Positions 1-64,000 of a stretch of 64,000 nt of DNA are shown here, piece after piece. Numbering within the stretch: position 1 is the first letter of the stretch; each line of letters starts with the position of its first letter. The position numbers and the translations under genes are program-made. Location of the stretch: positions 83,036 through 147,035 of the forward strand of contig JANQOW010000007.1 in NCBI GenBank assembly GCA_028285595.1, written 5' to 3'. The notes beneath the pieces were generated by a model. It was not told the DNA's origin, ran no database searches, and saw only the letters and a list, made by a program, of their open reading frames with translations. The stretch is from Hyphomicrobiales bacterium. Lineage in GTDB: Bacteria; Pseudomonadota; Alphaproteobacteria; Rhizobiales; CAJQND01.

Positions 1-69
1 CAGGCCTTCAAGATTGAAACTTTTGACAACCTCGAGAGTTTCTTTGGTTACAGCTTTGCCAGCTGACAT
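1..69 (-). CDS. Partial CDS, N-terminus only; possible phasin-like protein
   Basis: Only the first 23 codons are inside the window; the rest lies beyond base 1. The ATG is the complement of 67-69. A good ribosome-binding site (AAGGAG, complement of about 78-83) sits 8-9 bases upstream, which is why I accept it as a real start. The peptide begins MSAGKAVTKETLEVVKSF and continues NLEGL. The short hydrophilic start with an F-N-L-E-G-L pattern is loosely reminiscent of phasin (polyhydroxyalkanoate granule) proteins, but 23 residues are not enough for assignment. It is divergent from the TolB/TPR gene at 253. Confidence 0.5.
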   Translation of the reverse strand, partial: MSAGKAVTKETLEVVKSFNLEGL

Positions 70-159
70 GGCTTGGTCTCCTTAGAAGTGGTGTTTTCAC
101 GTGATCGCGTGTTGATCAGATGAGGAGACCATGCCCCGGCGCATTCCGTTGCGTAAGCG

Positions 160-172
160 TGTAACAGTATGT
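160..172. promoter_or_regulatory. Candidate operator, half of a TGTAAC-n-GTTACA palindrome
   Basis: TGTAACAGTATGT lies 81-93 bases upstream of the ATG at 253. It shares TGTAACAGT with a perfect 13-bp palindrome at 14636-14648 and resembles sites at 4583 and 7473. All four are intergenic. The binding protein is unknown and the assignment is inference. Confidence 0.3.
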
Positions 173-252
173 ATCATTCAGCCCTAAAGTGGCAGTTTTA
201 TTGGGCTTTGGCGTTGCGTGTTTGTTGCTCGCCAGAAATTGGGTCAGTATCA

Positions 253-1875
253 ATGAGCGAACAAGCGCACAATGAAGCCTCTGCTCATCCGGCGGAACTG
301 GAGGCGCCGGTGCGGCATGAACTTGATGCTCTGCTGAGCGAGCCACCATTGAATGGCTCCAAGCGGCTTAAGCGCTTTCTGAATTACATTGTATCGGAGA
401 CGCTTGAGGGGCGCGCGGACCGGCTGAGCGGTTACACCATCGCCTTCGATGTTTATGACAAGCCTGAAGACTTCAATCCTTCGATAGATCCGATCGTTCG
501 CGTGGAAGCCTCCCGCCTGCGCCGCCGGATCATCCAGCATTATGCAGAAACCCAGCGTCAGCCTGCGGTTAAAATTGTCTTGCGAAAAGGAACCTACGTA
601 CCGAGCTTCGAGCGCCAGGATACCCCGGCCGCCGTTGAGCCGTCCTCGCGAGCGCAGAGCACTGAAATAGAACGCGGACCGTCGATTGCCGTACTGCCGT
701 TTGAGAACTTTAGCGCGGATTCCGCCGATCAATTCTTCGCTGATGGCCTGACCGAAGAAACCATCTCCAATTTGGCCCGCTTCAAGGATCTGTTTGTTTT
801 CTCGCGATCCACAACGTCTGCACTCGCGCAAGAAGGCATCACCATTAAGCGACTCCGCGATGAACTAGGCGTCGATTTCGTGCTTCAAGGCAGTGTGCGG
901 AAAACTCCGCAGATGGTTCGAGTGACCGTCCAGCTGATTGATGCAGCCGCCGATGGCCATATCCTCTCAGAGAGCTTTGATCGCGCGTGTACTCCGGAGG
1001 GTGTGTTTGAAATCCAGGATGAAATCGCCCTAACCGTGGCGGGCCGGGTTGCGGACAGGCACGGCCCGCTTGGGCGTTATCTGCGCCGGGCAAAGCGGGC
1101 GGGGGGCTCGACCACCTGGGACACGTACAATTGGATCATGAGGTTCTACAATTATTATGCGACGCACAGTCCAGAGCTTCATGCGGAGGTGCGCGATGGG
1201 CTTGAGCAATCCCTATTGCATGACCTGGATTCTTCTGACGGGTGGGCCGCGCTTTCCATCATTCTCCTAGACGAACACCGGCTGCACATGAACGAACGGC
1301 CAAAGTTCCCCGCACTCCAAACATCGCTGGAACATGCACAGCGCGCTGTCAGCATCGACCCGGAGAATGCATTTGCTTACCAGGCGTTGGCGCTGGCTTA
1401 TTTTTACAGCCGCGAGTTTCGTGAGTTCCGCATTGCTGCAGATCGCTCTATCGAGCTCAATCCAGGTCATGCAGATGCTCTGGCGGACGCCGCTTTCGGC
1501 TACGCACATTGGGGAGAATGGGATTTGGCACTGCGGCTGTCAAATCGCGCGATCGAACTCAGTCCAGTTCATCCCGGCTGGTATCGTTGGCCGACTGTGT
1601 TTTATCATTTGGCGCACGAGGAGTTTCCGGCTGCGCTCTTGGAACTTAAGAAAGGCGCTGTGCCAGGGCTTTATTGGTACCATGCCTGTGTGGCTGCGCT
1701 GCATGCTCTGGTTGGTGAGGATGACAAGGCTGCAGAGGAAGTTCGCCAGCTTAATGAGCTCTATCCGGACTTTGCTCAACATGCGCTAAGAGAATTCGAA
1801 CTGTCGTGTCAGCCGGAGGAGTGGACGCGACCCATGCTTGCGGGCTTGCGCAAAGCCGGGCTCAATATTGAGTGA
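253..1875 (+). CDS. TolB-like/TPR regulator-type protein, paralogue A
   Basis: 540-residue soluble protein with no signal peptide or membrane segment. Residues about 20-120 form an alpha-helical N-terminal module (KRLKRFLNYIVSETLEG, then FNPSIDPIVRVEASRLRRR) often found in place of the cyclase domain in TolB/TPR proteins of Hyphomicrobiales. Residues about 140-270 are the TolB/FlgO-like domain (SIAVLPFENF, FFADGLTEE, GSVRK, VTVQLIDA). The rest is TPR-like (NPGHADALAD, SPVHPGWYRW). The reading frame is open from 169, but the ATG at 253 is preferred because homology to the paralogue at 11532-13160 begins just after it. The family is usually called cyclase-like or CadC-like; no catalytic domain is present. 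The role is probably protein-protein signalling, with unknown partner. Confidence 0.85.
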   Translation: MSEQAHNEASAHPAELEAPVRHELDALLSEPPLNGSKRLKRFLNYIVSETLEGRADRLSGYTIAFDVYDKPEDFNPSIDPIVRVEASRLRRRIIQHYAETQRQPAVKIVLRKGTYVPSFERQDTPAAVEPSSRAQSTEIERGPSIAVLPFENFSADSADQFFADGLTEETISNLARFKDLFVFSRSTTSALAQEGITIKRLRDELGVDFVLQGSVRKTPQMVRVTVQLIDAAADGHILSESFDRACTPEGVFEIQDEIALTVAGRVADRHGPLGRYLRRAKRAGGSTTWDTYNWIMRFYNYYATHSPELHAEVRDGLEQSLLHDLDSSDGWAALSIILLDEHRLHMNERPKFPALQTSLEHAQRAVSIDPENAFAYQALALAYFYSREFREFRIAADRSIELNPGHADALADAAFGYAHWGEWDLALRLSNRAIELSPVHPGWYRWPTVFYHLAHEEFPAALLELKKGAVPGLYWYHACVAALHALVGEDDKAAEEVRQLNELYPDFAQHALREFELSCQPEEWTRPMLAGLRKAGLNIE

Positions 1876-2011
1876 CGGGCCCCAAGCAATTTCATCCCGT
1901 GCCACTGAACCACTGCAAGCTTGACCATCTTACCTCGAGCTAACTGCGACTTACTCAATACACTGAATTCGTTGCTCTAGACTTCTCTCCATCAGTGAGA
2001 GGAGAACTGCC

Positions 2012-3250
2012 ATGAGTTTGTTTCAACCTGCGGACAAGAACGCGGTCGAGAAGACGCGCTTACGCATTCTGTGGTTTATCGTTGGACTCTCCGCAGCGGG
2101 CGAAGCCGGCCTCATCATGTTGGATGTTCTGCGGGACCGGGATATCACCAACAACTTGCTGATCCTCTTGTGCCTGGTGGCCTCAGGGATCATTTTGACG
2201 ACCCGGCGCATCCCTCTGGCGGCTTATTTTGTGCTCATCCCTTTTGCCATCGATTTCATGCGCGTTGTTGTCACAGAAGGTGTGGACACCCGCGCGTTGC
2301 CGTTGCTGTTTCTTTTGGTCGTCGAGGCTGTTTATTTCCTTCCCACATTTCACGCTCTCTTTTACGTGGGTGCACTGACTCTAGCGTTTAACACGGCCGC
2401 ACTGATGTTTACGCCAGAGGCTGAGTTGAACCAGGTTGGCCGACTGCTCGTGGTGACCGACGCGATCGTGGTTGGAATCACGGCAATCTTCACAACCGTT
2501 TTTGTTTCCATGAAGCGCTATTTCGGCAGCTTGACTGAGCAAAACGAGCATCTGGATGAGTTGGTGCGCGAACGCACCAGTGAGCTGGAAGTGGAACGGG
2601 AGCGCTCAGATCAACTGCTTCACAGCATCCTGCCTGAGAAGATTGTCCAACGCATTAAAGAAGGGGAAGCCAGTCCGGTGGATCGCATGGAAAGTGCATC
2701 GGTTCTGTTCGCTGATCTCTCCGGATTTACAAAGCTCTCTCAGACGATGGAACCTGATGAACTGGTGACCATGCTGAACGACATTTTCAGCGAGATGGAC
2801 CGTCTCGCCGATCGTCATGGCCTGGAGAAGATCAAGACAATAGGTGACGCGTATATGGTGGCTGCAGGCGTTCCAGAGGTCGGGGAAGACGATCTGGTCC
2901 GGTTGGCAGAGTTTGCTCTCGATTTGCGTGATCTCTTCGCCCGTTCAACACGTTTTGGCCAATCGTATGGTCTGCGAATCGGATTGAACTGCGGGCCGGT
3001 TGTCGCTGGCGTGATTGGCGAGCGAAAGTTCATGTACGATCTTTGGGGGGAGACAGTGAACGTTGCAAGCCGCATGGAGTCCCATGGGCTCGAAGGCCAT
3101 ATCCAAACCACCGAACACGTTCAACAGCTCCTGCGGGACCGATATGATTTTAGCCGCCGCGGCGTCATCGATGTGGCCGGGATCGGCAAGATGGATGCCT
3201 GGCTGCTGGATGGCAGAAGGGTCTGTGCACCCACGCAGACGGCGGCGTAG
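2012..3250 (+). CDS. Membrane-anchored class III adenylate cyclase
   Basis: 412 residues. About six hydrophobic segments (residues 18-165) form an N-terminal membrane sensor. A coiled-coil/HAMP-like linker follows (about 172-218, LVRERTSELEVERERSDQLL, LPEKIVQRI), then a class III cyclase domain (about 228-400). All catalytic positions are visible: metal Asp235 (FADLSGFT) and Asp279 (KTIGDAYM), the purine-specifying Lys275 and Asp343 (MYDLWG), and transition-state Asn350 and Arg354 (TVNVASRME). The Lys/Asp pair predicts ATP rather than GTP as substrate. The start has a strong ribosome-binding site (GAGAGGAG). The gene is monocistronic and convergent with the membrane protein at 3274-3858. Confidence 0.93.
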   Translation: MSLFQPADKNAVEKTRLRILWFIVGLSAAGEAGLIMLDVLRDRDITNNLLILLCLVASGIILTTRRIPLAAYFVLIPFAIDFMRVVVTEGVDTRALPLLFLLVVEAVYFLPTFHALFYVGALTLAFNTAALMFTPEAELNQVGRLLVVTDAIVVGITAIFTTVFVSMKRYFGSLTEQNEHLDELVRERTSELEVERERSDQLLHSILPEKIVQRIKEGEASPVDRMESASVLFADLSGFTKLSQTMEPDELVTMLNDIFSEMDRLADRHGLEKIKTIGDAYMVAAGVPEVGEDDLVRLAEFALDLRDLFARSTRFGQSYGLRIGLNCGPVVAGVIGERKFMYDLWGETVNVASRMESHGLEGHIQTTEHVQQLLRDRYDFSRRGVIDVAGIGKMDAWLLDGRRVCAPTQTAA

Positions 3251-3260
3251 GAGCGGCTAT

Positions 3261-3286
3261 GCCTTGCGAGGCTTTAGGCCTTTTTA
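3261..3286 (+). terminator. Weak stem-loop with T-run between convergent genes
   Basis: GCCT-tgcg-AGGC followed 8 bases later by CCTTTTT. It lies in and just beyond the 23-base gap between the cyclase stop at 3250 and the convergent gene ending at 3274. The stem is only 4 bp, so this is a weak intrinsic terminator at best. Confidence 0.25.
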
Positions 3287-3858
3287 GGTGATGGTGTACA
3301 ATTTGCGGGTACGTGATCTCCGGCAACTTCAAAGTCCTCGCAGGTCAAGATCCTTGGATGGTGATGTCCGATGGCGACACCAACCACGGCGGTCAAAAGC
3401 GCTATTCCAAGTACGGCTCCACCGAGCCTCAGGCTCCGCAATTGCTCGATGTCTGGTGCGGTGACCACCACCAGCACATAGGCAATGTAAGGAACCGTGA
3501 GGACAAGGATTGCTACGGCTAAGCTCCACAAGAGCCATACTTGTGTTTCGGTAAGCTGAGCCTGTGGGCCGGTCAGAAACTCAAGCAAAAGCCACAGTGT
3601 GGGGAGTGCAAGCACAAAGCGACCTCGCCAGGAGACGAATGGAGGGAACGTGCTCACGTGGGGCACAAATGCGGTCGCGACCAATGCGGCTGTCGCTGCA
3701 ATCCAGATGTGGAAGAGGTGTTCAAAAAATACTGTTCCAGTGACCCCATACCAAAAAGCGATGTTGAACACCGCGGCCGACAGCACGATGCTTGATAGCA
3801 AGAACGCTCTGGCCTCGTGCTTGTTGGCCCGGTTGGGTTTGAGATCGGTTTCCGGCAT
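3274..3858 (-). CDS. Hypothetical multi-pass membrane protein
   Basis: 194 residues that I do not recognise as a named family. There are five probable transmembrane segments (about residues 20-42, 48-66, 83-98, 108-132, 145-165). Short charged connections separate them, and the C-terminal tail has two cysteines (LTCEDFEV, PANCTPS) and a GHHHPR motif just after the last helix, which could bind metal. The gene lies 33 bases downstream of the MlaC-like gene on the same strand and is probably co-transcribed with it. No strong ribosome-binding site is visible at 3858. Confidence 0.65.
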   Translation of the reverse strand: MPETDLKPNRANKHEARAFLLSSIVLSAAVFNIAFWYGVTGTVFFEHLFHIWIAATAALVATAFVPHVSTFPPFVSWRGRFVLALPTLWLLLEFLTGPQAQLTETQVWLLWSLAVAILVLTVPYIAYVLVVVTAPDIEQLRSLRLGGAVLGIALLTAVVGVAIGHHHPRILTCEDFEVAGDHVPANCTPSPKKA

Positions 3859-3891
3859 TGGTCTAAGCGAAATACACGGGCGCTAGATTTG

Positions 3892-4503
3892 CTACTTGTT
3901 GGTCCCGGTAGAACTCACTCTGGTTCCACCAAGTTTAGCGATGAGTGCATTTACATTGCCGCCACCTTGGCGGATGATGGACTGGTAATTGGATTTGAGA
4001 AGCTGGGCCAGCCAGACGTTTTGTACGTTGAGGTCGGTGACTTTTCCGCCCTTAACCCGCCAGAGCAGCTTCTGCGGTACCCCGCCATTGAGCCGTAGTA
4101 ATTTCGTTTCAACAATCGATCCTCGGCAGCGGACAACCTTAATCGATTGAGCTTTGAATTTGCCTGAGAACTGAACGAGGTTCCGGGCCACGTATCTGCT
4201 GGTGAGGCGCGTGATCTGTTTCCTTTGCGGCCCGCTTGCCTTGGCACGATGCTTTCCCAGTGCCAGCATGGAGACCCTGTTGAGATCCACATAGCGGTTA
4301 AGAGCAGAGGAAAAGGCGGACGTTGAGCGTGACCTTGCCGCCTTGATAAAAGTTGCTCCAGCGCGCGCGACGACGCCACTGTTTGCGCAGGCTGAAGCGC
4401 TAACGGGCGCTGCGAGCAGCACGCTGAATACGATTGCCGTCGATACCAAGGACGAACGCACGCCCCTAAGGTTGTGCCCTTCTGCGTGAGATTGATATTG
4501 CAT
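3892..4503 (-). CDS. MlaC/Ttg2D-family periplasmic phospholipid-binding protein
   Basis: 203 residues from the ATG at 4503, chosen because GGAAA lies 8 bases upstream; upstream in-frame ATGs (to 4569) also exist. A hydrophobic signal segment (SSLVSTAIVFSVLLAAPVSA) precedes the mature protein. The mature region has the MlaC pattern of a basic helical N-terminal half (NRYVDLNRVSMLALGKHR, TSRYVARNLVQF) and C-terminal strands ending WRVKGGKVTDLNVQNVWLAQ and LLKSNYQSII. MlaC proteins shuttle phospholipids between the outer and inner membranes, but here no mlaE, mlaF or mlaD is adjacent. The gene is therefore an orphan shuttle, or works with machinery elsewhere. Confidence 0.72.
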   Translation of the reverse strand: MQYQSHAEGHNLRGVRSSLVSTAIVFSVLLAAPVSASACANSGVVARAGATFIKAARSRSTSAFSSALNRYVDLNRVSMLALGKHRAKASGPQRKQITRLTSRYVARNLVQFSGKFKAQSIKVVRCRGSIVETKLLRLNGGVPQKLLWRVKGGKVTDLNVQNVWLAQLLKSNYQSIIRQGGGNVNALIAKLGGTRVSSTGTNK

Positions 4504-4582
4504 GGTTTGTGTTTCCATCATTCGGCTGAGATTTAACCTAAGGTCTTTTGATATTCGCTCAGAGCTCACGTCTGTTGAAGCT

Positions 4583-4595
4583 AGTAACAGTAAGT
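4583..4595. promoter_or_regulatory. Candidate operator related to TGTAAC-n-GTTACA
   Basis: AGTAACAGTAAGT lies 80-92 bases upstream of the MlaC-like start at 4503. It shares GTAACAGT with the sites at 160 and 14636. It is a degenerate palindrome and its function is inferred from recurrence only. Confidence 0.25.
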
Positions 4596-4599
4596 AGCG

Positions 4600-6366
4600 T
4601 TACAGCGGTAAGCTCGCCTCGAGGCCGGCCTTTCGCAGGCCGGCAAGAAAGTGCGCATCCTCGTCGCGATTTTTGAACATGGGTGTCGATGCCCATTTCA
4701 CGGCGAATCCTGGTTGAGATAACTCGCAAGCGCTCAGGGCGATTTTTGCATCATCCACTTGATCCAGATGCCCAAGCGCCGAGGCGAGAATGAGCAGCGC
4801 GAGCGGATAGTTTGCGGCGTGGCTGAGGGCGGTACGTGCCTCAATGGCCGCCTTCTCGGGATTTCGGGCGCTCAACTGTGAGCGTGCGAGACAGCACAGA
4901 ATGAACTGAATGCGCGGGTTGCGCGGGTTCACGCGGATGGACTGCTCAAACATCGGCAGGCTGTCGAGGGCACGTCCAGAGTAGCACAGCGCAAGACCGA
5001 GTTGAGCCAGAGCCACATAGTTGCTGGGGTTCAACGCTACCGCCCGTTCGCCCTCGGCGATGCCCATATCGAAGTCATGTGACCACATGAAGCCAAATCC
5101 CAGCATGCTGTGCGCCATGGAATCGTTGGGATCAAACTTCACAGCCATCCGAGCGGTTCTGATCTGCTCCTTGATGGTGTGATCACGGTCTTCGGCAAAG
5201 CCAAACCAGATGTCACGATGATGCGTGTATGCCAGACCCGTAAAAGCCTGTGCATAGTCCGGATCAAGCGCTAATGCCTGCTCGAACAACTGTCTTGCTT
5301 GCTCGTTATCATCTTCTGTCCACTGGTCGAGATACAGCATGCCCCGCTGCACCAGTTCCCAAGCTTGCAAGGAAGAAGAACGTTTGGTGTCAAGCCGCCG
5401 CTGCTCTGCTTTTTCAAGCTCCGGCGCGATGATGCCGGCGAGATAGCGGGTGATTTCATCTTGGACTTCAAAAATGTCTTCAACACTGCGGTCGAACTTC
5501 TCCGCCCACGTGTGATGTCCTGTATCGGCGTCAATCAACTGGGCATTCACCCGGACCCGCTCGCCGGATTTTCTGACACTTCCCTCAAGCACGTATCGCG
5601 CATTCAGGTCCTGCGCGACGGCGCGGATATCCGGAGAACGGCCTTTGTAGGCAAATGTTGAGTTGCGGGCGATTACCGGAAACGTCCGCCAGGCTGCCAG
5701 GGCCGTGATGAGGTCCTCCGTGAGCCCATCGACAAAATGCTCGTCCTGAGGATCACTGCTCATGTTGTCAAAGGGCAGAACCGCGATGGCAGGCGCCTCT
5801 GCAGTGAGGTCGCTCGTGCCGTTGGTTTGCGCCGCAACAATTGGCGGCGCGTCATTTGGCGGTGGAATGCGGTAGATGTGAACGGAACGGTCGATGTTTT
5901 TCAGGTCGAACAAGCCAAGGTCTTCAAACTGAACATCCACCCGGCCCACAATGTTCTGGTGAACACTGTCGGACACACAGATGCCGCCGGGCTCTGCGAG
6001 GGGTTCCAATCGGGCAGCGATATTGACACCGTCCCCCAAATAATCGCCGGCTGTCACCACAACGTCGCCCAGATGGATGCCGATGCGCATCTGGATGACA
6101 GCCTCTGCGTCAGCACCGTCATTGATCTCGGCGAAGATCTCCTGCACCTCGATCGCGCACTCCACGGCATTCATGACGCTGCCAAACTCGGCAAGAACAC
6201 TGTCGCCGGCCGAGTTGAAGATGCTGCCGTTGTGATCTTCAATACACTCTCTGACAAACCTGAAGCACGCTTCCAGGTTCTGAAGCGCTTTGGTTTCGTT
6301 GGTGCTCACCAAGCGGCTGTATCCAACGATATCACCAACCAAGATTGCAATGAGCTTGCGGTCCAT
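4600..6366 (-). CDS. Class III cyclase - TolB-like - TPR fusion
   Basis: 588 residues, cytosolic. Residues 1-165 are a class III cyclase domain: metal Asp12 (VGDIVGYSRL), Asp55 (NSAGDSV), Asn115 and Arg119 (GDGVNIAARLE). The position usually held by the purine-specifying Lys (four before Asp55) is Asn51, so nucleotide preference is uncertain. Residues about 190-310 are a TolB/FlgO-like domain (AIAVLPFDNMSSD, FVDGLTEDL). Residues about 330-580 are TPR repeats (ALDPDYAQAFTGLAY, ALNPSNYVALAQLG). This architecture is common in rhizobia. The gene starts 8 bases after the channel gene's stop and is the third gene of that operon. Confidence 0.9.
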   Translation of the reverse strand: MDRKLIAILVGDIVGYSRLVSTNETKALQNLEACFRFVRECIEDHNGSIFNSAGDSVLAEFGSVMNAVECAIEVQEIFAEINDGADAEAVIQMRIGIHLGDVVVTAGDYLGDGVNIAARLEPLAEPGGICVSDSVHQNIVGRVDVQFEDLGLFDLKNIDRSVHIYRIPPPNDAPPIVAAQTNGTSDLTAEAPAIAVLPFDNMSSDPQDEHFVDGLTEDLITALAAWRTFPVIARNSTFAYKGRSPDIRAVAQDLNARYVLEGSVRKSGERVRVNAQLIDADTGHHTWAEKFDRSVEDIFEVQDEITRYLAGIIAPELEKAEQRRLDTKRSSSLQAWELVQRGMLYLDQWTEDDNEQARQLFEQALALDPDYAQAFTGLAYTHHRDIWFGFAEDRDHTIKEQIRTARMAVKFDPNDSMAHSMLGFGFMWSHDFDMGIAEGERAVALNPSNYVALAQLGLALCYSGRALDSLPMFEQSIRVNPRNPRIQFILCCLARSQLSARNPEKAAIEARTALSHAANYPLALLILASALGHLDQVDDAKIALSACELSQPGFAVKWASTPMFKNRDEDAHFLAGLRKAGLEASLPL

Positions 6367-6374
6367 GACGTCCC

Positions 6375-7112
6375 TCAGTCTTCCGGGTTGGATTTGCTGG
6401 CCATCAGCAATTCATCCAGCCGGGACATGCCTGGCTCATCCGCCTCCGGTAGCGGCGGAGCCACGCCCTTAAAATTGCCCACCAGGTGTGCAATCAGAAT
6501 TGCCAGGTAAATGGTTCCCGTGATCGCCTGAACGCTGGCCAGCGCGCGGGCAAAATCTGAGACGGGAGCAAAATCGCCATATCCGAGCGTTGTGAGGGTG
6601 GCAAAGCTAAAGTAGAGCAGCGCGTTCCAATGACTGGTTGCTTGTCCCACCGGAACGTTCAAAGCGGTTGGATCCAGGGTCTGCAGCAGGGAATAGGCAG
6701 CCGCCCATGCAACGCCTAGGAGAATGTAAGCGCTGATCGCTGCACAAAGTTCTTCGGTTCCCACAGTGCCGGACTGTAAGGCCCGGCGCATTGTGCTCTC
6801 TATCGCGAACGCACAGACAACGACCAAAGCGACATCCATGCCCACCAGCGACACTGGACCGTTGGAGTATGCGTGCCCCAGTGTCAGCGCAAACCAAACC
6901 AACACCACAGCCAAGGTCAGGGCTTTACGGGTTGCCGTCAGCGCGAAGCAGAGGACGACGATTGAGAAGAGGACCGCCACATCCACCGCGGCGAAGGGAC
7001 CGGGACCAAACAGAGGGGCAATCACGATCAAACCCACCAACGCACACAACAATAGTGCGAAGCGGTGACGTGTCAGCACGGAACTGGCCGCATGCGAAAC
7101 CTGATCACTCAT
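6375..7112 (-). CDS. Two-transmembrane K+ channel-type ion channel
   Basis: 245 residues from the ATG at 7112. That ATG overlaps the stop of the upstream gene by 8 bases and is preferred to the in-frame start at 7136. Several N-terminal hydrophobic segments precede a pore loop with an intact potassium selectivity filter (TLTTLGYGDFAP, about residues 180-191) and a final inner helix (AITGTIYLAILIAHLVG). The cytosolic tail is only about 35 residues (SRLDELLMASKSN), so there is no cyclic-nucleotide-binding or RCK domain. Transcriptional coupling to the cyclase at 4600-6366 suggests linked signalling, but ligand gating is not shown by the sequence. Confidence 0.85.
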   Translation of the reverse strand: MSDQVSHAASSVLTRHRFALLLCALVGLIVIAPLFGPGPFAAVDVAVLFSIVVLCFALTATRKALTLAVVLVWFALTLGHAYSNGPVSLVGMDVALVVVCAFAIESTMRRALQSGTVGTEELCAAISAYILLGVAWAAAYSLLQTLDPTALNVPVGQATSHWNALLYFSFATLTTLGYGDFAPVSDFARALASVQAITGTIYLAILIAHLVGNFKGVAPPLPEADEPGMSRLDELLMASKSNPED

Positions 7113-7410
7113 CGCCGTCATCCAGAAGTTCACCAATGCGGCGCAGTTCGAGAATGATCACCCCAAGGGCGATGAGCATGGCGCTTTGCAGGAGGCCTTG
7201 GTTCAATGCATCTTCCACCAAGACCTGGGCAGGTGTGAGGGACGTGCGTTCATAGACGCTCAGCCCAATGGTCACCAGTAGGCTCCAAGCGCCCCAGGCG
7301 ACCACCCCAATTCCCGTGGTCAGGCCTAGCAACCCGGTCATCCACATCATCAGGCGATTGGCCTTACGTGTCTCCGCCTTGCGATTGGCTTCGGTCAGTC
7401 TTGTGCTCAT
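7105..7410 (-). CDS. Small two-helix membrane protein, first gene of channel-cyclase operon
   Basis: 101 residues of unrecognised family. A basic N-terminus (LTEANRKAETRKANRLMMW) is followed by two transmembrane helices (about 22-48 and 71-88) and an acidic tail (LRRIGELLDDGDE). The stop codon overlaps the start of the channel gene by 8 bases, so the two are translationally coupled. It may be an accessory subunit of the channel. A TGTAAC-type palindrome lies 63 bases upstream of the start. Confidence 0.7.
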   Translation of the reverse strand: MSTRLTEANRKAETRKANRLMMWMTGLLGLTTGIGVVAWGAWSLLVTIGLSVYERTSLTPAQVLVEDALNQGLLQSAMLIALGVIILELRRIGELLDDGDE

Positions 7411-7472
7411 TTCTTGTCGCTCCGGTAAATCGTCTGCCCTTATGTGCAGGTGAAAAGCCGTTCGTGGCAGTG

Positions 7473-7485
7473 TGTAACTGTTAAA
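7473..7485. promoter_or_regulatory. Candidate operator, near-perfect TGTAAC-T-GTTAAA palindrome
   Basis: TGTAACTGTTAAA lies 63-75 bases upstream of the start of the channel-cyclase operon (ATG at 7410, minus strand). On the minus strand it reads TTTAACAGTTACA and shares the 11-mer TAACAGTTACA with the site at 14638-14648. Only one position breaks the palindrome. Confidence 0.4.
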
Positions 7486-7508
7486 CGCTGCACATCCTGG
7501 TGAACCGG

Positions 7509-8678
7509 TTAGCCCGCAACTTCAGGATCGCGAAGGTATGGGAACGTCTGGCTTGCGGGCTTTGTCGGCTGGTCAACGCCGTCGCTGATCTCCTCGCGAT
7601 TTCGCGCCATCAGGAACGTGTACTGGATGTCGCAGATATCATCATCGAGCCAACGTCCCCCGCCTGTCTTATGTTCGCGCCCCTCAACGATCGCCTTCTC
7701 GATTTCGAACCAGCTGCCATTGCCCACCGGCTTGGACAGGTCGATCACCGTGAAGTCTGCCATGTGCAGGGCCGTGAGTGGATGGATGCCATCCTTCATG
7801 GCCCAATCTTCCTGGCCATCCATCGTGTCCATGCGGCGAAGGTTGGCGTTGAAGCGGGCCTGGAGCGGTTCGGCATAGGCTCCCGGCTCACCGAAGAGAT
7901 CGCGCTGATTGAAAATGTCGCGCACGTCGATCGTTGTGTTGACTTTGTCGTAGCCAGGATCGGCGAGGATGACGTTAGTGATCTCAGGCCGCCCAAAGGT
8001 GTCAAGCACAACGGATTTTCCACCGCGGGATCTGACTTCGGAAATCACGCCATACATCCCGTCGGGCTTCGTCAGAAAGCGTTCGCGGTCAACCTCTACA
8101 ATAATGCTCAGGATATTGAGGCCCTGCGCAGTGTTCTTGCCGATGAAGTTCAGCCGACCTTCTTTCATGGAGCGTACATATCCGGCCACATCCATGAAGA
8201 ACGGATCAAGGCGCAATCCGGCGAACACTTTAAGGCCAGTCTTTTGGAACTCAGCCTCGGGCGTTCCCTGGCCCACAGTGAAGTGGAGTTCACCACCCGG
8301 CGAATGGCAATGTCCTGCCTGCTTCTCCCCGGATGGCGATGTCTTCAGATCTGAGAACACGCATCTAAATGAGATTTCCTGTTTCCCAACCGAAAAGCCT
8401 GCCTCGACACCGGTCCCTGAGATTGCGACAGGGCGAAGACGGAAGCGGTAGTCCAGGGCGTGGGAGAACCAGCGCTTTGTGCCGGCGTTCGGTATCACGT
8501 TCATGACCAAGACCAGACGCTCCGGTTTCTCCGGACTGGGGAAGACGTACATGTCGGTGATATCTGTGGTCGGGTCGCCCAGGACAGCCGGCCCGTCGAA
8601 ATGATCAGATGCTGCGGCGGGTGTTACGGCCAAGGCCATGGTCGCGGCAGCCATTGCCAAAAGCTTGCGGATCTTCAT
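7509..8678 (-). CDS. Secreted DUF4331-family protein
   Basis: 389 residues with a clear signal peptide (KIRKLLAMAAATMALAVTPAAA, cut before SDHFDGP). The mature start SDHFDGPAVLGDPTTDITDM and then YVFPSPEKPERLVLVM is typical of DUF4331 proteins, whose biochemical role is unknown. A good ribosome-binding site (GGAGA) precedes 8678. It is the last gene of a four-gene minus-strand unit, 37 bases after the DyP-type peroxidase stop. The exported location contrasts with the apparently cytosolic peroxidase, so a direct complex in one compartment is not obvious. Confidence 0.85.
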   Translation of the reverse strand: MKIRKLLAMAAATMALAVTPAAASDHFDGPAVLGDPTTDITDMYVFPSPEKPERLVLVMNVIPNAGTKRWFSHALDYRFRLRPVAISGTGVEAGFSVGKQEISFRCVFSDLKTSPSGEKQAGHCHSPGGELHFTVGQGTPEAEFQKTGLKVFAGLRLDPFFMDVAGYVRSMKEGRLNFIGKNTAQGLNILSIIVEVDRERFLTKPDGMYGVISEVRSRGGKSVVLDTFGRPEITNVILADPGYDKVNTTIDVRDIFNQRDLFGEPGAYAEPLQARFNANLRRMDTMDGQEDWAMKDGIHPLTALHMADFTVIDLSKPVGNGSWFEIEKAIVEGREHKTGGGRWLDDDICDIQYTFLMARNREEISDGVDQPTKPASQTFPYLRDPEVAG

Positions 8679-8715
8679 TGGAACTCTCCATCAGGCTTGG
8701 TGTTAGGGACAAGGG

Positions 8716-10131
8716 TCAGTCTGAGAACGCGCCGGCCGCAATGCCGTGGAGGGCGCTGAGGCTCGGGACGAAGAAATACTCACCGCCGTCGGTGGTCACG
8801 AACTGGCGGACATCGAAAAGGAAGGGCATGTCGGCGCCGGGCACCGTGAACTGGCCACCCTCGCCGTTGGCGCCTATCAATGGATCTTTCTCCTCACTGG
8901 GCAGCCCGGCGAAGTCGCCTTTCTGGATCCAATCGGCCTGCATGAACTCAAACTGCAACTCCAGATCAGCGACCACAAACAGGCCGGCAAGACCGCGCGG
9001 GACGCCGTCATCGGGCGCGCCTTCAGGAAGCGGCGGTCCGAATTCAAGGCCGCGGCGCAGGATGCGTTTTCGATTAATGTCGGTGGGCGTCTTGATCGCA
9101 GATTTGCGCGGATTGACGCGGCGCAAGTGCGCGCCGAGCGGGCATTTCAGACCCTCGGGGTCGTCTGAATAGTCGAAATCATTGACCCGGTTGGGATCGT
9201 CAGCGAGTTCGTGATCGTCGTGATCGGGTGAAAGGGCGAGAGGACAGCCGGAGCGCCAGCGCCCGACGATCTTGGCCGCCATCTTCTCCTGATGGACTTC
9301 GTCATCATTGCCCCAAAGGCCCATGGCACCTTGTTTGAGGTACTCGCGAAAACCTGCAACGTCCTGGGCCACCTTGCGGAAGGCGATGTATGTGCCATTG
9401 ACCCCTAACTCGTGCGGTGTGGGGGTGGCGGTCGCCTCGCCTAACTCGTTCATGTAGCCAAGCAGAAATTCGCCCGGTTCGATGCCGCGCCAGCCGTCGC
9501 CATCCCGGGCGCCATTGCCCGGTGCGGCTTCCCCAAGGCCAGCAATCGCCGGCTGCGAAATCGGATCGACGAAACCGAAATGTGCGGCCGGGCAGCCGGA
9601 GCGCTGTTCGAACACAACAGCTGCCTCAACGAAATGCCGTTCGGTCACACCATAACCTGCCGCTTCTTCCTTCAACTGGCGCCGTTGGTCATCGACGGCC
9701 TGGCTGTCCGGGCCCGTAAAGGTGACCATGACGTGGATGTCCGATGTTCCAAGACCGCCTTCCCAGTTTGACGGATCGCCGGCCCCCGTGTCGCCAAGAC
9801 GGTGCGCACGTGCGGCCATCCCTTGCACAAAGGCGTGTGGGAAACTTGCTCGCGTTGCTTCAGAGATGGCCAGCGCTTCCAGGCCGAAGGGAGAGAAGCA
9901 GACGTTTAATGTCTGTTCCGGCGGGGACGTTGACCGTGCAACTTCTGACGTCGTTACCCGGTCTGCCAAGGAGCTGAGCCAATCGCGGCCACGTTCGGCG
10001 CTGCCGATAGTGAAGAAGATGTAGGCGCACGCAAGTGTGTCGTACTCTTCCAGAACGCCTCCCTGGATGTCATTAAGATTGTCCTTCAGATCCTCCGCCG
10101 TAAGCGGTGTCGCAGGTCGTGTGTTGAGCAT
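8716..10131 (-). CDS. DyP-type heme peroxidase
   Basis: 471 residues from the ATG at 10131, where TGGAGA gives the best ribosome-binding site; in-frame ATGs at 10143 and 10182 are alternatives. DyP peroxidases oxidise dyes, phenolics or heme-related substrates with H2O2. Visible landmarks are NDIQGGVLEEY near the N-terminus, GFVDPISQP (Asp189, the catalytic acid of the GxxDG motif), CPLGAHLRRVNPR (proximal heme ligand His335) and RRGLEFGP with the distal Arg (about 360). The C-terminal EYFFVPSLSALHG is also typical. The residue after Asp189 is Pro instead of the usual Gly. There is no Tat or Sec signal. It is third in the operon after two tandem paralogues. Confidence 0.9.
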   Translation of the reverse strand: MLNTRPATPLTAEDLKDNLNDIQGGVLEEYDTLACAYIFFTIGSAERGRDWLSSLADRVTTSEVARSTSPPEQTLNVCFSPFGLEALAISEATRASFPHAFVQGMAARAHRLGDTGAGDPSNWEGGLGTSDIHVMVTFTGPDSQAVDDQRRQLKEEAAGYGVTERHFVEAAVVFEQRSGCPAAHFGFVDPISQPAIAGLGEAAPGNGARDGDGWRGIEPGEFLLGYMNELGEATATPTPHELGVNGTYIAFRKVAQDVAGFREYLKQGAMGLWGNDDEVHQEKMAAKIVGRWRSGCPLALSPDHDDHELADDPNRVNDFDYSDDPEGLKCPLGAHLRRVNPRKSAIKTPTDINRKRILRRGLEFGPPLPEGAPDDGVPRGLAGLFVVADLELQFEFMQADWIQKGDFAGLPSEEKDPLIGANGEGGQFTVPGADMPFLFDVRQFVTTDGGEYFFVPSLSALHGIAAGAFSD

Positions 10132-10226
10132 GACGGTCTCCATAGGGCTTGCGAAAGTCTCTTTGGGGAGCAACCGGGCCATCGCGGATGGCCCGGTGGT
10201 TTGAGAGAAGGACGAGTAGCTGACCG

Positions 10227-10760
10227 CTACATGCCGGAAACGGTTTGACCGACGGCAATATCGTTGGCCGGCCGGGCGAGGGATTTCTGGAACTCCATCA
10301 CCTTGTTGCGCCAATCGGCATCCCGGTGGATCTGATTGACCGTAAGTTCCGGATAGGCGCAGTAGTAGCCAAACGTTTCGACCTGATGCTGGCCGAAGTA
10401 ATCAAGGATCTTGGTGAACTCGTCCTCTGGCCCGGGCGCGCCTTCCATGTGTTCAAGAAGCTTGCGCAGGGGACCTTCGAGTTCCTTGAAGACCTCAAAG
10501 TAGGCCACGAGGTCGCCATCGAAGTTCGTTTGCCAGATGAAGTGATCACGATCGACCCGCGTGCAGCAGAAGAGGTGGATCAGTGACATCTCATTCAGGG
10601 CATCAGCGAATTCTTTTGAGCCGATTTGATCGGCAATCGCCTTTGCGTGAGCATCCGGATCATCCTTCTTCAAGGGAAAGAGAGCGGCATACGCGGTAAT
10701 GTTGTTAGCGACCTGGATCGTAGGGCTCAGGCCGAATTTGAGGGAACCATCGATTCTCAT
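10227..10760 (-). CDS. Tandem paralogue 2 upstream of DyP peroxidase, possible ferredoxin-like fold
   Basis: 177 residues from the ATG at 10760 (AAGGAA at good spacing; the open frame runs further upstream but overlaps the preceding gene's region). It is clearly homologous end to end to the gene at 10811-11356: shared SLIHLFCCTR versus KVIHIIGFYR, TNFDGD, YYCAYPELTVNQ and RDADWRNKVMEFQKSLA. The pattern of an initial strand, IH-strand, TNFDG and C-terminal helices resembles dimeric alpha/beta-barrel (ferredoxin-like) proteins, the fold class that also builds DyP peroxidases. The function is unknown; an accessory or substrate-handling partner of the peroxidase is inference. Confidence 0.75.
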   Translation of the reverse strand: MRIDGSLKFGLSPTIQVANNITAYAALFPLKKDDPDAHAKAIADQIGSKEFADALNEMSLIHLFCCTRVDRDHFIWQTNFDGDLVAYFEVFKELEGPLRKLLEHMEGAPGPEDEFTKILDYFGQHQVETFGYYCAYPELTVNQIHRDADWRNKVMEFQKSLARPANDIAVGQTVSGM

Positions 10761-10810
10761 GGCTTTGTTCCTTGTGAGTAAGTTTGGGTGTGGCAGGCCA
10801 GATGTCGCCG

Positions 10811-11356
10811 CTACAGGCCTGTTGCTATTTCTGCCGTGACGACGTGATCCGCCGGCTTGGCGAGCGATTTCTGGAGATCCATCATCTTGTTGCGCCAGTC
10901 GGCGTCGCGGTACAGCTGGTTGATGGTCAAAGCCGGATAGGCGCAATAATAGGAGACGACATCGACACCTTCCTGCGCGGATGCCAGAAATTCACCAATC
11001 GCCGTGACACCGGCATCCGGCCCCGGAAAGCCCTCAAAATGCTGTAGGGCTCTGCGCACCAGGTCTGGATTAGCGTTGATGATGATTTCCCAATAATCAA
11101 CGATATCGCCACCGTCGAAGTTCGTTTGCACAAAAACCTGGTCACGGCTGATCCGATAGAATCCGATGATATGGATCACCTTGAACTCTTGAAAAGCATC
11201 CAGGACCTCCTGTGAGGTGAGGAGATCGACCAAAGCGGCGGCATGGCCATCCGGATCATCCTGTTTCAGAGTCAAAATCGCATTGTACGAGCACATGTTC
11301 TTGCCGAGTACGGGCGTCGGCTTCATGCCGTACTTGAGTTTTCCGTTGCTTCCCAT
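10811..11356 (-). CDS. Tandem paralogue 1 upstream of DyP peroxidase, possible ferredoxin-like fold
   Basis: 181 residues from the ATG at 11356, selected because the paralogue aligns from this point (GKLKYGMKPTPV versus GSLKFGLSPTIQ). Conserved elements are VIHIIGFYRISRDQVFVQ, TNFDGGDIVDYWEI, FEGFPGPDAG, YYCAYPALTINQ and DADWRNKMMDLQKSLAKPA. It has no signal peptide and no cysteine pair. It is the first gene of the unit running to the DUF4331 gene and is divergent from the TolB/TPR regulator at 11532, with 175 bases between. It arose by tandem duplication with the next gene. Confidence 0.75.
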   Translation of the reverse strand: MGSNGKLKYGMKPTPVLGKNMCSYNAILTLKQDDPDGHAAALVDLLTSQEVLDAFQEFKVIHIIGFYRISRDQVFVQTNFDGGDIVDYWEIIINANPDLVRRALQHFEGFPGPDAGVTAIGEFLASAQEGVDVVSYYCAYPALTINQLYRDADWRNKMMDLQKSLAKPADHVVTAEIATGL

Positions 11357-11531
11357 CGCTTTGCTCCGTTGCGTAATTAAGCGGGTTTTCTCAAATCGGT
11401 CCGGCGTCAATCAGCGCTGTCGCTCGTCCGTGAGCTGCACATTGCCCGGCACGCGCTTGCTATGAGAGAGAGTCACGGTTAGGTAATGTGTTAGACGTGC
11501 GTCTTTTTGGCCTTGAAACCTGAGAAGCCCT

Positions 11532-13160
11532 ATGGGTGAGCAAATTGAAGACACGACACTGCGAGACGTGGCACGCCCGACAGACGAAGAAATTCGCTCA
11601 GCCTTAAGGCGGGTCACGAGCCAGGCGCCGTTTGCTCAATCGCACCGGCTATCGAAGTTTCTGAGCTACATTGTTGAGGAAACACTGGCCGGCCGGAGCG
11701 AGAAGATCGGCGGTTATGCGGTTGGTCTCGACGTGTTCGAGAAGCCAGAAGATTTTGATCCCAGGATCGATACGAATGTGCGCGTGGAAGCCAGTCGGAT
11801 GCGGCGGCGGCTGGGCGATTACTACCGCGATGCGGGCGTTGAGGATCCGGTAGAGATCATTGTTCCTAAGGGCAGTTACGTCCCAGAATTCAAGTATCGT
11901 TCTGGGCAGCTCGCCTGCGCACCAGCCGCCCCGTCTGATGCGCCAAGGCCCCAAGACCACAGGCCATCGATTGCGGTTCTGCCGTTCAATACGCACAGCA
12001 GCAAGTTCGATGATCAGTTCTTTGCTGATGGTTTGACGGAAGAAACCATCGCCAATCTTGCCCGGTTCAAAGAGCTCTCCGTGTTCTCGCGCACAACGTC
12101 ATCGAAACTGGTTCGAGAGGGTTTGGATGTCCGGCAGGTCCATAAGGAACTTGGAGCCGATTTCGTGGTCGAAGGAAGTGTCCGCAAATCGGAGAGACTG
12201 GTGCGTGTCACGGTGCAATTGATTGATGCGGCTGCGGATGTTCATGTTCTGAGCGAGAAGTTTGAACGGCCGTGTACGCCGGACGGCGTATTTGAGATCC
12301 AAGATGAAATTGCATTGCTGGTTGCCGGTCGGATCGCCGGCCACCACGGACCCATTGGACGCTACATCTCGCGTGCGCGCAGAACAGGCAAGTCCCAGCA
12401 ATGGGAGACTTACTATTGGATCCACCGCTTCTATGCCTATTACGCAATCCATAGCCCTGAGCAGCATCAGGAGGTGCGCGACGGTCTAGCAGAAGCGATT
12501 GAGAAGGATGAGGATGCATCGGACGCACTGGCGGCCATGGCTATTTTGCTGCTCGACGAATATCGCTTCCACATGAATGAACGGCCAGGCTTTGACGCCT
12601 TGGAGCTGGGATTTGCACATGCACTGCGGGCTGCCACATCCGATCCGGACAGCGCGTTTGCTTATCACGCGCTTGCCATGGCTTATTTCCACCGGCGCGA
12701 GTTCTCTGAGTTCCAGGCCTCAGCAGAAAGGGCGCTCAGTCTCAATCCAGGCCATGCGGACATGCTCGCAGATTTGGGTACCTGCTATTGCGGGCTGGGA
12801 GATTGGGACCGTGGCCTAGCGTTGATCGATCGAGCTATCGATCTAAGCCCGGTGCATCCAGGCTGGTATCAGCTGATGCCGGCTTGCCGCCATGCACTCG
12901 ATGGCGAGTTCGAAGATGCTGTTGATGAGTTGAGGAGCTCGCCCCTTCCTGGAATGTACTGGTATCATGCCTGCCTTTCCTGGTTCTTGGCCGAACTTGA
13001 TCAGGATGCAGCACGCGCAGAGGAGATGAGGGCGCTTGAGGCAGTCTTTCCCGATTTTGCCGAGCATGCAAAACGCGAGTGCCAAATCTGGTGTTTGCAC
13101 GACGAGTTGGAAGAAGGGCTTATCGCCGGCTTGCGTAAGGCAGGTGTAAACGTCGCTTGA
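11532..13160 (+). CDS. TolB-like/TPR regulator-type protein, paralogue B
   Basis: 542 residues, colinear along the whole length with the protein at 253-1875. The N-terminal helical module (HRLSKFLSYIVEETLAG, FDPRIDTNVRVEASRMRRR) is followed by a TolB/FlgO-like domain (SIAVLPFNTH, FFADGLTEETIANLARF, GSVRKSE, VTVQLIDAAAD). TPR-like repeats complete it (AFAYHALAMAYFHRREFSEF, NPGHADMLADLG, SPVHPGWYQ) and the end is GLIAGLRKAGVNVA. It is soluble with no enzyme domain. It is divergent from the peroxidase operon, so it is the natural candidate regulator or signalling partner of that unit, and convergent with the porin gene (14-base gap). Confidence 0.85.
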   Translation: MGEQIEDTTLRDVARPTDEEIRSALRRVTSQAPFAQSHRLSKFLSYIVEETLAGRSEKIGGYAVGLDVFEKPEDFDPRIDTNVRVEASRMRRRLGDYYRDAGVEDPVEIIVPKGSYVPEFKYRSGQLACAPAAPSDAPRPQDHRPSIAVLPFNTHSSKFDDQFFADGLTEETIANLARFKELSVFSRTTSSKLVREGLDVRQVHKELGADFVVEGSVRKSERLVRVTVQLIDAAADVHVLSEKFERPCTPDGVFEIQDEIALLVAGRIAGHHGPIGRYISRARRTGKSQQWETYYWIHRFYAYYAIHSPEQHQEVRDGLAEAIEKDEDASDALAAMAILLLDEYRFHMNERPGFDALELGFAHALRAATSDPDSAFAYHALAMAYFHRREFSEFQASAERALSLNPGHADMLADLGTCYCGLGDWDRGLALIDRAIDLSPVHPGWYQLMPACRHALDGEFEDAVDELRSSPLPGMYWYHACLSWFLAELDQDAARAEEMRALEAVFPDFAEHAKRECQIWCLHDELEEGLIAGLRKAGVNVA

Positions 13161-13174
13161 CGTTAAGCCTCGCC

Positions 13175-14482
13175 TTAGAAGTCCACAACGGTTTGCACGC
13201 CAAGGGCGACCGCATTCTTCACGTCGTTGGTGAGCCCCGGATTGATGATGTATTGCACCGCCGGGGTGACCGCCCAGAAGGGTGTTACCTGGAATACATG
13301 ACCCAGTTCAACAACCGCTTCATGAGGCTGGTTTGGCACAATATCAGGGCCATGGACCGACAAGGACGCCAGTTGCTGCACAGAGTTGTTGAGATCGGCA
13401 AAGGCAAATCCGGCATATGTGCGATCATCATCACGGCCATCAAGCAGGCCCCTATAGGAAAGCCCTCCGGCGAAGTAGAACTTTATCAGATTGATGTCGT
13501 CGGAGACCGGCACGTTGAGAAAGGCAAAGGCGCTTAACCCCTGTGTTTTGGTTCCCTCTTCACGGTAGAGCATTTGCTCGCCGGAAAGATAGAGATTCAC
13601 ATTGCCACGTTTTGATCGACTGGGCGTGCTGAGAGAGTTGAATCGCGCGCTGTTATAGACAATGCCGGCGCGATAGGTTCCCGGCAAGCTGGTGTCGCCG
13701 GGTGATTGGCCTTTCTTGTATCCAGCTTCTCCTACAACCAGGGTGGATTCACCGAATTTGAGGCGGAAATCCAGGCCGTTTGCGTTGGTGCGCTGGATGT
13801 TCCGTGGCGCCCCGCTGTAGACACCTGCTGCCACGTAGAACGGGCTTTCTTTTGGATTAAATCGCGCCGATGCGCCCCACATACCTATGGGCCGCGAGCG
13901 AAAAGCAAAATCATTGTACAGCAAGCTCAGCGAAAAGAAGGCAAGGTTAGTGGTGTCCCAAACAGGTGGCTGTACGCTGAACTGGTCTGCGGGACTATGG
14001 CGTCCAATCACGAAACTCAATTGATCGTCAAACAGCTTCTGCTGCCAGCTCAGTTCCCAGAAACGCGCCCCTTTTAATCCATAGATTTCAGCTGGATTGA
14101 GGATGGTTTCAATATCTGTTGCGAGATTTCGCCCCGCAGTCCAGGCACCTGAGACCCTCAGAGTGGCTCCGGTGATCCCAAAGATATGGTCCAGATCGAA
14201 ATTCAGCCCAAATGTAGAGCGCCAAGCACTTCGAAACTTTTGGTTCCTTCCACCTGACGGATTGCCAAAGAAGTCACCAATGTAGTCGCCGTCAAAGGTG
14301 ATGCCGTGACCGGCGATGAGATCGCGGATGCAACTGTCGAACAAACGCTGTTTCTCAAAAAAGCCCGGCGCGCAATGCTCTTGCGTGTGTGCCAGAGTTC
14401 CCCGGTTTGGCAAGATCATGGCGAGTGCCACAAGTGCCGCCTTCACAATAGCAATGCGTGGCGTCTTCCGTCGCGCAGTCAT
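13175..14482 (-). CDS. OprB-like carbohydrate-selective outer membrane porin
   Basis: 435 residues. The signal peptide (AIVKAALVALAMILPNRGTLA) precedes a beta-barrel with alternating aromatic/hydrophobic strands. OprB-type features include SGAWTAGRNLATDIETI, the strand WELSWQQKLFDDQLSFVIGR, and late strands ending VTPFWAVTPAVQYIINPG. The C-terminus is VVDF, a terminal Phe as required for BAM-dependent insertion. OprB porins pass sugars or related small solutes; substrate cannot be read here. No transporter is adjacent. A perfect 13-bp palindrome lies 154 bases upstream of the start. Confidence 0.82.
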   Translation of the reverse strand: MTARRKTPRIAIVKAALVALAMILPNRGTLAHTQEHCAPGFFEKQRLFDSCIRDLIAGHGITFDGDYIGDFFGNPSGGRNQKFRSAWRSTFGLNFDLDHIFGITGATLRVSGAWTAGRNLATDIETILNPAEIYGLKGARFWELSWQQKLFDDQLSFVIGRHSPADQFSVQPPVWDTTNLAFFSLSLLYNDFAFRSRPIGMWGASARFNPKESPFYVAAGVYSGAPRNIQRTNANGLDFRLKFGESTLVVGEAGYKKGQSPGDTSLPGTYRAGIVYNSARFNSLSTPSRSKRGNVNLYLSGEQMLYREEGTKTQGLSAFAFLNVPVSDDINLIKFYFAGGLSYRGLLDGRDDDRTYAGFAFADLNNSVQQLASLSVHGPDIVPNQPHEAVVELGHVFQVTPFWAVTPAVQYIINPGLTNDVKNAVALGVQTVVDF

Positions 14483-14873
14483 GACGTTTTTCTCCTTAGT
14501 GGCTCGCTAGATGTCTGGCCTTTGCAATGTGCGCAGGGCTCATCGCTTTGATCTGATGATTGTCTCCGATGGTTGGCCGAAATCGGCGTCAATCGTGAGA
14601 GAGACCATGTTTCATTTTCGCAAGCGGCGGGAGTTTGTAACAGTTACATGCGATCGGCGCTTGGCTGAGAGGATCGACCGGATTCCCTATCTCTAAGTGC
14701 TGATCCGACACGGCTATAGACAGCAGTGAGGGTATGAGAGTTGCCCAAAACGGAGATGCTCAAAGAGGACGACCGTTCTCAACGGACTCATCCTCTTCAG
14801 CCAAGCGTGAGCGAAGCGGATATCTGGTTCTAGGTGCCATTAAGGCCGCTTCAAATGGCAACCGTTTCCTCTC
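14483..14873. other. 391-base intergenic region between porin and amidinotransferase genes
   Basis: I see no convincing coding sequence; short open frames here lack ribosome-binding sites and recognisable products. It contains the porin promoter region and the palindrome at 14636-14648. The 3' end of the amidinotransferase gene abuts it at 14874. Confidence 0.6.
14636..14648. promoter_or_regulatory. Perfect 13-bp palindrome TGTAACAGTTACA
   Basis: TGTAAC-A-GTTACA is perfectly symmetrical about the central A. It is 154 bases upstream of the porin start (minus strand). Related sites occur upstream of the genes starting at 253, 4503 and 7410. It is likely an operator for a dimeric regulator that I cannot identify. 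Confidence 0.5.
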
Positions 14874-15776
14874 TCATGCGTTGATCGCAACGGTGTCCCT
14901 GGAGAGTGGCATGGTCAGACAGTGGACGGACCCGCCTTCAACAACAAACTGCTCGAGCGGAGGAGCAAACACAGACAATCCTTCGGAAACCATCCGATCA
15001 TTGAGATCGTTGTGTCGCGCGGCGGATAGCACACGATCGTTTCCAAGTGCCGTCACATTGCAGGCCATGTTCATGACGCCTCTGTAATCGATAGGTATTA
15101 GGCGAAAACGTGCCGCCAGCCAGTCCACGTCTGCACGATTAAGAATCTCCGTTGCACAGAGCGCGAGATCGCTATTGAGGGAGCAAAACAGGGTATCAAG
15201 ATGCAGAAAGTGCTTAGGAAAGCGAATAAGCTTGGCTGCCCAGCCTTCTGATTCGAACCAAGCTGCTAGCTGACCAGCGGCAGCAGAGGATGTTCGTACC
15301 TCATTCACACCGATTAGAACTTCTCCCGGTCTTAAGATCTGAATATCACCACCCTCGAGCGGACCTGCTGTAATGCGGTGCCATATGGGGATATTCAGGT
15401 TTGCCGCCATGTCGATGACTGGGCCCCATTCGCCCCGGCGCTCCACCCCGGCCATCTGGCATATCAAGAGACCCCACGGTGTCATAACCGCGCTATCGCG
15501 CGTGAACGTTTGCATGGGCAGATAAGGGTCCGGCTCAAGAAATGTGCACGACACACCAGCCTCTTCAAGGGTAGTGGCAAGTCCCTGGTGCTCCTCCATC
15601 GCCTGTGCCTGGTCGGGACTAAGACCCGCCATTCGTGCCTGAACAACAATCTCATTATCGGCCGCCCAGTCATAATGCACTGGTCGGCAGAGCGCGACTT
15701 TACGCAAAACTCCAAACTCACTGTTGAGGAAGCCGGCACCGTTCATTGCCGGAACCGTGTCAGAAGTCTTCATCAT
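14874..15776 (-). CDS. Amidinotransferase/dimethylargininase (DDAH)-fold hydrolase
   Basis: 300 residues from the ATG at 15776 (GTG at 15788 and ATG at 15773 are alternatives). The family includes arginine deiminase, DDAH and glycine amidinotransferase, which attack a guanidinium carbon with Cys. Signature positions are present in order: FTRDSAV (acid), GPLEGGDIQIL (Glu/Asp), HFLHLDTLFCSL (His) and, near the C-terminus, VEGGSVHCLTMPL with the nucleophilic Cys. The active site is therefore intact. Length suits DDAH better than arginine deiminase (about 410). It follows the DmdA-like gene by 86 bases on the same strand; the substrate may be a methylated guanidino compound, but this is inference. 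Confidence 0.85.
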   Translation of the reverse strand: MMKTSDTVPAMNGAGFLNSEFGVLRKVALCRPVHYDWAADNEIVVQARMAGLSPDQAQAMEEHQGLATTLEEAGVSCTFLEPDPYLPMQTFTRDSAVMTPWGLLICQMAGVERRGEWGPVIDMAANLNIPIWHRITAGPLEGGDIQILRPGEVLIGVNEVRTSSAAAGQLAAWFESEGWAAKLIRFPKHFLHLDTLFCSLNSDLALCATEILNRADVDWLAARFRLIPIDYRGVMNMACNVTALGNDRVLSAARHNDLNDRMVSEGLSVFAPPLEQFVVEGGSVHCLTMPLSRDTVAINA

Positions 15777-15862
15777 TGTTTTTTCCACTCACCCCACTTG
15801 AAGCAATCTACAATGTTCGATCGCTACGAGGTCGCTGCATATGCTTAGAGAGTTCTATCAAG

Positions 15863-17008
15863 TCAGGTTGGATATTGCACCGCATTTGCAAGATCGCTGA
15901 GTGACGTTGCAAACGGTAAATCGACGAGCGTTGCGTTGAGCTGAGTGCCGTCCCGCAGAACGTGCACGGTGTTGCCAGCGGCGCAGTCAATGGAGATTAG
16001 CGCGTAACCGATCATGCGCTGTAACCGATACGACCAGGCCTTGTGCGTCATGTGGCCGACTTTTGATCCATTTTGTTCAATATCGAGGCAGATAGACTGA
16101 TCTTCTTTTTCTTCCGCGGTATCGAGAATTATGCCCAACTGATGGCGCTTGACACCCGCCTGAGTAATGCGGCGGAGCGCGTTGATGCCGATGACGTCAT
16201 CATCAAGGCCAAGGCTCACGAATTTTCCCATGCGAACTTCGAATGGATTGGTCCAATCATCTGTATCGGTACCGTAGTTCAGCAATCCGCTTTCGGTTCG
16301 CTCTGCCGGATTAGGGTAGCCCGGCCCGATATCAAAAGGTTTGCCGGCCTCTTTCACAATCTGCCAAAGGCGGTCGCCCTTGGAGCCATCCATCAGGTAG
16401 AGTTCAAAGCCGCCCTGTTTCGACCACCCAGATCGCGCAACTTTGAGAGGGATCCCCTCCAGAGTGGCATCATTGAACCAGAAATACTTAAGGTCCCGCA
16501 CCCAATCGCCAAACAGCGAAGCGACGACGTCGTCAGCTTTCGGTCCCTGAATTGCCATCGGTGACACATCTGGCTCGCTCACCTCTACAGTGAGCCGGCG
16601 CTCACCAGCAACGCATCGAGCCCAGAACCAAATGTCTGAGTTCCCGATCGACAGCCAGAAGCAGTTCTCATCGATCTTGAGCGCGATGGGGTCATTGATC
16701 AAAACGCCATCATGATCGCAAATGGCAACATATTTGCCCTGGTTGGCCTGCTGATTTGACAGGTCCCGCGTACACAGGATCTGGGCCAGCCGTCCAGCGT
16801 CCGGCCCTTTTAACTGGACTTGGCGTTGCGCAGCGACGTCCCACATGGAAACACCGTTCACCAGTCTCCAATACTCAGCTTCCGGGTCGCCATAACCACG
16901 TGGGATCAACATGCGGTTATAGGTGAGAAGTGACACTGCGCCTTCTTCAATTGTGGACTGATAGTAAGGCGATCTGCGCAGGCGGCCAGCGGTGACAATC
17001 GGCGGCAT
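15863..17008 (-). CDS. DmdA-like aminomethyltransferase (GcvT family)
   Basis: 381 residues. GcvT-family proteins move a methyl or methylene group to tetrahydrofolate. The start RLRRSPYYQSTIEEGAV, with YNRMLIPRGYG, WDVAAQRQVQLKGPDA, DPIALKI, EPDVSPMAIQGPKAD and ARSGWSKQGGFELYL, closely follows the pattern of DMSP demethylase DmdA. I cannot place it inside or outside the true DmdA clade by eye. The C-terminal beta-barrel (GHMTHKAWSYRLQRMIGYALI) is complete. The ribosome-binding site (AGAGG) precedes 17008. It is divergent from a GcvA-type LysR gene and upstream of the amidinotransferase, which together suggest catabolism of an N- or S-methyl compound. Confidence 0.8.
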   Translation of the reverse strand: MPPIVTAGRLRRSPYYQSTIEEGAVSLLTYNRMLIPRGYGDPEAEYWRLVNGVSMWDVAAQRQVQLKGPDAGRLAQILCTRDLSNQQANQGKYVAICDHDGVLINDPIALKIDENCFWLSIGNSDIWFWARCVAGERRLTVEVSEPDVSPMAIQGPKADDVVASLFGDWVRDLKYFWFNDATLEGIPLKVARSGWSKQGGFELYLMDGSKGDRLWQIVKEAGKPFDIGPGYPNPAERTESGLLNYGTDTDDWTNPFEVRMGKFVSLGLDDDVIGINALRRITQAGVKRHQLGIILDTAEEKEDQSICLDIEQNGSKVGHMTHKAWSYRLQRMIGYALISIDCAAGNTVHVLRDGTQLNATLVDLPFATSLSDLANAVQYPT

Positions 17009-17073
17009 TTTTAACCTCTCAATGGCTGAAGGCTCAGGGTGGACAGTGGTATTGGCTCATCTGCCGCGTACGA

Positions 17074-17092
17074 AAGATGAAGTTTGTATCTT
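17074..17092. promoter_or_regulatory. Candidate LysR operator, AAGAT-N9-ATCTT
   Basis: An inverted repeat (AAGAT, 9 bases, ATCTT) lies in the 200-base divergent gap between the DmdA-like gene and the LysR gene. That position is where LysR regulators normally bind. The repeat is short, so chance occurrence is possible. Confidence 0.25.
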
Positions 17093-17208
17093 CCATAGTT
17101 GCGGGATGATCATGATCTTCGAGCGCTACCAGAGAAGCTAAAATAGGGAACAAACAGCCAGTACAGAATTCACTTGATCTGCCGGGAAAGTTTAGAAAAT
17201 CTGTCAGT

Positions 17209-18150
17209 ATGCAAGAGTGGATGCCGTCCCTAAACGCTCTGCGCGCCTTTGAGTCCGTGGCCCGGCACCTGAGCTACCGGGCTGCGGCCGATGAACTGCG
17301 CGTGACGCCCGGAGCAGTTAAGCAGCTGGTTCTCAAGCTTGAAGATGCGCTAGGGGTGAAGTTGGTGGAACGGAAGGGCCACCGGCTCGTGCTCACGTCT
17401 GTTGGCGAGGCCGGAAAGGACGGGTGTTCGCTTGCAATGCGGCAGCTCCGCGAATCTGTCCGTGCGATGCGTCGCCACAAAACCAGTAGTCGCGTAATTG
17501 TTTCCGTGGAGGCCTCCCTTGCCACCACATGGCTTTCCTCTAGGCTCAACGAGTTTTGGCGCCTGCATCCTGATATTGATCTTCTTGTCGACGCTTCACA
17601 GCAGATCGTCGACCTTGAGAACAGCGAGGTGGATGTGGCCATACGCTACGGTGTTCCTTGCGATGATGATCTCTGGACAACCCGATTGTTTAAAGACCTT
17701 GTGTTTCCGGTATGCAGTCCATCGCTTGCTAAAAGCCCACCTAAATTAGAGGCCCTTGAACAGCTCCGTGAGGTTCCACTAATCCACTGGAGTACGGCCC
17801 ATATGCCGTGGGCCCATGCCACGAAAAGATGGTTTTCGTGGAGTGATTGGTTCCGTCATGTCGGGCTTCAACAAACTGAGGCTACTGGCGGTACGGAATT
17901 CAGTGACTATGGATTGGCCGTTCAAGCCGCCACCGCCGGGCAGGGCGTGATGCTAGCTGGTTGGCCTGCATTGCAGGACACCTTGAACGCTGGGTTTTTG
18001 ATTTGCCCCTTCAAAGACAGCATTGTTGAAACGGACATCGGGTTTGACCTGGTGACACAGCATGAAACCTACCAGCGCCCGGAGGTTGCTGCTTTTGCAA
18101 ACTGGTTGATTGCAGTTGCACGTAAAGTCAATCCGAATGAAGTCGTTTGA
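17209..18150 (+). CDS. LysR-family regulator, GcvA-like
   Basis: 313 residues. The N-terminal winged helix-turn-helix opens with the GcvA-type MPSLNALRAFESVARHLSYR, followed by AADELRVTPGAVKQLVLKLE. The effector domain continues from about residue 90 (VSVEASLATTWLSSRLNEF, VDVAIRYGVP) and ends FANWLIAVARK. Start 17209 is used; an ATG at 17221 gives the more usual GcvA N-terminus and is a good alternative. Being divergent from the DmdA-like/amidinotransferase pair, it is the probable activator of that unit. Confidence 0.9.
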   Translation: MQEWMPSLNALRAFESVARHLSYRAAADELRVTPGAVKQLVLKLEDALGVKLVERKGHRLVLTSVGEAGKDGCSLAMRQLRESVRAMRRHKTSSRVIVSVEASLATTWLSSRLNEFWRLHPDIDLLVDASQQIVDLENSEVDVAIRYGVPCDDDLWTTRLFKDLVFPVCSPSLAKSPPKLEALEQLREVPLIHWSTAHMPWAHATKRWFSWSDWFRHVGLQQTEATGGTEFSDYGLAVQAATAGQGVMLAGWPALQDTLNAGFLICPFKDSIVETDIGFDLVTQHETYQRPEVAAFANWLIAVARKVNPNEVV

Positions 18151-18294
18151 TCGAGCTCATTGTGATGCCAGGTATTTCAGTAATATGTCCCGAATTCGCC
18201 TGAGACTTGCCGTTCGCTCAAGAGTGAGATCGTGATTGGGCTTAAGAAAGAATGCGTGCGACCCGGCCCTTAACGCCTCAAGAGGATAGGATTT

Positions 18295-18828
18295 ATGCAA
18301 CCACAACTCTTTGCTCTCGCCTATCTTGATTTGGGTCCTGGCGACCGGGCCTTTATAGATGCCTATCGGCAAGACCATGATCAAGCGTACGTCGATGTGG
18401 TCGCGCCACACTTCACGCTCGTGTTCGGATGTGACGAGATTTCCCAAGACACGTTCTGCTCCCATGTCAGGGAGGTCGCCAAGCCGTTCGCACCGATTAA
18501 GTTTGTCTGCCGCTACGCAATGCTTGGTGTCGATCATGCGTCACCAACGGGCCATGTGTTTCTGGTGCCGGATGAAGGCTATGCCCAGATCTCTCTGCTG
18601 CACGACGCATTGTATACCGGTCCCTTAAAACAATTTCATCGGCTGGACATTCCTTTCACGCCCCATATTGCAATTGGAACGTTGCCGACCCTCCAGGAAG
18701 CGAAGGTTCGCTGCGACGCACTCAATCGTGAGGAGTTGGAAATGAGAGGGCGTGTGACCGTGGTGACTGTGGGAGCGTTGATTGACAACAAGATTGTGGA
18801 CATTGAGCATGTGCCCATGACGGCCTAA
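18295..18828 (+). CDS. 2H phosphoesterase/2'-5' RNA ligase-like protein
   Basis: 177 residues. The 2H superfamily uses two H-x-T/S motifs to hydrolyse cyclic phosphates or join 2'-5' bonds. Motif 1 is APHFTLVF (His39, Thr41). Motif 2 is TPHIAIGTL (His124), with Ala126 where Thr or Ser is expected, which may weaken catalysis. Between them the fold pattern (GHVFLVPDEG, ISLLHDALY) is as expected. The ribosome-binding site (AGAGGATAGGA) supports the start. The gene is followed 55 bases later by a methyltransferase gene on the same strand. Substrate is unknown. Confidence 0.75.
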   Translation: MQPQLFALAYLDLGPGDRAFIDAYRQDHDQAYVDVVAPHFTLVFGCDEISQDTFCSHVREVAKPFAPIKFVCRYAMLGVDHASPTGHVFLVPDEGYAQISLLHDALYTGPLKQFHRLDIPFTPHIAIGTLPTLQEAKVRCDALNREELEMRGRVTVVTVGALIDNKIVDIEHVPMTA

Positions 18829-18883
18829 GTGCCGGGTCTGGCACCGGCAACGTCCCTGATTATGAGCCACCAGGCAGGTGGGG

Positions 18884-19774
18884 ATGTTCGCGACCATTAA
18901 GGTCAACCGGACAGAAGGATGGTGTGAAGTGTTCGAGCAGCTTGAGAAGATTAACGAAAGACCTGAGGTATTCGGTGAATACTCCGCCGACGCGCTCTGG
19001 ACGGATGAATACCGTTCACAGCAAATGCTGCGCTATCATCTCGATGGCAGCGTTGATGTGTCGTCCAGGAAAGCGGAGTTCATTTCCCAGTCTTCCAAAT
19101 GGATTATCGATCGCTTCGATCTTGGAGAGGGGAGGGCCGTATGCGACTTCGGTTGCGGTCCAGGTCTCTACACATCCCGGCTCGCCCAGTCCGGTGCGCG
19201 GGTGACCGGTGTCGATTTCTCTTACAACTCAATCGAATACGCCCGCCAACAGGCCAAGTGTGCCGGGCAAAAAATCAACTACGTGCACGGCAATTATCTT
19301 GATTTCGCAACGGACGAGCGCTTTGACCTCATCACCATGATCATGTGCGATTTCTGTGCGCTCAGCCCAATGCAACGGCGGCAACTGTTGGCGATTTGGC
19401 ACGCCCACCTCAGCGACGCCGGCGCGGTTCTATTCGATGTCTATTCCATGGTGGCCTATGCAGAACGCGAGGCGGCCAGCTGTTGTGAGAAAAATCAGCT
19501 CGACCATTTCTGGCACGCGGAGGAGTATTATGCCTTCGTCAACACCTTCAAATACGACGCCGAGGCTGTGGTCTTGGACAAGTACAGCATATTTCCAGAA
19601 CGCAGCAGAGCTGAGACGGTTTACAACTGGCTGCAGTATTTTAGCCCGGAAGGCTTGACCCAAGAGCTTAGAGAAGCCGGATTCAATGTGGAACAGCTTT
19701 TCGGCAATGTGGCGGGCGCGGTGTTTTCGGACGTAGAGTCTGAGTTCGCAATTGTGGCCACGATAAACCCTTAA
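18884..19774 (+). CDS. Class I SAM-dependent methyltransferase
   Basis: 296 residues from the ATG at 18884 (GTG at 18878 is the alternative). The Rossmann methyltransferase core is present: motif I AVCDFGCGPGLYTSRLAQ (about residues 85-102), acidic loop VTGVDFSYNSIEYARQ, motif II HGNYLDF, and the post-core strand DLITMIMCDFCAL. The C-terminal half has several Tyr/Trp-rich segments (HFWHAEEYYAFVNTF, VYNWLQYFSPEGL), typical of small-molecule or lipid-modifying members. Substrate is not identifiable. It is convergent with the MttB-family gene. Confidence 0.82.
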   Translation: MFATIKVNRTEGWCEVFEQLEKINERPEVFGEYSADALWTDEYRSQQMLRYHLDGSVDVSSRKAEFISQSSKWIIDRFDLGEGRAVCDFGCGPGLYTSRLAQSGARVTGVDFSYNSIEYARQQAKCAGQKINYVHGNYLDFATDERFDLITMIMCDFCALSPMQRRQLLAIWHAHLSDAGAVLFDVYSMVAYAEREAASCCEKNQLDHFWHAEEYYAFVNTFKYDAEAVVLDKYSIFPERSRAETVYNWLQYFSPEGLTQELREAGFNVEQLFGNVAGAVFSDVESEFAIVATINP

Positions 19775-19775
19775 G

Positions 19776-19789
19776 GTGATCGCAATCAC
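19776..19789 (+). terminator. Short stem-loop GTGAT-cgca-ATCAC between convergent genes
   Basis: A 5-bp perfect stem begins 2 bases after the methyltransferase stop. No T-run follows, so termination activity is doubtful. Confidence 0.2.
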
Positions 19790-19829
19790 TTGCGCCGCAG
19801 CCCCAGCAGCGTCCGGTCGGGCCTGTCAA

Positions 19830-21383
19830 CTATGGTATTTCCGGCCGAGCGAGGTTCGGCGACAGTCGGATGGGAAAGCGCTCTCGGATCGCGTGATCCA
19901 GCCGAGGGTCAATGTGGTCAGGCGGGTCGCTGGTTAGAATTTCAGACGTCTTCTGACGGGCAATGACCAACAGGTCCTCCGCTCCCATGTCGCTCCACTC
20001 CTGCGGGGTCCGGCGGTCCGCGGTGGCTGGGTAATAGTAATCTGATTGCATGCGGTCCAGGGTTTGCCCATGGCCCAAGAAATGGCCCGGGCCATCGATG
20101 CACACATCCCGCACCGCGTCAAACGCGAGGGTTTCTGCGTTCACTTCAATGCCGCGCGTGGCCCGCAACACACTGCCGATGAGATCATTGTCGAGAACGA
20201 AACTTTCCTTGGAGGCAGCCAGCAGTGAGCCGTACATGCCGGCCGCTTCGTAGATCAGATTGGCTCCGGCCAGTGCGCTCAGCAGTTCTGTAATGCCCTT
20301 CTCATATCCGGCTTGAAAATCCGGCATCTTGCTATCGGTCATGCCGGCAGATACAGCGCAGGGGATCTGGTAATGCTGCGCCATCTGTGCGCAAGCCGCC
20401 ATCAAAACCCCTTGCTCTGCACTGCCGCCCGACATGGCGCCGGTGCGCAAATCGCTGACGAACGGCAAAGCTCCGAACAAAGCCGGATGACCAGGGTTCA
20501 GAAGGTTCACATAGACCAGCCCGGCCAGCACTTCAGCCGTTTGCTGCGCAACAGCTCCAGCCAGAGGTGCCGGGCTGGTGGCCCCGGCTTGTCCTGCCGA
20601 CACGAGTTTGAGCGGCGTGCCCGTATCAGCGGCACATTCAATAACGCTCAACGCCTCCTCAGCGAACGTTAAGGGCGGGACCACAAAACACGTGGAGACG
20701 CAGCAAAAGGGTCGCGCGCGCCAGGCCTCTTCACCGCCCGCGATCATGTGGAATATGGCGATGGCATCGCGCATTGTTCGCGCGTCAGAGAAGGAACAAC
20801 CGATAGGCTTGGCGGTGCCGAGTGCGCAGGCATAGGCGGTGTTCAACTCCATCTCGTGCGTGTCGGCAATGTCGCGGGCAACCACCGTGCGCTGGAACAT
20901 GTGAATGTTCTCAAGTGCATCCGCGAGCCGGGCCATGTCGTAAAGATCCTGCAAGGTACTGTCGCGCACCGCTCTGGTTTCGCTGTCGATAATGTGGACC
21001 GCGGCGCCTGAGGTTCCCAGGTGCACTCGGGCGCCTGATGGATCGAGGTCGTACTCAGGTTTCTGGCCATAAAGCTTGAACCCCCGGCCAGCTTGCTGCA
21101 GCACGCGCTCAACCATCTGGACAGGAAACAGAAGGCGCCCGGCCTCGGAAACCTGACCTCCCGCTTCGGTTACCGTCTCAATGCAGCGCGAGGAGGCGTT
21201 GGCGAGACCCACCTCAGCGAGGATCCGTAAGGCGGTTTTGTGGATCTCTTCAATTCCGCCATCGGAGATCGGCTGAAAGTGGCCTCCGGCGATGCCGGGC
21301 CAGATCGATCTGACGGCCTCAGATCCTGCTCCGTTTTTGCGGGCAGACCGGCGAGCTGCGCGCCCCTGGCGTTGTGAACTCAT
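19830..21383 (-). CDS. MttB-superfamily (trimethylamine methyltransferase-like) protein
   Basis: 517 residues. MttB homologues transfer a methyl group from a quaternary or tertiary amine to a corrinoid protein. Here the family pattern is seen in ISDGGIEEIHKTALRILAEV, HLGTSGAAVHIID, DLYDMARLADALENIHM, SGGSAEQGVLMAACAQMA and GMTDSKMPDFQAGYEKGI, ending with HFLGHGQTLDRMQSDYYYP. The frame is continuous with no in-frame TAG, so it is a non-pyrrolysine member, like glycine betaine or proline betaine methyltransferases. It is the last gene of a five-gene operon; its ATG overlaps the preceding stop by 4 bases. No corrinoid-protein gene is present in the window. Confidence 0.88.
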   Translation of the reverse strand: MSSQRQGRAARRSARKNGAGSEAVRSIWPGIAGGHFQPISDGGIEEIHKTALRILAEVGLANASSRCIETVTEAGGQVSEAGRLLFPVQMVERVLQQAGRGFKLYGQKPEYDLDPSGARVHLGTSGAAVHIIDSETRAVRDSTLQDLYDMARLADALENIHMFQRTVVARDIADTHEMELNTAYACALGTAKPIGCSFSDARTMRDAIAIFHMIAGGEEAWRARPFCCVSTCFVVPPLTFAEEALSVIECAADTGTPLKLVSAGQAGATSPAPLAGAVAQQTAEVLAGLVYVNLLNPGHPALFGALPFVSDLRTGAMSGGSAEQGVLMAACAQMAQHYQIPCAVSAGMTDSKMPDFQAGYEKGITELLSALAGANLIYEAAGMYGSLLAASKESFVLDNDLIGSVLRATRGIEVNAETLAFDAVRDVCIDGPGHFLGHGQTLDRMQSDYYYPATADRRTPQEWSDMGAEDLLVIARQKTSEILTSDPPDHIDPRLDHAIRERFPIRLSPNLARPEIP

Positions 21384-22735
21384 GGCATATGCTCCAGTGG
21401 GACAAATATCTCGGCAACGCGATCAGCCGTTGGCCAATCGAAGAGACTTTCGATGCGCGACGCGGCATAGCCCGGCGCAATGGCGGAAAACTTGGCGCGC
21501 ACATCTTCAGGCGTCATCGGGTTTTCGGGTGCGCCGAGCGGAAAGGCGCACGTTTGTTCAAGGGTTTGTCCGCAAGACAGGGTCAGCAGGACACGATCAG
21601 GCTCTTCGGGGTCGTAGTTCAGATCAGGACGGGACGGGGCAAAAGTGTGCACTTGGGTGCGGCTCATCAACGCTTTGATCTCGGGGGCCTTCCAGCGCTC
21701 CGCCTTGATATCGTCCAAACCCAACCGTTGTAGGCTCAGGCCCATGGCCGCAACGAAGGGCGCTGAAAACAACGCTTCTTCGCGCCGGGCCGGCTGGGTG
21801 AACGGCAAGACGGCTGCGTGGAAGTCGGGCAAGTGAAGGTCAATTCTTGCAATAAGGCTTGTTTCAGGCCGGCGGCGCGCCAAGGACAGCGCTGCGGTCA
21901 TAATGCGATGGGTATAGCCGCAGCTCGGCCATGGCTTGAGGATCAATTTATGCTCTGTCAGGGCAAGCCCGTTACCAAGCCGGGCACATATCTCTTTTAG
22001 CCGCGCGTCCGGTACGTTCGCCATGAGCGCGTTCATACCTTTCGCATGATCCAGAACATCTGCCCTGCCGGTCACACCGGCCCGCGCCAGGTGGGCGGCC
22101 TCAACGCCGGTTTGGGCTGCAAATCCTGCCTGCATGGCCTTGGCGTCGCTGCCGAACTGGCAGGTGTAGCCCGTTGCACGGCTCACAGCCAGGGAAAGGG
22201 CAGATGTGGCTTGGGACGCATCCAACCCTAACAATCGCGCCACGGCAGCAGCAGCGCCAATTGCGCCGAGAGTGGCCGTTGAATGCCAGCCGCGGTCGTA
22301 GTGTTCGAAGTTTAGTGCTTCGCCCAGTCGAGCAATCACTTCAAACCCTGCCAGATACCCTTCGATCAAGTCGCGGCCGCATGTGTCTTCGCGCGCGCAG
22401 GCAAGCAGAGCCGGCAGTAGGACCACAGTCGGATGCGTGTTCCCCGGCACCTCCCAATCGTCAAACTCCAAAGCATGACCTGCCAAAGCGTTCAGAAACG
22501 CTGCTTGTGACAGGCCGGTGCGCAGGCCCGTCCCGATGACGTTTGCCTCACCGGTTGTCCCCATTGCCTCAACGGCGTTCCGCGCCTTCCGCGCAACCGG
22601 CTCATTGGCCCCTGCCAATATGCAGCCAAATGTGTCCACGACACCATTGCGCACCGTTTCAATCGTCTCGGCATCAGCCGCCAATGGGTCTTCGGCGACA
22701 AACCTTGCAAGATTTTCGAGCACCGTGCGCGTCAT
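21380..22735 (-). CDS. MmgE/PrpD-family protein
   Basis: 451 residues. The family includes 2-methylcitrate dehydratase and various (de)hydratases and isomerases acting on carboxylic acids. Recognisable parts are GVVDTFGCILAGANEPVARK, FLNALAGHALEFDDW and the following THPTVVLLPALLA, WHSTATLGAIGAAAAVARLL, KPWPSCGYTHRI and the late FLPDFH/AVLPF-type segment. It overlaps both neighbours by 4 bases (ATGA), so translation is coupled. The substrate is unknown; PrpD-like members often sit in catabolic operons for unusual acids. Confidence 0.87.
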   Translation of the reverse strand: MTRTVLENLARFVAEDPLAADAETIETVRNGVVDTFGCILAGANEPVARKARNAVEAMGTTGEANVIGTGLRTGLSQAAFLNALAGHALEFDDWEVPGNTHPTVVLLPALLACAREDTCGRDLIEGYLAGFEVIARLGEALNFEHYDRGWHSTATLGAIGAAAAVARLLGLDASQATSALSLAVSRATGYTCQFGSDAKAMQAGFAAQTGVEAAHLARAGVTGRADVLDHAKGMNALMANVPDARLKEICARLGNGLALTEHKLILKPWPSCGYTHRIMTAALSLARRRPETSLIARIDLHLPDFHAAVLPFTQPARREEALFSAPFVAAMGLSLQRLGLDDIKAERWKAPEIKALMSRTQVHTFAPSRPDLNYDPEEPDRVLLTLSCGQTLEQTCAFPLGAPENPMTPEDVRAKFSAIAPGYAASRIESLFDWPTADRVAEIFVPLEHMP

Positions 22736-24210
22736 GCAAATGGCTCCGGTTGCTGGGGTCTTGTGGCAAGCCAGACGGACTTGGTCTGGCTGAAGGCCAT
22801 GAGGCCTTCGATGCCGTTTTCGCGACCATAGCCGGACTGCCTAAACCCGCCCACGGGTGATTGCGGCGCGGAGCCGAAATATGTGTTGATATAGACGGTG
22901 CCTGCGCCGATCCGATCAGCAATCTGGATGGCGCGCGCGCTGTCGCGGGTCCAGATGCCAGCGGCCAAGCCGTATTCGCTGGCGTTGGCAAGATGTACGG
23001 CTTCAGCATCGTCCTCCACGGCGATGATCGCCAAGACCGGTCCAAATACTTCCTCGCGCGCCACGGCCATATCCGGCGTCACGTTCGTGAACAATGTCGG
23101 CGCGATGAACCAGCCGGAGCAGCCTTCAGGGTTTACAGGTTTGCCCCCCATCACGCACGAAGCTCCGTCCCTCTTGGCTTGCTCGATTGCGCGCAACACC
23201 CGCTCGAAATGCGGTTGGTTTGAAATTGGGCCGATGTGAGTTTGCGGGTCGGAGGGATCGCCAATGCGCGCCGGCCGTGTGAGCGCGCTGATGCGCTCGA
23301 CCAGCTCATCATGCAAACGCTTGTGAACCAAAACCCTGCTGCCTGCGATGCAGCTCTGACCGGCCGGCGGAAAAATGCCGCCCACAATGCCCCGCGCGGC
23401 AAGCTCAAGGTCTGCATCCACCAGAACGAGCTGCGGCGACTTTCCGCCCAGTTCAAGGATTACCGGGCTGATGGCCTCAGCGGCTTGTTTTGCCACCGCC
23501 CGCCCCCCGGCCACGCCACCGGTGAAGCTGACCAAGCGCACGTCTGGATGTTTGATTAAGGCAGCGCCTGTGTCAGCGCCACCGGTCACCACATTGATCA
23601 GACCGGCCGGCAGATCAGCGTCTGCCAGCACATCCATCAGAACGAGAGTTGAGACAGAAGCAAACTCTGAGGGCTTCAGCACAACAGTGTTGCCCGCGGC
23701 AATGGCCGCCGCCATCTTCCAAAAGGCTATCAGCAAAGGCGAGTTCCACGCGGTGATGCACGCCACAACACCGAAAGGCTCGCGGCGCGTGTAGTTCAGG
23801 ATGTTCGGCACATCGGCCGGGATAACCGCACCCTCGATCTTGTCGGCGAGCCCTGCGTAATAGTCGAAGCTGTCGGTGAGCCAGCCGGTCAGGGCCTCCT
23901 TCATTCCGGAGAGCGACTTGCCGGCGTCGGTGCACTCGACCTGTGCCAGACGGTCGGCATTGCGCCGCACGGCAGTCGCCATGCGCGCCAACAAGCGGCC
24001 TCGTTCTGTAGCGCGCATATCAGCAAAAGGACCATCGGCGAACGCTGCCTGAGCAGAGGCGACGGCGCGCGCCACATCCGATGCGCCGCAAACAGGCACC
24101 CGCGCCCAGGGCTTGGCATGTGTGGGATCGAAGCTCTCGATCATCTCGCCTTCGGCAGGAGAATGCCAGGTGCCGCCGGTAAAATAGTCCCAATCATGGC
24201 CATCGGTCAT
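22732..24210 (-). CDS. NAD(P)+-dependent aldehyde dehydrogenase
   Basis: 492 residues, full length for the family. Motifs are ACITAWNSPLLIAFWK, KPSEFASVSTLVL, the cofactor-binding VSFTGGVAGGRAV, the catalytic Glu region LELGGKSPQLVL, the nucleophilic Cys in PAGQSCIAGSRV, and EEVFGPVLAII near the C-terminus. The overall pattern is near betaine-aldehyde or hydroxy-acid aldehyde dehydrogenases. Genes overlap by 4 bases on both sides. It very probably oxidises the aldehyde made by the alcohol dehydrogenase encoded just upstream. Confidence 0.92.
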   Translation of the reverse strand: MTDGHDWDYFTGGTWHSPAEGEMIESFDPTHAKPWARVPVCGASDVARAVASAQAAFADGPFADMRATERGRLLARMATAVRRNADRLAQVECTDAGKSLSGMKEALTGWLTDSFDYYAGLADKIEGAVIPADVPNILNYTRREPFGVVACITAWNSPLLIAFWKMAAAIAAGNTVVLKPSEFASVSTLVLMDVLADADLPAGLINVVTGGADTGAALIKHPDVRLVSFTGGVAGGRAVAKQAAEAISPVILELGGKSPQLVLVDADLELAARGIVGGIFPPAGQSCIAGSRVLVHKRLHDELVERISALTRPARIGDPSDPQTHIGPISNQPHFERVLRAIEQAKRDGASCVMGGKPVNPEGCSGWFIAPTLFTNVTPDMAVAREEVFGPVLAIIAVEDDAEAVHLANASEYGLAAGIWTRDSARAIQIADRIGAGTVYINTYFGSAPQSPVGGFRQSGYGRENGIEGLMAFSQTKSVWLATRPQQPEPFA

Positions 24211-25325
24211 GGTGCACCGTCTTCGTCAAAAAGGATCACGCCGCGTCCCGGCTTGCCCGCAAGCATGTCATCAATTGCCGTGTTGATCTGTTCCAAGCTG
24301 TAACGACGCCCAATCAGCCTCTCCACCGGCAGCCGTCCGCATGCGAAATGCTCGGCGTATAGTCGGAAATCCCGATCGGTGTGAGCCGATCCGAAGATCG
24401 ATCCGGTGACCGTTTTCTCTTGGCGCGTGATCCCCGTGGTCGGCAACTCAATAGTTGCTTCATTTCCGGCCATGCCCACAAATGTCAACTGTCCCCCTGG
24501 GCGCGTTAGCTCCAGGCAAGTGCGCTGCAATGCAGGCTTTCCAACGGCTTCAAAGACATAATCGGCGCCGATATCATCTGTCAGCGCCATCAGTTGCGCG
24601 TGAACATCTTCATTTGCGTCAATAAAATCGGTCGCCCCCAAATTCCGGGCCATCTGTTCCGTGTGAGCCGCAGCATCAACGGCGACGATGCGGGCAGCTC
24701 CCACCATCTTGGCCCCCATGATGATGGATAATCCTACGCCGCCGGCACCGACCACGGCCACAGTTGAGCCGGCTTTCACCTTGGCGCGGTTCACCACCGC
24801 GCCGACCCCGGTGGTCACGGCGCACCCCAACAAAGCTGCAACTTCAAACGGCACGTCGGGCGGAATTGGAACACAACTGATTTCAGGCACAACCGCATGG
24901 CTGGCCCAACAGGCAAGCATCGACAGATGCCGAACCGGCCCATCGGTGTTGTGCAGGCGGCAGGTGCCGTCCAACATGGTTCCATCCCAAAGAGGCCCCT
25001 TATGGGTCTGGCATAGATGGCTCTGGCCCGCCTTGCAGAAGAAACACGTGCCGCAATAAGGGATCCAGCTCAGCACCACATGGTCGCCAACCTTAACTTT
25101 CTCAACGCCGGCGCCGGCGGCAATCACTTCGCCTGCCCCTTCATGGCCCAGCACAACTGGGAATTCGTGGCCGGCCTGTCCGCTGATCACATGATAGTCG
25201 GAGTGGCAGACACCGGCGGCGCCCATCCGGATCAGAACTTCGCCGGCGCCAGGCGGGGCGAGGTCCAGAGGCTCAACTTTCATGGCTTCGCGCTTGGCAT
25301 AGAGAACGGCTGCGTTGATCTCCAC
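24207..25325 (-). CDS. Zinc-dependent alcohol dehydrogenase
   Basis: 372 residues from a GTG at 25325, which starts one base after the upstream gene's TGA. The open frame extends to 25445 but would overlap that gene. Catalytic zinc ligands are in GVCHSDYHV and GHEGAGEV. The structural zinc site is CGTCFFCKAGQSHLC, and the NAD site is VAVVGAGGVGLSIIMGAK. It is similar in layout to class III and NDMA-type alcohol dehydrogenases. Placement between an oxygenase and an aldehyde dehydrogenase implies stepwise oxidation of a hydroxylated intermediate. Confidence 0.9.
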   Translation of the reverse strand: MEINAAVLYAKREAMKVEPLDLAPPGAGEVLIRMGAAGVCHSDYHVISGQAGHEFPVVLGHEGAGEVIAAGAGVEKVKVGDHVVLSWIPYCGTCFFCKAGQSHLCQTHKGPLWDGTMLDGTCRLHNTDGPVRHLSMLACWASHAVVPEISCVPIPPDVPFEVAALLGCAVTTGVGAVVNRAKVKAGSTVAVVGAGGVGLSIIMGAKMVGAARIVAVDAAAHTEQMARNLGATDFIDANEDVHAQLMALTDDIGADYVFEAVGKPALQRTCLELTRPGGQLTFVGMAGNEATIELPTTGITRQEKTVTGSIFGSAHTDRDFRLYAEHFACGRLPVERLIGRRYSLEQINTAIDDMLAGKPGRGVILFDEDGAP

Positions 25326-25326
25326 G

Positions 25327-26337
25327 TCAGCGCCCCATTTGCTTCTTGCGCGCCCGGATGCGCTTGGTGGCATCAGCCGTACCGTTGTGGAAAGAGCCGA
25401 ACACCGCATCCCACGGTACCTCCGCGGTGCCGTAGTTGCACTCAAAGTAGCGGTGATGCAGTTGATGGAAAAAGTCGCCCAAGGCCATCTGCCGGCGCTT
25501 TTTGACCAGCAGCACCTCGTGGCCGGAATGCGACACGGCCGGGTTTAGTGCAAGATTGTAGCAGTGAAACAGAACGTGCACCGGGTCCGACGGCACAATG
25601 AAGTGGATCAGGAGAGACGAGAAATACAGCACATGCTCCACCGGATGCATGGAGAGCCCGCTCCAAGGCCCGATGTTGACGTTTCGGTGGTGCAGGTGGT
25701 GCGCCAATCGATAGAGCGGCGGCCAGTGGAGCGCGCGGTGTATCCAATAGAAATGAAAGGATGCCCAAAGCGGGATAAGCAGGATCCAAATCACCGACCA
25801 AACCGGGGCAGAGGCAAATTGAATTACCGGGGCGGCGCCGTTTGCGGCAAGCCAATAGTATGTCACCTCGAACGCGGTCCATATGGTCACGCCGCTGCAA
25901 AGCGACCAGAACATGTTGTCATGAATCTGGTTGGAGAAGCTGAAACTCCCCTTTCCGACGGCGAAGTCGCGCGCATCGAATTTGACGTCGCGGCCCTGCG
26001 CTGTGTAGCGATAAAGCCAAGCATGCAACGCGCCGGCGACAAGACACAGCATAATGAGATTGCGCAGCCAGATCGTTGCGATCCAGCCTGCGCTGAAGCT
26101 CTGCATCTGCGCCCAATCGGGCTGTGTCAAACTGTAGACTGTTATCGCCAATACGAGTTCAATGACAACTGACGACACGGCCAGCCAGGAAGTGGCAAAC
26201 CATCGCAACAGGCTTGCCGGCTTTGGCGGCCAGGCAAACAAGGGGCTCACCGCAATCGGCAGTTCCGGGTTCCAGTTCCATTCCGGCGCAGCGCCTGCGG
26301 CCACAGGAAGATCGTGCTCTGGTTTTAGTGCCGACAT
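25327..26337 (-). CDS. Fatty acid hydroxylase/sterol desaturase-superfamily oxygenase
   Basis: 336 residues. It is an integral membrane di-iron enzyme. Hydrophobic segments occur at about 45-70, 85-105 and 175-200. The histidine clusters expected for two iron atoms are present: HRALH, AHHLHHRN, HPVEH, HSGHE and HQLHHRYFECNYG. Family members hydroxylate or desaturate lipid-like substrates, and one branch cleaves ether lipids. It is the first gene of the operon running to the MttB-family gene, so it probably performs the entry step; the substrate is unknown. Confidence 0.88.
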   Translation of the reverse strand: MSALKPEHDLPVAAGAAPEWNWNPELPIAVSPLFAWPPKPASLLRWFATSWLAVSSVVIELVLAITVYSLTQPDWAQMQSFSAGWIATIWLRNLIMLCLVAGALHAWLYRYTAQGRDVKFDARDFAVGKGSFSFSNQIHDNMFWSLCSGVTIWTAFEVTYYWLAANGAAPVIQFASAPVWSVIWILLIPLWASFHFYWIHRALHWPPLYRLAHHLHHRNVNIGPWSGLSMHPVEHVLYFSSLLIHFIVPSDPVHVLFHCYNLALNPAVSHSGHEVLLVKKRRQMALGDFFHQLHHRYFECNYGTAEVPWDAVFGSFHNGTADATKRIRARKKQMGR

Positions 26338-26425
26338 GATAGAGGCCTTGGAATAGTCGCCTGCTCAAACGGCAAGATATTTCTCGAAAATCTCTTTGGG
26401 AACGGCGAAAAAACGTATAGTGAGC

Positions 26426-26440
26426 ATTCCATGGTGGAAT
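26426..26440. promoter_or_regulatory. Candidate LysR operator ATTCCA-tgg-TGGAAT
   Basis: A perfect 6-bp inverted repeat with a 3-base spacer, containing a T-N11-A pair, lies in the 111-base divergent gap. It ends 8 bases before the LysR gene start. A LysR regulator bound here would both autoregulate and control the oxygenase operon. Confidence 0.45.
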
Positions 26441-26448
26441 AGATACAC

Positions 26449-27342
26449 ATGAAGCTGGATTGGAAATTGCTCGTCGCTTTTGAGGCTGTTGCCAGGCACG
26501 GCAGTTTCTCTCGTGCCGCTGAGGAACTGAATGTGCAGCAGCCGGCCATGAGCCGGCGCGTTTCGGCACTTGAAGCTGTGCTGGGGGTGCGGCTCTTGCA
26601 TCGTTCTCGTCCGTCGCTCAGCCTGAGCGCCGAGGGCGACATTCTTTACAGAGCCATTTCAGGCAGCTTGATTCAGGTGCAGGCGGCCTGCGATCAGATC
26701 GCACGGCGGGCGGAAAAGAACGTTGTTGTTGTGAACACCACGATCGGCTTTGCCAGTTGTTTTCTCATGAAGCGGCTGCACGCCTTCCGAGACGCGCATC
26801 CGAACATCACCATAGAGCTTGTGTCCCGCGATCAGAGCGACACCTATCACGAAGCCGGGGCGGATGTGATCATCATGTTCGATTCACCCGCCAACCTACC
26901 CGGTATCCGGCAGGAGCTGATATTTGCTGAGCAGATGATTGCGGTATGTGCCCCGGGCTATTTGCCCAAACCTGCAGTAGGCCGGGCTGACCTTTTGGGC
27001 CGCCGATTGTTGCACCTCACCAAAGGCATCCACGCTGACGATTGGGCAAAGTTCCTTGAAGGAACCGGGTTGGAGATCCCGATACCGGGCTCGGCGGAGC
27101 GTTTCACCAGTTTCATTATTTATCTTCAAGCGGTGCTTAACGGAGAGGGGATAGCGCTGGGCTGGGAGCATCTTCTTGAGGAGCATTTGGCGAACGGAAC
27201 ACTTGTTCGCGCCACGCCCCATGTGGTCAGGTCCGAGCGCGGGTATTTCGCCTGCCTCACCAAACGCGCAGAACAAAATGGACCGGCCAGTCGGTTCTTG
27301 GAGTGGGTCGGCACACTTGTAATCGCGGAGCGGACAGGTTGA
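26449..27342 (+). CDS. LysR-family regulator of the oxygenase-MttB operon
   Basis: 297 residues. The helix-turn-helix is in LDWKLLVAFEAVARHGSFSR followed by AAEELNVQQPAMSRRVSALE. The effector domain covers about 90-290 (VNTTIGFASCFLMKRLHAF, GADVIIMFDSP). It is divergent from the five-gene catabolic operon with only 111 bases between, the standard arrangement for a LysR activator and its target. Confidence 0.92.
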   Translation: MKLDWKLLVAFEAVARHGSFSRAAEELNVQQPAMSRRVSALEAVLGVRLLHRSRPSLSLSAEGDILYRAISGSLIQVQAACDQIARRAEKNVVVVNTTIGFASCFLMKRLHAFRDAHPNITIELVSRDQSDTYHEAGADVIIMFDSPANLPGIRQELIFAEQMIAVCAPGYLPKPAVGRADLLGRRLLHLTKGIHADDWAKFLEGTGLEIPIPGSAERFTSFIIYLQAVLNGEGIALGWEHLLEEHLANGTLVRATPHVVRSERGYFACLTKRAEQNGPASRFLEWVGTLVIAERTG

Positions 27343-27427
27343 AGAACCACGCTGACCGCTTCAGCCAATGGGTGTTCTGTCACCGGTGTCTACTTACGCC
27401 GATGCCCCCGGAATTGCTAAGGGGCGT

Positions 27428-29026
27428 CTAGGTGCCTTCTATTCGGGCCCTCGCGGCAATGCTTCCGCTAAAGTTGCGCCATCCAAAGAGAGCCTTTATC
27501 GCGAGAACGACCATCTGTTTGCGACTGACCGGCCTGTTAACAATGACAACCTGTCCGACCTGTTTTACCCGTGCAGACTGTGAAGTCGGCACTTGTTTGG
27601 AGTCTGCAAGGCGAAAGGCGTTTTCCAGCAATCGGAACGCCGCCTCATCATATCCATAGCTGCGAACAATAGCTGCATTTGCTGCCAGGCTCGCCGGAGC
27701 ACGGTCCCTCCGCTCAGCGTTTGTCGCCTTCTCTTGGACCGCCTTCAAACTCACAACCTGATCACTGGTCAAATAGGGTGTCCTGGTGGCCGTAATTCGG
27801 ATTATGTCGTAGACAAATCCAGCGCGCATTTTGCGATCTTTCGGAATCTCCAGATGTTTTGCCGGATCGTCCTTACTCATCAGGAGGGCACGGGACAGCA
27901 TGGCGGAGTAGGGCCCAAAGCGAAGCCTATTCTTGCCGCACTTTGCTCGAGCAGCGATGTCTGTGCGCCCATGTTTTTGTGGCAAACGCGCGTAAACCTC
28001 TGCATGTAGTTCCTTGGCACCCAGAAAGAGTGCTCGATCCAGGATCACAAGCTGAAGTTCAATTCGGCAATTTCGGGAGGAGATTGTTTCGGCAAATTTG
28101 GTGAAGGCACGCAGCAAATTGAGCGCATCGTCAATCTTGCCTGCCTGAGCCAACTTTTCAATCTGCGCACTTAGTCTCAGCCGGATAGCTGTGTTGAAGG
28201 TTCCCGGCCTGCTGTTCGCTGCCTCCACAATCTCTTGGATAATTTGCTCTTCATCGCCCGCATCCAAAAGTGCCGCCCATCTTTTCTCTGTTTCCGATTG
28301 CGTTTGCTTTTTCGCGCGGTACTCCGCAAGCCACTCCCGCAGCTGGTCATCGTCATGTTGTTCTGCAAGCCTTTCAGCAACAATCTGATATCCCGCATTT
28401 GCAAAAATCTTCCCTGTCCAAAACACGAGTTCAGGCTCGTTTGCCTTGTGGTCTGACAACCAGGAGCTCAGCGCCTTAGCGCCGTTGCGTTCATCAAATG
28501 ACTGGCCGGGCCGACGGAGTTTCCGAACGATCGACCCAAGTGAAGCTCGCCTTAATGGTAGCGATGCCGGCTTGCCTGATGCGTCTCTCAGAGTGTCGAG
28601 ATTTGCGCGCAATCCAACTTCGTTGCCCGCGCGCATGTAAGCTCCCAACAGGAAGTTGCGAGCAGTGTTCGTTGGTCGATTGGTCGTCAGAACCCCTTCC
28701 CCCAGCCGTTCACGCTCGGCCAGCTTGAGGTAGTGTTCGGCCCGCTCCACTTTTCCAGTGATGGCGAAGAAGACCGAAAGATCGGCAAGCATCACAAGTT
28801 TTGCCGGCGCCAGCGGCGCACCACTGGCTGTCGGTTTCACAATCCCGAGGTCTGGCAGCTCCACCGCAACCCGTTCTGCAACTTGCAATGCACAGCTTTC
28901 ATCGCGCTGTTCAACGCACTGGGCCATGGTGTCAAATGCAAGTTCCCAGTTTGGTTCTGCCCGTGCGCCAACCGATCCTGCAACACTGGCAAAGACCAAC
29001 GCAATCACTGTGCACAAGCGCGCCAT
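27428..29026 (-). CDS. Secreted or periplasmic helical-repeat protein of unknown function
   Basis: 532 residues, not recognised as a named family. A signal peptide (LCTVIALVFASVAGSVGARA) is cleaved before EPNWEL. The mature chain is mostly amphipathic helices with TPR/Sel1-like character (AERYLKLAERERLG-type and DDALNLLRAFTKFAET segments). It has paired cysteines near the N-terminus (AQCVEQRDESCALQ) and later SRNCRIELQ and ARAKCGKNR. It stands alone: LysR gene convergent on one side, giant nuclease divergent on the other. No regulatory site could be assigned. Confidence 0.65.
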   Translation of the reverse strand: MARLCTVIALVFASVAGSVGARAEPNWELAFDTMAQCVEQRDESCALQVAERVAVELPDLGIVKPTASGAPLAPAKLVMLADLSVFFAITGKVERAEHYLKLAERERLGEGVLTTNRPTNTARNFLLGAYMRAGNEVGLRANLDTLRDASGKPASLPLRRASLGSIVRKLRRPGQSFDERNGAKALSSWLSDHKANEPELVFWTGKIFANAGYQIVAERLAEQHDDDQLREWLAEYRAKKQTQSETEKRWAALLDAGDEEQIIQEIVEAANSRPGTFNTAIRLRLSAQIEKLAQAGKIDDALNLLRAFTKFAETISSRNCRIELQLVILDRALFLGAKELHAEVYARLPQKHGRTDIAARAKCGKNRLRFGPYSAMLSRALLMSKDDPAKHLEIPKDRKMRAGFVYDIIRITATRTPYLTSDQVVSLKAVQEKATNAERRDRAPASLAANAAIVRSYGYDEAAFRLLENAFRLADSKQVPTSQSARVKQVGQVVIVNRPVSRKQMVVLAIKALFGWRNFSGSIAARARIEGT

Positions 29027-29433
29027 TTCATCCTCCCGGCAAATGGAACCGCGCGCCAGGGTGACACGATTTACTTAAGGTGCCGCTAAGGTTCATGGTC
29101 GCCGCTAGGCGTGGTTTGAAGGAAGATGAACCAGCGTTGCAGCGCGATTGCAGACCATTCATTCTCAACAACCACGCATGGCCATCGCGTAAAACTAACC
29201 GTGTTCGGGCCCTCATTGGACTGTGAGCCCGAACAGCACGCTGCGTACATATGAAAACTGGCGTCTGTCTTGGAACCGTAAAACTCCCGTCATCAAAATC
29301 AAACAAATCAGTTGCTAACCTCCCGATCAACGCCGCGTCCAGTGGCGATGCGAGAGGGGGTCCGCCCCTAGTCTTTTTCAACCAAATGCCGGGTTCGCGC
29401 AGGACCTGCGCCGCTCAAACAGGGGTATCCAAT
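29027..29433. other. 407-base divergent intergenic region with a Pho box
   Basis: I see no convincing gene. The reading frame of the giant nuclease is open upstream from 29251, but that stretch encodes no recognisable domain and lies over the Pho box at 29265-29293, so I treat it as untranslated. Confidence 0.6.
29265..29293 (+). promoter_or_regulatory. Candidate three-unit Pho box upstream of secreted nuclease
   Basis: Three 7-mers at exact 11-base spacing: CTGTCTT, ggaa, CCGTAAA, actc, CCGTCAT. The PhoB consensus unit is CTGTCAT or CTGTCAC with 4-base spacers; matches are 6/7, 4/7 and 6/7. It lies 141 bases upstream of the ATG at 29434. Confidence 0.55.
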
Positions 29434-32400
29434 ATGTTTACGCTACAGATCTTGCACGCTTCAGATTTGGAAGGTGGCCTCGATGCGATTGCGAATGCAC
29501 CTAACTTTGCAGCCATTGTTGACGCGCTTGAAATGGAAGCCGACGTAGCGGGGTACGAGTCCATTTTGCTCTCGGCCGGTGACAACTACATACCCGGTCC
29601 GTTTTTCAGCGCTGGGGGAGATTTCAGCCTTACAGATACATATGAAGGCTTCTACAACCAACTGTTTGGCCTGATTGACACCTCGGTTCTTGACCCGTCC
29701 GCAGACACGAACGGCGATGGTTTCTTCGACAATAGCGAAATCGAAGCCGAAATCACCGCTGGCAATGTGACCTTTGAGCAGGTCTACACCGTGGACGTGA
29801 ATGGCGATGGGTTTGCAGATTATTTCGAAGAGATCGACGCGTTTGAGGGCCGCCTCGACATCTCGATCATGAACGCGCTCGGCTTTGATGCATCGGCCGT
29901 GGGCAACCATGAGTTTGACGCTGGCACCGACGCCTTTGAGAACGCCATCAACTACGATTCTGAAGAAGGTAACAGCTTGTCTACCAGCCGTTACAATGCG
30001 AACGGCACAGTTCTCGGCCACATCAACTATCTTCAGGAAGTCGATACCCCCGGTGTTCAGTTCCCGTACCTGTCCGCCAACCTGGACTTCAGCAGCGATT
30101 TCGATGTGGGCGCGCTGTTTACTCCGGATATCTTGGAAAACACCGCCTTTGAATCGGACTTGTTGAGCGCCCGCGACGTTCCTGCCGATCCCGCCGTACA
30201 AGGTTCCGATTCCAATGATGCGAAGATCGCCCCTGCTACCATTATCGAACGTGGTGGCGAGCGCATTGGTGTGGTGGGGGCAACCACTCAGTTGATCGCC
30301 TCAATCTCGTCGACCGGCAACATTGACGATGTATCCAGTCCGGGCGTCAATGACATGTCCGCGCTGGCGGCAGTGCTGCAGCCCGTGATCGACGACCTTC
30401 TGGCAGGCGCTGGCGGCGATCCCATCAACAAGATCATCCTCACCAGTCATCTTCAGCAAATTGAGCTGGAGACCGAACTCGCCAGCCTCCTGAATGGCGT
30501 CGACGTGATCATCGCTGGCGGCTCGGACACTCTTCTTGCTGACGGCCAGGACACGCTGCGCTCTGGCGACGTGGCCGATGCTGATTACCCGATTGAAGCC
30601 ACTAATGCCGACGGCGATCCGGTGCTCATCGTCTCCACCGATGGCGAGTACTCCTATGTGGGCCGTCTTGTGGTTGAGTTTGATGCCAACGGTGTGGTGA
30701 TCCCCGGGTCGGTTGAGGAGAATGTCTCAGGTGCGTTCGCGACTGACGATGCCGGTGTGCTGGCAGTGACCGGCGAGGCCACCTTACAGGAGGCCATAGA
30801 TGCTTCCGAAAAGGGCACACAGGTGCAGAACCTCACTCAGGAAGTTACTGCAATCGTGACCGCTCTGGATGGTGACATTGCAGGTGAAGCCAGCGTCTAC
30901 CTCAACGGCCAGCGCTCATCCGTCCGGACCGAAGAAACCAACCTCGGTAACCTGACGGCCGATGCCAATCTTGCTGCCGCACAGGAGGTTGATCCGGAGG
31001 TCATGGTCTCCATCAAAAACGGCGGCGGCATCCGTGCAGCCATCGGGGAGATTGTGGACAATGGTGATGGCACGGTCTCCCTGACCCCCACGGCCGCCAA
31101 CCCTCTGTCAGGCAAAGAAGCCGGCGAGATTAGCGAGCTCGATATTGATAACGTTCTGCGCTTCAACAATGGCCTCGTGACTGTGGAACTGACGCCTGAG
31201 GAACTCAAGATAATCCTGGAACACGCGGTTGCAGCGACCGGGGAAGGCAACACTCCTGGCCAGTTTCCGCAAGTGGGCGGCATTCACTTCTCGTTCGATC
31301 CCAACGGCACGGCACAAGTCCTAGGTGACGGCGGTACCGTGCTCACTGAGGGCACCCGTATTCAAAATGTTTCCCTCATCGACGAGAATGGTACTCCCAC
31401 CCTTCTTCTCATCGAGGATGGCGTTGTAACGGCCGGTGCGCCTGAAAGCATCAAGGTCGTGACCCTGAACTTCCTGGCGGGTGGCGGCGATGGCTATCCG
31501 TTCTCGGAATTCTCTACGGTGAGCGACCTGATGATCGGCGAGCAGGAAGCGTTGTCTAACTTCCTGACCGATAACTTCCCGAAAGACGGTCCTGAGAGCT
31601 TCAACATTGCCGATACCAATGTAGGCCGCGATGCGCGCATCCAGAATCTGGATGAGCGCTCCGACACGGTTGATGCGCCGGTGGCGACGCAAGATCTTCT
31701 TTTTGAGACCTATGCGGAGTTCCAGGGTGAAGGCGGCGAAGGTGCGTCTGAATCCGTGGCGCACGAAGACGGCAAACTTTACACCACCAATGGCGAGTTG
31801 GACCGGATCGACATCTTCGAGATCCCGTCCGTAGCCCCAACCATTCTGGCCCCCTCGGCAACAAACGATTTCATCGATCTCTCCGGGTTGCCGGGGTACG
31901 ACGCGGTTCAGTCGGTCGCGATTGCCAACGGTGTCGTGGCGGTAGCCATCAGCCGTGCCGCTGACGAGATCAGTGTGTTTGGCCAGACGGCCTCTCAGGC
32001 TCAGCCTGGCTTCGTGGCTCTATTCGATGCAGAGACCAAAGCCCTGCTGTCTACAATCGACGTGGGCAACCTACCTGACCAACTGACCTTCTCACCAGAC
32101 GGGAACACCTTGCTGGTGGCTGGTGAAGGCGAGAAGAATGAAGACAGCGAACATGATGACAACCCGCTGGGCACGGTCGCCATTATCGACGTCACCGACC
32201 CGACCTCTCCCTCCAGCGACCTCTTGGACTTCACCCAGTTCAACGGTTTTGAAGAGTTCGCCCGGAACGCAGGTATCCGAATCCAGGAAGGCGTGAATTT
32301 CGGCGAAGACGTGGAGCCGGAATACATCGCCGTCAGCCCCGATGGCACCACGGCGTTCGTCTCCTTGCAGGAGAACAACTCCATCGCCAAGATTGATCTG

Positions 32401-35400
32401 ACCACGGGTGAAATCGTCGATATCTTCTCGCTCGGAACGGTAGACTTCTCCAGCGACAGTGAGTTGGATGCCGACGACAATGGTGTGATCAACATCCGGA
32501 ACTTCGACAATCTCGTAGGCTTCCGCATGGCAGATGCCATCGCTTCGTTTGAGATTGACGGTATGACCTACGTGGCCACAGCCAACGAAGGTGACAGCCG
32601 TGACTTTGATGAAGACCGTGTTGAAGATCTGGCGGAAGACGGCCTTATCGACGAAGGCGTCGATACCGAAGGGCTTGGGCGTCTGGAGGTTTCCACAACA
32701 GACGGTGACGATGATGGTGATGGAGACATCGACACGATCCACACCTTCTCTTCGCGCTCCTTCTCCATATTCGATGCAGACGGCAATCTGGTCTTCGACA
32801 GCGGTTCTGAGTTTGAGAAGATCATCGCAGAAATCGCTCCAGAGCGTTTTAACGACGACGATGGCGATGATGGCGAAGACCGCTCCGATGCCAAAGGGCC
32901 TGAGCCTGAAGCCATTGCCGTAGGCCAGATCGAGGACAAGGTCTTCGCCTTCATCGGGCTGGAGCGCGACAGCGGCATCATGATCTACGACATCACAGAA
33001 CCGGCAAACGCCACTTTTGTGAACTACATCCCGCCGAAATTCGTCGACACAACTCCGGAAGGCGAAGTTGCGCGTCATGCGCCGGAAGTGATCACGTTCA
33101 TCTCGGCAGAGGAGAGCCAGACCGGCAACGCGCAGATCGCTGTGGCCTATGAGGTCTCAGGCTCAACCATCGTCTACGATCTGACGCCGGCCGTACCGCT
33201 GGTCGACATCCCGCAGATCCAGGGCGCCGGCCACATTTCCGAGTTTGATGGCATGGAGGTTCGGACCCAAGGCATCGTTACCGCTGTCGATAGCAACGGT
33301 TTCTATCTTCAGGACCCAGATGGTGACGGTGATACCGACACTTCGGACGGCATCTTCGTCTTCACCGGAAGTGCACCAACGGTGGCGGTCGGCGATGAAG
33401 CAGAAGTCCGCGGCGATGTGTCCGAATTTATCCCGGGCGGTGCCGGCACCGGCAACCTTTCCATCACGCAGATCGCCGCCGCAACAGTTGCGGTTCTGTC
33501 GTCAGGCAACGCTTTGCCGGCGGCGACCTTGATCGGTCAGAACGGGTATGCGCCGCCCACCGACAAGATCATCTCTGAAGGCGAATTGCCGGTGAACCTG
33601 CAAACCGATCCGGGCACCTTCAACCCGGCTGAAGACGGTATCGACTTCTACGAAAGCCTGGAAGGCATGCTGGTCACCATCGACGATCCGGTGGCCACTT
33701 CTGTCACCAACCGGTTCGGGGAAACCTGGGTCGTGGGCGACGATGGTGCGAACGTTACCACGCCAAACGGTGGTTTGAATGACCGCGGCGCTTTGAATCT
33801 CAACGCCGATGCGGATGGCTTCGGAGATCTCAATCCTGAGCGCATTCAGATCCAATTCGACAATGGGATTCAGCCTGGCTTCAGTGAAACCATAGAGGTT
33901 GGAGACAATCTGTCGGATGTCACGGGGGTTGTGAGCTACGGCTTCGGTAACTTCGAAGTGCTCGCGACGGACCCCTTCACCATTGAGGAGCCCTCCAGCA
34001 ATGTGGCCGAAACCACGGAGATTGCTGCCGGCGATGAAACCCTGACAGTGGCCACGTATAATGTGTTCAACGTAACCTCGAACCCGGCGGACAATGACAC
34101 CGCTCAGATCGCTTTGCTGGCGCAGCAAATCGTCAATAATCTGGGCAGCCCGGACATCCTTGCTTTGCAGGAAATCCAGGACAATAGCGGCGTGACAGAC
34201 GACGGTACGCTCGATGCGGACCAAACGCTGCAAGCGCTCGTCGATGCGATCGTTGCAGCCGGCGGACCAGAATATGCGTTCGAAAGCGCTATCGTTGATG
34301 TGGATGGCGAAACGGGCGGTGTGCCGGGCGGCAACATCCGCAACGCCTTCCTGTACAACGACGACCGCGTGGATGTGCAGGACATCACAACCTTGGAGGT
34401 GGCCGAACTGACCGCCTTGGGTGTCAGCGATCCGAATGCGTTCGACGGTACACGCGATCCGCTGCTTGGCACGTTTGAATTCAACGGCGAAGAGATCACC
34501 CTGATTAACAACCACTTCACCTCAAGGTTTGGTTCTGAGCCGATCTATGGTGGCAATCAGCCATTCCTTCAGGCCGGCGAGGCTGAACGGGAGAACGAAG
34601 CCAAGACCATCAACGAAGTCGTCGATGCGCTCCTGGCCGCCGATATGGACGCCAATGTGGTGGTTCTGGGCGATCTCAACACCTTTGAATTCACCGACGA
34701 GCTGACGGAAGATCTGCCGGGTGTTGGGGATGAGAAAGTTCTCACCAACCTTATCGACCAGCTCCCAGGTGATGAAGCCTATACCTTCAACTTCCAGGGC
34801 AACGCCCAGGTTCTCGACCATGTGTTCGTCACCGACGGCCTCTTGGAAGGTGCAGAGATTGATATTGTCCACATCAACACCGATTTCGCTACATCCGCCT
34901 CAGATCATGAGGCCGTGGTGGCTGGGTTCCAGTTTGAGGAAGACACGACCGGTGAAACCATTATAGGCACCAACCGGAGAGACTTCCTGGAAGGCACTGA
35001 GCTCGACGATGAGATCTTTGCCTTGAAATCCCGTGATGTGGTGATGGCTGGCGATGGCAATGACTTTGTCAACGGCGGCAGAGGTCGGGACTTCATTGAA
35101 GGTGGTAAAGGCGACGATGAGCTGGAAGGCGATCGGGGCCGCGATACGATTGACGGTGAAGAGGGCGAAGACTTCATCAACGGTGGCCGCGGGGGAGACA
35201 ACCTGATTGGCGGTGAAGACGCGGATACCTTCTTCTTCGTTGCACGGGATGGCTTCGACACGATCTTCGACTTTGAGGACGGCATCGACACGATCCAGTT
35301 TGGAGGCGGTCTGACCTTTGGGGATCTGGAGATTAATGATCGGTTCGGCGGTGCACGCATTGACTACGCCGGCGGCCGCATCAAGCTTCTCGATGTGGAT

Positions 35401-35439
35401 GCCTCCCAACTGACCATGGACGATTTCGACTTCGTCTAA
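29434..35439 (+). CDS. Giant secreted 5'-nucleotidase - beta-propeller - nuclease RTX protein
   Basis: 2001 residues from the ATG at 29434 (AGGGG upstream). There is no N-terminal signal, as expected for type I secretion. Residues 1-430 are a metallophosphoesterase (LQILHASDLEGGL, LSAGDNYIPG, AVGNHEFDAGTD at about 157). Residues about 470-740 are a 5'-nucleotidase C-terminal domain (NLGNLTADANLA, KNGGGIRAAIG). About 750-1255 is a choice-of-anchor/LVIVD-like beta-propeller. About 1260-1500 is an OB-type nuclease-associated domain (TQGIVTAVDSNGFYLQDPDG). About 1539-1830 is an endonuclease/exonuclease/phosphatase domain (LTVATYNVFNV, DILALQEIQDN, SDHEAVVAGF). About 1870-1930 holds RTX repeats (GGRGRDFIEGGKGDDELEGD). 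It probably degrades extracellular DNA and nucleotides to release phosphate. Confidence 0.9.
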   Translation: MFTLQILHASDLEGGLDAIANAPNFAAIVDALEMEADVAGYESILLSAGDNYIPGPFFSAGGDFSLTDTYEGFYNQLFGLIDTSVLDPSADTNGDGFFDNSEIEAEITAGNVTFEQVYTVDVNGDGFADYFEEIDAFEGRLDISIMNALGFDASAVGNHEFDAGTDAFENAINYDSEEGNSLSTSRYNANGTVLGHINYLQEVDTPGVQFPYLSANLDFSSDFDVGALFTPDILENTAFESDLLSARDVPADPAVQGSDSNDAKIAPATIIERGGERIGVVGATTQLIASISSTGNIDDVSSPGVNDMSALAAVLQPVIDDLLAGAGGDPINKIILTSHLQQIELETELASLLNGVDVIIAGGSDTLLADGQDTLRSGDVADADYPIEATNADGDPVLIVSTDGEYSYVGRLVVEFDANGVVIPGSVEENVSGAFATDDAGVLAVTGEATLQEAIDASEKGTQVQNLTQEVTAIVTALDGDIAGEASVYLNGQRSSVRTEETNLGNLTADANLAAAQEVDPEVMVSIKNGGGIRAAIGEIVDNGDGTVSLTPTAANPLSGKEAGEISELDIDNVLRFNNGLVTVELTPEELKIILEHAVAATGEGNTPGQFPQVGGIHFSFDPNGTAQVLGDGGTVLTEGTRIQNVSLIDENGTPTLLLIEDGVVTAGAPESIKVVTLNFLAGGGDGYPFSEFSTVSDLMIGEQEALSNFLTDNFPKDGPESFNIADTNVGRDARIQNLDERSDTVDAPVATQDLLFETYAEFQGEGGEGASESVAHEDGKLYTTNGELDRIDIFEIPSVAPTILAPSATNDFIDLSGLPGYDAVQSVAIANGVVAVAISRAADEISVFGQTASQAQPGFVALFDAETKALLSTIDVGNLPDQLTFSPDGNTLLVAGEGEKNEDSEHDDNPLGTVAIIDVTDPTSPSSDLLDFTQFNGFEEFARNAGIRIQEGVNFGEDVEPEYIAVSPDGTTAFVSLQENNSIAKIDLTTGEIVDIFSLGTVDFSSDSELDADDNGVINIRNFDNLVGFRMADAIASFEIDGMTYVATANEGDSRDFDEDRVEDLAEDGLIDEGVDTEGLGRLEVSTTDGDDDGDGDIDTIHTFSSRSFSIFDADGNLVFDSGSEFEKIIAEIAPERFNDDDGDDGEDRSDAKGPEPEAIAVGQIEDKVFAFIGLERDSGIMIYDITEPANATFVNYIPPKFVDTTPEGEVARHAPEVITFISAEESQTGNAQIAVAYEVSGSTIVYDLTPAVPLVDIPQIQGAGHISEFDGMEVRTQGIVTAVDSNGFYLQDPDGDGDTDTSDGIFVFTGSAPTVAVGDEAEVRGDVSEFIPGGAGTGNLSITQIAAATVAVLSSGNALPAATLIGQNGYAPPTDKIISEGELPVNLQTDPGTFNPAEDGIDFYESLEGMLVTIDDPVATSVTNRFGETWVVGDDGANVTTPNGGLNDRGALNLNADADGFGDLNPERIQIQFDNGIQPGFSETIEVGDNLSDVTGVVSYGFGNFEVLATDPFTIEEPSSNVAETTEIAAGDETLTVATYNVFNVTSNPADNDTAQIALLAQQIVNNLGSPDILALQEIQDNSGVTDDGTLDADQTLQALVDAIVAAGGPEYAFESAIVDVDGETGGVPGGNIRNAFLYNDDRVDVQDITTLEVAELTALGVSDPNAFDGTRDPLLGTFEFNGEEITLINNHFTSRFGSEPIYGGNQPFLQAGEAERENEAKTINEVVDALLAADMDANVVVLGDLNTFEFTDELTEDLPGVGDEKVLTNLIDQLPGDEAYTFNFQGNAQVLDHVFVTDGLLEGAEIDIVHINTDFATSASDHEAVVAGFQFEEDTTGETIIGTNRRDFLEGTELDDEIFALKSRDVVMAGDGNDFVNGGRGRDFIEGGKGDDELEGDRGRDTIDGEEGEDFINGGRGGDNLIGGEDADTFFFVARDGFDTIFDFEDGIDTIQFGGGLTFGDLEINDRFGGARIDYAGGRIKLLDVDASQLTMDDFDFV

Positions 35440-35602
35440 ACGAACGCTGCTCCATTGATTATGGCGGCTTATCCGGTGGCGCGCTCGCAGATCGAAATTC
35501 TTGGATCCAGAGCGCGGCACCGGACCCGTCAACGGTCCGCAGGTGCCTTCGTTGCTTCCGCCAAAAAGCAGAGATGCAGCGCGTCATGCAGACGTTGCGA
35601 AG

Positions 35603-35620
35603 CTGTCGTTTCGTCGTCAC
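35603..35620 (+). promoter_or_regulatory. Candidate Pho box upstream of ugpA
   Basis: CTGTCGT, ttcg, TCGTCAC: two units 11 bases apart matching CTGTCAT/C at 6/7 and 5/7. A -10-like CAATAAT lies 12 bases downstream (35633-35639), the spacing expected when PhoB replaces the -35 element. It sits 39 bases before the ATG at 35659. Confidence 0.5.
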
Positions 35621-35658
35621 GGAGTTCTGTTTTCAATAATCTCTTCAGAGGAGGCAGG

Positions 35659-36591
35659 ATGGTTGCGACAGATACCGTTGCGACGGATAGAGCGGCGCTA
35701 TTTGGCAACACCCGTCGACGCAAGGCAGGAACAAGATTGCCTTACTTGTTGCTCCTCCCGGCGCTTTTCTTTCTGACGCTCTTCACCTATTGGCCTCTGG
35801 TTCAGGCCATGTTCTCGTCGCTTTCATCCAAACGGCGTGTCAATGATCCGGACACATTTGCGGGCCTTCAGAACTATCAACGCTTGTTCGCCGACACCGA
35901 CTTCCAGGCCGCTGCAGTGAATAACCTGATTTATGCGGTAGGCACGGTTGTCCCAAGCATCATCTTGGCGCTCATCTTTGCGCTCATGCTGCGCGAAAGC
36001 ACGCGGTTCAGCGCCTTCATGCGCTCAGCCCTGTTCTTCCCAACGCTCATCCCACTTGTTGCTGCATCCGCACTCTTCATATTCATCTTCCTGCCGGACA
36101 TCGGCTTGTTGGATCACTATTTGAAGAAGCTCGGTGCGCGCTCGGTCAACTGGACGGGAGACCCCTCGATTGCGTTAGCCTCTCTCATTGCCATGACGGT
36201 TTGGAAGAATGCAGGCTATTACATGCTGTTCTTCCTTGCCGGTCTGCAGGGGATCTCGAAGGATGCTGAAGAAGCGGCCATCATTGAAGGGGCCAATCTC
36301 TTCCAGCGCATCTGGTATGTAATTCTGCCATTACTCGGGCCGACCATCGCCTTTGTGGTCGTGATCGCCCTCATCAATTCGATCACTCAGGTCGATCATG
36401 TGATCGTTATGACCCAAGGAGGCCCCAACAACTCCACGAGCCTTCTCCTGTTCTACATCTACCAGCAGGCCCACGAGTACTTTGATCTTGGCAAGGCCAC
36501 CGCTGCAACGGTTGTGACCTTGGGCGTGTTGCTGGTGATTTCGGTCTTTTCCCTGCGCAGCATGGAACGGCGGATCCACTATGAGAAATAG
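35659..36591 (+). CDS. ugpA: ABC transporter permease, UgpA-like
   Basis: 310 residues from the ATG at 35659, chosen for its strong ribosome-binding site (GAGGAGG); the open frame extends upstream to 35455 without recognisable sequence. Six transmembrane helices are expected, the first being LPYLLLLPALFFLTLFTY. The ATPase-contact EAA loop is AEEAAIIEGANLFQRIWYVI then LPLLGP. It belongs to the CUT1 sugar/glycerol-3-phosphate permease family. It overlaps ugpE by 11 bases. Pho-box control, the neighbouring phosphodiesterase and the binding protein favour sn-glycerol-3-phosphate or glycerophosphodiesters over sugars as substrate. Confidence 0.85.
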   Translation: MVATDTVATDRAALFGNTRRRKAGTRLPYLLLLPALFFLTLFTYWPLVQAMFSSLSSKRRVNDPDTFAGLQNYQRLFADTDFQAAAVNNLIYAVGTVVPSIILALIFALMLRESTRFSAFMRSALFFPTLIPLVAASALFIFIFLPDIGLLDHYLKKLGARSVNWTGDPSIALASLIAMTVWKNAGYYMLFFLAGLQGISKDAEEAAIIEGANLFQRIWYVILPLLGPTIAFVVVIALINSITQVDHVIVMTQGGPNNSTSLLLFYIYQQAHEYFDLGKATAATVVTLGVLLVISVFSLRSMERRIHYEK

Positions 36592-37426
36592 TCTCCGCAA
36601 TCGCGAACACCTCCAGGCGCGTTCGGCCCTGATCGTGCTCTGCGCCATTGCTTTGGTGTGGGCGGCACCGTTCTTGTGGATGGTTGTGGCCAGCCTGCGG
36701 CCGGACAGTTTCGGCGGGCTCAACATGGCCTCCTTGATCCCAGACTTTGTCCCTACAACCCAGCACTTTCAGTACGCCTGGGAGGATGGGAATTTTCCGC
36801 TCTGGTATCTGAACTCCTTCATTCTGGTAACCGGAACACTTGCCGTCCAACTGGTCACCGTGTCGATGGCCGGTTACGCCTTTGCAAGGCTCGAGTTTCC
36901 CGGCAAGGACACGCTCTTTTACATCTTCCTGCTCCAGCTCATGCTGGTGCCGCCGGTGCTGATTGTGCCCAACCTCACCACCCTGGTGAAGCTGGGGCTG
37001 TATGACAGCCTGGTGGGCGTCATGGCGCCCTATTGGGGCTCGGCCTTCGGCACTTTCCTCATGCGCCAGGTGTTCCGCACCATCCCCCGCGACTTTGAGG
37101 ATGCGGCCATCATCGATGGCTGCACCTGGTGGCAATTGCTCATTCACGTGCTGATCCCCTTGGCCAAGCCGGGGTTGATCGCTTTCTCCGTGGTTTCGGT
37201 TGTCTTCCACTGGAACGAGTTTTTATGGCCGCTCATGGTGATCAATGACCCTGACAAACAGGTGCTCACCGTCGGCCTTGTGAGCTTCGCGCTTGGCGCG
37301 GAGGGGGCGTCTGACTGGGGGCTGATTGCCGCCGGGACGCTTCTCGTGACGGCGCCGCTGTTTGTTGCGTTTGTTCTGTTCCAACGGCAGTTCGTCAACA
37401 GTTTCATGTTCTCAGGCGTCAAATAG
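36581..37426 (+). CDS. ugpE: ABC transporter permease, UgpE-like
   Basis: 281 residues. Transmembrane segments begin with ALIVLCAIALVWAAPFLWMV. The EAA loop is FEDAAIIDGCTWWQLLIHVL then IPLAKPGL. The C-terminus FVNSFMFSGVK is typical of UgpE/MalG-type permeases. The start overlaps the end of ugpA by 11 bases, so the two are translationally coupled, and 12 bases separate it from the binding-protein gene. Confidence 0.87.
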   Translation: MRNSLRNREHLQARSALIVLCAIALVWAAPFLWMVVASLRPDSFGGLNMASLIPDFVPTTQHFQYAWEDGNFPLWYLNSFILVTGTLAVQLVTVSMAGYAFARLEFPGKDTLFYIFLLQLMLVPPVLIVPNLTTLVKLGLYDSLVGVMAPYWGSAFGTFLMRQVFRTIPRDFEDAAIIDGCTWWQLLIHVLIPLAKPGLIAFSVVSVVFHWNEFLWPLMVINDPDKQVLTVGLVSFALGAEGASDWGLIAAGTLLVTAPLFVAFVLFQRQFVNSFMFSGVK

Positions 37427-37438
37427 GAGGACCCCCCA

Positions 37439-38749
37439 ATGCGCACGAGAAAAATCCTGGCAGGTGTTGCGGCACTTGCCCTGTCTGCTGTTATCGCCGG
37501 TACGGCGGTTGCGGCGGAACGTATCGAGTTCATGTTCCCTGCCCCGGTGCAGGGCAAGCTTTCGCGCGAAATGCAAAAGCTTGTGAAGGAATTCAACGGC
37601 TCCCAATCCGATGTGGAAGTGGTGGGCGTGTTCACCGGCTCCTACGACAATACCAAGGTGAAGTCGCAAGCATCTGCAGAGGCCGGCAAGCCTCCAGCAG
37701 TTGTCTTGATGTCGGCCAACTTTGCCGCTGAACTCGCCATGAACGATCTGATCGTTCCCATGGCTGAACTGATGAAGCCGGCCGGTGTGGACCCGGAGAA
37801 GTTTATTGGTGAGTTTTGGCCAGCGGTGCGCCCGAACTCCTATTTCAACGGCACGCTCTATGCGGTCCCGTTCCAGAATTCCACACCGATCCTTTACTAC
37901 AACAAGGAACATTTCGCAGAAGCCGGTATCACCAAGGCACCGGAAACCTGGTCTGAGTGGATCGAAACCGCCAAGAAGCTGACCAAAGCGGACGGCGAAC
38001 GCTGGGGCGTGATGATGCCTTCCAACTATGACTATAATGGTTGGCTGGTTCAGGCCCTGGTCATGGCCAATGGAGGTCAGTTCTACAACACCGACTATCC
38101 CGGCGAGATCTACTATGACCACGCCTCCACGAAAGGTGCTTTGAAGTTCTGGCGCGACCTGGCGCACGAGCACAAGGTGATGCCCACAGGCGTGACCAAC
38201 TCCAAGCAGGTCTCCACCTCGTTCTTTGCCGGCAAGTCGTCCATGATTGTTCTATCCACGGGCGCCCTGTCCTTCGTGCGTGAGAACGCCAAGTTCGACT
38301 ATGACGTGGCCTTCATCCCGCGCAATGTGCGCAACGCCGTGCCCATCGGTGGAGCTTCGCTGGTCTCCTTCAAAGGCACCACGCCGGAGCAGAAAAAAGC
38401 CGCGTGGCAGTTTATCTCTTGGTTGACCTCCAAGGAAACCATCGGCCACTGGTCGCGGTTTACCGGCTACTTCTCACCGCGCCAAACCGCTTACGACATG
38501 CCGGAGATGAAGGAGTTCATTCAAAAGAACCCGGATGCTCTGCGCGCGGTTGATCAGCTGAAATATGCTCAGCCCTGGATCGCCACCTATAACACAGTGG
38601 GCGTGCGCAAGGCCGTTGAAGATCAGATGCAGGCTCTGCTCTCTGATCCCAATCTGTCGATCGATGAAGCCACAGCCAAGGCGCAGAAAGATGCTGACGA
38701 GCTGATGAAGCCCTACATCGAGAAGACCGCAGGCGCCCTGATCAACTGA
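37439..38749 (+). CDS. ugpB: Periplasmic glycerol-3-phosphate-type binding protein, UgpB-like
   Basis: 436 residues. The signal peptide (ILAGVAALALSAVIAGTAVA) is cut before AERIEF. The mature protein follows UgpB closely in order: VPFQNSTPILYYNKEHFAEA, ETWSEWIETAKKLT, SSMIVLSTGALSFVRENAKF, PIGGASLVSF and GYFSPRQTAYDMPEM. The ribosome-binding site GGAGG is strong. It captures the ligand for the UgpA/UgpE channel. A stem-loop follows the gene, consistent with binding protein being made in excess over downstream products. Confidence 0.85.
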   Translation: MRTRKILAGVAALALSAVIAGTAVAAERIEFMFPAPVQGKLSREMQKLVKEFNGSQSDVEVVGVFTGSYDNTKVKSQASAEAGKPPAVVLMSANFAAELAMNDLIVPMAELMKPAGVDPEKFIGEFWPAVRPNSYFNGTLYAVPFQNSTPILYYNKEHFAEAGITKAPETWSEWIETAKKLTKADGERWGVMMPSNYDYNGWLVQALVMANGGQFYNTDYPGEIYYDHASTKGALKFWRDLAHEHKVMPTGVTNSKQVSTSFFAGKSSMIVLSTGALSFVRENAKFDYDVAFIPRNVRNAVPIGGASLVSFKGTTPEQKKAAWQFISWLTSKETIGHWSRFTGYFSPRQTAYDMPEMKEFIQKNPDALRAVDQLKYAQPWIATYNTVGVRKAVEDQMQALLSDPNLSIDEATAKAQKDADELMKPYIEKTAGALIN

Positions 38750-38772
38750 TCCAGATCGCGCCACGCAACAGA

Positions 38773-38796
38773 GCCCGGCCGCTCAGGCGGCTGGGC
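38773..38796 (+). terminator. Intercistronic stem-loop after ugpB
   Basis: GCCCGGCCGC-tcag-GCGGCTGGGC forms a 10-bp stem with one G-U pair, 23 bases after the ugpB stop. The following CAACTTTCCCC is not a clean T-run. It is more likely an mRNA-stabilising or partially terminating hairpin than a full terminator. Confidence 0.5.
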
Positions 38797-38820
38797 AACT
38801 TTCCCCTGGAGGAGCCGGAC

Positions 38821-39672
38821 ATGTTGATTGCCCAGATTACCGATCTCCACGTGCGCCCGGACGGCAAGAAAGCCTATGTGCACGTAGACACCAACGCCAT
38901 GGCGAAGGCCTGCATCAGGGCCATTTGTGACCTGAGACCCACGCCAGACGTTCTGCTGATATCCGGCGATCTGACCGATTGCGGTCTGGCGGAAGAATAT
39001 GCGCTCCTGAGAGATATCCTCGCCCCGCTGTCCATGCCGGTCTATGTCATTCCCGGCAACCATGATCGCCGCGAGCCCCTCCGCGATGCCTTTTTCGCTG
39101 ACGGATACCTGCCGGACAATGGCCCGTTTCTGCACTATGTGGTGGAGGACAATCCGGTGCGCTTGATTGCGCTCGACACTGTCGTGCCCGGTGAAGGCCA
39201 TGGCGAGATGGATGATGAACGCCTCACCTGGCTTGAGCGCGCACTTGATGAAGGGGGCGACAAGCCCACCCTGATCTTCATGCACCATCCCCCGTTCCCC
39301 ACCGGTATCGTCCACATGGACGCCATTGGCTGTCGAAACGGCGATAAGATGGCGGTGTTGGTTTCTCAGTATCCCAATGTGGAGCGCGTGCTGGCCGGCC
39401 ATCACCACAGGCCGGTGCAAATCCGCTGGGGCGGGACGATTGGCATGATCGTGCCCTCTCCTGCCCATCAAGTGTTGCTCGACCTGAACGGTGACGAGGA
39501 CGCCGCCCGTATCAAGATGGAACCACCTGCCTTTGCGCTCCACCAGTTCGCGCCGGAAAACGGCATCATCAGCCATCAGGTCTATGTAGGGGAATTCGAC
39601 GGGCCTTGGCCGTTCGCGCTCGACCCAGACTATCCGGCCTTCAAGTGCACTCCGGAACCTGAGGTGGCCTAA
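38821..39672 (+). CDS. GpdQ-like glycerophosphodiester phosphodiesterase
   Basis: 283 residues. This calcineurin-type metallophosphoesterase of the GpdQ/CpdA group has all five metal blocks: AQITDLHVR, ISGDLTD, PGNHDRRE, MHHPPFPTG and GHHHRPVQ. GpdQ hydrolyses glycerophosphodiesters to glycerol-3-phosphate and an alcohol. Location directly after ugpAEB, with a strong ribosome-binding site (GGAGGAG), implies it processes material imported by that transporter. CpdA-type cAMP phosphodiesterase is the alternative reading. It is convergent with ugpC, 3 bases apart. Confidence 0.85.
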   Translation: MLIAQITDLHVRPDGKKAYVHVDTNAMAKACIRAICDLRPTPDVLLISGDLTDCGLAEEYALLRDILAPLSMPVYVIPGNHDRREPLRDAFFADGYLPDNGPFLHYVVEDNPVRLIALDTVVPGEGHGEMDDERLTWLERALDEGGDKPTLIFMHHPPFPTGIVHMDAIGCRNGDKMAVLVSQYPNVERVLAGHHHRPVQIRWGGTIGMIVPSPAHQVLLDLNGDEDAARIKMEPPAFALHQFAPENGIISHQVYVGEFDGPWPFALDPDYPAFKCTPEPEVA

Positions 39673-39675
39673 AGT

Positions 39676-40761
39676 TCACATCAGGCGGCGGCCTGTGCCC
39701 CGTTCAAAGAGATGGATGGGCGATTTGGCCGGATCGAAGCCGAGCTCGATCTCCTCTCCAGGCTGGAGCGAAACGGTGCCGTCAAGCTGAACGGTCAGCG
39801 CTTCGCCGCTCAAATCCGCATGCACCAGTGTCTCCCCGCCCAGAGGTTCTACGGTTTCAACCTTGCCTGGCCAGCTCACCTTTGGCTTTGAGCGCCCGGC
39901 CAGGATGAGGTCCTTCGGACGCACGCCCAAGGTCACATGCTCCGCAGCTCCCAGCGCGCTGTCCAGCTTTCTGCTAAGGGGCAGCTGGTGCCCGGCACGC
40001 GTGGCAAACATCCGCGCACCATTGCGGTTGAAGTCGAGAAAGTTCATGGCCGGCGAGCCAATGAAGCTGGCGACAAACTGGTTGGCGGGCCGCTCGAACA
40101 ATTCGGCTGGCGAGCCAAACTGTTGGATCTCTCCATCTTTGATCACCACAATTCGGTCAGCCATGGTCATGGCTTCAACTTGATCATGGGTCACGTAGAT
40201 CATGGTGGTGGTGAGCCGGTGCTGCAGATCCTTGATCTCCTTGCGCATCTGGGCACGCAATTGAGCGTCCAGGTTGGACAGCGGCTCGTCCATCAAAAAT
40301 ACGTCCGGCTCGCGCACAATAGCCCGGCCCATAGCCACGCGCTGGCGCTGCCCGCCGGAGAGCTGACGCGGCTTGCGGTCAAGCAGGTCCTCAAGATTCA
40401 ACAGCCGTGCCGCGTCCCGCACCCGCTCTCCGCGTTCCGGCTTTGGCATTCCGCGCAGCTTCAGGCCAAACGCCATGTTTTGCGCCACGGTCATATGCGG
40501 GTACAGGGCATAGTTTTGAAACACCATGGCAATGTTTCGGGCCCGGGCAGGCACGTCAGAGACGTCGGCCTCTCCAATGAATATCTGACCGGAGGATAGG
40601 GTCTCAAGCCCGGCAAGTAGGCGAAGCAGCGTGGTCTTGCCGCAGCCGGAGGGGCCCACAAAGACGATAAATTCTCCGTCAGCGATGTTCAAATCCACAC
40701 CGTGGATGACTTCATGAGGGCCGAAGGCCTTGCGAACCTGTCTGAATCTCACCTGTGCCAT
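39676..40761 (-). CDS. ugpC: ABC transporter ATP-binding protein, UgpC-like
   Basis: 361 residues from the ATG at 40761 (AAGGAG 6-7 bases upstream). Walker A is [16 protein letters not shown], the signature is [15 protein letters not shown], Walker B is [12 protein letters not shown] and the H-loop is [10 protein letters not shown]. The C-terminal TOBE/MOI regulatory domain covers about 235-361 ([27 protein letters not shown]). It is encoded opposite to ugpAEB but convergent with them, an uncommon split of the Ugp system; it has its own Pho box. Confidence 0.88.
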
Positions 40762-40802
40762 CGCGGCTCCTTTATGCGCCTGATGACCGCTACAAGAAGA
40801 TT

Positions 40803-40820
40803 GTGACAGGGGGGAAACAG
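40803..40820 (-). promoter_or_regulatory. Candidate Pho box upstream of ugpC
   Basis: On the minus strand: CTGTTTC, cccc, CTGTCAC, two units with exact 11-base spacing, matching the consensus 5/7 and 7/7. The box ends 41 bases before the ugpC ATG at 40761. Confidence 0.5.
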
Positions 40821-40940
40821 TTCGCTCTAGCCTGAGACGAGCATAGATCGCAGCACGTCGGTTCTTCAGAATGAAGCTCGGAGAAGCCGATAGTCGGCAG
40901 CTAAAAAGGTGCTTGATGCCGGGTCTCTGGTCCGAACGTC

Positions 40941-40980
40941 GCGTCATTAAAGCTTCACGCAGCTGTAGTTTGAGCGACAT
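40941..40980 (+). promoter_or_regulatory. Candidate four-unit Pho box upstream of btaA
   Basis: GCGTCAT, taaa, GCTTCAC, gcag, CTGTAGT, ttga, GCGACAT: four 7-mers at exact 11-base steps. Individual matches to CTGTCAT/C are 4-5 of 7, but the periodicity holds over 40 bases. It lies 47 bases before the btaA ATG and probably controls the whole btaA-phnN unit. Confidence 0.5.
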
Positions 40981-41027
40981 GAAGGCAGGCTATTGCCGCG
41001 CTCAGATAGATCGCAATGTGATTCGAG

Positions 41028-42272
41028 ATGAGCGGCCAAACTTTAGCGCACTCCCCGCAGCAAGCTGCGACCCCCCTGCAGGAAGCGGTCTTTCAAAACC
41101 GTGCGGCCTCTAAACAAGGCATTCTTGAGCGCTTGTTCACGGCTGTTTTTGACAACCTGGTCTATCCGCAAATCTGGGAAGATCCGGTGGTCGATATGCA
41201 GGCCATGCGCATCGAGCCCGGCCAGCACGTGGTTGCGATTGCCTCCGGCGGCTGCAACGTCCTGTCTTACCTGACAGCGGATCCTGGACGGATCACCGCG
41301 GTTGACCTCAACCCGGCCCATATCGCGCTTAACCGCCTTAAGCTCTGCGCGGCGCAACATTTGCCGGCTCATGATGACTTCCGGCGGTTCTTCTCGGTGG
41401 CGCACAGCCAGATTAATGAGGATCTCTACGATCTCCTGCTTGCCCCAAAACTTGATGAAGAAAGTCGGGCTTACTGGTCATCTCGCGGGCCTTTCGGTCG
41501 GCGGCGGATTGGCATGTTTTCCCGGGGGTTCTATCGCTATGGAATGCTCGGCAAGTTTATCGGCCTCGCCCATTTGGCAGCCCGGGTCTATGGCGTGAAG
41601 CCTTCACAGATCATGCACGCGCGGACACGGGATGAGCAGCGCAGTTTCTTCCAAAATGAGCTGTCTCCACTGTTTGACCGCAAGCTGGTGCGCTGGATCA
41701 CATCATCACCCGTTTCGCTCTATGGACTTGGTATTCCGCCTGCCCAATACACCGAGCTCGCCGAAGGCCGGCACATGGCCGACGTTCTTCGTGAACGTGT
41801 TGAAACGCTAGCTTGTGGCCATGAGCTCAGGTCAAACTATTTCGCTCGGCAGGCGTTCGGTCGAAGGTACGCGCTGGACGATGAGCGGGTAAGCCTGCCG
41901 CCCTATCTGGAACGCAAGAACTGGCAAAGCGTGCGCAACAGGGCCACGCGCATTCAAACCGTCAACGGTTCTGTGACGAAGGTTTTGTCTCAATTGCCGG
42001 CCGGGAGCGTTGACCGTGTGGTGCTGCTTGATGCCCAAGACTGGATGACCAAGGAGCAGATGAACGAGCTGTGGGCCGCAATCGGCCACGCAGCCGCGCC
42101 AAGCGCTCGGGTCATCTTCCGCACCGCCGCCAAGGCCAGTCCGCTGGAGAACCGGCTCGACCCCAGCCTGCTGTCCCGATGGGCCTACCAGGCAGATCAA
42201 TCCGCCTCACTGACCCGGCAAGACCGGTCCGCGATTTATGGCGGTTTCCACCTTTACACCCTGGCGGCATGA
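41028..42272 (+). CDS. btaA: BtaA, SAM:diacylglycerol 3-amino-3-carboxypropyltransferase
   Basis: 414 residues. BtaA joins the aminocarboxypropyl group of S-adenosylmethionine to diacylglycerol, the first step to the phosphorus-free betaine lipid DGTS. The family pattern is clear: FDNLVYPQIWEDPVVDMQAM, VVAIASGGCNVLSYLTADPG, ITAVDLNPAHIALNRLKLCA and, later, the methyltransferase-like VDRVVLLDAQDWMTKEQMNE. It starts the presumed twelve-gene Pho-controlled unit. Its stop overlaps the btaB start (ATGA). Confidence 0.92.
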   Translation: MSGQTLAHSPQQAATPLQEAVFQNRAASKQGILERLFTAVFDNLVYPQIWEDPVVDMQAMRIEPGQHVVAIASGGCNVLSYLTADPGRITAVDLNPAHIALNRLKLCAAQHLPAHDDFRRFFSVAHSQINEDLYDLLLAPKLDEESRAYWSSRGPFGRRRIGMFSRGFYRYGMLGKFIGLAHLAARVYGVKPSQIMHARTRDEQRSFFQNELSPLFDRKLVRWITSSPVSLYGLGIPPAQYTELAEGRHMADVLRERVETLACGHELRSNYFARQAFGRRYALDDERVSLPPYLERKNWQSVRNRATRIQTVNGSVTKVLSQLPAGSVDRVVLLDAQDWMTKEQMNELWAAIGHAAAPSARVIFRTAAKASPLENRLDPSLLSRWAYQADQSASLTRQDRSAIYGGFHLYTLAA

Positions 42273-42940
42273 CCACAACGCTCAACACCCCATCCCACGC
42301 CGCGGTGATGGATGACATCTATCGATATCAAAGACACATCTACGATTTCACCCGGCGGTACTACTTGTTCGGACGTGACCGGTTGATTGGCGGGTTGAAC
42401 GTTCCGGTTCAAGGAACGGTTCTGGAGATCGGCTGCGGCACCGGACGCAATCTCCTTATGACCGCGCGGCGCTATCGGGAGGCCCGGTGCTTCGGGTTCG
42501 ATATTTCCGAGCAGATGCTGGTCAGCATGGCCGAAGCAACTGAACGGGCCGGGCTTACTGGCAGGGTGCGTTTCGCTCAAGGGGATGCAGAAAGCTTTGA
42601 TGCCCGATCCTGTTTTTCGGTCCCGGGTTTCGACCGGATCTACCTGTCCTACTGCCTCTCCATGATTCCCGATTGGAAAAGATCGCTGCAGCAGGCTCTA
42701 CGGCAAGTGGGTCCCGAAGGCGAGCTGCACGTTGTGGACTTTGGCCAAATGGCGCGTTGGCCGAATTTTGCCCGGCATTGCTTAGGCGCCTGGCTTTCCA
42801 GGTTTTGCGTCACGCCGCGCCCTGATCTGCGTGCTGTGGTGAGCGAACTGGCGCGCAAGCAGGGGTTTACGGTGTCGTTCGACGAGATTGGAGGCGGTTA
42901 CGCTTGGCTGATTGTGTTGAAGCGGCAGAGGGATCGCTGA
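42269..42940 (+). CDS. btaB: BtaB, N-methyltransferase of betaine-lipid synthesis
   Basis: 223 residues from the ATG at 42269, which overlaps the btaA stop by 4 bases. BtaB adds three methyl groups to diacylglyceryl-homoserine to give DGTS. The Rossmann SAM site is VLEIGCGTGRNLLMTARRY, followed by CFGFDISEQMLVSMAEA and the conserved start YRYQRHIYDFTRRYYLFGRD, which is characteristic of BtaB. Adjacent coupling to btaA secures the assignment. Confidence 0.92.
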   Translation: MTTTLNTPSHAAVMDDIYRYQRHIYDFTRRYYLFGRDRLIGGLNVPVQGTVLEIGCGTGRNLLMTARRYREARCFGFDISEQMLVSMAEATERAGLTGRVRFAQGDAESFDARSCFSVPGFDRIYLSYCLSMIPDWKRSLQQALRQVGPEGELHVVDFGQMARWPNFARHCLGAWLSRFCVTPRPDLRAVVSELARKQGFTVSFDEIGGGYAWLIVLKRQRDR

Positions 42941-42973
42941 CCACTGCCTGGCAAAGGAGGGGTGTTTAAGCGC

Positions 42974-43807
42974 ATGAATGTTCACGTTCCCAACGCAGAG
43001 GTCACCCGTTACCGGGCCATCTGGATCTCCGATGTGCATCTGGGCACCTCACGGGCCCAGGCAGAAGCGCTTTTGAATTTTTTCCGCTCCTCGCAGTCAG
43101 ACTTCCTCTATCTGGTCGGCGACATTGTGGACAACTGGGCTCTCAAGAAGACCTGGCTTTGGCACCAGACCCATAATGACGTGATCCAAAAAATTCTGCG
43201 CAAAGCGCGTAAAGGCACGCGAGTTGTCTATATCCCCGGCAATCATGATGAGCAGTTCCGCGATTTCGTGGGCTCACGTTTCGGGCGCCTCGTGGTGAAG
43301 CGGAACGACATTCATGTCGGCGTTGACGGCACGCGATATCTGGTGATGCACGGAGATGAGTTTGACGGCGTGGTGAAATACGCAAAGTGGCTGGCCTATC
43401 TTGGCGACAATGCTTACGAGGCCGCCATGTCGCTCAACTATTCTGTGAACTGGGCGCGCCGCAAGCTTGGTCTGCCCTATTGGTCTTTGTCGGCCTACCT
43501 GAAGCACCGGGTGAAGAAGGCTGTGGAGTTCTTGTCGAACTTTGAACAGGCCATGGTGCGCGAGGCGCGGCGGCGCGGTGCAGGCGGTGTGATTTGCGGC
43601 CATGTGCACACACCTGAGATGCGCACGATCGATGGCATCGCCTACTTCAATGATGGCGATTGGGTCGAGAGCTGCTCAGCACTTGTGGAGCACATGGACG
43701 GCACCTTCGAGCTCATTTACTGGCCGCAAGATGTCACGCAAAAGGCCGCAGAGAGGATGGCAAATGCGTATCCTCATCGTCAGCGACGCTTGGTATCCGC
43801 AAGTTAA
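42974..43807 (+). CDS. plcP: PlcP-type phospholipase C (metallophosphoesterase)
   Basis: 277 residues from the ATG at 42974; GTG at 42962 is in frame but sits directly against the AAAGGAGG ribosome-binding site. It resembles LpxH/UDP-diacylglucosamine hydrolases: AIWISDVHLGTSRAQAEAL, YLVGDIVDNWALKK, YIPGNHDEQFRDF, VMHGDEFD and GGVICGHVHTPEMR. In alphaproteobacteria this subgroup next to a glycosyltransferase is PlcP, which removes head groups from phospholipids during phosphate starvation to supply diacylglycerol. Context here (btaAB before, glycosyltransferase overlapping after) matches that role. Confidence 0.85.
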   Translation: MNVHVPNAEVTRYRAIWISDVHLGTSRAQAEALLNFFRSSQSDFLYLVGDIVDNWALKKTWLWHQTHNDVIQKILRKARKGTRVVYIPGNHDEQFRDFVGSRFGRLVVKRNDIHVGVDGTRYLVMHGDEFDGVVKYAKWLAYLGDNAYEAAMSLNYSVNWARRKLGLPYWSLSAYLKHRVKKAVEFLSNFEQAMVREARRRGAGGVICGHVHTPEMRTIDGIAYFNDGDWVESCSALVEHMDGTFELIYWPQDVTQKAAERMANAYPHRQRRLVSAS

Positions 43808-44813
43808 CGGCGTCGTGCGCACCCTGGACCTGACCGGGCAGCATCTGACCGCTTTGGGCCACGAGGTCCACATGCTGTCCCACGAAGATCTTGCCACCTT
43901 CCCGGTGCCGACATATCCGGAAATCCGGCTTGCGGTTGCCCGTCCGTCGACCATTGCGCGCAAGATTGAGGCTGTTGCCCCGGACTGTATCCACATCGCC
44001 ACCGAGGGCACGCTTGGATGGATGGCCCGGCGCTATTGCCTTAAAAACAATCTGGCGTTCACCACCAGTTTCCACTCCAGGTTTCCGGAGATGATCGCAG
44101 AACGCCTGCCTGTGCCGGGAATTGCAAACCTGGCCTACAGCATTCTGCGCCGGTTCCATGCGCCGGCGCGGTGCACGCTGGCACCGACGAAGACCGTCAC
44201 GCAGCGTCTCACTGCGCTTGGCTTTCACAATGTGAACACGTGGACCCGCGGTGTGGACCGCGACCAGTTTCGTCCGCTGGCTTCAGAGTGCTTCGCGAAC
44301 CTGGCGCGGCCAATCATGCTGAATGCCGGCCGGGTTGCGGTGGAGAAGAATCTGCGCTCGTTTCTGGACCTGACCATACCCGGCACCAAGGTGATTGTGG
44401 GGGACGGCCCGCAATTGGCGGAGCTAAAGGCGGATTATCCGGACGTGATGTTCACCGGTTATCTCTTCGGCGAGGCCTTGTGTGAAGCGCTCACCGAGGC
44501 GGATGTCTTCGTCTTTCCAAGTCAGACCGATACATTCGGCCTTGTCATGCTGGAGGCTTTGTCGTGCGGCACGCCTGTAGCCGCCTATCCGGTGGAGGGG
44601 CCCATAGATGTGATCACGTCCGATGACGTGGGAGCTTTGGATCACGATCTGGCGGTCGCCATCAAACAGGCCCTGACGTGCAAGGCGGTCCATTGCATAG
44701 CGTTTGCCGAAGATTTCTCATGGAAAGTGGTCGCCACCAAGCTTGCTGCGCATCTGGTGCGAGCCCGTCCCAATGGTGGGGTGTCGCACCAGCGTCATGA
44801 AACTCTCCGATAA
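43764..44813 (+). CDS. agt: Agt-like GT4 glycosyltransferase for glycolipid synthesis
   Basis: 349 residues from the ATG at 43764 (GAGAGG upstream), overlapping plcP by 44 bases. It is a GT-B fold glycosyltransferase of family 4: N-terminal RILIVSDAWYPQVNGVVRTL, middle FTTSFHSRFPEMIAERLPVP, nucleotide-sugar site FPSQTDTFGLVMLEALSCGT. The plcP-agt pair is known from marine bacteria, where Agt glycosylates diacylglycerol to mono-glycosyl or glucuronosyl lipids that replace phospholipids. Which sugar is used cannot be read from the sequence. The C-P lyase gene phnG starts 18 bases later. Confidence 0.83.
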   Translation: MRILIVSDAWYPQVNGVVRTLDLTGQHLTALGHEVHMLSHEDLATFPVPTYPEIRLAVARPSTIARKIEAVAPDCIHIATEGTLGWMARRYCLKNNLAFTTSFHSRFPEMIAERLPVPGIANLAYSILRRFHAPARCTLAPTKTVTQRLTALGFHNVNTWTRGVDRDQFRPLASECFANLARPIMLNAGRVAVEKNLRSFLDLTIPGTKVIVGDGPQLAELKADYPDVMFTGYLFGEALCEALTEADVFVFPSQTDTFGLVMLEALSCGTPVAAYPVEGPIDVITSDDVGALDHDLAVAIKQALTCKAVHCIAFAEDFSWKVVATKLAAHLVRARPNGGVSHQRHETLR

Positions 44814-44831
44814 ACGGTTAGGAGACGTTGA

Positions 44832-45296
44832 ATGAGCGATTCGAGATTGCAGACCGACAACAGAAAGCAGTGGATGGCGGTGCTGGCAAAGGCAGATTGG
44901 GAGCAACTCGACACCCTTTGGCAGCAGAACAAGATCAAGCCTGAATACGAGCTGGTGCGTGGGCCTGAGACCGGATTGGTTATGGCTCAAGGGCGTATGG
45001 GCGGGTCCGGTGCGCCGTTCAACGTGGGTGAGATCACCGTCACCCGCTGCACAGTGCGTCTGTCTGACGGCGAGATTGTCGGCCATTCCTACGTTATGGG
45101 GCGCAATCGGAAACATGCCGAGACTGCGGCTCTTCTTGACGGTTTGATGCAGGATCCAAAGGTGGGTGCGCAGGTCGCCCAGGAGATCATCGCGCCTTTG
45201 CAAAAGGTGCATGCAGCGCGCCGGCAGAATGCCCAAGCCAAAGCCGCCGCAACAAAAGTGGACTTCTTCACTCTCGTGCGCGGCGAGGATGATTGA
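44832..45296 (+). CDS. phnG: PhnG, C-P lyase core subunit
   Basis: 154 residues, usual length. Typical sequence is RKQWMAVLAKADWEQL, EYELVRGPETGLVMAQGRMG, FNVGEITVTRCTVRL and SYVMGRNRKHAETAALLDGL. PhnG belongs to the PhnGHIJ core that converts alkylphosphonates attached to ribose-triphosphate. The start has GGAGA upstream. It begins the C-P lyase part of the unit, only 18 bases after agt, with no visible promoter between. Confidence 0.93.
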   Translation: MSDSRLQTDNRKQWMAVLAKADWEQLDTLWQQNKIKPEYELVRGPETGLVMAQGRMGGSGAPFNVGEITVTRCTVRLSDGEIVGHSYVMGRNRKHAETAALLDGLMQDPKVGAQVAQEIIAPLQKVHAARRQNAQAKAAATKVDFFTLVRGEDD

Positions 45297-45297
45297 G

Positions 45298-45909
45298 ATG
45301 CCTGTGGCAAGCGATGCTCTTGGGTCAGCCTTTCAAGATCCTCCCTTGGACTCAAGCCGGATGTTCAGGTCGATCATGAACGCCATTGCCTGGCCTGGCG
45401 TCATCAAGAAGGTCGATACGCTGAGCGTCCCGCCGGAACCGCTTACGGCTGTAACGGCAGACTGCCTTCTCACCCTGGTGGATTTTGATACCCCGGTGTG
45501 GCTCGATCATAGGGCCAGAACCGATGAGGTCTCGGCATATCTGCGTTTTCACGCAGGTTGCCCGATTGTCGATGCGCCCGAACGTGCGGCTTTCGCGGTG
45601 ATCGCCGATCCGCAGTCCATGCCGAGCCTGGCGGTCTTCGCCCAGGGGACCGCTGAGTATCCGGATCGTTCAGCGACAGTGATCGTGCAAACCGGTGCAC
45701 TCTCAAGTGATGAGGGCGTCACGTTCCGCGGCCCCGGCATTGCGAGCAGGCGGGTGTTCTCTGCGGCTGGCATCTCCGAGACCGTTTGGGCCGATATTGA
45801 GCGCAACCATCAGGGGTTCCCCCTTGGTGTTGATGTGATTTTTTCAGGGCCAAACTGTCTTGCCGCCTGCCCACGATCGGTCGGCATTGCCGTGAGTGAG
45901 ACTGTCTGA
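45298..45909 (+). CDS. phnH: PhnH, C-P lyase core subunit
   Basis: 203 residues from the ATG at 45298, chosen because GAGG at 45285-45288 gives a 9-base spacing; the ATG at 45289 directly abuts that site. PhnH features are SSRMFRSIMNAIAWPG, TLVDFDTPVWLD, RFHAGCPIVD, GPGI and NHQGFPLGVDVIF. PhnH is the structural partner of PhnG, PhnI and PhnJ. Its stop overlaps the phnI ATG by one base. Confidence 0.93.
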   Translation: MPVASDALGSAFQDPPLDSSRMFRSIMNAIAWPGVIKKVDTLSVPPEPLTAVTADCLLTLVDFDTPVWLDHRARTDEVSAYLRFHAGCPIVDAPERAAFAVIADPQSMPSLAVFAQGTAEYPDRSATVIVQTGALSSDEGVTFRGPGIASRRVFSAAGISETVWADIERNHQGFPLGVDVIFSGPNCLAACPRSVGIAVSETV

Positions 45910-47003
45910 TGTACGTTGCGGTTAAAGGCGGTGAAAAGGCGATCGAGGCGGCGCATAAGCTAAATGCTGAAGATCGGCGCGGTTCTGAACGCTATCCTGA
46001 GCTCTCCCTTGGCCAAATCAGCGAGCAACTGACGTTGGCCGTGGACCGGGTAATGACCGAAGGCTCGCTCTACGACCGCGAGTTGGCCGCGCTGGCCATT
46101 AAACAAGCGCGCGGGGATTTGATTGAGGCCATCTTCCTGATCCGCGCCAGTCGCACAACGCTGCCGCGGTTTGGGTCCAGCTTGCCCTTGGAAACCGGCA
46201 AGATGAGCGTGCGGCGACGCATCTCAGCGACTTTTAAGGATTTGCCGGGTGGTCAGATCTTAGGACCCACTTTCGATTATCAGCACAGGTTGCTCGATCA
46301 CGATCTTGCCGGGCCAAGCGATCTGGAGCCGGCAGACACCGCGCCTGTGGATGTTGATCAGGAGATGCCCAGGGTGCTCGATCTTTTGGGCGCGCAAGGT
46401 TTGATGGAGCCGCCCTCGGGCCAGAACACCGATCATGGTGATAGTCCTGGCGATCTGACCACAGAACCATTGGAATTCCCGGCCAGCCGGGATGTAAGAC
46501 TGCAGAATCTCGCACGCGGTGATGAGGGATTTCTGCTCGCGCTGGGCTACTCGACCCAGCGTGGCTATGCCCGCAACCACGCCTTTGCCGGGGAAATCCG
46601 GCTGGGCGAGGTGAGTGTGGAGATTGTGCCGGAAGAGCTTGGGTTTGCGATTGATATCGGCGAGATCACCGTTTCGGAATGCGAGATGGTCAATCAGTTC
46701 AAGGGCTCTAAAAAAGCCCCGCCCCAGTTCACCCGCGGCTACGGGTTGGCGTTCGGCCATTGCGAGCGCAAGGTTATGGCAATGGCTTTGGTGGACCGAG
46801 CGCTGCGCGCTGAGGAGTTGGGTGAAGATCTGATAGCACCCGCGCAGGATGAAGAGTTTGTTCTGTCCCATTCCGACAATGTGCAGGCCACCGGCTTTGT
46901 GGAGCACTTGAAGCTTCCGCACTATGTGGACTTCCAATCGGAGCTTGAGCTTGTGCGCCGCATGCGCGCTGAAGCAAGCGCGCCGAGCGAGGCTGCCGAA
47001 TGA
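45909..47003 (+). CDS. phnI: PhnI, nucleosidase subunit of C-P lyase
   Basis: 364 residues. PhnI with PhnGHL displaces adenine from ATP and attaches the phosphonate to ribose C1. Recognised by YVAVKGGEKAIEAAHKLNAE, RRISATFKDLPGGQILGPTF, FLLALGYSTQRGYARNHAFA, GEVSVEIVPEELGF and SHSDNVQATGFVEHLKLPHY. It is fused in reading to both neighbours by short overlaps (1 and 4 bases). Confidence 0.95.
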   Translation: MYVAVKGGEKAIEAAHKLNAEDRRGSERYPELSLGQISEQLTLAVDRVMTEGSLYDRELAALAIKQARGDLIEAIFLIRASRTTLPRFGSSLPLETGKMSVRRRISATFKDLPGGQILGPTFDYQHRLLDHDLAGPSDLEPADTAPVDVDQEMPRVLDLLGAQGLMEPPSGQNTDHGDSPGDLTTEPLEFPASRDVRLQNLARGDEGFLLALGYSTQRGYARNHAFAGEIRLGEVSVEIVPEELGFAIDIGEITVSECEMVNQFKGSKKAPPQFTRGYGLAFGHCERKVMAMALVDRALRAEELGEDLIAPAQDEEFVLSHSDNVQATGFVEHLKLPHYVDFQSELELVRRMRAEASAPSEAAE

Positions 47004-47890
47004 CCTCCACTGTCGGCGATAATGGGCAAACGGACGGATACAATTTTGCCTATCTCAACGAGCAGACAAAGCGCATGATCCGCCGGGCGATCTTGAAAGC
47101 GATCGCCATCCCCGGATACCAGGTGCCGTTTGCCAGCCGGGAAATGCCCATGCCTTATGGTTGGGGCACCGGGGGTGTTCAGGTGACCGCTGCGATCCTC
47201 ACACCCGAAGATACGTTGAAGGTGATCGACCAGGGCGCGGATGATACGACCAATGCGGTTTCCATCCGCAAGTTCTTCACCAAGACGGCCAACGTGCCCA
47301 CCACGACCCATACCGGCGACGCCAGTGTCATTCAGACCCGCCACCGGATCCCGGAACAGGAGCTGCGCGAAGATCAGGTGCTGGTCTATCAGGTGCCTAT
47401 TCCAGAGCCGTTGCGCTTCTTGGAGCCGCGCGAAACCGAAACGCGGAAGATGCATGCCTTAAGCGAGTATGGCCTGATGCATGTGAAGCTCTATGAAGAC
47501 ATTGCCCGTCATGGCCACATCGCCACCACGTACGCCTATCCGGTCAGTGTGTCGGACCGCTACGTGATGGACCCTTCACCGACGCCGAAGTTCGACAATC
47601 CAAAGATGGACAGTATGCCCGCCCTTCAACTTTTTGGCGCGGGCCGTGAGAAACGCATCTATGCGGTTCCGCCCTACACCAAGGTAAAGAGCTTGGACTT
47701 TGAAGATCATCCTTTCGAGGTACAAAGGTGGAGTGAGCCTTGTGCCCTCTGTGGTGCTCGCGACACGTTTCTGGATGAGGTGATCCTGGATGATGAAGGC
47801 GGGCGCATGTTCTGCTGTTCAGACACGGATGCTTGTGAGGCGCGGCAGCAGGCTGGCTCTCCCGATGATCTGTTGGACCAAGCCTCATGA
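47000..47890 (+). CDS. phnJ: PhnJ, radical SAM C-P bond-cleaving enzyme
   Basis: 296 residues. PhnJ breaks the carbon-phosphorus bond of ribose-1-phosphonate-5-phosphate using a 4Fe-4S cluster and SAM. The C-terminal cysteines keep the PhnJ arrangement C-x2-C-x21-C-x5-C (CALC near residue 247, then CCSDTDAC), so it should be active. The conserved substrate-contact segments YGWGTGGVQVTAAIL, QTRHRIPE and YAYPVSVSDRYVMD are also visible. It overlaps phnI and phnK by 4 bases each. Confidence 0.96.
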   Translation: MTSTVGDNGQTDGYNFAYLNEQTKRMIRRAILKAIAIPGYQVPFASREMPMPYGWGTGGVQVTAAILTPEDTLKVIDQGADDTTNAVSIRKFFTKTANVPTTTHTGDASVIQTRHRIPEQELREDQVLVYQVPIPEPLRFLEPRETETRKMHALSEYGLMHVKLYEDIARHGHIATTYAYPVSVSDRYVMDPSPTPKFDNPKMDSMPALQLFGAGREKRIYAVPPYTKVKSLDFEDHPFEVQRWSEPCALCGARDTFLDEVILDDEGGRMFCCSDTDACEARQQAGSPDDLLDQAS

Positions 47891-48660
47891 CCGCCCCCAT
47901 CCTCAGTTGCCGTGAGGTGACCCATTACTATGGTTCTCAAATGGCATGCCGGAATGTGTCGCTCGATCTTTATCCGGGCGAAGTGTTAGGCATCGTGGGA
48001 GAATCGGGGTCGGGCAAGACGACCCTGTTGAAGATTTTGGCCGGGCAAATTGAACCTACGGACGGCACAGTCTCGTTCGCCAAGAAGGGCGGCGCGCTCA
48101 CTGGTTTGCACGAGATGAGCGAAGCGGAGATCCGCCTCCTGGCGCGCACGGACTGGGCGTTTGTCCATCAGCATCCGCGCGATGGGCTTCGCATGAATGT
48201 TTCCGCCGGCGCTAACATCGGCGAGCGGCTTATGGCCATCGGCGACCGTCACTATGGCAACATTCGGGCTTCCGCCATTCACTGGTTGGAGCAGGTGGAA
48301 ATTGATGCTGAGCGCGTTGATGACTTGCCCCGCACATTCTCTGGAGGCATGCAGCAGCGCCTGCAGATCGCCCGCAACCTTGTGACCTCCCCGCGGCTGG
48401 TGTTCATGGATGAGCCCACCGGCGGGCTTGATGTATCGGTTCAGGCTCGCCTGCTCGATCTCATTCGTGGCCTGGTGCGCACGCTTGGGCTATCGGTTCT
48501 GGTGGTCACCCACGATCTTGCCGTCGCCCGTCTGCTGTCCTCCAGACTGATTGTGATGCAGGGCGGCAACGTGGTGGAGAGCGGGTTGACCGATCAGGTG
48601 CTGGAAGACCCTCAAGCGCCATACAGTCAGCTTCTGGTCTCCTCAATACTGCAGGTGTAA
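47887..48660 (+). CDS. phnK: PhnK, ABC-type ATPase of C-P lyase
   Basis: 257 residues. Walker A is GESGSGKTTLLKILAG, the signature is FSGGMQQRLQIARNL and Walker B is VFMDEPTGGLD, followed by the H-loop VVTHDLAVA. PhnK binds the PhnGHIJ core and couples ATP hydrolysis to its cycle rather than acting in transport. It overlaps phnJ by 4 bases. Confidence 0.93.
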   Translation: MTAPILSCREVTHYYGSQMACRNVSLDLYPGEVLGIVGESGSGKTTLLKILAGQIEPTDGTVSFAKKGGALTGLHEMSEAEIRLLARTDWAFVHQHPRDGLRMNVSAGANIGERLMAIGDRHYGNIRASAIHWLEQVEIDAERVDDLPRTFSGGMQQRLQIARNLVTSPRLVFMDEPTGGLDVSVQARLLDLIRGLVRTLGLSVLVVTHDLAVARLLSSRLIVMQGGNVVESGLTDQVLEDPQAPYSQLLVSSILQV

Positions 48661-48666
48661 TGAGCG

Positions 48667-49365
48667 ATGACCCCTGTGCTCAAAATATCCGGCGCCAGCA
48701 AGAGTTTCTGCCTGCACTTGCAGGGCCAAATCGAAATCGAAGCTTTTAGTGGCCTGGATTTCACGCTGCATGCGGGCGAGGCCGTGGGCCTGAGCGGTCC
48801 GTCTGGCGCGGGCAAGAGCTCATTGTTGAAACTGATCTACGGCACCTATCCGGCAGGTGCCGGCAAGGTGGAAATTCTACACGATCGGAAATGGGTCGAT
48901 ATTGCTGCGGGAACCCCCAGTCAGGTGATGGACGTGCGGCGGCGCACCTTGGGATACGTGACCCAGTTCCTGCGCGTGATCCCCCGGGTACCCTGTGTGG
49001 ACATTGTGGCCGAACCGCTGATCGAGCGTGGGGCCGACGAGAAGACGGCGAGGTCTCGTGCTCAGGATCTTCTGGTGCGTCTCAATATTCCCGAAAAGCT
49101 CTGGACCTTGTCGCCCCTGACCTTCTCTGGGGGTGAACAGCAGCGGGTGAACATTGCCCGGGGGTTCGCCACACCCTATCCGATCCTTCTGTTGGATGAA
49201 CCCACCGCGTCGCTGGATGCTGAGAACCGGCAGGTGGTGCTCGATCTGATCGCCGAGAGCGTTGCGGCCGGCAGTGCCATGATCGGGATATTCCACGACG
49301 CGGACGACCGGGCGGCTGTCTCGACCCGTCAATTTGATATCAGCCGGGCGCGGAGAGCGGCATGA
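48667..49365 (+). CDS. phnL: PhnL, ABC-type ATPase of C-P lyase
   Basis: 232 residues. Walker A is GPSGAGKSSLLKLIYG, the signature is FSGGEQQRVNIARGF and Walker B is ILLLDEPTASLD. The insertion with VPCVDIVAEPLIERG is typical of PhnL, which pairs with PhnK on the complex. It starts 6 bases after the phnK stop and overlaps phnM by 4 bases. Confidence 0.93.
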   Translation: MTPVLKISGASKSFCLHLQGQIEIEAFSGLDFTLHAGEAVGLSGPSGAGKSSLLKLIYGTYPAGAGKVEILHDRKWVDIAAGTPSQVMDVRRRTLGYVTQFLRVIPRVPCVDIVAEPLIERGADEKTARSRAQDLLVRLNIPEKLWTLSPLTFSGGEQQRVNIARGFATPYPILLLDEPTASLDAENRQVVLDLIAESVAAGSAMIGIFHDADDRAAVSTRQFDISRARRAA

Positions 49366-50507
49366 CAACCGAAACCATTTGGACCAATGCACGTTTGGTT
49401 CTGCCCGACGAGGTTGTCCACGGCACGATCGCCTTCGGTTGCAGCGGCATAACCGGCATTTTGCCCGGCCGTTCCAAGTTGCCCGGTGCCATTGATGTGG
49501 AGGGCGATTATGTGGTTCCCGGTCTGGTGGAATTGCATACGGACAATGTGGAGCGCCACCTTAATCCACGGCCCAATTCCTATTGGCCGGCTCATGCCGC
49601 TTTGCTGAACCATGACCGTGAAATTGCATCGGCCGGCATCACCACGGTGTTCAACGCGCTCTCCATCGGCCATGCGGACAGTGCAAGCCGGGACTTTGGC
49701 CGGCTTCAGGAAACCTGCACTGCGTTAAGCGAGTGTAAGGACGACAAGCTTTTGAAGGCCGATCATTTTCTGCATCTGCGCTGCGAGGTTTCTTGCCCTG
49801 ATGTGCCGGATCTGATGGATCCGCTCCTGGACCACCCGCTCACAAAGTTGATCTCGGTGATGGACCACACGCCCGGCCAGCGGCAGTTTGCGACCATGGA
49901 GGCGTACCGCGCCTATTACATGAAAAAGTATCAGATGAGCGATGCGGAGTTTGAGGCCTATGCCGCAGAGCGCATAGAGTTTCAGAAGCGCTACAGCGCA
50001 TCCAATCGCAAGGCCATTGTGAGCAAGGCGCATGAGCGCGCCATCCAGATTGCAAGCCATGACGACGCCACCTTGGGTCACGTGGACGAAGCGGTCGAAG
50101 ACAAAGTTTCCATTGCTGAGTTTCCGACAACCAGTGCGGCCGCCAAGGCCTCGCACGATGCGGGTATGGCGGTTCTTATGGGCGGGCCGAACGTGGTGCG
50201 TGGCAAGTCGCACAATGGCAATGCTTCAGCGCGTGATTTTGCCGAACAGGGCTGGTTGGACATTATTTCATCAGACTACGTGCCCGCCTCGCTGCTTTAC
50301 GCCAGCTTTGTGCTCCGCGAGTGCGTGGAGAGCATAACTCTGCCCAAGGCGGTGGGCATGGTGACCGCGCAACCTGCCAAAAGTGCCGGTCTTGATGACC
50401 GGGGCAGGCTGGAAGAAGGCTTAAGAGCCGATCTGGTCCGACTTCATGAAGCGGGACACACACCGGTCATTCGCGAAGTGCGCCGGAAAGGAAAACGGAT
50501 TGCCTGA
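49362..50507 (+). CDS. phnM: PhnM, RPnTP diphosphatase
   Basis: 381 residues. This amidohydrolase-fold enzyme cleaves diphosphate from ribose-1-phosphonate-5-triphosphate. Metal and substrate motifs are present: VPGLVELHTDNVERHLNPRP, VMDHTPGQRQF, ASHDDATLGHVDEA, EFPTTSAAAKASH, MGGPNVVRGKSHNGN and SDYVPASLL. It overlaps phnL by 4 and phnN by 8 bases. Confidence 0.95.
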   Translation: MTTETIWTNARLVLPDEVVHGTIAFGCSGITGILPGRSKLPGAIDVEGDYVVPGLVELHTDNVERHLNPRPNSYWPAHAALLNHDREIASAGITTVFNALSIGHADSASRDFGRLQETCTALSECKDDKLLKADHFLHLRCEVSCPDVPDLMDPLLDHPLTKLISVMDHTPGQRQFATMEAYRAYYMKKYQMSDAEFEAYAAERIEFQKRYSASNRKAIVSKAHERAIQIASHDDATLGHVDEAVEDKVSIAEFPTTSAAAKASHDAGMAVLMGGPNVVRGKSHNGNASARDFAEQGWLDIISSDYVPASLLYASFVLRECVESITLPKAVGMVTAQPAKSAGLDDRGRLEEGLRADLVRLHEAGHTPVIREVRRKGKRIA

Positions 50508-51066
50508 GACCGGAACGTTCTTTGCCGTCGTGGGTCCGAGCGGCGCCGGCAAAGACACGCTGATTGATGCGGCTCAGAAATCTCTTGGAAAAGATGAGCG
50601 CTTTGTCTTTGCTCGGCGCTATATCACCCGGCCTGAAAACAGTGGCGGCGAAGCTCATCATGCGATCAGCCCGAACGCATTTCGGCAGAAGATGAAGGAC
50701 GGCGCGTTTGCGCTGTCTTGGAGCGCGCATGGATTGTGCTACGGCGTTCCTTCCACAGTGGTTGAGGCCACAGAGGCGGGGGCGCACGTGGTATGCAACC
50801 TTTCGCGCGGTGCTTTGCCGGAGGCGGCGCGTGTGTTTGCCAATCTGGCCGTTCTGCACGTGACCGCACCGCCCGAAGTTCTGGCTCAGCGGTTAGCAAA
50901 GCGAAACCGTGAGGAAGCGCCCGATATCGGCCGGAGGTTGACTCGTTCCGCGCCGCAAATCACGAAGCAAGACCGGGTGGTGGAGATTGAGAATGTGGGC
51001 CCGGTGGAAGAAACGGCCCTTCAGTTCATTCAGGCACTTCTGAAGCTATCAGCGGAACGCGCTTAA
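50500..51066 (+). CDS. phnN: PhnN, ribose 1,5-bisphosphokinase
   Basis: 188 residues from a TTG at 50500. TTG is preferred because AAGGAA lies 7 bases upstream and the length matches PhnN (about 185). Guanylate-kinase-like fold: P-loop VVGPSGAGKDTLIDAA, YITRPENSGGEAHHAI, LSWSAHGLCYGVP. It phosphorylates ribose 1,5-bisphosphate to PRPP, the last salvage step of the pathway. It overlaps phnM by 8 bases, and its 3' end overlaps the convergent DUF1045 gene by 41 bases. Confidence 0.92.
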   Translation: MPETGTFFAVVGPSGAGKDTLIDAAQKSLGKDERFVFARRYITRPENSGGEAHHAISPNAFRQKMKDGAFALSWSAHGLCYGVPSTVVEATEAGAHVVCNLSRGALPEAARVFANLAVLHVTAPPEVLAQRLAKRNREEAPDIGRRLTRSAPQITKQDRVVEIENVGPVEETALQFIQALLKLSAERA

Positions 51067-51694
51067 CCAGGTGAAACGGCTGTTTATTGCCTGGGTCGCC
51101 GCAGATGCACAAGTCGTTGATTTGGATTGGTGCGTGGGAAAGGTGCTGGGTCTTCTCGTTTAACTCGGCCATCGCACGGTTCATCTCAGGCAGCGTGAGC
51201 GGTCCGGTCAGGGTCATGTGGAAGCGAAACTCCTCGCCCACATAAGGATATCCCCAGGCGAACAAGAGATGTTCTTGGCGCGGCGACAGCCCGGCCTCGC
51301 TCCTTTGGGACACCTCCGACGTGGTGAGCGGCGCGCGGAACTGGTCAAGCTCACGGACGCACCTGAAGGCGAGATCATCAAGTTCAGCAGACGCGCGCGT
51401 CGGCACCAGAGCGAGAAAGCTGCCGATCTGCTTCAGAACCAAGCCCTCAAGAGCGACGCTTGGCAAGTCAGCCGCGAGCTGCTGTGTCGCCGCCTCCAAG
51501 TCTTCGAACGTGGCATCCTGGGCCAGGCGAAAGGGTGGCTTTAGGGTTGCGTGAAACCCATAGCGGCGCGGTTGAGCAAGCTGACTTTCCGGAACGGCGC
51601 TTGTGCGATTGCCTCCAAACCACTCCTCGCCAAAACGCGCCAGAGCCGTCTCGGGGCGGGGACAGAAATATATGGCAAACCGTTCAAATGCCAT
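51026..51694 (-). CDS. DUF1045 phosphonate-operon 2H phosphoesterase
   Basis: 222 residues. It belongs to the DUF1045 family long noted in phosphonate operons without a proven reaction. Both 2H catalytic motifs are intact: YGFHATLKPPF (His48, Thr50) and FRFHMTLTGPL (His159, Thr161). Other 2H enzymes open cyclic phosphates, including a ribose 1'',2''-cyclic phosphate. It is the last gene of phnCDE-DUF1045, 6 bases after phnE. No phnP lies in the window, so it may supply the missing ribose-1,2-cyclic-phosphate hydrolase; this is inference. Confidence 0.87.
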   Translation of the reverse strand: MAFERFAIYFCPRPETALARFGEEWFGGNRTSAVPESQLAQPRRYGFHATLKPPFRLAQDATFEDLEAATQQLAADLPSVALEGLVLKQIGSFLALVPTRASAELDDLAFRCVRELDQFRAPLTTSEVSQRSEAGLSPRQEHLLFAWGYPYVGEEFRFHMTLTGPLTLPEMNRAMAELNEKTQHLSHAPIQINDLCICGDPGNKQPFHLVKRVPLIASEVPE

Positions 51695-51700
51695 CAGGCT

Positions 51701-52519
51701 CTAGATCACCCATTTCCTCAACTGTTGGGAGACAATATCGATCAGCGTGATCGAAACCACGATGATGATCATTATGGCGGCCGTCTCCGCGTACGCAAAG
51801 CCGCGAATGTTCTCCCACAACAAATGGCCGATGCCGCCTGCGCCCACAATGCCCAAAACCGTGGCTGAACGCACGTTGGTCTCAAAGCGGTAGAGCGAGT
51901 AGGAGATCCACAAGGGGATCACCTGAGGGATGACGCCGTAGACGATCTCTTGAATTTTGCTGGAGCCGGTGGCGCGGATACCCTCCACAGGGCGCGGGTC
52001 AATGGCCTCAACCGCTTCAGAGAAGAGCTTGGCAATAATGCCTGTGTTGTGAATAAACAGCGCCATCACACCGGCGAACGGGCCAAGCCCCACTGCGACA
52101 ACGAACAACAGGGCGAACACCACCTCATTGATGGCCCGGCAAGCATCCATGAGCCGGCGTACGGGTTGAACGATCCATGCCGGGCACACGTTGCTCGACG
52201 ACAGGATGGCAAACGGAATACCCACAAAGACCGAGAGCGCCGTGCCCCAAATGGCAATCTGGATGGTGACCACCATATCGGCCAGGTAGATGTCCCAATC
52301 GCGGAAATTGGGCTTCAGAAACCCGGTCGCAAACTCGGCCATATTGGAGGCATCGGTGAACAATGAGATCCAATTGTGCATTTCTGCCGGCGTCCAACTC
52401 CACATGAGCAGGGCGATTATGGCGGCCCATAAAGACCAGGTTTTCAGCTTGGCGGTCAGCGGCTGTGATGGAATCTCAATGTCGCGAAGCGTTGAAGGCG
52501 CGGTATCAGTTGAGCTCAT
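51701..52519 (-). CDS. phnE: PhnE, phosphonate ABC transporter permease
   Basis: 272 residues. Transmembrane segments include [35 protein letters not shown] and [20 protein letters not shown]. The EAA loop is [20 protein letters not shown]. The C-terminal [20 protein letters not shown] is typical of PhnE. There is a single permease gene, so the channel is presumably a homodimer, unlike systems with phnE1 and phnE2. It is co-directional with phnC and phnD. Confidence 0.93.
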
Positions 52520-52607
52520 GGGGTGGCCTTGAAGATGTCAGTCGCAGATAAGGAAATGCCCGCCCCGGAGGGACCGGAGCGGGCGGTGCATAGGAAGACG
52601 CGTGCGC

Positions 52608-53606
52608 CTACATGGTGGGAACGGCGTCGACCAGTTTGGTGATCTTATCGATTTCCTTCTGGAGTTCGGCAATCTTCTCGTCCTTCTCCGTCTGGCTCAT
52701 TTTGGCGTCTGACTTAACCTTCAGAACGTTCTTGTTGAGCGCCAGAATGCGGATGGGATAGAGCTGCGCATCCGAAGACGGACGGAACGGTGCCCACTGC
52801 AGGGTGTTCAAAACAGCGCGGGCTTCCTTCACCTCTTCCGGGCTGCCAATCCGCCCATAGGTCATGATGAAGGTGTAGATTTTCGACTTGATGTCTTGAT
52901 CAAGCTCTTTGCGCCAGACAAACGGATCGGACGGGATCAGCGGGGACTTCCAGATCACCTTGATCTTGTTAAACGCATCGGGGTGCGTTTTCTCCAGCCG
53001 ACGCATGTTCTCTGTGTTGTTGGTGGCAACGTCGACTTGCTGGTTCGCGGCCGAGATGGCGTTGGTTTGGTGGTTGGCGTTGCGAACGGTCTTAAAACAC
53101 GTCCTGGGATCGACGTTATTCCTGGCGAAGATGTATGTGGTGGGCACCAGGAAGCCCGATGTGGAGTTCGGATCGCCAATGCCGAAGTTCAGGGACTTGT
53201 CGCATTTCAGAACGTCCTCCACCGAATTCAGCGGGCTGTCCTTGTGGGTCACCAGCAAGGACCAGTAGCCGGGGTTGCCGTCGCTGTCGACGGTTTGGGC
53301 GAACACTTCGCCGCCTGCGCGATCTACAGCTTCCATAGCCGATTTGTTGCCGAACCAGGCCACTTGCACCTTGTCGAAGCGCATGCCTTCAATCACGCCG
53401 GCATAATCAGGGGCGAAGAAGGCTTTGATATTCAGGCCTGTCTTCTTGCGCATGGCATCCAGGAACGGATCCCAGGTTTGTTTCAGGTTGATGGTGGATT
53501 CGGTTGAAATGATGCCGAAATTTACGGTCTTCTCATCAGCCATTGCGAGCGGCGCAGCCAAGACGCCGGTGGCGACGATTGCTGCGGTGAACAGTGTCTT
53601 GATCAT
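52608..53606 (-). CDS. phnD: PhnD, phosphonate-binding protein
   Basis: 332 residues from the ATG at 53606 (GAAGG upstream; upstream open frame is not conserved). The signal peptide (IKTLFTAAIVATGVLAAPLA) is cut after MA before DEKTVN. Features are FGIISTESTINLKQTWDPFL, KAFFAPDYAGVIEGMRF, VAWFGNKSAMEAVDRAGGEV and the ligand-loop segment STSGFLVP. The tail is lysine-rich and helical (SQTEKDEKIAELQKEIDKI). It delivers phosphonates to PhnE; some homologues also bind phosphite or phosphate esters. Confidence 0.93.
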   Translation of the reverse strand: MIKTLFTAAIVATGVLAAPLAMADEKTVNFGIISTESTINLKQTWDPFLDAMRKKTGLNIKAFFAPDYAGVIEGMRFDKVQVAWFGNKSAMEAVDRAGGEVFAQTVDSDGNPGYWSLLVTHKDSPLNSVEDVLKCDKSLNFGIGDPNSTSGFLVPTTYIFARNNVDPRTCFKTVRNANHQTNAISAANQQVDVATNNTENMRRLEKTHPDAFNKIKVIWKSPLIPSDPFVWRKELDQDIKSKIYTFIMTYGRIGSPEEVKEARAVLNTLQWAPFRPSSDAQLYPIRILALNKNVLKVKSDAKMSQTEKDEKIAELQKEIDKITKLVDAVPTM

Positions 53607-53682
53607 CGTTTGAATGCCTTCTTTCGATTGGGTTGGTACGCGACTGGAAGTGACTTCAAAAAGCTTGGAAAATTCGTGCCGC

Positions 53683-54537
53683 TCAGGCGGCAACGGAGGC
53701 GAGTTCGGAGACAGGCTTCTTGGCATCGGCCGGCCCGGACCTGTTCTCAAGTCCAGGCAAAAACAGCTCTTCGCTCTCTGCGCCGTAAAGCTCGCTCAGG
53801 AAATCCGGCGTCAGGGCAGCGGACGGCCCGTCATAAACAACCTTGCCCTCACGCAGCGCTATCGTGCGAGGACAATAGTTTAAAGCGTATTCCACCTGGT
53901 GCAGCGAGACGATGACCGTGATCTCGTCGACCCGGTTCAGCTCGCTCAGAATGTCCATCACCCGGCGTGCTGCAGATGGATCCAGCGAGGCAATGGGCTC
54001 ATCGGCAATAAGCACCCTTGCGCCCTGAACCAGGGTGCGGGCAATGGCCGCGCGCTGCTGTTGGCCACCTGACAGATCGGATCCTCGGTTGAGCGCCTGG
54101 GGCGCGATGCCCACCCGCTGAAGCGCCTGCATGGCGATGCGTTTCTGCTCAGTGGAAAACAGGCCGAACGTACCCTTCCATCTTGGCATGCGGCCCAGAT
54201 TGCCGGTCAGGACGTTGGTGAGAACGCTGAGCCGGCCCACCAGGTTAAACTGCTGGAAGATCATGCCCACTCTGGACCTGATGGTCCGTGCGTCTGTCGA
54301 AATCTTGCCGCCGCGCTGAATAACTTGACCATGGACGTTGATCGCGCTGTCGGCCTCAGGGTCTGAGGTGATGAGCCCGGAAATTTGTCGGAGGAGGGTC
54401 GACTTGCCGGAGCCGGAAGCCCCGATCAGGGCCACCATCTCGCCGTGTCCAATTTCAACGGACACGTTGTGAAGCGCCTTGAAATCGCGGCCGAATGTTT
54501 TGGAGATGTTCTTTATGCTAACCGCAGCGTCATGCAT
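53683..54537 (-). CDS. phnC: PhnC, phosphonate transporter ATPase
   Basis: 284 residues. Walker A is GASGSGKSTLLRQISG, the signature is DLSGGQQQRAAIARTLV, Walker B is VLIADEPIASLDPSAA and the H-loop is IVSLHQVEYAL. It is the first gene of phnC-phnD-phnE-DUF1045. A three-unit Pho box lies 54-82 bases upstream of the start. The C-terminal extension after the ATPase domain (about 30 residues) is unremarkable. Confidence 0.94.
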   Translation of the reverse strand: MHDAAVSIKNISKTFGRDFKALHNVSVEIGHGEMVALIGASGSGKSTLLRQISGLITSDPEADSAINVHGQVIQRGGKISTDARTIRSRVGMIFQQFNLVGRLSVLTNVLTGNLGRMPRWKGTFGLFSTEQKRIAMQALQRVGIAPQALNRGSDLSGGQQQRAAIARTLVQGARVLIADEPIASLDPSAARRVMDILSELNRVDEITVIVSLHQVEYALNYCPRTIALREGKVVYDGPSAALTPDFLSELYGAESEELFLPGLENRSGPADAKKPVSELASVAA

Positions 54538-54590
54538 TGGAATTTAGCCTGCCGTCCCTCGAATAGTAGCGGCGACGCTACTTGCCGGTT

Positions 54591-54619
54591 GTGACACTAA
54601 CCTGAGAGATTTGTGACGG
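54591..54619 (-). promoter_or_regulatory. Candidate three-unit Pho box upstream of phnC
   Basis: On the minus strand: CCGTCAC, aaat, CTCTCAG, gtta, GTGTCAC, spaced exactly 11 bases. Matches to CTGTCAT/C are 6/7, 5/7 and 6/7. Together with the btaA box it would coordinate phosphonate import with cleavage. Confidence 0.6.
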
Positions 54620-54683
54620 TTTGACGAAGGTGCTGGAACGTGCCCGATGTCTTCCGGAATTGAGATGTTTCTCAGCTTTGCCG

Positions 54684-54727
54684 AAAAAATTTTTGAACCT
54701 GGGGAATAAGCTCGCCCCGCTTCCGTT
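54684..54727 (+). promoter_or_regulatory. Candidate ECF-type promoter of P-loop/ABC-like operon
   Basis: A6T5 at 54684-54694, 8 bases, GGAAT at 54703-54707, 16 bases, CGTT at 54724-54727. The same ungapped arrangement occurs at 58718-58761. GGAAC-N16/17-CGTT is the known type for EcfG-class sigma factors, and GGAA-type -35 elements are general for ECFs. The predicted start is about 48 bases upstream of 54782. Confidence 0.6.
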
Positions 54728-54781
54728 TTCCAATCTGAGCCCGCAAGGACGGGTTGGTCATGAAAGCGAAAGGCAAGAGAC

Positions 54782-55840
54782 ATGGAGATCCTCAACAGAG
54801 AACGACTGAACCTGGCAAAGCGAGCCTATTCCACGCGGCGCGTGCCCCGATCGCATTTGAAGACCCTGATTGCCAATTCCTGCTGTCCGAAAGCCGGAGA
54901 CCTGGTGCTGGCTGAGGTGGTGCGCTTGGGATCGCATAAGCGGTTGGAGCTGCCGTCAGGACGCAAGGCGGCGATGAACCCAGGCGATGAGATCATCGTG
55001 GCTTATGGAGACCGGTATGCGCCCGATCAGTATGAGTCCTACGTGCCGGAGGACCTGGAGGCCTGTCATCTGGTTGCGGCCGGTGGCGTGGCGTCCCGCG
55101 CCGCCTCCTGGCACAACCGATTGAGCGGACCCACGCACATCAAACCACTCGGACTGCTGGGGTGCGGCGACAACAAACCGGTGAACTTGGCTGACTTTGC
55201 CCTTGGCCCCACCTATGCGCTGCTGCCTCAAAACATCTTCATGGTGTTGGGCACTTCAATGAATGCTGGCAAGACCACTACGGTGGCAGGGCTTGTGAAG
55301 GGGTTCACTGATGCGGGGCACACCGTGGGCGCCGCCAAAATCACCGGCACGGCCGCTGGCGGCGATCCTTGGCTGATGCGTGACAACGGCGCCAAAGAAG
55401 TGCTGGACTTCACCGACGCAGGCTATGCCACTACCTTCAATGTGGAGCCGCACCTTATCACCCAGGCCGCGGGCAATCTGGTGCGTACCCTGGCAAGGCG
55501 GGGCTGTGACACCGTGATCTTGGAGGTGGCGGACGGGCTCTACCAATCGGAAACCGCGGCCTTGGCGCGGATGGAAAGCCTGACCTCGATCCTCACCGGT
55601 ACCTTCTTCGCAGCCGGAGATGCCATGGGCGCGGTGTCCGGAGCCCGTGAGCTCGCTGCGATGGGACACAATGTGCTGGGGTTGTCGGGCGCTATGACGT
55701 GCTCGCCCCTGGCGGTGCGTGAAGCTGAAGCGGCTTCCGGGATTCCCGTATATCGCCTGGATCAACTTATGTCTCCGGCGACAGTGGTCCCGTGGGTGCA
55801 CCAAACTGTACCGGTTACAACGCAAGCCACGGGCGCGTAA
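54782..55840 (+). CDS. P-loop NTPase of unknown function, DUF1611-like
   Basis: 352 residues. The N-terminal half (1-150) is beta-rich with KTLIANSCCPKAGDLVLAEV and MNPGDEIIVAYGDRYAPDQ, not recognised. The C-terminal half is a P-loop domain: Walker A LGTSMNAGKTTTVAGLV (residues 157-165 core), IGAAKITGTAAGGDPWLM-type segment, and the Walker B-like VILEVADGLYQSE. The architecture is reminiscent of DUF1611 or MobB/BioD-type proteins, but I do not assign a reaction. It is followed after 2 bases by the ABC-like gene and preceded by the ECF-type promoter at 54684. Confidence 0.75.
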   Translation: MEILNRERLNLAKRAYSTRRVPRSHLKTLIANSCCPKAGDLVLAEVVRLGSHKRLELPSGRKAAMNPGDEIIVAYGDRYAPDQYESYVPEDLEACHLVAAGGVASRAASWHNRLSGPTHIKPLGLLGCGDNKPVNLADFALGPTYALLPQNIFMVLGTSMNAGKTTTVAGLVKGFTDAGHTVGAAKITGTAAGGDPWLMRDNGAKEVLDFTDAGYATTFNVEPHLITQAAGNLVRTLARRGCDTVILEVADGLYQSETAALARMESLTSILTGTFFAAGDAMGAVSGARELAAMGHNVLGLSGAMTCSPLAVREAEAASGIPVYRLDQLMSPATVVPWVHQTVPVTTQATGA

Positions 55841-55842
55841 CA

Positions 55843-57417
55843 ATGGCGATTCCGGTGCTTTGGACGGCGCGGCGCGTGGCCCAACTGACCGGGGTGGCGT
55901 TGATCGGAGCCGTGCAAGCGCTGGCCGCCTTGGCGGCGGCACTTGCCGGCAGCCGGCTGTTGACCATCCCGGACGGCAATAGCGCGATGCTGCTGTTGGC
56001 CTTGGGCGGGGCCACGGTGGTGCTGATTGCCGCCAGGGTGTTGCAGCGGCGATGGGCAGAGCATTTCGCTCTGACCTATATCGCTGAACTCCGGTCGGCC
56101 TTCATGAGCCATGTGATCCGTGTGCCCGTGGGCGCGCGCGAGATGCGGGCGGGGCTGGTGATGACGCGGGTGGTGAATGACCTCTCAGCGACCAAACTGT
56201 GGCTGGCGGACGGCCTGGTTGCCATTGTGGTTGGAGCCGGGATCTTAAGCACCGTAGGGTTGTTGGCGGCCTGGTTTCAGCCGGCTTTGCTGGCACCGCT
56301 CGGTTTGGCGGTGATGGTCTGGTGTCTACCGGTGGCCGCGAGCCTGCGCCCTTTGGAGCGCAAGGTGCGTGAAAGCCGGCGCCAGAGGGGACGCATCGCA
56401 GCCCGTGCTGGCCAACTTCTGGGAGCGCGGTTGTCCGTGCTGGGCCTTGGCCGACATGGTGCTGCGGTGCGTGGTTTGCTGCGTCGTTCAACCAAGCTCA
56501 ACGCGGCGCTGGTGAGCCGCGCCACCTTGTCGGGCGTGCTGCGCTCCAGCGGCGACCTTGTGTTCCCGGCTGTTGCCTTTGGCGTGGCAGGGGCGGCGTA
56601 TGTCTCAACCACAGCTCAGATCGATGCGGTGCAGCTTGGCGTTCTGGTGATGCTCAGCGGCATAATTGCGGCCAATCTGGGTGCGGTTGCTTTGGGTTTG
56701 GAATACCGCATCGCGCATCGGGTATCCCTCTCGCGGCTCCAGGCCATTCTGCAGGTGCCTGCGCTTGAGCTGCAGAAGGGACAACGTTTACCCCGGCGGT
56801 CAGAGCGGGGCGCTGCTCTGACTGTTGAAGAGGTGCCCTTGGCGGTTGGGGGGGCATTTGCGTCATTTGCCCTCAAACCCTCGCAAATGGCTGTTCTTTC
56901 AGGGCTTTCAGACTGTGAGGCCGTTGAGCTGACTTTCCAGCTATCTGGCCTGAAACCGCTCGCCGGCGGCAGGGTGCGGCTGGGAGAGCATGAAGGCCGT
57001 AGCTTACGCCCTCGCGACTGGTGGCGCATGATCACTGTTGTTTCGCCTCATCTGCCCCTGATGGTGGCCAGTGTGGCAGCGAATGCCAGGATGGGCGCGC
57101 ATTCCTCCATCAGCGACGAGGAACAAGCGCGGCTGTTTTCCGTCTTTGGCCTCACAGATGAGGTGTTGAGCCAGCGAGTGGAAGCCAGCCAGCCTTTGCC
57201 GAGCTCGGTTGCTGCGGGCGTCAGGGCGTGCCGCGCGATCCTGCGGCGCACCCCTATTGTTCTGGTAAATGACCCGGCTCTCTTGGAGAACGAACGGCTG
57301 CTTGAAGTCCTCATTGATGAAGCACGGGCACGGCGCGTAACGCTTGTTGTGGTGGGCGTCCGTGAGCTGGCACGTCGCTTCGGGCTAAACTCAATCGATC
57401 TCACTTCTGAGGCTTGA
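55843..57417 (+). CDS. ABC exporter-like protein with degenerate ATPase domain
   Basis: 524 residues from the ATG at 55843. Residues 10-300 have the pattern of a type IV exporter half-transporter membrane domain (about six helices, MSHVIRVPVGAREMRAGLVM and TRVVNDLSA being the usual cytoplasmic loop). Residues about 325-515 align in order with a nucleotide-binding domain but have lost its motifs. Walker A is GLSDCEAVEL with no Gly-Lys-Ser/Thr. The Q-loop is VVSPHLP. The signature is LPSSVAAG. Walker B is IVLVNDPALL without Glu, and the H-switch reads VVVGVRE. It should not hydrolyse ATP by itself. It is cotranscribed with the P-loop protein, which might compensate. Confidence 0.78.
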   Translation: MAIPVLWTARRVAQLTGVALIGAVQALAALAAALAGSRLLTIPDGNSAMLLLALGGATVVLIAARVLQRRWAEHFALTYIAELRSAFMSHVIRVPVGAREMRAGLVMTRVVNDLSATKLWLADGLVAIVVGAGILSTVGLLAAWFQPALLAPLGLAVMVWCLPVAASLRPLERKVRESRRQRGRIAARAGQLLGARLSVLGLGRHGAAVRGLLRRSTKLNAALVSRATLSGVLRSSGDLVFPAVAFGVAGAAYVSTTAQIDAVQLGVLVMLSGIIAANLGAVALGLEYRIAHRVSLSRLQAILQVPALELQKGQRLPRRSERGAALTVEEVPLAVGGAFASFALKPSQMAVLSGLSDCEAVELTFQLSGLKPLAGGRVRLGEHEGRSLRPRDWWRMITVVSPHLPLMVASVAANARMGAHSSISDEEQARLFSVFGLTDEVLSQRVEASQPLPSSVAAGVRACRAILRRTPIVLVNDPALLENERLLEVLIDEARARRVTLVVVGVRELARRFGLNSIDLTSEA

Positions 57418-58168
57418 GCGCTTCAAGGGCGCTGCGCTCTGCGGCTTCTGAGAGGGGGTCGCTGGCGCCGACGGCTGTCAGGTAGGCGTTCAAGGCCTCC
57501 AGCGATGAGGCCGGCGCATAGCCTTCGGTGTTCCGAGCCGCCACCACGGTGAACTGGACTTTCCAAGTTTTCTCTATATTGCAGGCCACGGCCACCACTG
57601 TAGACTTGTCGGGATGATCCACTTCAAACTCCCGGCATAAGTCCCCGTTGGTATCCTTGTAGGAGGCGATGGCACGGAAACGCTCGCTGCCGCCCAGGTC
57701 TTTCTCCTTGCCTGAAGCGACCTCGTGAAGCGCCTGAACCACGTCGGGTGATCCGAGATAGGCAGCCTGTAAGCCGCTCGTTCCGCCAGGATCGGTGAGA
57801 CCCAGCCAATAGCCACCGGCAACCCCTGCTACAAGCGCCACCGATGCTGCCAGCGGCACCGCCCAGCGTGGCGTGCTCACCGGAACAGACGGGCGCTTTT
57901 GCGGGAACCGCACCACGTTTTCTGCTTGCTCTGCGTTGCCGGCAACCAGCCCTTCCACTTTTCGGCGAAGGGCCTCAGGCACGGGCTCATCCAGAAGGGG
58001 CTTGAGAGCCTCTTGGCTTTTCAGCCGAGTCTCCATGAAGGCTTCCACACGCAAGGCCAGAGCTTCGTCCGCCTCCATCGCGCGCTCAACCGCTTCGGTC
58101 TCATCCTGGCTCAATTCGCCGTCGGCAAACGCCATCAAGGTTTCGTCACTGAAGGTGTGTTCTGTCAT
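57401..58168 (-). CDS. Membrane-bound anti-sigma factor
   Basis: 255 residues. The N-terminal cytosolic domain (DETLMAFADGELSQDETEAV) has the anti-sigma fold start but lacks the zinc-binding His-x3-Cys-x2-Cys. A single transmembrane helix lies at about 103-126 (AVPLAASVALVAGVAGGYW), followed by a periplasmic domain (SGKEKDLGGSERFRAIASY, CREFEVDHPDKSTVVAVACN). It overlaps the sigma gene by 4 bases, the standard arrangement. Its 3' end overlaps the convergent ABC-like gene by 17 bases. Confidence 0.85.
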   Translation of the reverse strand: MTEHTFSDETLMAFADGELSQDETEAVERAMEADEALALRVEAFMETRLKSQEALKPLLDEPVPEALRRKVEGLVAGNAEQAENVVRFPQKRPSVPVSTPRWAVPLAASVALVAGVAGGYWLGLTDPGGTSGLQAAYLGSPDVVQALHEVASGKEKDLGGSERFRAIASYKDTNGDLCREFEVDHPDKSTVVAVACNIEKTWKVQFTVVAARNTEGYAPASSLEALNAYLTAVGASDPLSEAAERSALEALKPQK

Positions 58169-58698
58169 CTTACAGAGCCTTTCTCATCTTCAGAACGTGT
58201 GGTGCCGGCGTCTATTCCCATTTCCGCCATAATTTTTTTACGCGCCCGCGCCAAACGGCTCATCACGGTACCAATGGGGACCTCCAAAATGTCGGCAGCT
58301 TCGCGGTAGGACAGCTCATCAACACAGACCAAAAGCATAACTTCGCGCTGATCATCGGGTAGATTTGCCAGATGTTCCGCGGTGCTGTTCAACATGAGGC
58401 GGGCCTCAGTAACGGCCGCGCCGTCTTGACCCACCAGATAGTGAGCATCATCAACGTCAATCTTGGTGCCCTCAGTGGTGTTGCGGCGCACCCGGTCGAT
58501 CCAACTGTTGCGCATGATGCGGAACAGCCAAGCGTCCAGCCGCGTGCCGGCCTCGTAAGTGTGTTGATTGGCCAGAGCTTTTTCGCATGTGATCTGCACC
58601 AGATCATCGGCCAAATCGCGCGATCTGGTGAGCGAAACGGCAAACCGCCTTAGCCGCGGCAACAGAGCAATCAACTGTTGGCCGAAATCGTCCGCCAT
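58165..58698 (-). CDS. ECF-family RNA polymerase sigma factor
   Basis: 177 residues from the ATG at 58698 (GAAAGGG upstream; the longer open frame to 58926 overlaps the divergent promoter). Region 2 is in RRFAVSLTRSRDLADDLVQI, TCEKAL and LDAWLFRIMRNSWIDRVRR. Region 4 is LPDDQREVMLLVCVDELSYR followed by EAADILEVPIGTVMSRLARA. It is translationally coupled to the anti-sigma and divergent from the protease gene. The promoter pattern shared by 54684 and 58718 suggests its regulon. I could not see the same pattern reading toward its own gene. Confidence 0.93.
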   Translation of the reverse strand: MADDFGQQLIALLPRLRRFAVSLTRSRDLADDLVQITCEKALANQHTYEAGTRLDAWLFRIMRNSWIDRVRRNTTEGTKIDVDDAHYLVGQDGAAVTEARLMLNSTAEHLANLPDDQREVMLLVCVDELSYREAADILEVPIGTVMSRLARARKKIMAEMGIDAGTTRSEDEKGSVR

Positions 58699-58717
58699 TA
58701 AAGTCGGGCCCTTTCGG

Positions 58718-58761
58718 AAAAAATTTTTATCAGGGCGGAATAAAGCCCGGTTTACCTCGTT
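58718..58761 (+). promoter_or_regulatory. Candidate ECF-type promoter of subtilisin-like protease
   Basis: A6T5 at 58718-58728, 8 bases, GGAAT at 58737-58741, 16 bases, CGTT at 58758-58761. Every spacing equals that of the site at 54684. The predicted start is about 24 bases upstream of the protease ATG. Confidence 0.6.
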
Positions 58762-58791
58762 GGTATTCTCACAGATACATGGGTGAGACAG

Positions 58792-60246
58792 ATGATGGCA
58801 ACACGCGAACACACATTCTCTTCTCCTGAAGCGTCCCGGCGCCGGCTGCCCTGGGCGGTGCTGGTTTTGGTCTTGGCGTTTTGGCTTGCCGATGCGCCGG
58901 GCCAGGTGCTGCCTGGGGGTGGCCAAGCCATGGCAGATGACGGGGACGGCGATGATGGCGACGATGGCGGCGACGGCGATGATGGTGCGAACGGCGGTGG
59001 TGGAAGCGGCACCGGCGCAGGACGCGGCCGCTCAGGCGGCGGGGGCAAAGCGCGTGGTTCGCGCAACCGTCCCGGCTTGTTCAACATCTTCCGAAGCTCC
59101 CAACGCAACCGCAACCGGCGCCGTGCCCGCCCAGCCGCGTCCTTGGCCACGCGGGCGCCGGACGAGCTGGTGGTCACCGGGCCCACCCAGGCGCAAACGC
59201 AAGGGTTGGAGGCCCAAGGATATCAGGTACTGGACCGACAGGTGGTCCAGGCGTTAGGCGCTGAAGTGGTCAGGTTTCGGATCAGGCGCGGGATCAATCT
59301 CACAAGGGCGCGAGAGGAGGTTGCCGCTGTGAACCCCTCAGCCGCTGTTGACGTCAACCACTACTACAGGCCTGGCGCAGGAGAGACTGCTGCTGTTGAG
59401 GCGTGTGCAGGCAAAGGGTGCGCTGCAAAGAGCCTGATCAAATGGCCTGTTCCCACGCGCGGGCAGGGGCCCTGTGGCCGGGGGCTTCGCATCGGCTTGA
59501 TCGACACCGGGATCAACCCTGATCATAAGGCCTTCACGCCGGGTCGCCTAAAAGTCTTGGACCGGCCCGTGCGAGAGGCGCGGAGGTCCTCAGCGCGTCA
59601 CGGCACCGCGGTTGCGGCGCTTCTCGTGGGTTCGGCCGAAAGCCGTGCACCTGGCTTACTGCCCCAGGCTCAGCTCATTGCCGTGGATGCGTTTTACCGC
59701 GCATCACGGCGCGATGAACGCAGCGACGCTTTTACACTCGTGCGCTCGCTCGACCTCCTGACGCGCGAAAACACAGCCGTCATCAATATGAGCCTGTCCG
59801 GACCGGACAACGCCGTATTGGCGCGCACAATTGCTGCAGTGGGGGGCACCGGGACCGTAATCGTGGCCGCCGCTGGAAATAGGGGCCCGCGGGCCAAGCC
59901 GGTGTATCCGGCCGCTTATCCGGGCGTCATCGCCGTCACGGCTGTTGACTTGAAGCAACGGGTTTACCGCCGCGCCGGCCGGGGGGCGCACATTGACCTT
60001 GCCGCCCCGGGTGTGCGGGTGTGGACGGCCGCCTCCGTGCGCGGTGCACGCCCCCAGACGGGCACCTCCTTTGCCGTTCCGTTCGTCAGTGCAGCGGCGG
60101 CTCTTGCGCAGCATACGCTGAAACTGCGGGGTCATGAACAAGTTCGCGAGGCCTTGGCGGACCGTGCCTTGGATCTGGGCGAACGCGGTAAGGATGCGGT
60201 CTTTGGGCACGGCCTTCTGCAAGCCAACGGGCTCTGTGGGAAGTGA
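58792..60246 (+). CDS. Exported subtilisin-like (S8) serine protease
   Basis: 484 residues from the ATG at 58792; GTG 58783 and ATG 58795 are close alternatives. An N-terminal hydrophobic segment (LPWAVLVLVLAFWLADAPG) is a signal peptide or anchor. A Gly/Asp low-complexity linker covers about 48-85, then a basic stretch (RNRNRRRARP). The S8 catalytic residues are all present: Asp238 (GLIDTGIN), His270 (SARHGTAVA), oxyanion Asn363 (AAAGNRG), Ser426 (TGTSFAVPF). A pair of cysteines around 205-230 may form a disulfide. It is divergent from the ECF sigma gene and shares its promoter type with the 54782 operon. Confidence 0.9.
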   Translation: MMATREHTFSSPEASRRRLPWAVLVLVLAFWLADAPGQVLPGGGQAMADDGDGDDGDDGGDGDDGANGGGGSGTGAGRGRSGGGGKARGSRNRPGLFNIFRSSQRNRNRRRARPAASLATRAPDELVVTGPTQAQTQGLEAQGYQVLDRQVVQALGAEVVRFRIRRGINLTRAREEVAAVNPSAAVDVNHYYRPGAGETAAVEACAGKGCAAKSLIKWPVPTRGQGPCGRGLRIGLIDTGINPDHKAFTPGRLKVLDRPVREARRSSARHGTAVAALLVGSAESRAPGLLPQAQLIAVDAFYRASRRDERSDAFTLVRSLDLLTRENTAVINMSLSGPDNAVLARTIAAVGGTGTVIVAAAGNRGPRAKPVYPAAYPGVIAVTAVDLKQRVYRRAGRGAHIDLAAPGVRVWTAASVRGARPQTGTSFAVPFVSAAAALAQHTLKLRGHEQVREALADRALDLGERGKDAVFGHGLLQANGLCGK

Positions 60247-60398
60247 GCACATGTGAGCAGTCTCCTATGGCTCCACACTTACGGCCACCATCTCAATCTC
60301 ACGGGGCGGTCAGTATTTGATGTGGACGCCAAGACCGAAAAACCCTTAATCGTAAAGGTCGAGAGTTATTTGCCTTGCACGAACGAAGGTCTGAGGAG

Positions 60399-61574
60399 AT
60401 GAGCGAAAACACAAGCTTCCCGTTGGCCGGTATCCGGGTATTGGAATTTGGCCAAATTGCTGCTGGCCCATTTACGGGCTCGCTGTTGGCGGACCTCGGG
60501 GCCGACGTGGTCAAGGTCGAGCGACCCGATGGCGGTGATGGTATGCGGTCTTGGCCCCCTCTGAAGGAAACGGAGGATGGGATCTACAGCGAGAATTTCG
60601 CATCACTCAATCGCAACAAGCGCTCAATAGTGGTGGATTTGAAGGACCCTGCAAGCGTGTCTCGGCTTAAGACGTTGGCGAGTGTCACGGATGTGATTGT
60701 CGAGAATTTCCGGCCCGGTGTGCTGCCGCGGCTTGGCCTGGGATACAAGGACCTCAGTGCCGAAAACCCCAAGCTCGTTTACTGCTCGATCTCCGGTTAT
60801 GGCCAGACCGGCCCAAATCATAAGAAGGGCGCCTTTGACGTTACGGTCCAGGGCTATAGCGGACTGATGAGTGTCACTGGCGCGCCTGGTGCTCCTCCGG
60901 TCAAGTGCGGTGTTCCGGTTGGCGACTTTTGCGCAGGGCTTTACGCTGCTTACACGATCCTGGCGAAGATCCTGCAAGCCCGGGAAACAGGCCAAGGCGG
61001 GCATATCGACTGTTCGATGCTTGGAAGCTTGATTGGTGTGGCCGCGCTGCAAACCAGCGAGTACTTCGGTACTGGCCGCACGCCCCGGCCATTGGGCTCT
61101 GCCCATCCGCGCAATGCGCCCTACCAAGCGTTTCGCGCATCAGATGATTATTTCATCATTGCTGCGGGCAATGATCGGCTTTGGGCGGAGGTGGCGAACG
61201 CCGTAGAGATGCCCGATCTGGCAAGCGATCCGCGCTTCACGTCGCAAAATTTGCGCGCCGAGAATCAATCTGAACTCGTGGCACTCCTGCAGCCCGAGTT
61301 TGAAAAACAAACCGCGGGATACTGGTTGGACGAAATGGATAGACGAGGGGTGCCTTGCTCTCCGATCAATACCTACCCTGAAGTGCTTGAGAGTGATCAA
61401 GTCAAACACATGGAGTTGGTACGCCCGTTGGAGTTGCCAAACCAGGTTTCAACCCGCACCACGGCGTTTCCCGTCGGCATGTCCGATTATGCCTTTGACG
61501 TGTTCCGTCCGCCGCCAATCCTGGGCGCCCATACGGAGGAAGTGTTTGAAGATTGGCTGGAAGAGGACACATGA
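60399..61574 (+). CDS. Family III CoA transferase (CaiB/BaiF)
   Basis: 391 residues from the ATG at 60399. Signature parts are PLAGIRVLEFGQIAAGPFTG, LADLGADVVKVERPDGGD, SLNRNKRSIVVDLKDP, IVENFRPGVLPRLGLGY, YCSISGYGQTGP and GGHIDCSMLGSLIGV, where the catalytic Asp lies. The enzyme swaps CoA between carboxylic acids; acceptor unknown. It stands alone, 152 bases after the protease stop. No helper dehydrogenase or hydratase is nearby to reveal the substrate. Confidence 0.9.
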   Translation: MSENTSFPLAGIRVLEFGQIAAGPFTGSLLADLGADVVKVERPDGGDGMRSWPPLKETEDGIYSENFASLNRNKRSIVVDLKDPASVSRLKTLASVTDVIVENFRPGVLPRLGLGYKDLSAENPKLVYCSISGYGQTGPNHKKGAFDVTVQGYSGLMSVTGAPGAPPVKCGVPVGDFCAGLYAAYTILAKILQARETGQGGHIDCSMLGSLIGVAALQTSEYFGTGRTPRPLGSAHPRNAPYQAFRASDDYFIIAAGNDRLWAEVANAVEMPDLASDPRFTSQNLRAENQSELVALLQPEFEKQTAGYWLDEMDRRGVPCSPINTYPEVLESDQVKHMELVRPLELPNQVSTRTTAFPVGMSDYAFDVFRPPPILGAHTEEVFEDWLEEDT

Positions 61575-61603
61575 CGCTGCCCCTTCGAGCGGCTTTGTGA
61601 TCT

Positions 61604-61617
61604 TGAGCTATATCAAT
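61604..61617. promoter_or_regulatory. FNR/FixK-type box TTGAG-CTAT-ATCAA upstream of hsp20
   Basis: It matches TTGAT-N4-ATCAA in 9 of 10 positions. A -10-like TATGAG at 61639-61644 puts a start about 41 bases from the box centre, the class II activator position. The GTG of hsp20 is at 61686. A Crp/Fnr gene is two genes downstream. Confidence 0.55.
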
Positions 61618-61685
61618 GAACGCGGGCACGGGACCGGGTATGAGCATCTATCTTCTGGAACACTTACATAGAGGAGGATCTGAAA

Positions 61686-62189
61686 GTGCTCGAAGACAGA
61701 AAAACCCCGCAGTCAATTTCCGGAACATATCCAGCTACCGACCACTTTCGGCGCGAAATGGATTCTTTGATTTCGCGGTTTTTTGGAGGTGCCTCTCCGT
61801 TTTCAATACTTGAGACGGCGGCGCAGCGAACGGGATTGCCCTCGCTCGACATAACCGGTGCGATTTCGCCGGCCATAGACGTACAGGAGACAGACGCCGC
61901 CATTGCATTGACCGCCGAGTTGCCTGGTCTTGGTGAGGATGATGTCGCAATCGAGGTTAAAGACCGACGTTTGACGTTGCGTGGCGAAAAGAAGATCACA
62001 TATGAAGACACCGCTGATCTCCACATAAGTGAGCGGAGCTATGGCAGCTTTGCCAGAACGATGATGATCCCAGAGACGGTCGATGTTGAAAAGATTTCTG
62101 CCGAATTCGACAAAGGCGTCTTGCATATTACCATGCCGAAGACCGAACCTCAGGATCCCAGCCGAAGGATCAAAGTTTCTTCCAAATAA
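61686..62189 (+). CDS. Hsp20-family small heat-shock protein
   Basis: 167 residues from a GTG at 61686, preceded by GGAGG at good spacing. The alpha-crystallin domain covers about 55-150 (PAIDVQETDAAIALTAELPG, VAIEVKDRRLTLRGEKK, SYGSFARTMMIPETVD, FDKGVLHITMPK). The C-terminal tail has RRIKVSSK. It acts as an ATP-independent holdase chaperone. An FNR/FixK-type box upstream suggests induction under low oxygen rather than only heat. No CIRCE or ROSE-like element was seen. Confidence 0.93.
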   Translation: MLEDRKTPQSISGTYPATDHFRREMDSLISRFFGGASPFSILETAAQRTGLPSLDITGAISPAIDVQETDAAIALTAELPGLGEDDVAIEVKDRRLTLRGEKKITYEDTADLHISERSYGSFARTMMIPETVDVEKISAEFDKGVLHITMPKTEPQDPSRRIKVSSK

Positions 62190-62201
62190 CGATCTATGCC
62201 T

Positions 62202-62237
62202 CGGCTCTCGGTCTTCCGAACCGGGAGCCGCTTTCTT
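62202..62237 (+). terminator. Rho-independent terminator after hsp20
   Basis: CGGCTCTCGG (62202-62211), a 9-base loop, CCGGGAGCCG (62221-62230) then CTTTCTT. The 10-bp stem has one G-U pair. It lies 12 bases after the hsp20 stop. Confidence 0.75.
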
Positions 62238-62316
62238 GTCCTCAAGCGTCCTTCCAGTCATGAAGGCGCCATGCAATTTTGCTCCGGGAGCGCTGATAAC
62301 CAAATGAGGTTGCCGT

Positions 62317-63003
62317 ATGGCGCGTGATCAAGACACTGTTCCCTCTCAATCGTGGATTGAAGACTTCAGGGGGCTGAAATCCCTGAGCTCGGAGTTGCTC
62401 GACACGCTCGTGCGTCAGAGCAAGATTGTCACCTTGCCTGCCGGCGCACAGGTTTTCGGCCCCGGCATGTCGCCCGCCAACTATCTCTTACTCGTGGAGG
62501 GGACCATACGCGTGCAACAGGTCTCTGAGGGCGGCCGAGAGATTGTGCTGTACCGGGTGCACGCAGGAGAGAGTTGCGCTCTGACAACCGCCTGTCTCAT
62601 GGGTTACGAGGACTACCTAGCAGAAGGAATTGTTGAAACGGATGTGAGGGCGGTTGCGATCCCGCGGGTCTTGTTCGATGAACTCATGGCGCGTTCGCAG
62701 GAGTTTCGCCGCTTCGTCTTCACAGCGTTCAGTAAGCGTGTGACGAACCTCTTCCACATTATTGACGAGGTCGCGTTCGCGCGGATTGACATTCGGCTCG
62801 CTCAAAAGCTGCTCGACCTCACCGATGCCGATGGCCGGTTGGACATGACTCACCAACAACTTGCTTCCGAGCTCGGAACGGCCCGTGAAGTCATAAGCCG
62901 CCAATTGCACGAGTTTCAGCGGCGCCAATGGATACGTTCATCCAGAGGGCACATAAAAATCGAAGACCGGACCGCACTCAGCGCCCTCGCGACCTCCGGC
63001 TAA
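62317..63003 (+). CDS. Crp/Fnr-family transcriptional regulator
   Basis: 228 residues. The N-terminal cyclic-nucleotide-binding-like beta-roll covers about 20-130 (LLLVEGTIRVQQVSEGGREI, YRVHAGESCALTTACL). The long dimerisation helix ends near RRFVFTAFSKRV. The C-terminal winged helix is MTHQQLASELGTAREVISRQ and LHEFQRRQWI. It lacks the N-terminal cysteine cluster of oxygen-sensing FNR; Cys87 and Cys93 in the roll could be redox-active. Genes of this subtype often precede a DUF2892 gene, as here. Confidence 0.88.
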   Translation: MARDQDTVPSQSWIEDFRGLKSLSSELLDTLVRQSKIVTLPAGAQVFGPGMSPANYLLLVEGTIRVQQVSEGGREIVLYRVHAGESCALTTACLMGYEDYLAEGIVETDVRAVAIPRVLFDELMARSQEFRRFVFTAFSKRVTNLFHIIDEVAFARIDIRLAQKLLDLTDADGRLDMTHQQLASELGTAREVISRQLHEFQRRQWIRSSRGHIKIEDRTALSALATSG

Positions 63004-63011
63004 TCTGGTTG

Positions 63012-63024
63012 GTGACTTAGTCAC
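63012..63024. promoter_or_regulatory. Perfect palindrome GTGAC-tta-GTCAC
   Basis: It lies between the Crp/Fnr gene and the DUF2892 gene, 54-66 bases upstream of the latter's start. It has the general look of a Crp/Fnr-family site (TGA...TCA) but with non-standard spacing. Confidence 0.35.
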
Positions 63025-63077
63025 ATACGTGGAGGTCGCTGCTTTCTAGATTGAGCATATCAATCAGGAGATATGCC

Positions 63078-63266
63078 ATGACCCGCAACGTTGGAAAAAT
63101 TGATCGAGCTTTGAGAGTGATACTTGGGCTCGGTCTCATCAGTCTTGTTTTTGTTGGCCCCCAAACCAATTGGGGCTGGCTCGGTCTCATACCCTTAGCG
63201 ACAGCAGCGATTGGTTGGTGTCCTCCCTACGCTTTGTTGGGGCTCTCCACCACCAAAGCCCCGTAG
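63078..63266 (+). CDS. DUF2892 (YgaP-type) small membrane protein
   Basis: 62 residues from the ATG at 63078, with AGGAG 7 bases upstream; earlier in-frame starts lack a site. The family start TRNVGKIDRALRVILGLGLI and the C-terminal GWCPPYALLGLSTTKAP are typical, with two transmembrane helices between. These proteins accompany rhodanese or sulfur-related functions in many bacteria, but no such gene is adjacent here. Confidence 0.85.
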   Translation: MTRNVGKIDRALRVILGLGLISLVFVGPQTNWGWLGLIPLATAAIGWCPPYALLGLSTTKAP

Positions 63267-63283
63267 GGCAAAGGAAACACAGC

Positions 63284-63436
63284 ATGAGTGCCGCTTTCCT
63301 GTTCCCGGGAGACACGCTTTGCAACCTCATAGGCGTTTCTCAGAACTCTGACCACAGAATGATCCTGCGCAGTTTTTTCAACATGCTCTTTTGGGGCACC
63401 GTCGGCACTTCGGTCATCCTCGCAACCATGCTCTGA
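63284..63436 (+). CDS. Small membrane protein, 50 residues
   Basis: It begins at the ATG at 63284 with AAGGAA 8 bases upstream, 17 bases after the DUF2892 stop. The peptide MSAAFLFPGDTLCNLIGVSQ continues with a basic patch (SDHRMILRSF) and one hydrophobic C-terminal helix (MLFWGTVGTSVILATML). I do not recognise a family. The good ribosome-binding site and operon-like position support a real gene, though it is short. Confidence 0.55.
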   Translation: MSAAFLFPGDTLCNLIGVSQNSDHRMILRSFFNMLFWGTVGTSVILATML

Positions 63437-63576
63437 GGCACTCTAATCGCACGGCCGTTCGGGGGGCGAAAACGAGTTGGTTGTTTGACGCGGTCAAATT
63501 GGTACGAGGGGTGCGTCTCACGTTCCACGCATGAATGTTTCAGCAAGCCCGTTCTTGTCCTAAACTGCCGGCGGTA

Positions 63577-63813
63577 ATGATTCAGAAGATCCCACCATTG
63601 ATCCGCTTTCTGGCTTTTCATGCCGCGCTGGGCGTTATGATCGGTTTCATGCTGGCTGGTGCCCTGATCGCCTTTGACGTGGCCGGCTTGGGTACTCTGA
63701 TTGCGCAGGCCAAGAATCCGATCACTGCCAGCATACTGCTCTGCTTTGGATTTGCGGTGACTTTCGGCAGTGCGGTCATGGGGGGCGCTATCCTAATGTA
63801 TGGTGAGCGCTAG
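63577..63813 (+). CDS. Small two-helix membrane protein
   Basis: 78 residues from the ATG at 63577 (the frame opens at 63535). The basic start MIQKIPPLIRFLAFHAALG leads into a first helix (GVMIGFMLAGALIAFDVAG). A short polar loop (QAKNPITASI) and a second helix (LLCFGFAVTFGSAVMGGAIL) follow. Family not recognised. It is co-directional with the preceding small genes but separated by 140 bases. Confidence 0.6.
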   Translation: MIQKIPPLIRFLAFHAALGVMIGFMLAGALIAFDVAGLGTLIAQAKNPITASILLCFGFAVTFGSAVMGGAILMYGER

Positions 63814-64000
63814 GCGGGCGCTGCTTGCGAACGCGGCGATGGCGCCTCCGCGCGCTTATTCGACCCACTGATCAATCATCCAATGCGGCTGAAAGGTAAA
63901 CTTGACTAGACAATGGTCCGGCAAGCGGGATAGCTTTGCAAATAGTCGCGCGAGGCGAGAGGGAGTTTGGAGGATTGTCTCAACCGGCTAGGAATCACGC
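63814..64000. other. Terminal 187 bases without a supportable gene
   Basis: A minus-strand frame ending at about 63857 runs for some 45 codons but is closed by an upstream TAG within the window and has no suitable start. I see no RNA gene or repeat. Confidence 0.5.

Follow-up and report, generated by a model that had tools for sequence, protein, structure and literature searches.

To our knowledge, there is no agreement on the physiological substrate of DyP-type heme peroxidases, and several of them are nearly inactive at neutral pH. The solved structure nearest to the peroxidase studied here is DrDyP of Deinococcus radiodurans (DR_A0145; PDB 8RE2/8RE3), with approximately 38% amino acid identity (E 1e-78). 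Purified alone, DrDyP shows almost no activity above pH 4. Its heme is six-coordinate and low-spin at pH 7.5, restoring the Gly of its motif has no effect, and its authors speculated about control by other proteins (PMC10820274). The DrDyP protein and the catalase-like protein DR_A0146 increase after UVC/vacuum stress (PMC5731708). In the D. radiodurans locus, a gene homologous to the small partner genes described below lies directly upstream of DrDyP (E 2e-36), as in our locus, and DrDyP was apparently characterised in the absence of this partner. The D. radiodurans locus carries a catalase-like gene downstream of the peroxidase gene and, unlike our locus, no DUF4331 gene.

The gene row, its peroxidase and the partner proteins

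The window, that is, the whole stretch of 64,000 nucleotides analysed from a Hyphomicrobiales bacterium, contains a minus-strand row of four genes with a divergent fifth gene (Table 1). An earlier sequence-only reading had described two tandem homologous proteins, a DyP, an exported DUF4331 protein and a divergent TolB/TPR gene, and all of these genes were found as placed. The intervals within the row are 50, 95 and 37 bp. A megablast search of the window region against plasmids gave no match.

Table 1. Features of the partner-DyP row and of the neighbouring unit 2 (window positions unless a contig is named)
Feature	Position	Strand	Description
Partner B (PART)	10811-11356	-	181 aa ORF, first gene of the row, predicted alpha+beta barrel
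Partner A (PART)	10227-10760	-	177 aa ORF, 45% identical to partner B
DyP-type heme peroxidase	8716-10131	-	471 aa, Pfam DyP_N match
DUF4331 protein, predicted exported	7509-8678	-	389 aa, signal-peptide-like N-terminus, Pfam DUF4331 match
TolB-domain/TPR protein, candidate regulator or scaffold	11532-13160	+	542 aa, divergent, Pfam TPR matches
Divergent intergenic region	11357-11531		175 bp, holds TCCGTTGCGTAA at 11365
Unit 2 (partner, DyP, catalase-like gene, divergent TolB/TPR gene)	1-1875; L005:9989-14910		spans the left edge of the window
Unit 2 TolB/TPR protein	169-1875 = L005:13204-14910	+	remaining unit 2 genes just beyond the window

The window DyP matches Pfam DyP_N with 48.7 bits (cut-off 27.5) and NCBIfam TIGR01413 with 88.6 bits, under the cut-off of 100.5. 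As in DrDyP, the distal Asp, proximal His and catalytic Arg are kept (aligned to D189, H324 and R348 of DrDyP). The strict GXXDG fingerprint is absent from the window DyP, which reads GFVDP with Pro as the fifth residue. DrDyP, with Met at this position, nevertheless counts as a DyP (PMC10820274), so the Pro alone does not place the window protein outside the superfamily. The closest DyP found shares 75% amino acid identity with that of the window and lies on a contig binned as Leptolyngbyaceae cyanobacterium, reflecting either mis-binning or a recent transfer.

For partners A and B, neither Pfam nor NCBIfam gave a match at E ≤1, and the partner alignment, searched against PDB profiles, returned chance matches only. 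Partner A shares up to 61% amino acid identity with single partners from Rhodovibrionaceae/Kiloniellales MAGs. The residues IH, NFDG and AYP are conserved among the partners; we know of no recognised catalytic set that corresponds to them. The structure model of the partner (pLDDT 82.7, pTM 0.70) has a beta-alpha-beta-beta-alpha core. Foldseek returned nothing at E ≤0.001 for this model, while the VIA-align list consists mostly of dimeric alpha-beta barrel proteins, the best of them with a Z score of 7.7 (rmsd 2.9, 97 residues), which is within the range of common arrangements. The model thus agrees, short of proof, with the earlier suggestion that the tandem proteins are ferredoxin-like barrels.

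Two-copy partners are encoded by tandem genes in the window, in Actinomycetota and in Granulicella and occur elsewhere as fused double domains, and one genome of the class (G320) has three copies. In the partner tree, both window copies fall inside one small group that includes single-copy relatives, indicating that the window pair arose separately from other pairs. The recurrent doubling would suit a dimeric working form.

Association of the partner with one DyP clade

Profile searches (partner, E ≤1e-4; window-like DyP, E ≤1e-20) retrieved the partner and the window-clade DyP from an identical set of 12 of the 385 genomes of the class. A Dyp_perox_C match was found in 29 genomes of the class, 4 with the partner and 25 without it, showing that the partner tracks one DyP clade and not DyPs generally. 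Partner and DyP genes are adjacent at 13 of 14 DyP sites in these genomes; at the remaining site (G091), both lie at contig ends. Plasmids of Proteobacteria, Actinomycetota, Cyanobacteriota, Acidobacteriota and Deinococcota supplied 27 DyP loci. The partner lies alongside in 24 of them, mostly directly upstream, although 4 of these 24 had been chosen because the partner matched there too. The three plasmid DyPs without a partner are 30–32% identical to the window DyP and form a separate clade in the DyP tree. Partner and DyP are fused in a single ORF at three loci (L049, L050 and L117), and a plasmid of Pararhizobium qamdonense encodes P450, two partner domains and DyP in one ORF of 1423 aa (L102:3109-7380).

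The latter ORF is annotated merely as a cytochrome P450. An insertion sequence splits the partner from the DyP in Rhizobium sp. T136 (L055:4747-6003); the two genes are adjacent in Rhizobium sp. CC1099.

The genome under study has three partner-DyP units. Unit 2 lies 10 kb from the row, its partner gene starts at window position 69, and its divergent TolB/TPR gene is homologous to that of the row. In unit 3, located on another contig, the partner is a double protein that contains transmembrane segments; a DyP follows it, and then a catalase-like gene on the opposite strand.

Clustering in other genomes, on which the sequence-only reading depended, was also observed. The partner-DyP-DUF4331 arrangement recurs in Rhizobium, Sinorhizobium, Bradyrhizobium, Streptomyces and one more genome of the class, and the set is conserved. 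A chance neighbourhood is ruled out by the co-occurrence of partner and DyP, the fusions, the recurrence in other phyla and the second unit 10 kb away. The partner-DyP set is a real, conserved gene module, which a literature search on DyP gene context, oxylipins and patatin/catalase did not find described. The partnership of the small protein with this DyP clade is well supported, and the two very probably depend on each other.

Third genes and the divergent TolB/TPR gene

The third gene beside partner and DyP is one of three alternatives, encoding a catalase-like protein, a cytochrome P450 or DUF4331. Two kinds occur together at only one of 47 loci, in Methylorubrum, where the P450 comes with a ferredoxin and reductase of its own; eight loci have none of the three. 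The probability of so little overlap is approximately 0.03 for catalase-like/DUF4331, 0.04 for P450/DUF4331 and 0.002 for catalase-like/P450, values that assume independence among loci that are not independent. A constant place for DUF4331 in the set is not supported, since a catalase-like protein or P450 stands in its place in most relatives. In the DyP tree, the window DyP nests among relatives with a catalase-like gene, and those of G320 and Bradyrhizobium CB82 nest next to Deinococcus, suggesting that DUF4331 probably replaced the catalase-like gene at least twice.

The I-helix acid is missing in 13 of the 15 linked P450s (IPTT, PPQPP, GPTT or MGGT at this site), some of which have lost the Thr as well; it is kept in L044 and L049. 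Three control P450s, two from elsewhere on the L049 contig and that of Methylorubrum, are all canonical. A P450 with neither the I-helix acid nor a reductase most likely works with peroxide or hydroperoxide, as is established for CYP152 and CYP74. Having lost the acid needed for ordinary O2 activation, these 13 linked P450s probably use peroxide or hydroperoxide too. Such a P450 fits a neighbouring peroxidase and is the strongest hint at the chemistry. A DyP-P450 fusion in G091 (L134) has a P450 with no acid and a degenerate cysteine loop, and this domain may have ceased to be a heme-thiolate protein.

The window DUF4331 protein matches Pfam PF14224 with 103.7 bits (cut-off 27), and its predicted mature N-terminus is SDHFDGP. 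In all 16 DUF4331 proteins examined, Ser or Ala, then Ser or Asp, then His follow directly after the start codon or an AXA-type signal-peptidase site, the cleavage sites being called by eye. In the ATCUN motif, which binds Cu or Ni, the His is at residue 3 (PMC7701195). The His of mature DUF4331 would occupy the same position, making it a possible ATCUN site. Cytosolic and exported members share this N-terminus, a hint that it matters in its own right.

The six plasmid DUF4331 genes nearest to that of the window (34–45% identity) all begin right after a DyP gene; one more distant plasmid gene that was checked does not. In contrast to the exported window protein, six DyP-linked DUF4331 relatives begin at the start codon. 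The window DyP and partners, unlike the window DUF4331, have no signal peptide. With DUF4331 alone predicted to be exported, its direct coupling to the DyP is doubtful in the window. No DUF4331 was found in the viral contigs searched, and a literature search found no paper that mentions it. That DUF4331 is an equivalent second-step protein is a possibility that we put forward tentatively.

In the divergent TolB/TPR protein, TPR matches lie above the Pfam cut-off, and TolB_N scores 16.3 bits, below the cut-off of 22.4. In the structure model, the TolB-like domain matches TolB structures (Z approximately 15 over approximately 120 residues), and TPR matches as well. Residues 1–120 match no Pfam model and no PDB profile; they are conserved among homologues and are modelled as helices with a beta hairpin. 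A regulator role is unproven because these first 120 residues match nothing. The earlier view of this gene as a regulator was not confirmed: no DNA-binding domain was identified in the protein, and joint regulation is hinted at solely by a 12-mer, TCCGTTGCGTAA, common to the divergent regions of the row and unit 2 (window positions 11365 and 145). Approximately 0.004 shared 12-mers would be expected by chance between the two regions. The copy at 11365 overlaps the probable ribosome-binding site of partner B. The 12-mer is a candidate operator, and control by the TolB/TPR protein is plausible. An operator common to the relatives was rejected, as the 12-mer occurs in the two promoters of this genome and not in the corresponding regions of relatives. 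A divergent TolB/TPR homologue is kept in five units, those of the window, unit 2, L031, L032 and L042, and such homologues are divergent in close relatives only.

Another gene of the window (4600-6366) encodes a protein in which an adenylate/guanylate cyclase domain is joined to TolB-like and TPR parts homologous to the divergent TolB/TPR genes. A potassium-channel-like gene (6375-7136) lies upstream of it and an MlaC-like lipid transport gene (3892-4569) downstream.

Possible function and relation to known systems

We propose a two-component heme peroxidase as the product of the row, with the partners and the DyP as its core. The partners (two here; elsewhere a single one or a double domain in one chain) would assemble into a dimeric alpha+beta barrel acting together with the DyP, possibly in a physical complex. 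The barrel may activate the DyP or present to it a hydrophobic, probably lipid-derived substrate, which the DyP would oxidise with peroxide. The oxidised hydrophobic product would then pass to the third protein, DUF4331 here and a catalase-like hemoprotein or acid-less P450 in relatives. We give this explanation as a whole, a two-protein peroxidase core handing its product to a third protein, an even chance of being right. The heme- or peroxide-linked oxidation system suggested earlier is compatible with the gene set.

The putative substrate was judged from neighbouring genes. Plasmids of Roseomonas, Sphingobium and Shinella (L111, L114 and L116) carry a block of oleate hydratase, 3-hydroxyacyl-CoA dehydrogenase, thioesterase, TetR, catalase-like, partner and DyP genes, with transposases beside two of the blocks. 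The three blocks are near-identical and thus count as one event; by its gene content, the block is a predicted mobile lipid-oxidation cassette. A 3-hydroxyacyl-CoA dehydrogenase gene also lies near partner-DyP in Deinococcus and Acinetobacter, a patatin gene in Sphingomonas and a planctomycete, and an LCAT-like hydrolase is among the neighbours of partner-DyP loci. An SRPBCC domain (Polyketide_cyc2) is fused to DUF4331 in three loci. The transmembrane segments in the unit 3 partner are a further hint at lipids. Lipid-related neighbours are frequent across loci, not universal, and the window row itself contains no lipid enzyme. Lipid or fatty-acid oxidation appears to be the best reading of these recurring neighbours, and we hold it with moderate confidence. 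SRPBCC and barrel folds are found in polyketide enzymes too, and a polyketide-like or aromatic substrate is a possible alternative.

The leading alternative is peroxide detoxification, in which DyP, partner and catalase-like protein would remove H2O2 or organic peroxides during oxidative stress and DUF4331 would bind metal or heme in the periplasm and limit damage. The rise of DR_A0145 and DR_A0146 after UVC/vacuum (PMC5731708) is in line with it, as are the resemblance of the DUF4331 N-terminus to a Cu/Ni site and the counting of DR_A0146 as a catalase whose transcript needs a CRP regulator (PMC7143949, PMC4868304). However, DR_A0146 scavenges H2O2 more weakly than KatE1 (PMC7143949), the module occurs rarely and patchily for a stress defence, and linked genes such as those for acid-less P450s, oleate hydratase, thioesterase and patatin speak for a metabolic product. 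We consider detoxification unlikely.

Returning to the proposed peroxidase core, its most specific form is an oxidised-lipid system that makes oxylipin-like signals or modified membrane lipids, with a partner that is obligate for the whole DyP clade and either activates the DyP or delivers its substrate, three unrelated but interchangeable second-step enzymes and a DUF4331 with an N-terminal copper site. Taken with all these details, it is also rather unlikely; if true, DUF4331 would represent a new class of metalloenzymes.

A more improbable view is the tailoring of a non-lipid, aromatic or polyketide-like small molecule, with the partner barrels as an ABM-type cyclase or monooxygenase and DyP, P450 and SRPBCC as further steps. 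The best fold neighbours of the partner model include the TcmI cyclase, ActVA-Orf6, SnoaB and WhiE-ORFI, and such a pathway would suit the Polyketide_cyc2 fusions and the genes adjoining the Rhizobium locus, identified by eye as acetoacetate decarboxylase-like and SDR. No polyketide synthase or assembly-line gene was found near any locus, however, and the conserved partner residues fit no recognised catalytic set. It is least probable that TolB/TPR and DUF4331 are mere neighbours of a true unit of partner and DyP. In favour of this view, the partner occurs in only 2 of the 10 genomes of the class with DUF4331, and divergent TolB/TPR homologues are restricted to close relatives; against it, the six nearest plasmid DUF4331 genes all follow a DyP and five units retain the divergent gene.

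These results name a missing partner for one DyP clade, the crystallised enzyme included, and the two can be co-expressed at once. DUF4331 gains its first testable role, and the linked P450s form a set that probably needs no reductase.

Among described systems, the fungal D-type and bacterial enzymes with solved structures DyP (2d3q), DyP2 (4g2c) and Alr1585 (5c2i) belong to the same superfamily as the window DyP but are farther from it (E 1e-24 to 1e-49) than DrDyP. The predicted fold of the partner is similar to the dimeric alpha-beta barrels of antibiotic-biosynthesis monooxygenases, NIPSNAP and IsdG, from which it differs in having no Pfam, NCBIfam or PDB-profile match and a longer C-terminal helical part. 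The linked P450s, compared at the I-helix only, share with the CYP152 peroxygenases and the hydroperoxide-rearranging CYP74 P450s the loss of the usual acid-alcohol arrangement; in the linked P450s, the acid is mostly replaced by Pro or Gly and the Thr is often kept. Linoleate diol synthases are heme peroxidase-P450 fusions of oxylipin biosynthesis. Their oxidase domain is cyclooxygenase-like and unrelated to the DyP of the fusions L102 and L036, but in both cases one chain joins a peroxidase to a P450 that is predicted to lack normal O2 activation.
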